Shown one piece after another: positions 1-37,488 of a stretch of DNA of 37,488 nt. Every line of letters starts with the position of its first letter. Within the stretch, counting starts at the first letter, position 1. This DNA is from an uncultured Lachnospiraceae bacterium (lineage in GTDB: Bacteria; Bacillota; Clostridia; Lachnospirales; Lachnospiraceae), in the NCBI GenBank assembly GCA_946631295.1, contig CAMOZY010000020.1, forward strand, positions 1 through 37,488. The letters are read 5' to 3'. The position numbers and the translations under genes are program-made. The notes below the pieces were generated by a model. The model did no database searches. It worked only from the letters and a program-made list of their open reading frames with translations, and was not told the origin of the DNA.

Positions 1-1546
1 TCACCTGGGCAATATTCAGATTTGTCACATGAAATCCGTACTTCTCCTGCACCCAGTCCTGGATCTCCTTGTATGTAGCCTTGGCTTCTGCACTTGTCAG
101 GTCCAGTTCGTCCATATCCACTTTTACTTCAATATGATGCTTGGCCTCAGAAAGTTTGGACAAAAGCGCTACCGTCTCGACGTGACTCGAATGAGGGAAC
201 ATATCAACAGGTGTGGCTTTTATGAGTTCGTATCCGCCCTCGCGGAATATCTTAAGGTCACGCGCGAGAGTTGAAGGATTGCAGCTGACATATACGACAC
301 GTGACGGAGCAAGTGTAAGGATCGCATCTATACATGATCTTGCGCAGCCCTTGCGTGGAGGATCGACTACAACAACATCCGGCTTTCTTCTCTTACTATC
401 CGCCCCCGGAAGCATGGTCTGTATCACATCCTCAGCAGCTCCCGTGATAAACTCGGCATTGCGGATATCGTTTATCTTCGCATTATCCTTCGCATCTTTA
501 ATGGCTCTGTCGACAATCTCTACTCCCGTTACATGTCCTGCCTTGGCAGCCATCATCAGTGAGATCGTTCCTATACCGCAGTACAGATCAAGTACTTCCT
601 CTTCACCTGTAAGAGATGCACAGTCCCTGGCAAGGCCATACAGTTTTTCCGTCTGAACAGGATTAACCTGATAGAAGGAAAGAGGTGAGATCTTAAATGT
701 AATTCCGACAAGCGTGTCAGTTATATATCCTTCACCATAGATGGTCCTGTATGAATCTCCAAGGATAACATTATCATTTCTCGTATTCGGACACAGAGTT
801 ATAGACTTAAGATTCTCAGGCATAACTTCCTTAAGTGCCGTGACAAGCCCTGTTTCATCGGGTATCTTATTCCCATTGATGACCAGATTGACCTGACATT
901 CTCTGGAAGTAAATCCATGCCTTATCAGCACATGCCTCACCAGACCCTTACCGGTCTCTTCATCATATGCCTTCACATGATTCTTATTCATCCATGAAAG
1001 AACAGCATCAAGAAGCCGTGAGTTGATCTCCGGCTCTATAAGACAGTCCTTAGTTTCAATGACAGAGTGCGTATGTCCCGCATAGAATCCTGCATGTGGA
1101 TTTCCGTCACTACCCATTCTAACGGGATACTGTGCCTTATTTCGGTATCTGTAGGGATCATCCATTCCAACTATTTCGCACAGCTTGTCCTCTATCTCCT
1201 CAGCAGATATTCCTCCGATCCTTATCAGATCATTCTTAACCTTATTAAATTTAAACTTCAGCTGTTCCTCATACTTATAGTTCTGAAGTGAACATCCTCC
1301 GCACTTTTCAGCCACCGAGCATTTAGCCCTGCATCTCCCTGTGGAAGGCTTTATCACTTCCATCATCCTTGCAAAGCCGTAACTCTTTGTGACCTTCATC
1401 ACCTTTGCCCTGATCTCATCTCCGGGCAATGCATTTTTCACAAAAAAAATGAATCCGTCACTTCTTCCAATTCCGGAACCGTCATCCGAAATATCATCAA
1501 TGCTTAAAGTGATTTCATCATTTTTCTTAAAAATCTTTTCAGCCAT
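1..1546 (-). CDS. rlmD: 23S rRNA (uracil-C5)-methyltransferase, RlmD/RumA family (3' end outside window)
   Basis: I translated this by hand from the ATG at 1546; the frame stays open to base 1, so the C-terminus is missing. An N-terminal TRAM-like region covers about residues 1-60. Cysteines C76, C82 and C85, with C168 further on, fit the [4Fe-4S] cluster set of RumA. The SAM-binding motif VLDLYCGIGT, the motif VVVDPPRKGC and the catalytic-cysteine motif YVSCNPSTLARD follow in the family order. Known role: SAM-dependent 5-methyluridine formation in 23S rRNA; the exact uridine cannot be read from sequence. After the methyltransferase domain the protein continues for at least 50 residues (EVKVDMDELDLTSAEAKATY and on), an extension I remember from other Firmicute RumA proteins. 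The Shine-Dalgarno is weak (GGAAAA). It is probably the last gene of an operon with the HtrA-like gene and yhaM. Confidence 0.9.
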   Translation of the reverse strand, partial: MAEKIFKKNDEITLSIDDISDDGSGIGRSDGFIFFVKNALPGDEIRAKVMKVTKSYGFARMMEVIKPSTGRCRAKCSVAEKCGGCSLQNYKYEEQLKFKFNKVKNDLIRIGGISAEEIEDKLCEIVGMDDPYRYRNKAQYPVRMGSDGNPHAGFYAGHTHSVIETKDCLIEPEINSRLLDAVLSWMNKNHVKAYDEETGKGLVRHVLIRHGFTSRECQVNLVINGNKIPDETGLVTALKEVMPENLKSITLCPNTRNDNVILGDSYRTIYGEGYITDTLVGITFKISPLSFYQVNPVQTEKLYGLARDCASLTGEEEVLDLYCGIGTISLMMAAKAGHVTGVEIVDRAIKDAKDNAKINDIRNAEFITGAAEDVIQTMLPGADSKRRKPDVVVVDPPRKGCARSCIDAILTLAPSRVVYVSCNPSTLARDLKIFREGGYELIKATPVDMFPHSSHVETVALLSKLSEAKHHIEVKVDMDELDLTSAEAKATYKEIQDWVQEKYGFHVTNLNIAQV

Positions 1547-1588
1547 ATTTTTCAATTTTCCAAATCTGATTATTTCGTGTTATAAACA

Positions 1589-1629
1589 TATGATCACCGA
1601 CCTCCCGATAAGAACGGCCGATGATCATA
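1589..1629 (-). terminator. imperfect hairpin between yhaM and rlmD, possible attenuator
   Basis: The arms 1589-1602 and 1616-1629 pair over 14 positions with two mismatches and a 13-nt loop, 17 nt past the yhaM stop. On the minus strand only a weak U-rich stretch follows. On the plus strand a better run (TTTGTTTTT) follows, but no plus-strand gene lies upstream. It may lower rlmD expression or shape the mRNA end; it is not a convincing terminator. Confidence 0.4.
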
Positions 1630-1645
1630 TTTGTTTTTCATGATG

Positions 1646-2596
1646 TTACATTATCGTGGATCTGACATTCGCGTCATTTAAGAATCTCTTTGCTCCTAGC
1701 CATTGTCCCTTTTTATCCTGAGTGTTTTCAAACATCTCCGTGAAGATCTCGATTTTCGAATCCATCTCGTCGGCAAGATTCAGTGCCATTGCTTCAACCA
1801 GTTCAGGAATCTTGGGAGAACCAAACTCATATTTTCCGTGATGAGCGAGTATACAATGCTGCAGCTGAGTCATGTGTGTATGGGGAAATCCATCAATCTG
1901 AGATGCAGCTATGGCAACCATCTCAGAGCCCATTACTATATGTCCGAGAAGCTGACCGTCATCTGAATAATCATTTTCCGGGAAATCTGTGAATTCCCTG
2001 GTCTTCGCAATATCATGGCAAAGCGCAGCGGTAACAAGAAGATCTCTGTTCAGCACAGGATATGTTTTACTGAGATAATCGCATACTCCCGCAACCCCAA
2101 GTGTATGCTGCATCAGTCCGCCGACAAATCCGTGATGTACGGTCTTTGCTGCAGAACAATTACGAAACTTCTTAACAAGTTCCTTATCCTCAACAAAGAA
2201 TTTCTTAAGCAGTGTATTGTAATACTGATCCTTAACGCTGTCGATGAATCCCATCAGTTCCTGATACATCTCATCATTATTTCTGGGACTCATGGGAAGA
2301 TATTCCGAAGGATCATACTCACCATCTCTTGCAACACGGATACGCTTGATGTTCAGCTGCTTTGTATTATTCCATACATTGACATCCGCGGTGACCTCAA
2401 CATAATCCTGCTTGTCAAAATCATCTATTCCGGCATCATTAGGATCCCAAATCTTGCCTTCAACAGAACCCGTCCTGTCCATGAGCTGGACATTCAGGTA
2501 TTCCTTTCCATTCTTGGTCACAGCATGAGATACCCCCTTGCAAAGGAATATCTCCCTTACATGCTCTCCTTCGGTAAATTCAGAAATGTGCTTCAT
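1646..2596 (-). CDS. yhaM: 3'-5' exoribonuclease YhaM family (OB fold + HD domain)
   Basis: The 316-residue protein has the YhaM architecture and length. An OB-fold nucleic-acid-binding domain spans about residues 12-90 (VQLMDRTGSVEGKIWDP). An HD metal-dependent hydrolase domain spans about 155-290. Metal-ligand candidates are H164, the H194-D195 pair, H219, H252-H253 and D276. Known YhaM enzymes degrade single-stranded RNA (and DNA in vitro) from the 3' end with a divalent metal, in the cytoplasm. The start has an upstream AAAGGA. It begins 43 bp after the HtrA-like gene and probably shares its promoter. No truncation or missing ligand is seen. Confidence 0.92.
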   Translation of the reverse strand: MKHISEFTEGEHVREIFLCKGVSHAVTKNGKEYLNVQLMDRTGSVEGKIWDPNDAGIDDFDKQDYVEVTADVNVWNNTKQLNIKRIRVARDGEYDPSEYLPMSPRNNDEMYQELMGFIDSVKDQYYNTLLKKFFVEDKELVKKFRNCSAAKTVHHGFVGGLMQHTLGVAGVCDYLSKTYPVLNRDLLVTAALCHDIAKTREFTDFPENDYSDDGQLLGHIVMGSEMVAIAASQIDGFPHTHMTQLQHCILAHHGKYEFGSPKIPELVEAMALNLADEMDSKIEIFTEMFENTQDKKGQWLGAKRFLNDANVRSTIM

Positions 2597-2639
2597 CTTA
2601 ATCCTTTCAATAATTCGTTATGGTTCAGGATATATCCTG

Positions 2640-4091
2640 TCAGTCTTCTTCAACTATAATGCCGGAAGCTCTTGCAGTCATGATATATTCAAGTTCAACA
2701 TACTGCTGCTGGGATTTACGCATTACTGCCGCAGTTATCTTTTCACCAACATCAAATGTCTGAAGTGCATTGACATAATCCGTATAATTTGAAATGGGAA
2801 TATCTCCAAGTCTCACGATAACATCACCTGTCCTGATGCCTGCGAGCATTGCCGGCGAGTCCATATCCGTCCTAAGAACATATGCGCCATAAGGAACACC
2901 GAGCTCTACATTGGCCTCTGTTGTAACAAACGTTCCGATTATTCCTATGTATATAGTCGGCGTACCGCTGCACATTGCACTGATACGACTCTTCAGTTCA
3001 CTGATGCCATATGCCCAGATAAGGCCCTTAACATCTCCCTTACTCTGATCCGGTGCAATGACTCCTATTACCTGTCCGTTGAAATTAAAGAGAAATCCTC
3101 CGGCGTTAGGCGCTCCGACAATATCAGTCTGAAGCATTGCATCAGCAGTATCCGCATATTCAAGCGTACTTCTTGATGCACTGATCATTCCGTAAGCTAT
3201 CGAACCTGAACTTCCCATGGGGCTTCCGAGTGCACATACCGGAGTTCCGATAGAAGCATAGCTGCTTCCAAGTGTTGCAAGTGGGATTGATGATGCAAGG
3301 TCTGACGGGAGATCTGTTTTTTTGACCGCAATGATCGCAAGTCCGGTCGCAGCATCTACAGCCTTCAGTCTTCCTTCAGTTACATCACCTGTACTGAACC
3401 TTACCTTGAGAGACTGTGCGCCTGCAAGAGGAGCGCGGTCTGCAAGGATATAAATATCAATATTATCATCCGCGATTATAAGACCCGAAGCCTGCTTGGA
3501 AATCTGTTCCGTAACACCGATCCAGTCCACATCTGAAGTGATAGCTGATATGGTTACTATCGACTTATTCATCTCTCTGGTGTATGCCGCCATGGACATA
3601 TAGATCTGTCTGTAATCCTTCTGATCCAGGATAAGCTTTGCAAACAGGGCATCGATCTGTTCATCTGTAAGAGGAATCTGTGCGGTCGTAACGGGAGTAA
3701 CTTCCTCTGATTCGAGATCTGCCTCCTGATTCATGTAATCTGACAAAACTTCCTGAGGAGTAACCTCATCTCCTGAATCTATAAAGTGAACGGCATCCCT
3801 TTGCTGAACAGGTTCATTCTTTGTTATCCATTTACTTAGAAAAGGTTCAAGTATCCAGATTGTAACGGATGCTATAACACCGAATATGATAGCAAGAAGA
3901 GCAGTTACGGCGCTTCGTCTTAGCAGTCTGTACTTGTTAATAGGACGTCTTTTTATCTGCTCTGAAATGATGCTTTCCTGAAATGCACCTCTTTTGTCAG
4001 AAGCGGAAAGGTCCTGTTTTCTGGCAGAATTTTCGTCAGTTTCGTATGCCTTTTCCCTATTCTTTTTTTCCCTGTTTTTCCTGTCTTCCAT
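2640..4091 (-). CDS. HtrA/DegP-like membrane protein with degenerate (inactive) protease domain and PDZ domain
   Basis: This 483-residue protein has a charged cytoplasmic N-terminus (1-58), one membrane segment (about 59-82), a linker, a trypsin-like domain (about 170-365) and a C-terminal PDZ domain (about 385-475, with SPAMLAGIRTGDVIVRLGD). The layout is that of Gram-positive HtrA. By motif alignment all three catalytic residues are gone. His of the TNNHV motif aligns with Ala220 (ILADRAP). Asp of the TDLAV motif aligns with Gly250 (ATGLAII). Ser of GNSGGP aligns with Ala330 (PNAGGF). I infer a pseudoprotease that binds peptides or partners outside the membrane without cutting them. It is the first gene of the leftward group with yhaM, and its promoter lies 9 nt before the ATG with no Shine-Dalgarno. 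Confidence 0.85.
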   Translation of the reverse strand: MEDRKNREKKNREKAYETDENSARKQDLSASDKRGAFQESIISEQIKRRPINKYRLLRRSAVTALLAIIFGVIASVTIWILEPFLSKWITKNEPVQQRDAVHFIDSGDEVTPQEVLSDYMNQEADLESEEVTPVTTAQIPLTDEQIDALFAKLILDQKDYRQIYMSMAAYTREMNKSIVTISAITSDVDWIGVTEQISKQASGLIIADDNIDIYILADRAPLAGAQSLKVRFSTGDVTEGRLKAVDAATGLAIIAVKKTDLPSDLASSIPLATLGSSYASIGTPVCALGSPMGSSGSIAYGMISASRSTLEYADTADAMLQTDIVGAPNAGGFLFNFNGQVIGVIAPDQSKGDVKGLIWAYGISELKSRISAMCSGTPTIYIGIIGTFVTTEANVELGVPYGAYVLRTDMDSPAMLAGIRTGDVIVRLGDIPISNYTDYVNALQTFDVGEKITAAVMRKSQQQYVELEYIMTARASGIIVEED

Positions 4092-4100
4092 GGTATATAA

Positions 4101-4129
4101 AGTATATCCGTATGGCCCAAAAAAGTAAA
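4101..4129 (-). promoter_or_regulatory. promoter of the HtrA-like gene, near-leaderless
   Basis: On the minus strand TTTACT (4129-4124) and TATACT (4106-4101) are separated by exactly 17 nt. The -10 box ends 9 nt before the ATG, so transcription would start at or within a couple of bases of the start codon. Confidence 0.65.
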
Positions 4130-4147
4130 GAAATAAGGCATTCTCTG

Positions 4148-4156
4148 TGGTATACT
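4148..4156 (+). promoter_or_regulatory. extended -10 promoter of mutS2, near-leaderless
   Basis: TGGTATACT forms an extended -10 element. It ends 10 nt before the mutS2 ATG at 4167. No -35 match and no Shine-Dalgarno are visible, so the transcript probably starts about 3-5 nt before the ATG. Confidence 0.55.
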
Positions 4157-4166
4157 ATTGGTAACT

Positions 4167-6638
4167 ATGAATAATAAAGTACTTAAGACACTTGAATATA
4201 ACAGAATAATATCCATGCTTTCAGATGAGGCTGATTCACGTCCGGGAAAAGAAAGAATCGCCGCTCTTGAACCGGTCAAAGATCTGAGACAGATAGAGGA
4301 ATGGCAGACCCAGACAGCTGATGCTCTTTCAAGAGTTATAAAGAGCGGTTCAACAAGCTTCGGAGGAAATGCAGATCTCAGATTTATCGTTAAATCACTC
4401 GAAGCTGGATCAAGTCTGTCCCAGACAGATCTGCTTCTTATAGCTTCGCAGCTTGAGAATGCCGCAAGGCTTATTTCCTATGGAGAATCATCAGGAGGAG
4501 GAATTGCCTCAACACTCTCATCTGCCAATACAGGAACCAGACACAGTGTTGATATTGAAAACGGAGCCGTATCCGAAAAAGAATCCGATGAAACGGTTAC
4601 CGATTCACTTACGGAATTATTTGCACAGTTATCCGCTATTCCTTCTCTTTCCGAAGAGATCAGAAGATGTATTCTCAGCGAAGAGGAAATTGCAGATGAT
4701 GCATCACCTGAACTTAAGAGGATCAGAAGACAGATCACTCTTACCGGTGACAGGATTCACTCTTCACTGCTCCAGATGATAAACGGTTCACTAAGAACAT
4801 ATCTCCAAGATGCCGTTATCACCATGCGTGACGGACGTTACTGTGTACCGGTCAAGGCAGAATACAAGGGACAGGTTCCCGGCATGATCCATGATCAGTC
4901 TTCCACCGGTTCAACATATTTCATTGAACCCTCATCCGTTGTTAATCTCAATAATGAGATCAGAACTCTTATGCGGGATGAGCAGCTGGAAATTGAACGT
5001 ATCCTTGCAGATCTGAGTGCTAAATGCGGGCTTCATACCGAAGAGATATCTCTTAACCAGAAGACCGAGACAACCCTTGATGTGATCTTCGCAAGAGGAA
5101 AACTGGCTCTTAAGATGGATGCCACCAGACCTGCTTATAACAGGAAGCACTATCTTATATTGAAGAAAGCACGTCATCCGCTTATTGATAAAAAGAAAGT
5201 AGTACCTATAGATGTTCAGCTGGGAAGGGATTTCGATCTCCTCGTAATAACAGGCCCAAACACCGGAGGTAAGACCGTTTCACTCAAGACAGTCGGTCTG
5301 CTTTGCCTGATGGGTCAGTCCGGACTTCATATACCGGCAGCATCTCATTCAGAACTTTGTGTTTTCAATGATATCTTTGCCGATATCGGTGACGAACAGA
5401 GTATTGAACAGTCGCTTTCCACTTTTTCGTCCCATATGGTAAACATCGTAGAGATACTTAAAAGTGCAGACAGACATTCTCTCTGTCTTTTTGACGAACT
5501 TGGTGCAGGTACTGATCCTTCAGAAGGTGCTGCTCTTGCGGTATCTATACTCGAGCATATGCACAATCTCGGAATACGTACCATGGCCACAACTCACTAT
5601 ACCGAGATCAAGATCTATGCACTAAAGACAGAAGGTGTTGAGAATGCAAGCTGTGAATTTAATGTTGAAACGCTGAGCCCTACCTACAGACTTCTGATCG
5701 GTGTTCCTGGCAAGAGTAATGCTTTCGCAATTTCATCCAAGCTCGGTCTTCCCTCGGAAATAATCGAGGATGCAAAAAAACACCTTGATTCCGATGCAGA
5801 AAGCTTCGAGGACGTAATACAGAATCTCCAGCAGTCAAGGATTGAAACAGAGAATGACCGCAAGGAGATTGCCGAATACAAAGCTAAGATCAAGACACTT
5901 CAGGATCAGCTTCATAATAAGAACATCAAGATTGATGAACAGAAGGCCGGCATTATAAAGCGCGCAAATGATGAAGCACAGAGGATTCTTGAAGAAGCCA
6001 AGGAAATTGCCGACAAGACCATACGTGATATGCAGAAAGCAGGTATCACATCCGGTATGGCAGATCTCGAAAAAGAAAGAACCTCGCTGCGTGAAAAGAT
6101 AAATGCACTTGGTGCGGAGGAAACCGGATCAAAGAAATCCCAGAAAACAAAATCCGTAACAGCAGATCCTTCCAAGCTTACAAAGGGTACTGCCGTTATC
6201 GTACACTCTTTGGGAATGAAGGGTATCGTTCAGACAGAGCCCGATGCAAAGGGAGAACTCTTTGTTATGTGCGGATCGATGAGAATGCAGGTTAAGACTG
6301 CCGATCTTCGCATAGACTATAATGCTATACCTGAAGAAAAGCCCGGTACTTCAGGAACCTACTCCGGTGCACTCAAGATGGAAAAGTCCATGAATGTCGG
6401 AACTGAGATCAACCTTCTCGGAATGACTACCGATGAAGCTGTTTCTGCGGTATCCAAGTATCTTGATGATGCATATGTAGCACACATATCTCCTGTCAGG
6501 ATAGTTCACGGCAAGGGTACCGGTGCACTAAGAAAAGCTATACATCAATACTTAAGATCACAGAAGAATATTTCTGAATTCAGACTCGGCGAATACGGTG
6601 AGGGTGACGCCGGTGTCACAATCGTAAAATTCAAATGA
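4167..6638 (+). CDS. mutS2: MutS2 family ATPase/endonuclease
   Basis: The protein has 823 residues from the ATG at 4167; an in-frame TTG nine bases earlier is less likely because it lies only two bases past the -10 box. The MutS-type ATPase has Walker A GPNTGGKT (about 363-370), Walker B region DELGAGTDPSEG and the TTHYTEIK motif. A coiled-coil stretch follows, then a C-terminal Smr domain with HGKGTGALRKA. MutS2 proteins act in the cytoplasm in recombination control or, as shown in Bacillus, in rescue of collided ribosomes; the sequence does not decide between these. The usual LDLRG/LDxHG motif at the start of Smr reads INLLG, lacking its aspartate. A Ser/Gly/Glu-rich insertion lies near residues 105-147. 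It heads a plus-strand group with the two-component genes. Confidence 0.93.
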   Translation: MNNKVLKTLEYNRIISMLSDEADSRPGKERIAALEPVKDLRQIEEWQTQTADALSRVIKSGSTSFGGNADLRFIVKSLEAGSSLSQTDLLLIASQLENAARLISYGESSGGGIASTLSSANTGTRHSVDIENGAVSEKESDETVTDSLTELFAQLSAIPSLSEEIRRCILSEEEIADDASPELKRIRRQITLTGDRIHSSLLQMINGSLRTYLQDAVITMRDGRYCVPVKAEYKGQVPGMIHDQSSTGSTYFIEPSSVVNLNNEIRTLMRDEQLEIERILADLSAKCGLHTEEISLNQKTETTLDVIFARGKLALKMDATRPAYNRKHYLILKKARHPLIDKKKVVPIDVQLGRDFDLLVITGPNTGGKTVSLKTVGLLCLMGQSGLHIPAASHSELCVFNDIFADIGDEQSIEQSLSTFSSHMVNIVEILKSADRHSLCLFDELGAGTDPSEGAALAVSILEHMHNLGIRTMATTHYTEIKIYALKTEGVENASCEFNVETLSPTYRLLIGVPGKSNAFAISSKLGLPSEIIEDAKKHLDSDAESFEDVIQNLQQSRIETENDRKEIAEYKAKIKTLQDQLHNKNIKIDEQKAGIIKRANDEAQRILEEAKEIADKTIRDMQKAGITSGMADLEKERTSLREKINALGAEETGSKKSQKTKSVTADPSKLTKGTAVIVHSLGMKGIVQTEPDAKGELFVMCGSMRMQVKTADLRIDYNAIPEEKPGTSGTYSGALKMEKSMNVGTEINLLGMTTDEAVSAVSKYLDDAYVAHISPVRIVHGKGTGALRKAIHQYLRSQKNISEFRLGEYGEGDAGVTIVKFK

Positions 6639-6660
6639 TTTATCAGGGAGAGAGATAACT

Positions 6661-7368
6661 ATGGTAGATAAGCAAAGGATTCTTATCGTCGATGACGACA
6701 ATAATATTGCGGAACTTATTTCCCTTTATCTTGTAAAGGAATGCTACGAAACTCTTATTGTTAATGATGGTGAGTCTGCACTTGCCAGGATTCCGGAATT
6801 TAACCCGGACCTTATGCTTCTTGATATCATGCTTCCCGGCATTGACGGATATGAAGTCTGCAGGCGAGTACGCACTACATCGGAGCTTCCCATCATAATG
6901 CTTTCAGCAAAGGGAGAAACCTTCGACAAGGTCCTGGGTCTTCAGCTTGGAGCTGATGATTATATCGAAAAGCCTTTTGATTCAAAAGAGATGGTTGCAC
7001 GAGTTAAAGCAGTTCTCAGAAGAAGCGTATCAAAGGCTGTTTCGGTAACCACTCAGGCAGATCCGGATATTGATGCGGTTTCATATCCTGATCTTCTTAT
7101 CAATCTTACCAATTATTCCGTTACTTATAAGGGAAGAACCATAGAGATGCCTCCCAAGGAACTTGAACTTCTCTATTTCCTTGCATCTACTCCAAACAGA
7201 GTCTATACAAGAGAACAGCTTCTCGACAGGATCTGGGGATATGAATACAGCGGTGATACAAGAACAGTTGACGTTCATATCAAAAGAATACGTGAGAAAA
7301 TAGGAGATCATGAGAACTGGCGTATATCCACTATCTGGGGAAAAGGATATAAGTTCGAGACCACATGA
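6661..7368 (+). CDS. DNA-binding response regulator, OmpR/PhoB family
   Basis: This 235-residue protein has a receiver domain (about 5-120) with acidic pocket D11-D13, phospho-acceptor D55 in LMLLDIMLPG and conserved K104 (YIEKPF). A winged-helix effector domain (about 140-233) ends in RTVDVHIKRIREKIG and GKGYKFE. When phosphorylated by its kinase it should bind promoter DNA as a dimer. The gene starts 22 bp after mutS2 behind a GGGAGAGAG ribosome site and overlaps the kinase by four bases (ATGA), so the pair is translationally coupled. The signal and the regulon cannot be read from the window. Confidence 0.95.
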   Translation: MVDKQRILIVDDDNNIAELISLYLVKECYETLIVNDGESALARIPEFNPDLMLLDIMLPGIDGYEVCRRVRTTSELPIIMLSAKGETFDKVLGLQLGADDYIEKPFDSKEMVARVKAVLRRSVSKAVSVTTQADPDIDAVSYPDLLINLTNYSVTYKGRTIEMPPKELELLYFLASTPNRVYTREQLLDRIWGYEYSGDTRTVDVHIKRIREKIGDHENWRISTIWGKGYKFETT

Positions 7369-8792
7369 AACATACTCTGCACCTTAAGTTCATACTCGGA
7401 TATATTATCTTCGGTCTGTTTTCTTTTCTGACCGTTTCACTTTTTGTACCCAGGATCACAAGGGAATACCTGATAAGCGAGAAAGCACAGAATCTTTATT
7501 CCGAAGCATCTCTGATCGCAGATACCTATGCGGAAGGACTTTATTCATCACGTACGACTCTGGAGACGGTCACTCTTCAGCTTGATTCCCTCAGTGTATA
7601 TATGGATGCTGATATCCGTATAATATCGCCTGAAGGTATCGTTATACTCGACACAGCTGCAACAGATCAGGGTGGAGACAGTGTTGCCGCGGTAATCCCG
7701 GACTTTGATCCTTCAGTCGGCGGAGGATCATATTATCTTATAGGAGATTTCTTTGGTTCATTTGACGAGCAGGTCATATCCGTTATCTGTCCAATCATTT
7801 CAGATTACAGAACCAAAGGATATGTTACGATCCATGTTTCGATGGATGATATAGAAGCTCAGTGCATATCTCTTCTAAACATTTCCTACGTAACACTCAT
7901 AATAATGTTCCTGCTGTCACTGATAATCCTTATCTTCTTCACAAGACTTGTGTACTTACCTCTTCGTAAGATCACAAAGGGTGCTGAGAATTATGCGGAA
8001 GGAAATTATCATTACGAGGTAAATGTAGAAAGCCGTGATGAAATGGGATATCTTGCGGCTGCACTTAACTACATGGCAGGCAAGATAGCAGATGCGGAAG
8101 ATGATCAGAAGAAATTCATCGCAAATGTCTCTCATGACTTCCGTTCTCCTCTTACTTCGATAAAGGGATATCTCGAAGCAATGCTCGATGGAACAATTCC
8201 TCCTGAAATGCATGAGAAATATCTCGGTATCGTTCTTAACGAAACTGAAAGACTTACCAAACTTACAAACGGACTTCTTTCACTCAATAATCTGAATACC
8301 AAGGGAATGCATCTTGATCTTACCGATTTCGATATCAACGATATTGTAAGAAAGGTTGCGGAAACCTTTGAAGGAACCTGCAGAAAAAAATCCATTGCCA
8401 TTGAGCTTGTACTGATGGGTGATGAACTTCTTGTTCATGCAGATAAAGGACGTATCGAACAGATCGTTTACAACCTGACAGATAATGCGGTCAAGTTTTC
8501 AAATAATGATTCTGTCATAAAAATTGAAACTGCAGAAAAGAAAAACAAAATCTACGTATCCGTAAAAGATAACGGAATAGGAATACCTCCCGAAGACGTT
8601 GGAATGATATTTAACAGATTCTATAAATCCGATGCATCAAGAGGCAAGGATAAGAAAGGAACCGGACTCGGGCTTTCCATCGTAAAAGAGATCCTTGCAG
8701 CCCATGATGAGAATATCAACGTCATATCAACTCCGGGTGAAGGAAGCGAGTTCATCTTCTCCCTGCAGCCCGCAGATCCGGATGAGATCTGA
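7365..8792 (+). CDS. sensor histidine kinase with HAMP domain
   Basis: This 475-residue membrane kinase has membrane segments at about 7-28 and 172-194, enclosing an extracytoplasmic sensor region of about 140 residues. A HAMP linker (about 195-245) follows. The HisKA phospho-acceptor is H257 in FIANVSHDFRSPLTS. The HATPase domain has N box LTDNAVKF (N374), G1 DNGIGIP and G2 GTGLGLS. It autophosphorylates and passes the phosphate to the overlapping response regulator. Its stop is followed 56 bp later by a strong bidirectional terminator. The sensor region matches no ligand-binding family that I recognise. Confidence 0.95.
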   Translation: MKHTLHLKFILGYIIFGLFSFLTVSLFVPRITREYLISEKAQNLYSEASLIADTYAEGLYSSRTTLETVTLQLDSLSVYMDADIRIISPEGIVILDTAATDQGGDSVAAVIPDFDPSVGGGSYYLIGDFFGSFDEQVISVICPIISDYRTKGYVTIHVSMDDIEAQCISLLNISYVTLIIMFLLSLIILIFFTRLVYLPLRKITKGAENYAEGNYHYEVNVESRDEMGYLAAALNYMAGKIADAEDDQKKFIANVSHDFRSPLTSIKGYLEAMLDGTIPPEMHEKYLGIVLNETERLTKLTNGLLSLNNLNTKGMHLDLTDFDINDIVRKVAETFEGTCRKKSIAIELVLMGDELLVHADKGRIEQIVYNLTDNAVKFSNNDSVIKIETAEKKNKIYVSVKDNGIGIPPEDVGMIFNRFYKSDASRGKDKKGTGLGLSIVKEILAAHDENINVISTPGEGSEFIFSLQPADPDEI

Positions 8793-8847
8793 GATTAAAG
8801 ATTACATATAACATCAGAATTATTCATTATTTTATGTTTATTATAAA

Positions 8848-8872
8848 GGCGCGTCATCAAGACGCGCTTTTT
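8848..8872. terminator. bidirectional intrinsic terminator
   Basis: A perfect 7-bp stem GCGCGTC/GACGCGC with a 5-nt loop is followed by TTTTT on plus and by CCTTTATAA on minus. It separates the convergent kinase gene and the nuclease-like gene, whose stop codon overlaps it. Confidence 0.9.
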
Positions 8873-9653
8873 AATATTTCATCCTGTACAGATATGATCT
8901 TCCTTTTTTTCCGATGTGTTCCGTAACACCTATCTTGGACAGGAATGCAATTATCAGACTTGCCTGATCTCTTTTCATTCCCAGATTCACTGCATCTGCA
9001 ACGGTGAATTCTTCAGGCAGATCGGATGGAAGAAGCTGAAGATAATCTTCGGGACATTCAAACGTTTTATCATCAATAAGTGATGTAGGAACCTTATCCA
9101 GCCATGTTCCGTATTTCTTTCCCTGTTTTCCGTATCCGTCCCTGATCCTGAATTCATCTATATCGATAAGTACCAGCCTGACCTTCAGATTAGGATTGCC
9201 GATATGTTCGCGAATCCCATATACCTCCCGGATTGCAGATTCAAAGGATCCGGTAATTGACGAAGCCCTTCTTGGAACAGTCATCTCGCCTGAATCAGGA
9301 TCTATCCAGTAAATCTTCTTTTTACGGATGACCGGATGAACTACCGTTACTCTGTACATCTTAAGAAAGACATCTAATTTATCATTCAGCCTTTTAAGAT
9401 TCTGAGTCTGGATTTCATATATCTCATCCCCCGTGAAAATATCAGCATGATAATCTCCTATAGGTATCTCCTGCTTATCTTCATCAGGTTCAATGTAATT
9501 CTTGATCACGGCATGAACTGTTTTCTCGGAAAGAGTTCCTATAGTGGGGCGTTCCCTGTCTGAAGTGACCTTGAGCAAAGCCTCATGAAATCTGTCCAGG
9601 GCTTCCTTGCTTACATATACAGGTTCTTCAATTATCTTCTTCTTAACAGCCAT
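8871..9653 (-). CDS. unrecognised protein; possible PD-(D/E)XK-like nuclease fold with C-terminal winged helix
   Basis: I do not recognise a named family. The frame is open back to 9713, but those first 20 codons lie across the preceding gene's terminator, so the ATG at 9653 (260 residues) is the better start; a TTG at 9662 is possible. The N-terminal half has a helix with EKxxH (E43, H47), then D71 (GDYHAD) and E80-x-Q82 (YEIQTQNL). That D...E-x-Q pattern resembles the core of PD-(D/E)XK folds with Gln in place of Lys. Then come strands (TVVHPVIRKKKIYWID). The last 45 residues (TVADAVNLGMKRDQASLIIA, then IGVTEHIGKKGRSYLY) look like a winged helix. I infer a DNA- or RNA-acting protein. It is convergent with the histidine kinase gene. 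Confidence 0.7.
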   Translation of the reverse strand: MAVKKKIIEEPVYVSKEALDRFHEALLKVTSDRERPTIGTLSEKTVHAVIKNYIEPDEDKQEIPIGDYHADIFTGDEIYEIQTQNLKRLNDKLDVFLKMYRVTVVHPVIRKKKIYWIDPDSGEMTVPRRASSITGSFESAIREVYGIREHIGNPNLKVRLVLIDIDEFRIRDGYGKQGKKYGTWLDKVPTSLIDDKTFECPEDYLQLLPSDLPEEFTVADAVNLGMKRDQASLIIAFLSKIGVTEHIGKKGRSYLYRMKY

Positions 9654-9673
9654 ACCAATCAATATTCGTCCAC

Positions 9674-9706
9674 AAAAAACTCCCTGCAGCATCTTGCCAC
9701 AGGGAG
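9674..9706 (-). terminator. intrinsic terminator after the antiporter gene
   Basis: On minus, CTCCCTG (9706-9700) pairs with CAGGGAG (9686-9680), with a further GCA/TGC pairing inside the loop, and is followed by TTTTTT. It lies 15 bp after the antiporter stop and ends the gyrase operon. Confidence 0.9.
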
Positions 9707-9720
9707 CATTCATATCAGGA

Positions 9721-10905
9721 TTACGCTTTATTCAACCTTTTATCATCCGCTGCGTACAACGTCTTCAGTATGATCGGAGTTGAAATGCTTGATACTACTA
9801 TCAGCATGATAACTGCCGCAAAGTACTCGGATCCTATCATCCCCACACTGAGTCCCTTTTGGGATACGATCAGCGCAACCTCGCCTCTGGTCATCATACC
9901 GACACCGATCTTTAGTGAATCGTGCCAGTTGAACCTGCACAGCCTTCCCATAAGTCCGCATCCTATGATCTTGCAGATAAGACCCACTGCAACAAATGCG
10001 ATACAGAAGAGGATCAGGTTACCGTCTATTGCGGTAAGATTGGTCTTAAGTCCGATTGATGCAAAGAATATCGGTCCGAAGAGCATATATGAATTGGTAT
10101 CCATCTTGGATGCTATATATTCCGAATCCTTGATGGAACAGAGTACAACGCCCGCAACATATGCACCGGTAATATCTGCTATACCAAAGTAAGTCTCTGC
10201 AACATATGCAAAGCAGAAGCACAGTGCAAGTCCCATTATAGGGATACGTCTTGTGTGGGGATATCTCATATCAGCCATCTTAAAGATCTTATATATGACG
10301 ATTCCCACAACAAATGCTGCAACAAAGAACAGCACGGTACTGAGTATAACCTTACCGGGGTTTGATTCGGGATTCTTAAATCCGATAACAAATGTCAGCA
10401 CGATGATACCGATAACATCATCTATTATCGCCGCACTCATTATGGTCTGACCGATCTCGCCCTTGAGCTTTCCCATTTCCCGGAGAGTGGAAACTGTAAT
10501 ACTCACACTGGTAGCCGTAAGAATGACTCCTACGAAAAGTGCGGTATAAAACTCCGGTGAACCAACGCTGGTAAATCCGTAAAAGCCCATGTACAGAAGT
10601 GTTCCACCGATCAAAGGAATAAATACACCTGAACATGCTATAAGAAATGCCTTAAAGCCTGTCTTCATCAGATCCTTGAGATTGGTCTCAAGTCCCGCGG
10701 AGAACATAAGGAGTATTACACCTATCTCCGCCATCTGACTTATGAAATCAGTCTGTTCAACAAAATGAAGTACACTGGGACCGATAAGAAGACCCGCAAC
10801 TATCTCTCCGACTACCTGAGGCGCCTTTACCTTTCTTGCCAGAAGCCCGAAAAACTTTGCAAAGATAATAATGATCGCAAGATCTCTTAAAATTGTATAG
10901 TCCAT
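9721..10905 (-). CDS. CPA2-family cation/proton antiporter (KefB/NapA-like)
   Basis: This 394-residue integral membrane protein has about 12 hydrophobic segments. The family pattern includes GEIVAGLLIGPS near residues 33-44, the unwound-helix region around TSVSITV (132-138) and a double aspartate D162-D163 (IIDDVIG). In NapA-type exchangers the DD pair is the ion site of electrogenic Na+/H+ transport. No C-terminal TrkA-N/RCK regulatory domain is present, unlike full KefB/KefC. The ATG lies 6 bp after the gyrA stop, so it is co-transcribed and probably coupled to gyrA. The ion exchanged (Na+ or K+) cannot be decided here. Confidence 0.9.
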   Translation of the reverse strand: MDYTILRDLAIIIIFAKFFGLLARKVKAPQVVGEIVAGLLIGPSVLHFVEQTDFISQMAEIGVILLMFSAGLETNLKDLMKTGFKAFLIACSGVFIPLIGGTLLYMGFYGFTSVGSPEFYTALFVGVILTATSVSITVSTLREMGKLKGEIGQTIMSAAIIDDVIGIIVLTFVIGFKNPESNPGKVILSTVLFFVAAFVVGIVIYKIFKMADMRYPHTRRIPIMGLALCFCFAYVAETYFGIADITGAYVAGVVLCSIKDSEYIASKMDTNSYMLFGPIFFASIGLKTNLTAIDGNLILFCIAFVAVGLICKIIGCGLMGRLCRFNWHDSLKIGVGMMTRGEVALIVSQKGLSVGMIGSEYFAAVIMLIVVSSISTPIILKTLYAADDKRLNKA

Positions 10906-10911
10906 GACGAA

Positions 10912-13497
10912 TTACTCATCCTCCTCACTGTCTTCGGTAGGGAGAGTTACTTCTTCATCGTCATCTTCGCTTTCGTAGGAGCTAACCATGCTTTCGCTTT
11001 CCTTATCCATCTCTTCTTCGCCTTCTTCAAGCGAAGCAAATTCTTTCTCACCGTTTGAAAGTCTGTCGCGGACTTTCGCAACATTGGCTATCTTCTCACC
11101 TTCAGGAAGATTCATGAGCTTGACTCCTGAAGTGATACGGCTGAGTATGCTTATATCATCAATGCGGATCCTTATCATCTGTCCGCCGTCGGTGATCATA
11201 ATGAGTTCCTCATCACCGTTGACAGCCTTGGCTGCAAGGAGATCTCCGGTCTTTTCAGTGATCTTGTAACACTTGACACCCTTGCCGGCTCTGTGCTGAC
11301 CATTGAATTCATCTATATCGGTACGCTTGCCCATTCCCTTTTCGGAAATGAAGGTCATGTATCTTCCCTGTGATGCGAGCTGCATTGCAACGACTTCGTC
11401 ACCGCCGCTCAGATTCATTCCGATGACACCGATACTTCCTCTTCCGGTAGTACGTACTTCCTCTTCTCTGAATCTGATGCACATTCCCTGCTTGGTAGCA
11501 AGAAGGATTTCTGAATCAGCATCAGTGATCTTGACATCTATCAGTTCGTTACCGTCTACCAAAGTGATTGCTCTGAGTCCGCTCTTTCTGACATTCATGA
11601 GCTCATCCATTCTCATCTTCTTGACGGTTCCGTTCTTGGTAGCGATGAAGAGGTTCTTGCCTTCTTCAAATCCCCAGATGGGAATTATCGCACTTACCTT
11701 TTCACCGGGTTCAAGCTGAAGGAGATTAACGATTGCAACTCCGCGTGATGTTCTGGAACACTCGGGAATCTCGTATGCCTTCATCCTGTAGACTCTTCCG
11801 GCTGTTGTAAAGAAATTGAGAGAATGATGTGTTGTTGTCATGAGGAGATCTTCTACATAATCATCCTCAATCGTAGCCATTCCCTTTATTCCCTTACCGC
11901 CACGGTTCTGAGCCTTGAAATTATCAACGCTCATTCTCTTGATATAACCGAGTCTTGTCATTGCAATTACGGTATTTTCGTGAGGGATCATCTCTTCATC
12001 GGGGATATCATAGATATCGTTGCTGAAATGTGTATGTCTCTCATCACCGTACTTGTCTGCAGTTTCGGTAATTTCCTTTTTGATAACTCCTAAAAGAAGC
12101 TTCTCATCTGCAAGGATTGCTCTTAATTCTTCAATCTTGGCCATGAGCTCGTTGTGCTCTGCAAGGAGTCTGTCTCTTTCAAGACCTGTCAGAGCTCTGA
12201 GTCTCATATCGACTATTGCCTGAGCCTGAACATCATCGAGTCCGAATCTGTTCATGAGCTTTTCTTTAGCCTCTGCAGGTGTTGCACTTCCTCTGATGAT
12301 GCTGATGACTTCATCTATGAAATCAAGAGCCTTAAGAAGACCCTGCAGAATATGATCTCTTTCTTCTGCTTTTCCAAGATCATATTTTGTACGTCTTGTA
12401 ACAACATCCTCCTGATGCATCAGATACTGCTGAAGCACTTCAAGAAGATTGAGAACCTTGGGCTCGTTATTTACAAGCGCAAGCATTATGACACCGAAAG
12501 TATCCTGAAGCTGGGTATGCTTGTAGAGCTGATTCAGGATGACATTGGCATTGGCATCCTTTCTGAGTTCGATAACAACCCTTACACCTTCTCTGTTACT
12601 CTCATCCCTTATATCAGTGATTCCATCGATCTTCTTGAGCTTAACAAGTTCGGCAATCTTGATCTGAAGATTTGCCTTGTTTACCATATAAGGAAGCTCG
12701 GTAACGATTATCTGTGATTTTCCGTTAGGAAGCTGTTCTATCTCCGTTACGGCTCTTACTCTTATCTTGCCGCGTCCGGTTCTGTATGCTTCTTCGACAC
12801 CGCGATGTCCGAGAATCAATCCTCCCGTAGGGAAATCAGGTCCCTGGATTATCTCCATGACATCTTCAATGGTAGTTTCTTTTTCCTCGATACGGTCGTC
12901 GATTATCTTAACAACACCGTCAATGGATTCCCTGAGATTGTGAGGAGGTATGTTGGTTGCCATACCTACTGCGATACCCGTAGCTCCGTTAACAAGAAGA
13001 TTGGGATAACGGCTCGGAAGTACCGTGGGTTCACTTTCAGTTCCGTCGAAGTTGGGGATAAAGTCTACGGTATTTTTATTGATATCTGCAAGAAGCTCCA
13101 TTGATATTTTGGAGAGTCTTGCTTCTGTATATCTCATTGCCGCAGCGCCGTCACCGTCCATGGAACCGAAGTTACCGTGACCGTCTACAAGAGGATATCT
13201 CATCGACCAGGGCTGAGCCATGAATACGAGTGATCCGTAAATGGAACTGTCACCATGAGGGTGATACTTACCCATCGTATCACCTACGATACGTGCACTC
13301 TTTCTGTGAGGCTTGTCGGGTCCGTTATTGAGCTCAACCATTGAATAGAGAACTCTTCTCTGAACAGGCTTAAGTCCGTCCCTTACATCAGGTAATGCAC
13401 GTGCGGCGATAACGCTCATTGCATAATCGATGTAGAAGGTCTCCATTTTTTCTTTGAGATCTACTTCCTGTACTTTGTCAAAAATAGTATCTTCCAT
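10912..13497 (-). CDS. gyrA: DNA gyrase subunit A
   Basis: This is the 861-residue breakage-reunion subunit of gyrase, which with GyrB introduces negative supercoils. The ATG at 13497 is chosen because AAAGAGGA precedes it; an upstream in-frame GTG at 13530 is less likely. The catalytic tyrosine is Y123 (MRYTEARL). The quinolone-determining region reads [10 protein letters not shown], giving S84 and S85 but glycine at 88. The C-terminal beta-pinwheel carries the GyrA box as [10 protein letters not shown] strongly acidic tail closes the protein ([20 protein letters not shown]). It sits 58 bp after gyrB and directly before the antiporter gene. Confidence 0.98.
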
Positions 13498-13555
13498 AAA
13501 ATCCTCTTTAGAATCCTCTTTTCTCAACACTGCTCAGTGTAAAAGAAAACAGTTA

Positions 13556-15718
<2,163 letters not shown>

Positions 15719-15746
15719 TTATAACTGAGAATTATTTATTGTCTTA

Positions 15747-16832
15747 TTACGACATTTGTTTTACTGTTCCGTTTTCAACATAAAACACTCTGTTCATGAC
15801 AAATCTGTCATTAACAAAGTCATCTATTCCGGTACATGTTATGAATGTCTGGATATCCCCTATACTGTCTAAAAGAAAACCCTGTCTTTTTCTGTCAAGT
15901 TCTGACAACACATCATCAAGGAGCAGGATTGGATTATCTCCCGACAATTTTTTCATCATATCGATCTCGGATAATTTCAGGGAAAGAGCTGCAGTTCTCT
16001 GCTGCCCCTGTGATCCGAATTTTCGTATATCTATATCTCCGGTCATGAATGCGAAATCATCCCTGTGAGGACCTATCGCAGTTGCCTTCGATTTCATATC
16101 TCTGGATCTTGAAGCCTTCAGACTTTCTTCAAAATCTTCTTCCTTTACGCTCGGTTCGTAGATAATGCTTATTTCTTCACGTCCGCCGGATAATTTTGAA
16201 TGAACATCCTTTATCTGTTCTTCAAGTTCATCGGCAAACTTTTTTCTTCTCTCAATTATCTTGGTTCCGTATGATATGAGCTGATCATCCCAGACACTTA
16301 ATGATTCCTCAAGTCCACGGTCAAAATGCATATCCTTCAGAACCTGATTTCTTCTGTTAAGGATCTTGTTGTAATTATTCAGGTTATAGAGATAGAACTG
16401 ATCCAGCTGGCACAGCTCCATATCTATAAATCTTCTTCTGTACGAAGGTCCGTTTTTTACAATGTTAAGATCTTCCGGAGAAAAGAATACAACTTTACAC
16501 AGTCCCATTAGTTCGGCAGCTTTTTTTATTCTGTTACCATCTATTGCTATGCCTTTTGTCTTGGAACTTCTGAGATGCATGTCAACTCTTGTGGGTATAC
16601 CGTCATTTTCAACCACGGTTCTCACATGAGCTTCTTCATGTCCGAATCTTATTATCTCCGAATCACGGCTCCCTTTATGTGACTTGGTAGTTGCCGCAAT
16701 ATATACAGCTTCGAGGATATTTGTCTTACCCTGTGCATTATCCCCGTAGAATATATTTGTTCCTCTGTCAAATTCTATGTTCAGATGATCATAATTACGA
16801 TAATCCGTAAGTTCGAGGGATCTTATTATCAC
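15747..16832 (-). CDS. recF: DNA replication and repair protein RecF
   Basis: The 361-residue SMC-like ATPase has Walker A GDNAQGKT (30-37), a signature region SQGQQRTAALSLKLSE and Walker B ILLLDDVLSELD. RecF acts with RecO and RecR to load RecA at gapped DNA. The start is a GTG at 16832 placed one base after the S4 gene's stop, with AAAGGAAG as ribosome site. The length is typical and the position between the S4 gene and gyrB is the classic Firmicute order. Confidence 0.96.
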   Translation of the reverse strand: MIIRSLELTDYRNYDHLNIEFDRGTNIFYGDNAQGKTNILEAVYIAATTKSHKGSRDSEIIRFGHEEAHVRTVVENDGIPTRVDMHLRSSKTKGIAIDGNRIKKAAELMGLCKVVFFSPEDLNIVKNGPSYRRRFIDMELCQLDQFYLYNLNNYNKILNRRNQVLKDMHFDRGLEESLSVWDDQLISYGTKIIERRKKFADELEEQIKDVHSKLSGGREEISIIYEPSVKEEDFEESLKASRSRDMKSKATAIGPHRDDFAFMTGDIDIRKFGSQGQQRTAALSLKLSEIDMMKKLSGDNPILLLDDVLSELDRKRQGFLLDSIGDIQTFITCTGIDDFVNDRFVMNRVFYVENGTVKQMS

Positions 16833-16833
16833 T

Positions 16834-17049
16834 TCATGCTTCCTTTTGCTTTATGATCAAACTGTTTCCCTTATACTCAATGACATCGCCGGCAACTATC
16901 TTTTTTCCACGCTGAATCTCGGTATTACCGTTAACCTTTACTTCTCCGTTAACGATATCGTATTTTGCCTCTACTCCGGATTCACAAAGACCGGCAGCCT
17001 TAAGTACCTGACCTAATTTTATAAAATCGTCCTTAATGTAAAATTCCAT
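16834..17049 (-). CDS. yaaA: S4-domain RNA-binding protein, YaaA/RlbA type
   Basis: This 71-residue protein is an S4 domain alone (IKLGQVLKAAGLCESGVEAK ... GEVKVNGNTE). It occupies the standard slot between dnaN and recF. Related proteins are described as RNA-binding and ribosome-associated; the role is not firmly settled. The dnaN stop (17054-17052) lies 2 bp before the ATG at 17049, and recF starts one base after this stop, so all three are translationally linked. A TTG two codons earlier is an alternative start. Confidence 0.9.
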   Translation of the reverse strand: MEFYIKDDFIKLGQVLKAAGLCESGVEAKYDIVNGEVKVNGNTEIQRGKKIVAGDVIEYKGNSLIIKQKEA

Positions 17050-17051
17050 GA

Positions 17052-18179
17052 TCAAACCGTTCCGCTTATTGTTACGGGAAGAACAACGTATACGTAGGAC
17101 ATGTCATCCTTCTTGATAAAGCAGGGTGCCTTTGAATTAACAAAATCGAGTTCTATTTCTTCGTCATCGATAACGTTGAGTGCATCAATCACAAATCTGG
17201 GATTGAAGCCTATTACCATATCCTTTCCGGACTTGGATGCGGGTACATTCTCATTCATGTTTCCGCTTGCTGAGGTTATCTTGATATTTATGCTGTCATC
17301 CTTTATATCAAGAACAATGGGTTTCTTATCACCCTCTCTGACATAAATAGTGGATCTGTCAAGACATTCGTTAAGTCTCTTCTTGTTGATCTTAACCTTT
17401 GTCTCATAATCTCCGACAAGCATCTTGTTAACATCAAAGAAATTACCCTCAATGATCCTTGATACTACCTTTGTTGTTCCGTATTCAAATCCAACATGAT
17501 TGGGATTGAAGATTATCTCGACATCATCATCTGCACCGCCGGTGATGATCTTTGCAAGTTCCTTCAGGCTCTTTCCGGGAATAATGACCTTTCTGTCAGG
17601 ATAATTTTCCCTGAGCTCCATGGTCACCATTGAAATACGGTGTCCGTCAAGACTGCACATTCTGACAGTATTATCATGAATCTCCATGAGTTCTCCCCTC
17701 ATGGTCTGCTGACCGGGAGTATCCTCACTAATATCAGCTATTGAGAAGCTTGTCTTTCTTATAAGCTCTCTGAGAGAAAGCTGGCTCATGATTATATTTT
17801 CGTTTTTATCAAGATCGGGAAGATAAGGGAATTCATCTGCTGCTCTTCCTGACATTGTATGCTTTACCTGTTCACAGCTTATAACGGTTGTAAACTTATC
17901 ATCACTTGAGATAGTAATATCCGAAGCTGAATCCGGCATTTTTCTTATAAGCTCTGAAAGGTGTTTTGCATCAAGAGCTATAACACCTGATTTTTCTATA
18001 TTACCTTCAATGACTGTTTCAATACCAAGATCAAGGTTATTAACCGTAAGAGCTATTCTTCCTCCGTTGGTATTGATCAGGATACATTCCATGATAGACA
18101 TTGTACTCTTAGAAGGGAGAGCTCTTATGACTGTCTGAATGCCTGAAAGAAGTGATGATTTTGAACAGGATATCTTCAT
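17052..18179 (-). CDS. dnaN: DNA polymerase III beta subunit (sliding clamp)
   Basis: The 375-residue protein has the three-domain clamp fold with typical segments SLLSGIQTVIRALPSKSTM at the N-terminus, GRAADEFPYLP in domain 1, MCSLDGHRISM in domain 2, and VIGFNPRFVIDAL and YVYVVLPV near the end. It forms the ring that holds the replicative polymerase on DNA. The ribosome site AAGGAG precedes the ATG. It is separated from dnaA by 221 bp that may hold its own promoter. Confidence 0.98.
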   Translation of the reverse strand: MKISCSKSSLLSGIQTVIRALPSKSTMSIMECILINTNGGRIALTVNNLDLGIETVIEGNIEKSGVIALDAKHLSELIRKMPDSASDITISSDDKFTTVISCEQVKHTMSGRAADEFPYLPDLDKNENIIMSQLSLRELIRKTSFSIADISEDTPGQQTMRGELMEIHDNTVRMCSLDGHRISMVTMELRENYPDRKVIIPGKSLKELAKIITGGADDDVEIIFNPNHVGFEYGTTKVVSRIIEGNFFDVNKMLVGDYETKVKINKKRLNECLDRSTIYVREGDKKPIVLDIKDDSINIKITSASGNMNENVPASKSGKDMVIGFNPRFVIDALNVIDDEEIELDFVNSKAPCFIKKDDMSYVYVVLPVTISGTV

Positions 18180-18400
18180 GGTGCATAACTCCTTTTTGAA
18201 TTCGTTTTGCGCGTGATGTTATATATAAAAATATATTTTTAGTCTTATTAGTAATAGGGGGTGTGACTAGTGTGCATAACCTTATATATTATACTATTTT
18301 CAAGGCAAAAATGGAATGAATAAGTATGTGAAATAGTATCGGTTATTAAATGATTTACCAGCCTTAAACCACATTTCTTATCTTATGTAAATCAGCCTTT
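18180..18400. other. dnaA-dnaN intergenic region with a DnaA-box-like site and a candidate dnaN -10
   Basis: These 221 AT-rich bases hold TGTGCATAA at 18271-18279, one mismatch from the DnaA box, and TATAAT on minus (18293-18288) as a possible dnaN -10 without a good -35. In Bacillus the unwinding region lies in the equivalent gap, so this could be a second part of a bipartite origin. I see no small gene in it. Confidence 0.45.
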
Positions 18401-19765
18401 TTATGATCCGGAAAGTATTTTTTTGATGCTTTCCACTTTTTCACGTGTATTTTTTCCACTTTTATTGGAATTAATATCAGCTTCTATCTTTTTACAGCCG
18501 CTTATTACGGTAGTATGGTCGCTTCTGTGAAGGTTATGAGCTATCTGCTGATATGTAATTCCAAGCATGTCATATGCAAGATACATGATTATATGCCTTG
18601 GATATACGATCTCAGCATTTCTTTTATTTGACATGATAGCTTCCTTGCTTGCATTGCACTCCTGGCATACAACGTCAACTATTCTGTCGAATGTGATGGT
18701 ATTTGAATCAAGGGGATAAATATAGTCCTTAAGAGCTTCCTTTGCATCATCAAGAGTTGGTTCTTTTATATTGAAGAGCTTGATATAACCCTGGATCTTC
18801 TTTAATGAACCTTCCAGCTCTCTGACGTTTGACTTCATATTAGAAGCTACATAGTCGATTATCTCTTCACTTATCTTAAGATTGATCTTCTCTGCAAAAT
18901 TCTTTAAAATAGCGGATCTTGTCTCATAATCGGGAGGTGTGATATCAACCACCATTCCCCATGCAAATCTTGAGATATATCTTTCATCGAGGGTTTTGAA
19001 TTCCTTGAAATTCTTATCTGATGAAATGATTATCTGCTTTCCTGCTGCATGAAGAGCATTAAATGTATTGAAGAATTCGTCCTGAGTTGCTTCTTTTCCT
19101 ATGATGGACTGGATATCATCTATCATAAGAACATCAACCGTGCGGTATTTTTCACGGAGCTTACTCATTGAAGCTACTGAATTACCGCTTCTGAGAGATT
19201 CAATAACGTCATTAGTGAAGTCATCACTTGTAACATAAATGACCTTTTTTGAAGGATCCTTCTTTAATATAAAGTGTCCTATTGAATGCATAAGGTGGGT
19301 TTTACCGAGACCGGATCCTCCGTATATGAAAAGAGGATTCCATGTTTTACCGGGATCTTCCGCAACTGCGACAGATACCTGGTGGGCCATCATATTATTC
19401 TTACCTACGACAAATGATTCGAAGGTATAGTCGGGATTAAGGGTATCATTGTCTATCCTTGTATCGGGTTCTACCTGAACAGGAGTCTGATCGGCATTAT
19501 TAAGAAGAAACTGGACTGTGATTATCTGTCCGAGTTCCTCTCCTATTACGGTTTCAAAATATAATTTGAACTTATTATTAAGGTAGCCGAGAGCTCTCTC
19601 GTCTTCCTTTTCGGTCCTTATATAGAATGTATTGCCGGATAATTCCTGAAATTCGAGATTTTCGAACCATAATTGATAAGTGATATCGGAAACGTTAGAT
19701 TCCCTCTGAATCTTTCTTTTGATTTCTTCCCAATATTCTTCGTTAGTGAATTTTTCAGCATTCAT
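18401..19765 (-). CDS. dnaA: chromosomal replication initiator DnaA
   Basis: DnaA binds DnaA boxes at oriC and melts the origin. The protein is 454 residues from the ATG at 19765. The frame is open upstream to 19984, but that part crosses the promoter and DnaA boxes, and the normal N-terminal helix (YWEEIKRKIQ) follows this ATG. Domain I is at about 8-85. The AAA+ domain has Walker A GGSGLGKT (149-156) and Walker B VLMIDDIQ. Domain IV carries the DnaA signature near RSDHTTVISGCKKIE. The nearest purine-rich ribosome site (AGGAGA) is unusually far, about 15 nt from the ATG, which may weaken translation. Confidence 0.97.
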   Translation of the reverse strand: MNAEKFTNEEYWEEIKRKIQRESNVSDITYQLWFENLEFQELSGNTFYIRTEKEDERALGYLNNKFKLYFETVIGEELGQIITVQFLLNNADQTPVQVEPDTRIDNDTLNPDYTFESFVVGKNNMMAHQVSVAVAEDPGKTWNPLFIYGGSGLGKTHLMHSIGHFILKKDPSKKVIYVTSDDFTNDVIESLRSGNSVASMSKLREKYRTVDVLMIDDIQSIIGKEATQDEFFNTFNALHAAGKQIIISSDKNFKEFKTLDERYISRFAWGMVVDITPPDYETRSAILKNFAEKINLKISEEIIDYVASNMKSNVRELEGSLKKIQGYIKLFNIKEPTLDDAKEALKDYIYPLDSNTITFDRIVDVVCQECNASKEAIMSNKRNAEIVYPRHIIMYLAYDMLGITYQQIAHNLHRSDHTTVISGCKKIEADINSNKSGKNTREKVESIKKILSGS

Positions 19766-19823
19766 AAGGCTTAAAGATGGTCTCCTGATAAATTTTTTTT
19801 GCTCTCTTTTCGATTGCCGTACT

Positions 19824-19852
19824 ATTTTATAATGTAAAAAAATATAATTCAA
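19824..19852 (-). promoter_or_regulatory. dnaA promoter
   Basis: On minus TTGAAT (19852-19847) and TAAAAT (19829-19824) lie exactly 17 nt apart, giving a leader of about 50 nt. DnaA-box-like sites lie just upstream, which fits autoregulation by DnaA. Confidence 0.6.
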
Positions 19853-19884
19853 ATCATGGTTACCCCCGTTTGTGCGTTTGCGGG

Positions 19885-20200
19885 TTTTCCACAAAAGTGG
19901 ATAATAGACATACCGGAGAGATATTAATGGAACAAGGTGAAACAGGACATGTCTTTGTGGAAAAAAAATAAAGAATCTAAACAAACAAAAATGCCTTATT
20001 TAAGGGCTTTTCCTCTATTTTACCCTCCTGCCTGTTAATAAATTGACATAAATATCCACATCTTTTACACCAAATGGGGATAAGATTTTGAGTGATATTT
20101 AAAGTGGATAACTCGGTGGAAAAGAAAAATTTTCAACATTTTTTTTCGGACTCCCGAAAAAGAAAAAATATAAAAAAATGAGTAAAATCAAATAATAAGC
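19885..20200. other. oriC: oriC: DnaA-box cluster and AT-rich region
   Basis: Six 9-mers match the DnaA box (TTATCCACA or TGTGGATAA) at 8 of 9 positions: 19885-19893, 19896-19904, 19956-19964, 20052-20060, 20075-20083 and 20103-20111. None is perfect. An AT-rich tract follows at about 20112-20200 with a hairpin TTTTTCGG/CCGAAAAA at 20142-20161, a candidate unwinding element. The cluster sits between divergent dnaA and rpmH, and most genes point away from it on both sides. A weak short hairpin (19993-20007) could limit transcription through the region. Confidence 0.85.
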
Positions 20201-20211
20201 GCTATTTTTGC

Positions 20212-20240
20212 TTGACACTCCTACTTATATTAATTACAAT
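20212..20240 (+). promoter_or_regulatory. rpmH promoter
   Basis: TTGACA (20212-20217) and TACAAT (20235-20240) are separated by 17 nt: a perfect -35 and a one-mismatch -10. The leader to rpmH would be about 85 nt. Confidence 0.85.
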
Positions 20241-20332
20241 CTGTTTTGTGTCGTTTCTGACAGATATCAGGTAGTGATATCAGGGTATGTTTACCTATTG
20301 CGAAGAGATTTATTAAAAGGAGGTGTTTCCTT

Positions 20333-20467
20333 ATGAAGATGACATTTCAGCCTAAGAAGAAGTCTCATGCCAAGGTTCACGGTTTCAGAGCAAGAATGTC
20401 TTCAGCCGGTGGACGTAAGGTTCTTCAGAGCAGAAGAGCAAAGGGCAGAAAGAAATTATCGGCTTAA
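20333..20467 (+). CDS. rpmH: 50S ribosomal protein L34
   Basis: This 44-residue, strongly basic protein starts [20 protein letters not shown] and ends [11 protein letters not shown], with the full length and motifs of bacterial L34. It has a strong ribosome site (AAAGGAGG). It is the first gene rightward from the origin, driven by the near-consensus promoter at 20212-20240 and followed 4 bp later by a hairpin before rnpA. Confidence 0.98.
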
Positions 20468-20471
20468 AAGT

Positions 20472-20502
20472 AAAGGTCACATTTGATGTGACCTTTGTTT
20501 TT
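20472..20502 (+). terminator. terminator-like hairpin between rpmH and rnpA
   Basis: An 11-bp perfect stem AAAGGTCACAT/ATGTGACCTTT with a TTG loop is followed by GTTTTT. It ends 13 nt before the rnpA ATG, so most rpmH transcripts may stop here and rnpA would depend on read-through. Confidence 0.85.
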
Positions 20503-20515
20503 CTGCGTATTTAAT

Positions 20516-20860
20516 ATGGAAAGATTAAGAAAGAACGCCCAGTTTTCGGATGTATACCGTGCACATCATTCCTTCGCAAACGGATTTATAGTCATGTATG
20601 TCAGAAATAACGGTGAATCCATAAACAGAGTAGGCGTAAGTGTTAGCAAAAAAGTCGGAAACAGTGTTGTAAGACACCGTGTTAAGAGACTTCTTAAGGA
20701 AGCTTTTCGCACGTCCGAGGATATGTTCAATAGTGGTTTGGACATAGTATTTGTTGCAAAGAAAAACGCTGCTGTAATGACATTTGATGATGCAAAAAAA
20801 TCTCTGATGGATCTGGCAGCTTCCCATCACATCCTTCAAAAAGAAGGCAAGTGCTCATAA
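20516..20860 (+). CDS. rnpA: ribonuclease P protein component
   Basis: The 114-residue basic protein assists the RNase P RNA in 5' maturation of tRNA. The RNR signature region reads SVVRHRVKRLLKEAFR, preceded by VGVSVSKKVGN. The ATG at 20516 is used because earlier in-frame codons lie in the terminator hairpin. No Shine-Dalgarno is visible before it. Gene order rpmH-rnpA-yidD-yidC-jag is standard. The RNase P RNA gene is not in this window. Confidence 0.95.
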   Translation: MERLRKNAQFSDVYRAHHSFANGFIVMYVRNNGESINRVGVSVSKKVGNSVVRHRVKRLLKEAFRTSEDMFNSGLDIVFVAKKNAAVMTFDDAKKSLMDLAASHHILQKEGKCS

Positions 20861-20869
20861 TATATATTT

Positions 20870-21109
20870 ATGAAGAGATTTTTTATTTGGTTGATCACTT
20901 TATATCAAAAGTATCTTTCTCCTCTAAAGAGGACGAAGTGTCCATATTATCCGACGTGTTCGGCGTACGGTAAAGAAGCCATAGAAAAGAATGGAGCCTT
21001 TATAGGGCTTATTCTTGCTGTGTGGAGAATCTTAAGATGTAATCCTTTTTCACACGGAGGTGTGGACCCTGTTCCTATGATGAGGAAGAGATATTCAGGG
21101 AGAATTTAA
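20870..21109 (+). CDS. yidD: membrane protein insertion efficiency factor YidD
   Basis: The 79-residue protein has the family core [22 protein letters not shown] and [16 protein letters not shown], with an amphipathic N-terminus. YidD proteins are peripheral inner-membrane factors that assist YidC-dependent insertion. The stop codon overlaps the yidC start (TAATG). No clear ribosome site precedes it. Confidence 0.95.
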
Positions 21110-22437
21110 TGTATTTTACTCTATTAACCCCTAATTCCACTCCCATTTTCAAGTATATCGTGTGGATACTTGGAAAGATCATGGAGGGAATATTCTATGT
21201 TCTTAATCAGATAGGTATCCCTAATATAGGTCTGTCCATCATATTTTTTACCATTATCGTAAATATATGCATGATTCCTCTGACCTACAAGCAGCAGAAG
21301 TTCTCCAAGCTTTCGATGAAAATGAATCCTGAGATCAAGGCCATCCAGAAAAAGTATGATGGCAAGAAGGATCAGGAATCCATGATGAAGATGAACGCCG
21401 AGACACAGGCAGTATATGCCAAGTACGGTACTTCACCTACCGGAAGCTGCGCATATCTTCTGATCCAGATGCCTATTCTCTTTGCTCTTTACAGAGTTAT
21501 CTATCAGATTCCCGCATATGTTACAAGGATCGGTAATACCTTCAGAGTACTTGCTGAGAAGATAGTTGCTACCGATAACGGAGCATTTATCACCGAGAAT
21601 CCCGACGGACTTTCAAGTGTTACATCTGCAATTCAGATGTATTCCAAAAATCTCGCAAAAGAAGGAAATATCGAGAACGGTATCATTGATGTTCTCAACA
21701 GGATTTCATCCGCTGATATGACTGCAATCAGCGACCATTACGGACTTTCCGGTGCTGTTTTTGAGGGAAGCCGTATTCTCAGTACTCTTGATGCAAACGG
21801 CAATATCATTGAAAAGGGACTGATCGATACCTACAATAATTTCCTGGGTCTGAATATCAGGAATACCCCCTGGTATATCATGAAGGAAAGCTTTGCCAAT
21901 CATGCATATCTTATCATGATCATGGCAATCCTCATTCCTCTTTTATCAGGTTTTACACAGTGGCTTTCGATCAAGCTCGCACCCAATCAGACTCAGCCTA
22001 CAGGTGACAATTCCCAGGCGGATTCAATGGCTCAGTCAATGAAGACCATGAACACCATGATGCCTCTCATGTCAATCTGGTTTTGTTTTACATTCCCCGC
22101 AGGTATGGGACTTTACTGGATTGCAAATGCTGTAGCACGTATCATTCTTCAGATCTTTATGAATAAGAGGATTGATAAGATCGATTTCAATGAGCTTATC
22201 GAGCAGAATAAGGAAAAGAGTGCAAAGAAGCTTGAAAAGGCTCAGGCAATGCAGGCTCAGATGCAGAATTATGCAAATGTGAAAACACGCAATATTCAGA
22301 GCAAGGCTTCATATGTAAATACCGATGCATCCGCAGACAGCGAAGCAGATACTGTAAAGCCCGCAGAATACGCACCGGGATCAATGGCTGCAAAGGCAAA
22401 TATGGTTGCCGAATTCAATAAGAGAAACAGTAAGTGA
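21109..22437 (+). CDS. yidC: membrane protein insertase YidC/Oxa1, large variant
   Basis: This 442-residue member of the YidC/Oxa1/Alb3 family inserts membrane proteins with or without SecYEG. Core segments are GLSIIFFTIIVNICMIPLTY (41-60), the cytoplasmic hairpin with KFSKLSMKMNPE, LLIQMPILFALYRVIYQIP, and two C-terminal segments ending MGLYWIANAVARIILQIF. Between about residues 140 and 255 is an extra loop of about 100 residues absent from Bacillus SpoIIIJ. The usual groove arginine (IVR in Bacillus-type proteins) is N52. No lipobox cysteine is seen at the N-terminus. A charged C-terminal tail is typical. Confidence 0.95.
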   Translation: MYFTLLTPNSTPIFKYIVWILGKIMEGIFYVLNQIGIPNIGLSIIFFTIIVNICMIPLTYKQQKFSKLSMKMNPEIKAIQKKYDGKKDQESMMKMNAETQAVYAKYGTSPTGSCAYLLIQMPILFALYRVIYQIPAYVTRIGNTFRVLAEKIVATDNGAFITENPDGLSSVTSAIQMYSKNLAKEGNIENGIIDVLNRISSADMTAISDHYGLSGAVFEGSRILSTLDANGNIIEKGLIDTYNNFLGLNIRNTPWYIMKESFANHAYLIMIMAILIPLLSGFTQWLSIKLAPNQTQPTGDNSQADSMAQSMKTMNTMMPLMSIWFCFTFPAGMGLYWIANAVARIILQIFMNKRIDKIDFNELIEQNKEKSAKKLEKAQAMQAQMQNYANVKTRNIQSKASYVNTDASADSEADTVKPAEYAPGSMAAKANMVAEFNKRNSK

Positions 22438-22447
22438 GGAATTAATA

Positions 22448-23281
22448 ATGGATTATAAAGAGTATACAGGTAAATCAGTTAATGATCTGATCACTGATGC
22501 ATGCCAGGATCTCGGAGTTACCAGTGACAGACTTGATTATGTTGTTGTTGATGAAGGATCTGCAGGATTCCTCGGACTCGGTGCCAAGAATGCCGTTATC
22601 AAGGCAAGGATCAAGAGTGAGGAAGAGGAAATAATCGAAGCAGCTCCCGCAGAAAAAGAAGAAGTTAAGGAAGAAGCAGCTGCAGAACCTGTAAAGGCTG
22701 AAAAAACTGAAAACCCTGAAACATCTGCTCCTGCCAGGAAAGAAGAGAAGATCGTTCCTGTTTCAGATCCTGCTAAATATGAAGCAGCAGCTACGAAATT
22801 CCTTGAGGATGTCTTCAAAGCAATGGATATGGAAGCTTCCATCAAGACTTCATTTGAACTTTCAGAGAATTCTCTTGATGTAGAGCTTGCCGGTGCTGAT
22901 ATGGGTATCCTTATCGGAAAAAGAGGAGCAACACTCGATTCTCTTCAGTATCTTGTAAGCCTTGTAGTAAACAAGGACAGCGAGCAGTATATCAGAGTCA
23001 AGGTTGATACCGAGGACTACAGAGAAAGAAGAAGAGCAACTCTTGAAAATCTTGCGAAGAATGTTTCCGCAAAGGTTAAGAGAACAGGACGCCCTTATGA
23101 GCTTGAAGCAATGAATCCTTATGAAAGAAGGATCATCCACTCAGCACTTCAGGATAACGATTATGTTTATACCTACAGTGAAGGAGAGGGAGTAAACAGA
23201 CATATTGTTGTTGCTCTCAAGGAAGGCGTAAGACCCACCGGAGATTACGGCCGTTCGGGACGCAGAGGAAGAAGATATTGA
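22448..23281 (+). CDS. jag: RNA-binding protein Jag/KhpB (Jag-N, KH, R3H)
   Basis: The protein has 277 residues from the ATG at 22448, which has GAGGA upstream; an earlier in-frame codon lies inside yidC. Jag-N covers about 1-52 (GSAGFLGLGAKNAVIKARI). An acidic Glu/Ala-rich linker covers about 57-100. The KH domain carries GKRG (157-160). The R3H domain has NPYERRIIHSAL (R228, H231). KhpB proteins bind RNA and affect cell division or envelope genes in Gram-positives. It ends the rpmH operon, before a terminator. Confidence 0.95.
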   Translation: MDYKEYTGKSVNDLITDACQDLGVTSDRLDYVVVDEGSAGFLGLGAKNAVIKARIKSEEEEIIEAAPAEKEEVKEEAAAEPVKAEKTENPETSAPARKEEKIVPVSDPAKYEAAATKFLEDVFKAMDMEASIKTSFELSENSLDVELAGADMGILIGKRGATLDSLQYLVSLVVNKDSEQYIRVKVDTEDYRERRRATLENLAKNVSAKVKRTGRPYELEAMNPYERRIIHSALQDNDYVYTYSEGEGVNRHIVVALKEGVRPTGDYGRSGRRGRRY

Positions 23282-23297
23282 TCTGATAACCGTTACA

Positions 23298-23328
23298 GGG
23301 CCATGGCTGTTGCTGTGGCCCGTTTTTT
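23298..23328 (+). terminator. intrinsic terminator after jag
   Basis: Stem GGGCCA/TGGCCC with a 12-nt loop is followed by GTTTTTT, 17 bp past the jag stop. It separates the rpmH-jag operon from mnmE. Confidence 0.85.
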
Positions 23329-23355
23329 AGACATAATATATTGTAAAGTATTATC

Positions 23356-24795
23356 ATGAGTGATCTTTCATCGACAACAATTGCAGCAATATCGACAGCA
23401 ATGTCGGAATCAGGAATTGGAATAATAAGAGTCAGCGGACCTGATTCTGTTTCCATATGTTCTGAGATACTCTGTGATACTAAGGGAAATGCTGTACTTG
23501 ATAAGATGGAAGCTGGTAATTTCAGGTATTGCTTTGTTAAGGATGAAGAAGAGATAATTGACGAATGCATAGCTCTTCTTTACAGGGCTCCACACTCATA
23601 TACAGGAGAAGATACCGTTGAACTGCAGTGTCATGGCGGTATTTTTCTGCTTAAGAAGGTTCTTGATCTTGTCATTTCAAAAGGCGCAGTAATTGCTGCA
23701 CCCGGAGAATTCACGAAAAGAGCCTTCTTAAACGGAAAAATGGATCTTGCACAGGCAGAAGGTGTAATGGATGTAATATCATCCAGATCCGAATCTGCTC
23801 TCAGGGCATCAAGAGACCAGATGTCAGGCAGGGTTTCTTCAGTTATAAAGGGACTGAGAGCAAAGATCCTGTATGAAACGGCATATATAGAATCCGCAAT
23901 AGATGATCCTGAGCATTATGATCTTGACGGATATGACGTACATGTCACGGAAGTTGTTAAAGGATTAAAGTCAGATATAGACAGGCTTATAGATTCCTAT
24001 AACAGCGGAAGATTTGTAAGAGAGGGCATAAATACCTGTATTGCAGGGCGTCCAAACTCCGGAAAGTCATCACTGCTTAATCTTTTAACAGGACAGGACA
24101 GAGCAATTGTTTCGGATATTCCCGGTACAACAAGAGATACGATTGAGGAATATGTGAGATTTGATGATATTCTTCTTAAGCTCACAGATACTGCAGGAAT
24201 AAGAAATACGGACGATCCCATAGAGAGCATAGGAACGAAAAAAGCCCTGGATGCCGCATCAGGAGCGGATTTGGTGCTTTTTATGATAGATGCGTCAGAG
24301 TATCTTGAAACTGACGATATGGAAATCTTTTCATCGGTTTATGAAAAGAAAACAATAATCCTTCTAAATAAGGCGGATAAAACCTTAAAGATAAGACCTC
24401 ACGATATATATGAGCATTTCAGATACAGCGCAGATGAAGAGCTGAAAAATATGACACAGGAAGAGTTCCTGGAAAAATATCCATGCGTGATAATCTCCGC
24501 ATCCGGAGGGCAGGGACTTGATGATCTTAAACGTGTTATCAAAAAGCTTTTCTACAGCGGCGTGGTTCAGTCATCATCAGATGTTGTGATAACAGGACTT
24601 CGTCATAAGGAACTGCTTGTTAAAGCGGATGAGTCACTTTCAAATGTTATCGAATGCATTGAAAGCGGCATGGAAACTGATATTTATACAGTGGATCTGA
24701 TGGATGCTTACAGAAGTCTTGGACTGATAATAGGTGAAGAAGTAGGAGATGATCTTGCAGATGAGATATTCTCCAAATTCTGTATGGGTAAATAA
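23356..24795 (+). CDS. mnmE: tRNA modification GTPase MnmE
   Basis: The 479-residue protein has an N-terminal tetrahydrofolate-binding domain, a helical domain and an inserted GTPase: G1 GRPNSGKS (231-238), G2 GTTRDT, G3 DTAG (278-281), G4 NKAD. It ends with the conserved FCMGK whose cysteine is typical. With MnmG it adds the carboxymethylaminomethyl group to wobble U34 of tRNAs. It starts 28 bp after the terminator with no Shine-Dalgarno; -10-like TAATAT and TATTAT lie within 20 nt of the ATG, so its leader is very short or absent. Confidence 0.96.
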   Translation: MSDLSSTTIAAISTAMSESGIGIIRVSGPDSVSICSEILCDTKGNAVLDKMEAGNFRYCFVKDEEEIIDECIALLYRAPHSYTGEDTVELQCHGGIFLLKKVLDLVISKGAVIAAPGEFTKRAFLNGKMDLAQAEGVMDVISSRSESALRASRDQMSGRVSSVIKGLRAKILYETAYIESAIDDPEHYDLDGYDVHVTEVVKGLKSDIDRLIDSYNSGRFVREGINTCIAGRPNSGKSSLLNLLTGQDRAIVSDIPGTTRDTIEEYVRFDDILLKLTDTAGIRNTDDPIESIGTKKALDAASGADLVLFMIDASEYLETDDMEIFSSVYEKKTIILLNKADKTLKIRPHDIYEHFRYSADEELKNMTQEEFLEKYPCVIISASGGQGLDDLKRVIKKLFYSGVVQSSSDVVITGLRHKELLVKADESLSNVIECIESGMETDIYTVDLMDAYRSLGLIIGEEVGDDLADEIFSKFCMGK

Positions 24796-26724
24796 ATGGA
24801 TCTTAAATGCAGAGGAGCGGAATTTAATATTGATGTAGCAATAGTCGGAGCCGGACATGCAGGATGTGAGGCAGCTCTTGCCTGCAGCAGACTGGGACTT
24901 GAGACTGTCGTATTTACGGTAAGTGTGGACAGTATTGCACTCATGCCCTGTAATCCCAATATAGGAGGATCTTCCAAGGGGCATCTTGTAAGAGAACTGG
25001 ATGCACTCGGCGGAGAAATGGGTAAAAATATTGACAAGACTTTTATCCAGAGCAAGATGCTCAATACCTCAAAGGGACCGGCTGTTCATTCTCTTCGTGC
25101 CCAGGCTGATAAGAGAGATTATTCAGGTACGATGAGAAAGGTACTCGAATCACAGGAGCATCTCACCATCAAACAGGCTGAAGTATGCGAACTTCTCTGG
25201 GAGGAGATTCCTTCTGATGAAAGAAACGGTTCCTACGAAAAATATGTAACGGGTGTTAAGACCCAGACCGGAACAGTTTATCATGCCAAAGCAGTTGTTC
25301 TCTGCACCGGTGTATATCTTAATTCCAGATGTCTTACGGGAGAATCGATAACCTATACCGGTCCGAACGGATTACAGGCTGCAACTCATCTTTCCGATTC
25401 ACTTCGAAATGCGGGAGTGGAGCTTCGTCGTTTTAAAACAGGAACTCCTGCGAGAATGGATGGCAAGACCATTGATTATTCCAAGATGGAAGAGCAGAAG
25501 GGTGATGAGAGGATAGTTCCGTTTTCTTTTTCCACGGATCCGGAAAGTATTCAGAAAGAGCAGGTTTCATGCTGGCTCACCCATACCAATAAAAATACTC
25601 ATGATATTATAAGGGCTAATCTTGACAGATCCCCTATATATGCAGGTGTTATTGAAGGAACGGGCCCTCGTTACTGCCCTTCAATAGAAGATAAGGTAGT
25701 CAAATTCTCCGAGAAAGAATCACACCAGGTATTTATTGAACCTGAAGGCCTTTATACAGATGAGGTATATGTTGACGGCATGAGTTCTTCTCTTCCCGAA
25801 GATGTACAGCTTGCGATGTACAGAACTGTACCGGGATTGGAAAACTGTAAGATCGTAAGAAATGCATATGCTATTGAATACGACTGCATCAATGCTAAAT
25901 CTCTTTATCCTCATCTTGAGTTCAAGAAGATAAAGGGTCTTTTTGCGGGAGGACAGTTCAACGGAAGCAGCGGTTATGAAGAAGCAGCCGCACAGGGATT
26001 TGTTGCGGGTGTCAATGCCGCGATGGAGATCCTTGGAAAAGAATTCCTTGTACTTAAGAGAAGTGAAAGTTATATCGGTGTACTGATAGATGATCTTGTA
26101 ACCAAGGATAACAGAGAACCCTACCGTATGATGACATCAAGAGCCGAGTACAGGCTTCTTCTTCGTCAGGACAATGCGGACTTAAGACTTCGTAAGTACG
26201 GACATCAGGTCGGGCTTGTTTCGGATGAAGTATTTAACAGACTTATAGAAAAACATCACAGGATCGTTGAAGAGATCGACAGATTAAAGAGTATCATGCT
26301 GGGCGCATCTTCTGATGTCTGCAGTTATCTTGAGTCTCTCGGTTCTTCACCTCTGGGTACTGCCACATCTTTAGCCCAGCTGCTTTGCAGACCTGAGCTT
26401 GATTATGAAAAGCTTGCTCCTCTTGATCCTGACAGAAAGCCTTTACCGGCTGATGTTATCGAGCAGGTTCAGATAGAGATAAGATATGAAGGATATATCA
26501 AGCGCCAGGAAAAACAGGTCAGGGAACAGGAGAGGCTTGAAGTAAAGCAGATACCGGAAAATATAGATTATGATGATGTTCCTTCACTCAGGATTGAAGC
26601 ACGTCAGAAGCTGAAGGAATTCAGACCTGTTTCAGTAGGACAGGCATCACGTATATCAGGTGTTTCTCCTGCGGATATATCGGTTCTTCTCGTATATCTT
26701 GAGAAGATGAACAGAATAAAATGA
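24796..26724 (+). CDS. mnmG: tRNA uridine 5-carboxymethylaminomethyl modification enzyme MnmG
   Basis: The 642-residue FAD protein is the partner of MnmE. The FAD-binding Rossmann motif is [10 protein letters not shown] (18-27), followed by [20 protein letters not shown] and the family segments [15 protein letters not shown] and [20 protein letters not shown]. Length is typical. The ATG directly abuts the mnmE stop codon (TAA-ATG), which implies translational coupling. A perfect 16-bp palindrome overlaps its stop. Confidence 0.97.
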
Positions 26725-26736
26725 CACGCGTGTCAT
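26721..26736. repeat. perfect 16-bp palindrome at the mnmG stop
   Basis: ATGACACGCGTGTCAT is identical to its reverse complement and contains the mnmG stop codon. It lies 24 bp before the rsmG ATG, which has no Shine-Dalgarno. It could be an operator or an mRNA hairpin; no U-run follows, so it is not a terminator. Confidence 0.6.
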
Positions 26737-26759
26737 AATTTACATCATAAGAAAATAAT

Positions 26760-27476
26760 ATGAATGACTATTCAGGATTAATTAAATATCTGGAAGGCTA
26801 CGGAGTATCTGTTTCTGATGATCAGATCAGGCAGCTTGATACATATTATGAAATGATGATTGAGACTAACAAGTCTCTTAATCTTACTGCGATAACAGAA
26901 TTCTCAGACGTACTGGTAAAGCATTATATAGATTCTGTTTCTATCGTAAGGGATATGGATATGTCTCAGGAATTATCTGTTATTGATGTAGGAACGGGTG
27001 CGGGATTTCCCGGAATGGTTCTTAAGATAATATTCCCATCCCTTAATATCACTCTTTTTGATTCTCTTCAGAAAAGACTGAAATTCCTTGATGAAGTGAT
27101 CCGTACTCTTGATCTTAAGAATATAAATACCTGTCATGGAAGAGCAGAGGAAGCAGGACATCTTCCGGGTATGAGAGAACAGTATGATCTATGCGTTTCA
27201 AGAGCGGTAGCAAATCTTCAGGTCTTAAGTGAACTTTGTCTTCCCTTTGTAAAGGTAGGGGGAAAGTTCGTTTCATATAAATCAGATAAGGGCAGCGAAG
27301 AATTAGCTTCATCAAAACATGCCCTTGAAGTTCTTGGAGGTTCTCTGGTTAAGGAGGATATCTTCACTCTTGAAGATAATGAGATGGTGAGAAATCTGAT
27401 CATTATTGAAAAGAAGAAGGAATGTCCGAAGACTTATCCGAGAAAACCGGGTACTCCTTCTAAAAAACCATTGTGA
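26760..27476 (+). CDS. rsmG: 16S rRNA (guanine527-N7)-methyltransferase RsmG
   Basis: The 238-residue SAM-dependent methyltransferase (GidB) has motif I VIDVGTGAGFPG (75-86), the N-terminal helix with NKSLNLTAI (37-45), and DLCVSRAVA followed by FVSYKSDKG. It methylates G527 of 16S rRNA; loss gives low-level streptomycin resistance in several bacteria. It lies 35 bp after mnmG and ends the mnmE-mnmG-rsmG group, next to the parS-rich region. Length is typical. Confidence 0.96.
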   Translation: MNDYSGLIKYLEGYGVSVSDDQIRQLDTYYEMMIETNKSLNLTAITEFSDVLVKHYIDSVSIVRDMDMSQELSVIDVGTGAGFPGMVLKIIFPSLNITLFDSLQKRLKFLDEVIRTLDLKNINTCHGRAEEAGHLPGMREQYDLCVSRAVANLQVLSELCLPFVKVGGKFVSYKSDKGSEELASSKHALEVLGGSLVKEDIFTLEDNEMVRNLIIIEKKKECPKTYPRKPGTPSKKPL

Positions 27477-27545
27477 TTGTATGAATCCAAAGTACTATAT
27501 ATTGGTTTAATTATGGTCTTAGAAACAGGCGATACTAAATATAAA

Positions 27546-27561
27546 TGTTTCACGTGAAACA
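27546..27561. promoter_or_regulatory. parS: parS site 1 (perfect)
   Basis: TGTTTCACGTGAAACA matches the ParB/Spo0J centromere consensus at every base and is a perfect palindrome. It lies 70 bp after rsmG and 2.4 kb before parB. Confidence 0.95.
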
Positions 27562-27583
27562 TTTTCAAGATTTTGGGGTGAAG

Positions 27584-27599
27584 TGTTTCACGTGAAACA
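27584..27599. promoter_or_regulatory. parS: parS site 2 (perfect)
   Basis: A second perfect 16-bp parS starts 38 bp after the first one starts, close to 3.6 helical turns, so adjacent ParB clamps would sit on different faces. Confidence 0.95.
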
Positions 27600-27621
27600 A
27601 TCCATGGTAGTTTTTTGAAAT

Positions 27622-27637
27622 TGTTTCACAGGGAACA
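27622..27637. promoter_or_regulatory. parS: degenerate parS site 3
   Basis: TGTTTCACAGGGAACA matches parS at 13 of 16 positions and starts 38 bp after the start of site 2, the same period as between sites 1 and 2. The central CACGTG is broken, so binding is expected to be weak. Confidence 0.5.
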
Positions 27638-27691
27638 TTTTTGTAACCACAATATATTGTTCAGTGATATGAAATCATTAGAAAGAAGATA

Positions 27692-27923
27692 CACTGTCGG
27701 GAATCATATATGATTTCATGCTCCTTATCGTCGGTTCAGGTATTTCTAATGAATACAACATCAGTTATTCCTGTCACCGGGACCGGAAATAAGGAGACAT
27801 CCATGTCTCCTCATTTCCTCATTTCGCCATCCGGGCGAAATGTCCCTGCATGTATATGTATTCATAAGAAATACTCCTGAACCGACTAAAAGTCGCAGGA
27901 AACATATATGATTCCGACAGGTG
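27692..27923. repeat. 232-bp structured inverted-repeat element (MITE-like or structured RNA)
   Basis: Arms 27692-27762 and 27849-27923 pair in perfect blocks: TGTCGG, AATCATATATG, TTTC, GTCGGTTCAGG, TATTTCT and ATGAATACA, broken only by short bulges and one mispaired patch. The head is closed by GGGAC/GTCCC (27779-27783 with 27842-27846) and holds two side-by-side hairpins. The first is at 27785-27818 (ATGTCTCC arms, extended by GGAAAT/ATTTCC). The second is at 27821-27841 (ATTTCGCC/GGCGAAAT). An alternative 10-bp pairing (27669-27678 with 27710-27719) competes with the long stem. No ORF over 60 codons and no clear target-site duplication are seen. A transposed miniature element or a structured RNA are both possible. 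Confidence 0.8.
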
Positions 27924-27960
27924 AATTACGAATTATCGATTATGGTTTGATCTACAGAAG

Positions 27961-27989
27961 TTGTTGCTGATTGTCAGGAATTATATATT
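27961..27989 (+). promoter_or_regulatory. promoter of the zinc-ribbon gene
   Basis: TTGTTG (27961-27966) and TATATT (27984-27989) lie exactly 17 nt apart. The 27986-28001 parS-like site overlaps the -10 and the expected start point. Confidence 0.55.
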
Positions 27990-28001
27990 TCACGTGAAAA
28001 G
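27986..28001. promoter_or_regulatory. parS: degenerate parS site 4 over a promoter
   Basis: TATTTCACGTGAAAAG keeps the full central TTTCACGTGAAA and matches parS at 13 of 16 positions. It lies just before the ribosome site (GGGAGGAGAG) of the zinc-ribbon gene. Confidence 0.55.
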
Positions 28002-28012
28002 GGAGGAGAGAG

Positions 28013-28726
28013 ATGAGCGAATATAAGGTAATGTTCTGTCATGAATGTGGAGCAAAACTTATCGACGGAGCAAGATTCTGTCAGAATTGTGGAACTCCTT
28101 TATACGGAAGTGATAAAAAGGATGAAAAGAAGAGTTTCGTATCAGATTACAATCTTCTGAAAGGATTCGCCGGTCTTGGAGTTAATTCTCAGAATTACAT
28201 TCCTCCTGCAACAGGTGGAATGATGTGTCCTTTACCAACCGCTGAAGAAAAAGATGCGGATAAGAAGCTGATCGATGACAATGATAAGAAATCTGATAAT
28301 AAACCTTCAGTGCAAAGTGAAAAGTTAAAGCTTCTTGTAGATTGCTGTACGAAGGTATTATCAACTGTTTCCGGTGACGGACATAATGAAACAGTATTGT
28401 ATCTGAATGAAAAAACAGGAGAGTATCAGATACATACCTACAGTCAGGAAGTGGGAGTATTAACTGAAATTCATCATGCATACGTGACAGATGAGAAGAC
28501 CATCGAAGAGGTGATGAAGAAGATTGAAGAAACCGGATTAGAAAATTATGAAAATAAATCCGGTGATCCTCTTTTCGGTGGAGAATATGTCTGCAAATTT
28601 ATGCGCGGAGATAAGGCAGTGAGAATTACAACATCCAGTCTTCCCTATGAAAAGCATGGGGATCTTCATATGATCCATTCATTCCTAAACAGTTTTATCA
28701 ATAAAGAAAATGAGATATCTGTATAA
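28013..28726 (+). CDS. zinc-ribbon protein of unknown function
   Basis: This 237-residue protein begins with a zinc ribbon: C9-x2-C12 and C23-x2-C26 (CHECGAKLIDGARFCQNCG). A polar, Lys/Asp-rich linker (about 33-100) follows, then a globular alpha/beta region (about 100-237; ETVLYLNEKTGEYQIHTYSQ) that I do not recognise. It has no membrane segment. A strong ribosome site (GGGAGGAG) precedes it. It is followed 14 bp later by a second orphan gene, and the pair lies between parS-like sites upstream of parA. Function cannot be assigned. Confidence 0.85.
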   Translation: MSEYKVMFCHECGAKLIDGARFCQNCGTPLYGSDKKDEKKSFVSDYNLLKGFAGLGVNSQNYIPPATGGMMCPLPTAEEKDADKKLIDDNDKKSDNKPSVQSEKLKLLVDCCTKVLSTVSGDGHNETVLYLNEKTGEYQIHTYSQEVGVLTEIHHAYVTDEKTIEEVMKKIEETGLENYENKSGDPLFGGEYVCKFMRGDKAVRITTSSLPYEKHGDLHMIHSFLNSFINKENEISV

Positions 28727-28740
28727 ATACGGAGGATCTT

Positions 28741-29094
28741 ATGTTTGAAACCTACAAAAGAAATCTGAGATTCTACGAATATCTTGAGAAGAACGGTCAT
28801 GTCCAGGATACCGAATCTTTACCTGAACTTAAGGTGAACGTACAGATTGGTGATATGGATATGGAACTGGAATATAAGGAGTGCGAACCTTATATCATTA
28901 ATTCCTGGGATATAACATTTGCAATCTTTTTTGATGAGTATGGAAGAAGATTTCTGCTTCTGGACAGGAATGGCAGTTCAAACGGACCGGAAGTGATACC
29001 CTTTGAAAGTGGTATCGCCGGAATAGAAAACGTAACCTATAAAAAGAAGGTTGGAAGGCTGGTCATCAGTATAGTGCCGGAGAGTACTAACTGA
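28741..29094 (+). CDS. small protein of unknown function
   Basis: This acidic 117-residue protein has no membrane segment or motif I recognise. It appears to alternate strands (LKVNVQIGDMDMELEYKE; ITFAIFFDEYGRRFLLLDRN). It is preceded by GGAGG and starts 14 bp after the zinc-ribbon gene, so the two are an operon. Its stop codon (TGA) overlaps the first base of a parS-like site. It may act with its neighbour, but this is inference from position alone. Confidence 0.8.
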   Translation: MFETYKRNLRFYEYLEKNGHVQDTESLPELKVNVQIGDMDMELEYKECEPYIINSWDITFAIFFDEYGRRFLLLDRNGSSNGPEVIPFESGIAGIENVTYKKKVGRLVISIVPESTN

Positions 29095-29109
29095 TTTTCA
29101 CGTGGAACA
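29094..29109. promoter_or_regulatory. parS: degenerate parS site 5 upstream of the parA promoter
   Basis: ATTTTCACGTGGAACA matches parS at 13 of 16 positions with CACGTG intact. It ends 27 bp before the extended -10 of parA, so ParB could regulate its own operon there. Confidence 0.55.
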
Positions 29110-29136
29110 AATCGTTTTTTAACACGCCGAAATATG

Positions 29137-29145
29137 TGATATAAT
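29137..29145 (+). promoter_or_regulatory. parA extended -10 promoter
   Basis: TGATATAAT is a perfect -10 with the TG extension. No clear -35 lies at normal spacing. It is 31 bp before the parA ATG, which has AAAAGGGG as ribosome site. Confidence 0.7.
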
Positions 29146-29176
29146 AAGCACTGTTAATCTTTTAAAAGGGGTATTT

Positions 29177-29947
29177 ATGGATAAGATTTTTGCTATTGCA
29201 AATCAGAAGGGCGGAGTAGGAAAAACCTGCACCACCGTTAACCTTGCTGCATGTCTTGGAGAATTGGGAAAGAAAGTCCTGGTAGTGGACATGGATCCCC
29301 AGGGGAATTCTTCCAGCAGCTTTGGCGTTAACAAGAACGAAGTAGAAAATACCATCTATGAGGTTATGCTCGAAGAGTGCACACTGGGAGAAGCTATAGT
29401 TAAGGATGTTGCAGCTAATGTTTCTCTTGTTCCGGCCAATGTCAATCTTGGCGCTGTTGAGATAGAGATGGCAGGTCAGGACAAGGCAAATCTCATACTC
29501 AGAAGAGAACTTGATTTTGTTAAGGAGGATTATGATTATATCCTGATCGACTGTCCTCCCGCTATCAGTCTCATGACCGTCAACTCAATGGCAGCTGCTA
29601 CAGGTGTTATTGTTCCTGTTCAGTGTGAGTACCTTGCACTTGAAGGGCTCGGCCAGGTAATAGAAACCATCAATCTTGTCAGAAGCAGAATGAATCCGAA
29701 TCTTGATCTTTCGGGAATTCTTTTCACCATGTTTGATTCAAGGACCGTTCTTTCCAACGATGTTGTAGACAGCGTAAGGAATACGGTCAAGTACCATACC
29801 TTTGAAACCAAGATTCCCAGGAATGTCAGATTATCTGAAGCTCCCTCTTATGAAGTACCCATCACGGTATACGATCCTAAGTGTGCCGGATGTGAGGCTT
29901 ACAGGAATCTGGCAAAAGAAGTAGAAGAATTATTCAGGGATAAATAA
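29177..29947 (+). CDS. parA: chromosome partitioning ATPase ParA/Soj
   Basis: The 256-residue protein is a deviant Walker ATPase: KGGVGKT (11-17), followed by VLVVDMDPQGNSSSS and IDCPPAISLMT. It binds DNA nonspecifically as an ATP dimer and, driven by ParB at parS, moves origins and in Bacillus also modulates DnaA. No N-terminal DNA-binding helix-turn-helix is present, as in chromosomal ParA. It lies 38 bp before parB in one operon, with an ATAACATATGTTAT palindrome between them. Confidence 0.96.
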   Translation: MDKIFAIANQKGGVGKTCTTVNLAACLGELGKKVLVVDMDPQGNSSSSFGVNKNEVENTIYEVMLEECTLGEAIVKDVAANVSLVPANVNLGAVEIEMAGQDKANLILRRELDFVKEDYDYILIDCPPAISLMTVNSMAAATGVIVPVQCEYLALEGLGQVIETINLVRSRMNPNLDLSGILFTMFDSRTVLSNDVVDSVRNTVKYHTFETKIPRNVRLSEAPSYEVPITVYDPKCAGCEAYRNLAKEVEELFRDK

Positions 29948-29953
29948 TTTATC

Positions 29954-29967
29954 ATAACATATGTTAT
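29954..29967. repeat. perfect 14-bp palindrome between parA and parB
   Basis: ATAACATATGTTAT is its own reverse complement and ends 18 bp before the parB ATG. It could be an operator or a small mRNA hairpin next to the parB ribosome site. Confidence 0.45.
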
Positions 29968-29985
29968 TAATATGTGGAGGAAGAT

Positions 29986-30927
29986 ATGGGATTAAATAAG
30001 GGAACTGATGGAAAAGGATTACCCAAGAAACCCGGCGGAAGAGGACTTGGAAAGGGCATTGATGCTCTTATCCCTAATGTAGTTGGCAAGGATACCGCAG
30101 AAGACAATACGAAAGCTGCCAAGGAACAGGCTAAGAACGGAGTCAATGACGGAAGGACTATTGTCAGCATCAACAAGGTAGAGCCTAACAGAAAACAGCC
30201 CAGAAGAAAATTCGATGAGGATGCTCTTCAGGAGCTGGCTGATTCCATTAAGATCCATGGACTGATCCAGCCCATACTGGTTCAGGACAGAAAAGATTAT
30301 TACGAGATCATCGCAGGTGAGAGAAGATGGAGAGCCTGCAAACTGGCAGGACTGAAGGAAGTGCCTGTTATCATCGGTAATTATTCCGAAAAAGAGATCC
30401 TTGAAATTTCACTTATTGAAAATATTCAGAGAGCAGATCTCAATCCTATCGAAGAAGCTATGGGATATAAGAGACTGGTTGATGAATTTGATCTTACACA
30501 GGATGATATCGCAGACAGGATCTCAAAGAGTAGATCTGCGATAACCAATTCCATAAGACTCTTGAAGCTTTCTGATAAAGTTCAGGAAATGCTGATAGAG
30601 GATCTTATCAGTGCCGGACACGGAAGAGCGCTTCTTGCAATTGAAGATAAGAATATGCAGGAAGAAGTGGCACAGAGGATTGTTGATGAGAAACTCAATG
30701 TCCGTGATGTTGAGAAGCTCGTTAACTCCATGAAGAAACCTCCCAAGCAGAGACCTGTTACCGATGAGGCACTTAAGGTTTTCTATCATGACATGGAAGA
30801 GAATCTGAAGATGGCAGTAGGAACCAAGGTATCGATCACCGGCAAGGGCAATGGAGCGGGTACCGTAACAATTGAATTTTATAATAATGAGGATCTTGAC
30901 CGCATAGCGGCAAAACTCAGAAGTTAA
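29986..30927 (+). CDS. parB: chromosome partitioning CTPase ParB/Spo0J
   Basis: The 313-residue protein is the parS-binding clamp of the ParABS system. The N-terminal tail has RGLGKGIDALIP (19-30), the ParA-activating region. The CTP-binding motifs are GERRWRA (111-117) and ENIQRADLNPIEEA (145-158). A helix-turn-helix (about 171-192) and a dimerisation domain follow. The ATG at 29986 has GGAGGA upstream; a GTG four codons earlier is less likely. The perfect parS sites 2.4 kb upstream fit this protein. Confidence 0.96.
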   Translation: MGLNKGTDGKGLPKKPGGRGLGKGIDALIPNVVGKDTAEDNTKAAKEQAKNGVNDGRTIVSINKVEPNRKQPRRKFDEDALQELADSIKIHGLIQPILVQDRKDYYEIIAGERRWRACKLAGLKEVPVIIGNYSEKEILEISLIENIQRADLNPIEEAMGYKRLVDEFDLTQDDIADRISKSRSAITNSIRLLKLSDKVQEMLIEDLISAGHGRALLAIEDKNMQEEVAQRIVDEKLNVRDVEKLVNSMKKPPKQRPVTDEALKVFYHDMEENLKMAVGTKVSITGKGNGAGTVTIEFYNNEDLDRIAAKLRS

Positions 30928-30930
30928 AAA

Positions 30931-30946
30931 ATGACATTAAAGTCAT
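30931..30946. repeat. 16-bp imperfect palindrome after parB
   Basis: ATGACATTAAAGTCAT is symmetric except for one pair. Its arms (ATGAC/GTCAT) and length equal those of the palindrome at the mnmG stop. It begins 3 bp after the parB stop and sits before the ribosome site of the DUF4446 gene. Confidence 0.5.
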
Positions 30947-30963
30947 AATAAGGAGTCTGGATT

Positions 30964-31443
30964 TTGACAAGCACTGTAATTAGTATTCTCCTGATCATCA
31001 GTTTAGTTGCAATCATCATACTTTTTGTGATGAACATCAGCAATAAAAAAACGATTGCAATACTGACTCAGAGAGTTGATGACCTGACATCCGGTGAGGG
31101 CGGGGAAAGTCTTGAAAAGGAACTTGACCAGATCATTGCGGATAATAAAAAGCTTTTGAAGGATTCCGAGCAGAACTCGGAAGATATTGAGCAGATTTTT
31201 AAAAGACTTAAGACCGTTTACCAGAAGATGGCTGTAGTCAGGTATGATGCTTACGAACAGCTTGGCGGAGAGATGAGTGCCGTGGTGGTGCTCCTCGATG
31301 AGAATAATAACGGAGTACTTCTCAACAATGTCTACTCAACTGAAGGCGGATATGTCTACACGAGAGAGATAGAAAAGGGTAAGTGCAAGCATGAACTTGG
31401 AGATGAGGAAAGGCATGCTCTTTCGGAAGCTCTGAATAAGTAA
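30964..31443 (+). CDS. DUF4446 family membrane protein
   Basis: The 159-residue protein has one N-terminal membrane segment (about 5-25), a coiled-coil stretch (about 45-90) and a C-terminal domain with MAVVRYDAYEQLGGEMSAVV and LLDENNNGVLLNNVY, which I recognise as DUF4446. Genes of this family often follow parB in Clostridia; the role is unknown. The start is a TTG with AAGGAG 8 nt upstream; no ATG start is available before the membrane segment. Confidence 0.85.
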   Translation: MTSTVISILLIISLVAIIILFVMNISNKKTIAILTQRVDDLTSGEGGESLEKELDQIIADNKKLLKDSEQNSEDIEQIFKRLKTVYQKMAVVRYDAYEQLGGEMSAVVVLLDENNNGVLLNNVYSTEGGYVYTREIEKGKCKHELGDEERHALSEALNK

Positions 31444-31517
31444 TTCCTGACGTAGCGAAAATGATATGAATAAGCGTATGAACAATACGTTTAATAAAAT
31501 AAATGTGAGGTAGTGAT

Positions 31518-32846
31518 ATGATAGACATTAAGCTCATAAGAGAAAATCCCGATCTTGTAAAGGAAAACATCAAAAAGAAATTCCAGGATGAAAAGCTTTC
31601 ACTTGTGGATGAAGTCAGGGAACTTGACGATCAGGTGCGCAAGGCAAAGCAGGAAGGTGATGCTCTCAGATCCAAGAGAAATTCGATCTCAAAAGAGATT
31701 GGCGGTCTTATGGGCAGGATGAAGAAAGCCGAGGCTTCCGGTGATACTGCAGAGGCAGAAAAGCTTAAGGCTGAAGTTGAAGCAAAGAAGGCTGAAGTTG
31801 AAGCAGGATCCAAGAGACTTGAAGAACTTGAAAAGATTGAAGAAGAGCTTGGCGAGAAGATCACCAGGATCATGATGGTAATTCCCAACATCATCGATGC
31901 GTCCGTACCTATCGGAAAAGATGACAGTGAGAATGTTGAGAATGAAGTATTCGGTGATCCGGTCGTTCCTTCTTTTGAGGTACCTTATCATGCAGATATC
32001 CTTGAAAAGATCGGCGGACTTGATAAGGATGCTGCAGGAAGGACCAGCGGTAACGGATTCTATTATCTCGTCGGAGATGCAGCAAGACTTCACTCTGCAA
32101 TGCTTTCTTTTGCCAGAGATTTCATGATCGATAAGGGATTTACCTATTGCATTCCTCCCTTTATGATCAGAAGCAATGTTGTTAACGGAGTTATGAGCTT
32201 CAAGGAAATGGAAGCCATGATGTATAAGATTGAAGGTGAAGACCTTTATCTTATCGGAACCAGTGAGCATTCAATGATCGGAAGATTCCAGGGACAGCTC
32301 ATTGAAGAGGACAGACTTCCCCAGTGCCTTACTTCATATTCTCCCTGCTTCAGAAAAGAAGTAGGATCACACGGCATTGAGGAAAGAGGTGTTTACAGAG
32401 TTCATCAGTTTGAGAAGCAGGAGATGGTCGTTCTCTGCAAGCCCGAAGAATCAATGGACTGGTATAACAAGATGTGGAAGTATACCGTTGATTTCTTCAG
32501 AGCACTTGATGTTCCCGTAAGAACTCTTGAGTGCTGCAGCGGAGACCTCGCAGATCTTAAGGTAAAATCCTGTGATGTTGAGGCATGGAGCCCCAGACAG
32601 CAGAAGTATTTCGAGGTAGGATCATGTTCAACTCTCGGAGATGCACAGGCAAGAAGACTTGGCATCCGTACAAAGGGTGAGAACGGAACTTATCTTGTTC
32701 ATACACTCAACAATACCGTACTTGCAACTCCCAGAGGACTTATCGCAGTTCTCGAAAATAATGTTAACGAAGACGGAAGCATCCGCATTCCTAAGGCACT
32801 TCAGCCTTACATGGGCGGAAAGACCGTTATCGAGCCTAAGAAATAA
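31518..32846 (+). CDS. serS: seryl-tRNA synthetase
   Basis: The 442-residue class II synthetase charges tRNA-Ser. An N-terminal long coiled-coil arm (about 30-115) binds the tRNA long variable arm. The catalytic core has motif 2 as FRKEVGSHGIEERGVYRVHQ and motif 3 region PRGLIAVLEN, with NNTVLAT before it. No T-box is visible in the 74 bp before it. Ribosome site GTGAGG. Length is normal. Confidence 0.96.
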   Translation: MIDIKLIRENPDLVKENIKKKFQDEKLSLVDEVRELDDQVRKAKQEGDALRSKRNSISKEIGGLMGRMKKAEASGDTAEAEKLKAEVEAKKAEVEAGSKRLEELEKIEEELGEKITRIMMVIPNIIDASVPIGKDDSENVENEVFGDPVVPSFEVPYHADILEKIGGLDKDAAGRTSGNGFYYLVGDAARLHSAMLSFARDFMIDKGFTYCIPPFMIRSNVVNGVMSFKEMEAMMYKIEGEDLYLIGTSEHSMIGRFQGQLIEEDRLPQCLTSYSPCFRKEVGSHGIEERGVYRVHQFEKQEMVVLCKPEESMDWYNKMWKYTVDFFRALDVPVRTLECCSGDLADLKVKSCDVEAWSPRQQKYFEVGSCSTLGDAQARRLGIRTKGENGTYLVHTLNNTVLATPRGLIAVLENNVNEDGSIRIPKALQPYMGGKTVIEPKK

Positions 32847-32854
32847 TAAGAGTT

Positions 32855-32876
32855 CTCTGCTGCGAAAGCGGCAGAG
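32855..32876 (+). other. GAAA-tetraloop hairpin before the DUF3881 gene
   Basis: Stem CTCTGCTGC/GCGGCAGAG (9 bp with one G-U pair) closes on a GAAA loop. It lies 8 bp after the serS stop and 11 bp before the next ATG, without a U-run. It may stabilise the serS mRNA end or gate the next gene's ribosome site (GGGAAAAAAG). Confidence 0.65.
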
Positions 32877-32887
32877 GGAAAAAAGTA

Positions 32888-33793
32888 ATGCATAAGTTTT
32901 TAAGAGCCGTAGGCTTCAGCAAAATAAACAGAGACGAGATCAAGGACCTGGTACTCCAGAGCGTTAAGAAAAACGACTCAAGAGGCTATACCATGTCCCT
33001 TGATGACGTTATGCTCGCGGAGTTTTCCAGGGATGTCGGTGAGAATATCGGTATCACGGCTGCGGGAACCTTCAGTGAGGACGATCTTTTTCACACTGAT
33101 TATTATTTTCCGTATCTTAAGGGAACCGGGATCACTTCAACAGAAGATGTGTCTGTCGAAAGGCATGCGGCAAGGGATTCTTATGCAGGTATCTGCGATG
33201 ATGTAAGACTTGGGATGTCTTTGATCTTTTATCTTCAGAACAAGATCCCCTATATCAGCGCACAGGTTTCAGGGAAGCTTCCCATAAAGGGAACCACCCT
33301 GACACTCGCGGGTCTTTCCATAAAAGGAATGATCATCCTTCCTTCCGGAGACGGAAGTGGAAACAGAAAAGATACTCTTGATGATGCATCCAGGGTTGAA
33401 CGTATACGTCTGATGCAGAAAGCAAGGGGCGGTGATGAGGAAGCTATCGAGGAACTGACCATGAAGGATATGGATCTGTTCAGCGAGGTTTCGAGAAGGA
33501 TCGCAAGAGAGGATCTTTACAGCATCGTCTATACAAGTCTGATGCCTTATGGTGTTGAATGCGATCAGTACAATATTATCGGCGAGATCGTTAAGGTACG
33601 CAGGATACTGAACAATATCTCTAAAGAGGAAGTTTATATCCTTACTTTATTCGTTAACGATTTGACATTTGACGTCGCCATCAATATAATGGATTTGCTC
33701 GGTGAGCCAAAGCCGGGCAGACGTTTTAAAGGAATCGTCTGGCTTCAGGGAAGGATCAATTATCCATCAGATGATGACGATGCTTTGGGTTAA
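32888..33793 (+). CDS. DUF3881 family protein
   Basis: This 301-residue soluble protein starts MHKFLRAVGFSKI, the opening I associate with DUF3881, a family I know only from Lachnospiraceae-type Clostridia. It has no membrane segment or catalytic motif I can point to. Recognisable stretches are ERHAARDSYAGICDDVRLG and VEYGVECDQYNIIGEI-like (here MPYGVECDQYNIIGEIV, about 218-234). It follows serS by 41 bp and probably shares its transcript. The function is unknown. Confidence 0.8.
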   Translation: MHKFLRAVGFSKINRDEIKDLVLQSVKKNDSRGYTMSLDDVMLAEFSRDVGENIGITAAGTFSEDDLFHTDYYFPYLKGTGITSTEDVSVERHAARDSYAGICDDVRLGMSLIFYLQNKIPYISAQVSGKLPIKGTTLTLAGLSIKGMIILPSGDGSGNRKDTLDDASRVERIRLMQKARGGDEEAIEELTMKDMDLFSEVSRRIAREDLYSIVYTSLMPYGVECDQYNIIGEIVKVRRILNNISKEEVYILTLFVNDLTFDVAINIMDLLGEPKPGRRFKGIVWLQGRINYPSDDDDALG

Positions 33794-33823
33794 CGCGGTA
33801 TGTCATTGCGTTATTCATAAGAT

Positions 33824-33897
33824 GTTTCTGTAGCTCAGCAGGATAGAGCGTTCGCCTCCTAAGCGAAAGGTCGGCGGTTCGAATCCGCCCAGGAACG
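33824..33897 (+). tRNA. tRNA-Arg (anticodon CCT)
   Basis: The full cloverleaf can be drawn. Acceptor GTTTCTG pairs with CAGGAAC, the D arm is GCTC/GAGC, the anticodon stem is TTCGC/GCGAA with loop CTCCTAA, and the T arm is GGCGG/CCGCC with loop TTCGAAT. Anticodon CCT (33858-33860) reads AGG. CCA is not encoded. A terminator follows 2 bp later. Confidence 0.97.
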
Positions 33898-33899
33898 TG

Positions 33900-33933
33900 A
33901 AAAGCGGTATCCGTAAAGGATGCCGCTTTTTGT
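33900..33933 (+). terminator. intrinsic terminator after tRNA-Arg
   Basis: A 13-bp stem (AAAAGCGGTATCC with GGATGCCGCTTTT, one T-G pair) and a 5-nt loop are followed by TTTTT. Confidence 0.9.
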
Positions 33934-33983
33934 TTATATTATCCGATATGAATATATGACAAAAATATTACTAACAATTTACG

Positions 33984-34016
33984 GGTATTTTTAGCAAAAA
34001 TTGCCCAAAAAATACC
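33984..34016. repeat. inverted repeat upstream of the phosphoketolase gene
   Basis: GGTATTTTT (33984-33992) pairs with AAAAATACC (34008-34016) over a 15-nt loop, about 80 bp before the phosphoketolase ATG. It could be an operator or leader hairpin. No clear -35/-10 pair is visible in this 163-bp region. Confidence 0.4.
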
Positions 34017-34096
34017 TAAAGGCTGAGATACAAAATTTCTTTTGTGCAGTAATATAGTTACGTTTGGATATTATGAAAAAATGAAAGGAGCAATCC

Positions 34097-36487
34097 ATGA
34101 ACGAAACCCCCGATGTGATGATCCCCGAAAAAGGACCGATCACAGAAGAACTTCTCGGCCGTATGGACAGATGGTTCCGTGCAGCCAACTATCTCGCAGC
34201 AGGACAGCTTTACCTGCTTGAGAATCCCCTTCTCAGAAAGCCCCTCACTATCGATCAGGTTAAAAAGAAGATCGTAGGACACTGGGGAACCGTACCCGGA
34301 CAGAACTTTGTCTTCGTACATCTTAACCGTGCCATCAAGAGATATGACCTCGACCTTATCCTTCTTTCAGGTCCCGGACACGGCGGAAACTTCTATATCG
34401 CCAACGATTATCTCGATGGAACCTATTCAGAGATCTATCCCAATATCTCAGAAGATGAATCCGGTATGCAGAAGCTGTTCAAGCAGTTCTCATTCCCCGG
34501 AGGAATGCCTTCACACTGCGCACCCGAAACTCCCGGATCCATCAACGAGGGCGGTGAGCTCGGATACGGAATCGCTCACGCATTCGGTGCTGTATTTGAT
34601 AACCCTGATCTTATTGCTGCTGTTACTGTAGGAGACGGTGAAGCTGAGACCGGACCTCTTGCAACATCATGGCAGTCCAATAAATTCCTCAATCCCGTTA
34701 CCGACGGTGCAGTTCTTCCCATCATGCACCTCAACGGATACAAGATCGCTAACCCTACCGTATTCGCAAGAATGAGCCACCAGGAGATCGTTGATTTCTT
34801 CCATGGCTGCGGATGGGAGCCTTACTTTGTAGAGGGTGATGATCCCATGACCATGCACAAGCTCATGGCTGAGACTCTTGATACTGTTATCGAGAAGATC
34901 AAGGCTATCCAGGAGCATGCACGTACTACCGGCGATACCACCCGTCCCGTATGGCCCATGATCGTACTCCGCACTCCCAAGGGATGGACCGGTCCCAAGG
35001 TTGTCGACGGCAAGAAGATCGAAGGCAATTTCCTTGCTCACCAGGTACCCATCTCCATGGAGAAGCCTGAAGAGCACCTTAAGATTCTTGAGGACTGGCT
35101 CCGTTCATACAAGCCCGAAGAGCTCTTCGACGAGAACGGAAGAGCATTCGAGGACATCAGATCTCTTGCTCCCGTGGGAAATGCAAGGATCGGTGCTAAC
35201 CCTCACGGAAACGGCGGACTTCTTCTCAGAGACCTCAGACTTCCTGACTTCAGAGATTATGCATTTGATACTCAGGGACACGGCGAACGCGATGGTCAGG
35301 ATATGATCGAGCTCGGCAAGTTCGTAAGAGATATCTTCAAGCTCAACAAGGAAGCTAAGAACTTCAGAATCTTCGGACCTGATGAGACCAACTCCAACAG
35401 ACTCAACGCTGTATTCGAGGCAGAGAACCGTGACTGGAATGCAGAGCGTTATGATGATGACGATCACCTTGCAGCAGACGGAAGAGTTATGGACTCAATG
35501 CTTTCCGAGCATATGTGCGAGGGATGGCTCGAGGGATATCTCCTCACCGGACGTCACGGATTTTTCGCAACATACGAAGCATTCGCACGTATCATCGACT
35601 CAATGGCTGCACAGCATGCTAAGTGGCTCAAGGTCTGCAATCAGCTTCCCTGGAGAGAAGAGATCGCATCCCTCAACCTCATCATGGCATCAACCGTATG
35701 GCAGCAGGACCACAACGGATTTACCCACCAGGATCCCGGATTCATGGATCACATCGCTAATAAGAAGGCAGACGTCGTAAGACTCTATCTTCCTCCCGAT
35801 GCTAACTGCCTGCTTTCATGCTTCGATCACTGCATCCGTTCACGTAACTATGTCAACGTGATCGTAGCTTCCAAGCATCCCAGACCTCAGTGGCTCTCCA
35901 TGCCCGAAGCAGTTAAGCACTGCACACAGGGTATCGGAATCTGGGAGTGGGCATCCAACGATCAGGGACAGGATCCCGACATCGTATTTGCCTGCGCAGG
36001 TGAGACTCCCACTCTTGAAGCACTTGCAGCTGTTTCAATCCTCAAGAGCGAGATTCCCGAGATCAAGATCCGTTTCATCAACGTAGTTGACCTCTTCAAG
36101 CTCCAGCCTGCTAACGAGCATCCTCACGGACTTCAGGATGCTGAGTACGATATGCTCTTTACCCAGGATAAGCCTGTTGTATTTGCTTTCCATGGATATG
36201 CATCCCTTGTACATGAGCTTACATACAGACGTCACAACAACCGTCTCATGCATGTTCGCGGATACAAGGAAGAAGGAACCATCACCACTCCTTTCGATGT
36301 ACGTGTTCAGAACCATGTGGATCGTTTCCACCTTGTACAGCTTGCACTTAAGAATCTTCCTCAGCTCGGAAACAGAGGTGCTTACCTCTACCAGAAGATG
36401 AGCGACAAGCTTGTTGAGCACACCCAGTACATCCACCAGTACGGCGAGGATCTTCCCGAAGTTGCCGGATGGAAGTGGGAGCATTAA
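34097..36487 (+). CDS. xfp: phosphoketolase (xylulose-5-phosphate/fructose-6-phosphate), XFP family
   Basis: The 796-residue thiamine-diphosphate enzyme cleaves xylulose-5-P (and often fructose-6-P) with phosphate to acetyl-phosphate and glyceraldehyde-3-P or erythrose-4-P. Family motifs are [11 protein letters not shown] (61-71), [20 protein letters not shown] (91-110) and the ThDP motif [14 protein letters not shown] (179-192). Its length is normal. Substrate preference cannot be read from sequence. It has a strong ribosome site (AAAGGAG), is flanked by terminators and stands alone. Codon use is strongly biased to C-ending codons (ATC, AAC, CTC, CCC), unlike neighbours, suggesting very high expression. 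Confidence 0.96.
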
Positions 36488-36523
36488 TTTAGTTTTACAA
36501 TTCATAAACCTCTTTTTAACGAG

Positions 36524-36556
36524 ATCCGGTCGGCTGAAAAGCCGGCCGGATTTTTT
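36524..36556 (+). terminator. intrinsic terminator after the phosphoketolase gene
   Basis: A 12-bp stem (ATCCGGTCGGCT with AGCCGGCCGGAT, one T-G pair) closes on a GAAA tetraloop and is followed by TTTTTT, 37 bp after the stop. Confidence 0.95.
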
Positions 36557-36602
36557 GTGAGATAAAGTATATATCTTTAGTGATCATATTTTTGGTCTTT
36601 TT

Positions 36603-36611
36603 TGTTATACT
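36603..36611 (+). promoter_or_regulatory. candidate promoter of the SUKH-domain gene
   Basis: TGTTATACT is an extended -10 element, 84 bp before the ATG at 36696. No -35 is evident. Confidence 0.4.
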
Positions 36612-36695
36612 GTTAATGTTTGATAAAAGAAAAATACAGAAGAGAATTGTTGATAAATCAAAACGGAAATTGATATATACAATTGAAAGGATCTT

Positions 36696-37488
36696 ATGAA
36701 AAAAGTTTATTACATCCTGACCATCATATTATCAGTACTGATCATCATCCTCTTTGCGGTGGTTTCAGCAACATCAACAGATGACATACCTGCTGCTTGC
36801 ATGGGGCTGATCATAACGCTTATGGCTGTAGGATTTTTGATTTTGTCTGTTTTGGGATTAAAAAAGGACATTTATATTCCGGGTATCATGCTTAAAAAAG
36901 CCGGGGTATTTGCCATAGGAATCGGACTTATGTTTTTGGAGGCAGGGCTATTTCATAAGGAATATCTGCTTCAGGGGATTTCACTTTTCGCACTTATTGC
37001 CGGCGTTGCAGGAGTGACATTTTTTATCCTTGGAAACAACCTTATCAGGAAAAAGAATGAAAAAGCTAAATCCGAAAACGTATGGATCACATATAAGGAA
37101 GTCCTGTTTGCAAAGATGCCGTCATTAAGCCGCACTTTACGCAGTGGAGTTACTGCCGATGACATCAGGGCTGCCGAAACGGAAATGGGCATAACTTTTC
37201 CCGAAGCACTTAAAAAGCTTTACATGACAAATAACGGTGATGACGGAAAAGCACTCTGCGGTATGATATGCGGATTTCACTTTCTCAGTCTTGAAGCACT
37301 TCTTTCCGAATGGCGCAGTCTTAAAAATATCGCGGAAAATCCGGAGATCAATAATCGCGGTCAGTTTAGTTCTGATCCCGTCGGATATATAAGGAAATGT
37401 TATGCTGATGTTAAATGGATCCCTGTCTGTACGGACGGAAGCGGGAATTTCATCGGTATTGACCTTGATCCGGATCTGAACGGAACAG
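36696..37488 (+). CDS. membrane protein with SMI1/KNR4 (SUKH) domain (3' end outside window)
   Basis: I translated this by hand from the ATG at 36696 (ribosome site GAAAGG); it stays open to the window end, 264 codons so far. Four hydrophobic segments fill about residues 5-115. A cytoplasmic SUKH domain follows: DIRAAETEMGITFPEALKKL, then LYMTNNGDDG, GFHFLSLEALLSEW, and near the end WIPVCTDGSGNFIGIDLDPD. SUKH domains include many immunity proteins of bacterial toxin systems and also housekeeping regulators. No toxin gene is seen in the window, so immunity is only a possibility. The coupling to a multi-pass membrane region is unusual. Confidence 0.85.
   Translation, partial: MKKVYYILTIILSVLIIILFAVVSATSTDDIPAACMGLIITLMAVGFLILSVLGLKKDIYIPGIMLKKAGVFAIGIGLMFLEAGLFHKEYLLQGISLFALIAGVAGVTFFILGNNLIRKKNEKAKSENVWITYKEVLFAKMPSLSRTLRSGVTADDIRAAETEMGITFPEALKKLYMTNNGDDGKALCGMICGFHFLSLEALLSEWRSLKNIAENPEINNRGQFSSDPVGYIRKCYADVKWIPVCTDGSGNFIGIDLDPDLNGT

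Follow-up and report, generated by a model that had tools for sequence, protein, structure and literature searches.

CsrA-sponge RNAs are established in Gammaproteobacteria. In Clostridia, the closest described RNA is TwoAYGGAY (Rfam RF01731), which the available passages of Weinberg et al. 2010 (PMC2864571) rate as a probable RNA that is not cis-regulatory, and which carries the type label 'Cis-reg' in Rfam. RF01731 belongs to Rfam clan CL00106, to which cmscan also assigns the csrB RNA of E. coli K-12. Gardner and Eldai, 2014 (PMC4333381), in the sections available, found that both TwoAYGGAY hairpins match a CsrA-binding motif and proposed CsrA sequestration by this RNA as a hypothesis awaiting validation. 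The same sections predict CsrA binding for Bacillaceae-1 RNA (RF01690) too, which has other hosts and is a separate family. In excerpts of the papers on Rfam 15 and CaCoFold, TwoAYGGAY is among the families gaining covarying pairs; PMC11661157 and PMC7682815 also name it, and literature on the RNA family or CsrA, in excerpt, includes PMC11701678, PMC7657543 and PMC4383904. According to passages of PMC7652899, the SELEX consensus of CsrA is RUACARGGAUGU, the ligands have mostly short stems, and very stable structure is thought unfavourable. Our literature search, which covered mostly papers readable without subscription, found no experimental test of the TwoAYGGAY-CsrA prediction, and no report of a csrA association, of dispersed copies or of MITE-like units for this RNA.

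The locus described here shares with CsrB, CsrC and RsmXYZ the GGA motifs in hairpin loops, a csrA gene in the genome and the absence of a single fixed neighbouring gene, and its clan is that of CsrB. In contrast to CsrB, which binds about 18 CsrA subunits according to passages of PMC7652899, TwoAYGGAY has two sites on one long hairpin. It further differs from these sponge RNAs in its many dispersed copies and in that its CsrA binding is predicted.

The window hairpin and its site

The window is the whole stretch of DNA that was analysed, 37,488 nucleotides of one contig from an uncultured Lachnospiraceae bacterium. An earlier note on this DNA had described a 232-bp structured element in the centromere region. 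The features around it are as follows.

26760..27476, plus strand: rsmG (GidB), PF02527, convergent with the RNA
27546..27561, no strand: parS site (context), exact consensus match
27584..27599, no strand: parS site (context), exact consensus match
27694..27920, minus strand: whole TwoAYGGAY hairpin, outer arms CTGTCGG.../...CCGACAG, inverted-repeat pairs, minus-strand fold
27726..27890, minus strand: match to Rfam RF01731 (TwoAYGGAY), model positions 1-168 of 168
27785..27818, minus strand: GGA hairpin 2, loop AUGGAU in ACAUGGAUGU, GGA at 27802-27800
27820..27842, minus strand: GGA hairpin 1 (5'-proximal in the RNA), loop CCGGAU, GGA at 27832-27830
28013..28726, plus strand: zinc-ribbon protein gene, PF13240, its start facing the 5' side of the RNA
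29177..29947, plus strand: parA/soj, PF13614

The sites at 27546..27561 and 27584..27599 are taken as parS by their exact match to the consensus.

On its minus strand the element encodes a TwoAYGGAY RNA, and it is an ordinary member of a known family. It scored 99.1 bits against RF01731 (E 1.5e-16), above the gathering score of 43, and the earlier statement that no element of this shape had been described was wrong. Like the described family, it shows a full-length model match, two GGA hairpins and a clostridial host; the difference is that its hairpin arms extend about 30 bp beyond each end of the Rfam model. Self-comparison of the window showed that 27694-27920 matches itself in inverted orientation. 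The arms, the two inner hairpins and the complementarity of 27669-27678 to 27710-27719 were found at the places claimed, and the structure of the 232-bp element stood, but its extent and strand did not: the whole hairpin spans 27694-27920 and the meaningful strand, given by RF01731, is minus. Folding of the element gave -116.6 kcal/mol on the plus strand (z -12.4) and -120.4 kcal/mol on the minus strand (z -12.3), with none of 200 shuffles folding as low on either strand, and the lowest-energy stretch of the window (643 stretches of 232 nt, step 58) lay on the element. Two mutually exclusive folds had also been suggested. These are unlikely, since imposing the 27669-27678/27710-27719 helix on the minus-strand fold gave -99.1 against -120.4 kcal/mol, a cost of about 21 kcal/mol. 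A promoter and terminator scan at the window copy gave no signal above chance, with one promoter-like site, on the plus strand (2.8 expected), and no terminator-like site.

Two GGA-bearing hairpin loops, AUGGAU and CCGGAU, which are a feature of the family, were present on the minus strand of the window, with the two GGAs 27 nt apart. Hairpin 2 agreed with the SELEX consensus at 10 of 12 positions and hairpin 1 at 6 of 12. The first position of the hairpin 1 loop is C, where most copies have A, and this C replaces an A that is invariant in the SELEX ligands according to passages of PMC7652899. Exactly two GGA hairpins were seen in the folds of 102 of 141 distinct copies, with a GGA spacing of 24-28 nt in 101 of these 102. 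Among 87 copies, 66 had at least two GGA hairpin loops on the RNA strand and 2 had them on the other strand. Because the search model itself contains GGA loops, it partly presupposes both their conservation and their strand bias.

RNAalifold predicted 33 pairs on 36 copies, and 31 of the 33 showed, in one or more sequences, changes on both sides with the pair kept. The earlier proposal of a structured non-coding RNA is thus supported by the RF01731 match and by strong compensatory change; further copies and homologues with compensatory changes, the search for which had been set beforehand as a refutation test, were both found. When the fold of the window copy was applied to six copies from its genus, 75.6% of cells paired compared with 64.5% after shuffling, and the covariation score was 0.399 compared with 0.177 (sd 0.018) for shuffled and at most 0.149 for slid versions, the fold having been taken from one of the six copies, which favours it. 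Helices 2, 4, 5 and 8 paired in only 40-47% of cells, and therefore the window fold is not conserved in every detail. Across 90 pairs compared between the window copy and the same-site copy of Lachnospiraceae bacterium AC2028, 36 were the same, 4 were changed on one side and 17 on both sides, 27 were broken and 6 fell at gaps. The 60-nt flanks of the core, compared in 82 copies, show that the arms run beyond the Rfam model. Their complementarity had a median score of 31 within the same copy and of 7 with the flanks of other copies; the 95th percentile of swapped flanks (16) was exceeded by 80 of the 82 copies and the 99th percentile (35) by 30. The upper end of the swapped distribution is consistent with arms that are common to copies within one genome.

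The own genome carries two TwoAYGGAY copies. In AC2028, a divergent pair of copies lies at the same place as the window copy, and this was the only one of 14 readable relatives with a match over the cut-off in the rsmG-parA gap; the gaps of the other 13 (73-84% RsmG identity) held none over the cut-off, and one further relative (L107) was excluded from this count because its contig ends too early. Two exact parS sites were kept in all 15 relatives. The arms of the window copy do form inverted repeats, but its ends are not shared with the other copies of the genus, and no exact direct repeat of at least 6 bp was found between 27650-27705 and 27908-27965. Because it has neither a target duplication nor common ends, its arrival by transposition, and with it the mobilisation of its ancestor, is something that we infer. 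It is probably an old resident without visible duplication, its congener AC2028 having copies at the same site.

Some further observations concern the surroundings. Boxes CCAC(T/A)ATATAT(A/T)G and ACTATATATTG flank the parS trio (window 27494-27504 and 27647-27659); the spacing of the trio is 38 bp, and the flanking boxes recur in most of the relatives read (L100-L114). The parS-parA gap (window 28013-29094; L100-L114) holds small genes that vary by relative, the zinc-ribbon gene and other short ORFs. The stretch 15747-24795 is an ordinary replication-origin region, with recF-like, dnaN and dnaA genes on one side and rnpA, yidC, jag and mnmE on the other.

Dispersed copies and MITE-like units in related genera

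TwoAYGGAY was found dispersed through genomes in 1 to 53 copies. Among 32 scored carriers, picked with weight on those with the longest match lists in the first search, the number ranged from 1 to 50 and was at least 10 in 21; in G290, where nearly all candidates were scored, there were at least 53. Such numbers, and the MITE-like units described below, are absent from the available passages of PMC2864571. By simple ORF calls, the genes on the two sides of 87 copies were oriented opposite/opposite in 18, same/opposite in 24, opposite/same in 22 and same/same in 14, with 9 one-sided. Close pairs of copies (gaps of at most 400 bp) were divergent in 12 of 13 cases among the matches listed (p 6e-7 versus 1/4), and the thirteenth was tandem and below the cut-off. 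The divergent pairs are at G281:C64 and C198, G006:C47 and C33, G032:C123, G132:C92, G078:C1, G107:C7, G280:C1, and G290:C2, C60 and C30. We gave them no weight as a sign of shared promoters, since an insertion preference would explain them equally.

Comparison of unit ends and flanks supports the view that TwoAYGGAY is carried in MITE-like units in four genera (G161, G290, G113 and G037). A target-site duplication was called when a direct repeat adjoining the unit ends scored at least 6, and flanks swapped between copies served as the control. Pooled over the four genera, duplications were found in 27 of 56 units versus 34 of 898 swapped flanks; half of the units showed none. By genus, the counts were 5/10 versus 5/90 in G161, 13/23 versus 12/506 in G290, 7/17 versus 16/272 in G113, and only 2/6 versus 1/30 in G037. 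The copies fetched are part of the 53, 32 and 47 of G290, G113 and G037. Left out were 7 of 30 copies in G290 (5 too close to the end of a contig, 2 lacking recognisable ends), and 3 of 20 in G113 and 3 of 9 in G037 without recognisable ends; at least two G290 units (L069, L070) had wrongly placed boundaries and counted as negative. The unit ends read CA(C/G)GGAAATC in G290, and were of three kinds in G113 and two in G037.

The units are sharply bounded in G161. Among 10 of its 23 copies compared, the ten best pairs were 90-96% identical, and column identity was about 0.9 inside and about 0.3 beyond the terminal repeat at both ends. The end sequence GATTCGGGTGTCAAAAGG occurred 90 times in this genome (at most 3 mismatches) versus 3 times for the reversed pattern, and these hits gave 35 nearest pairs within 400 bp. 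The ends were 310-314 bp apart in 18 of the 35 pairs, 15 of which were tied to RF01731 matches (12 by the listed match places, 3 by direct check for RF01731); the other 17 were 73-203 bp apart, and none of the five checked had an RF01731 match. No sign of an autonomous partner was seen, either as a nearest-partner end pair more than 314 bp apart (up to 6 kb examined) or in the ORFs near three unpaired ends, read by eye. Spread by plasmids or phages was considered and rejected, as the 314-bp unit of one G161 copy had no match in plasmid or phage records (E 0.01).

The units of G161, G290, G113 and G037 thus resemble bacterial MITEs in being short, with terminal inverted repeats and direct duplications of 6-10 bp. 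They differ in that the interior is a conserved structured RNA and that no autonomous partner was seen in G161, and the window copy differs in lacking shared ends or a duplication. The earlier idea of a miniature transposable element is supported for the family in these four genera, by terminal repeats and duplications, but not for the window copy, where no exact direct repeat of at least 6 bp was found. Carriage in MITE-like units would account for the many dispersed copies, for outer arms that differ between copies and for the absence of a constant neighbouring gene. In group 1 of G290 the core was better conserved than the arms, which suggests selection on the RNA and not on the ends alone; core and arms were conserved about equally in G161 and G113. 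Inverted arms were present in G132, G078 and G032, and longer homologous stretches lie 5' of some copies in G113 and G280.

Two observations on the sequence around the units may be added. In G113 (L218, L222, L224, L229, L231) and G280, several hundred conserved bases on the 5' side of the RNA contain no clear ORF. Target sites in G161 and G113 (L253, L256, L257, L259, L261, L216, L217) look palindromic, with CTATAG-like cores that are preceded by T-rich and followed by A-rich sequence.

Co-occurrence with csrA

The own genome encodes one csrA (87.2 bits), which adjoins fliW and whose product aligns to solved CsrA proteins. We sampled 299 genomes of the family, mostly one per genus, of which 50 carry TwoAYGGAY, 48 of them over the cut-off. 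In tests that ignore kinship (the tree) among genomes, csrA was present in 48 of the 50 carriers versus 104 of 249 non-carriers (p 5e-14), the latter count including two weak matches in G002 and G031, and, outside the family, in 25 of 28 carriers versus 90 of 346 non-carriers (p 3e-11). The second sample was class-wide, 392 genomes minus 18 of the own family as counted from listings; for its carriers over the cut-off only, csrA was present in 17 of 19. A csrA match was absent in five carriers (G155 and G294 in the family; G476, G494 and G582 in the class), and G155 and G294 have a single TwoAYGGAY copy each. Taken together, the distribution suggests that TwoAYGGAY follows CsrA, which would be new evidence for the family.

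Within the family sample, csrA was found in 152 and fliW in 149 of the 299 genomes. Because the two genes nearly always occur together, motility is a possible true correlate. G132 has csrA (E 1e-14), no FliW match and 50 TwoAYGGAY copies, which makes it a good genome for separating the csrA reading from the motility reading.

A proposed role and its rivals

On balance, we consider it rather probable that TwoAYGGAY RNA titrates CsrA and that it spreads as a MITE. We infer transcription, CsrA binding and titration as follows. The minus-strand transcript would fold into a long hairpin with two GGA-loop hairpins, spaced by about 26 nt, at its head, and the two loops would most likely bind both RNA-binding faces of one CsrA dimer. 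The RNA would then act as a sponge that draws CsrA off its mRNA targets and lowers free CsrA, alongside the protein antagonist FliW, which the own genome encodes. In related genera, this RNA would form the interior of MITE-like units whose outer hairpin arms end in terminal inverted repeats.

Two alternatives look to the local setting of the hairpin. We give hardly any credence to a centromere DNA element, namely a cruciform by which the spreading of ParB from one parS site to another would be limited: in 13 of the 14 readable relatives the parS pair is present and the element is not, its other copies are dispersed through genomes and the GGA loops lie on one strand, although the window copy does sit between parS sites 1-3 and the site at 27986, and in AC2028 two copies occupy the same place. 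The barrier to ParB that the earlier note had proposed is thus not supported. The hairpin might also act in cis on a gene beside it, as a leader, attenuator or 3' UTR element. This would agree with the Rfam type Cis-reg, but is very improbable given the mixed gene orientations around the 87 copies, the opposite strand of both window neighbours and the rating as not cis-regulatory in the passages of Weinberg et al. (PMC2864571).

The other two alternatives bear on the family as a whole. TwoAYGGAY might be a MITE family only. The hairpin would then help the element to transpose or simply result from its long inverted repeats, there would be no regulatory RNA, and the paired changes in the arms would come from template switching in quasi-palindromes. 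The terminal repeats, duplications, high copy number and near-perfect arms in G290 would all follow from this, as would the shorter units with the same ends, which lacked the RNA in five of five checked. We nevertheless consider it unlikely, as the interior core is better kept than the arms in G290, GGA loops at fixed spacing recur in copies with different ends, and the csrA association appears in two samples. It is also conceivable, if distinctly improbable, that the RNA is tied to flagellar motility or another lineage trait and that its partner is not CsrA. The near inseparability of csrA and fliW in the sample would allow this, and the long stable stems are unlike most SELEX ligands, with hairpin 1 lacking the usual A (PMC7652899, in passages). 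On the other side, hairpin 2 fits the SELEX consensus at 10 of 12 positions, two loops at fixed spacing suit a dimer, and G132 combines csrA and 50 copies with no FliW match.

Returning to the CsrA-titrating RNA, the sponge idea is open to direct testing, given its association with csrA and the strand-specific GGA loops that come in pairs. It is the family, more than the window copy, that is of interest. What appears to be new, as judged from genome comparison, is the evidence for carriage in MITEs in several genera, for many copies per genome and for a tie to csrA. We propose tentatively, and with some reserve, that a CsrA-titrating RNA is MITE cargo in many Clostridia and that its copy number (1 to 53) sets the buffering of CsrA. 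If this is true, RF01731 would partly be a mobile-element family, for which the label Cis-reg is unfitting. Each transposition would add two CsrA-binding loops, and copy number would be either a means of dosage that the host tunes, or the means by which an element bends host physiology toward its own spread. A mobile repeat would then titrate a global regulator with a dose that shifts with each transposition, and transposition would be linked in an unusual way to post-transcriptional control in Lachnospiraceae that carry csrA and fliW.
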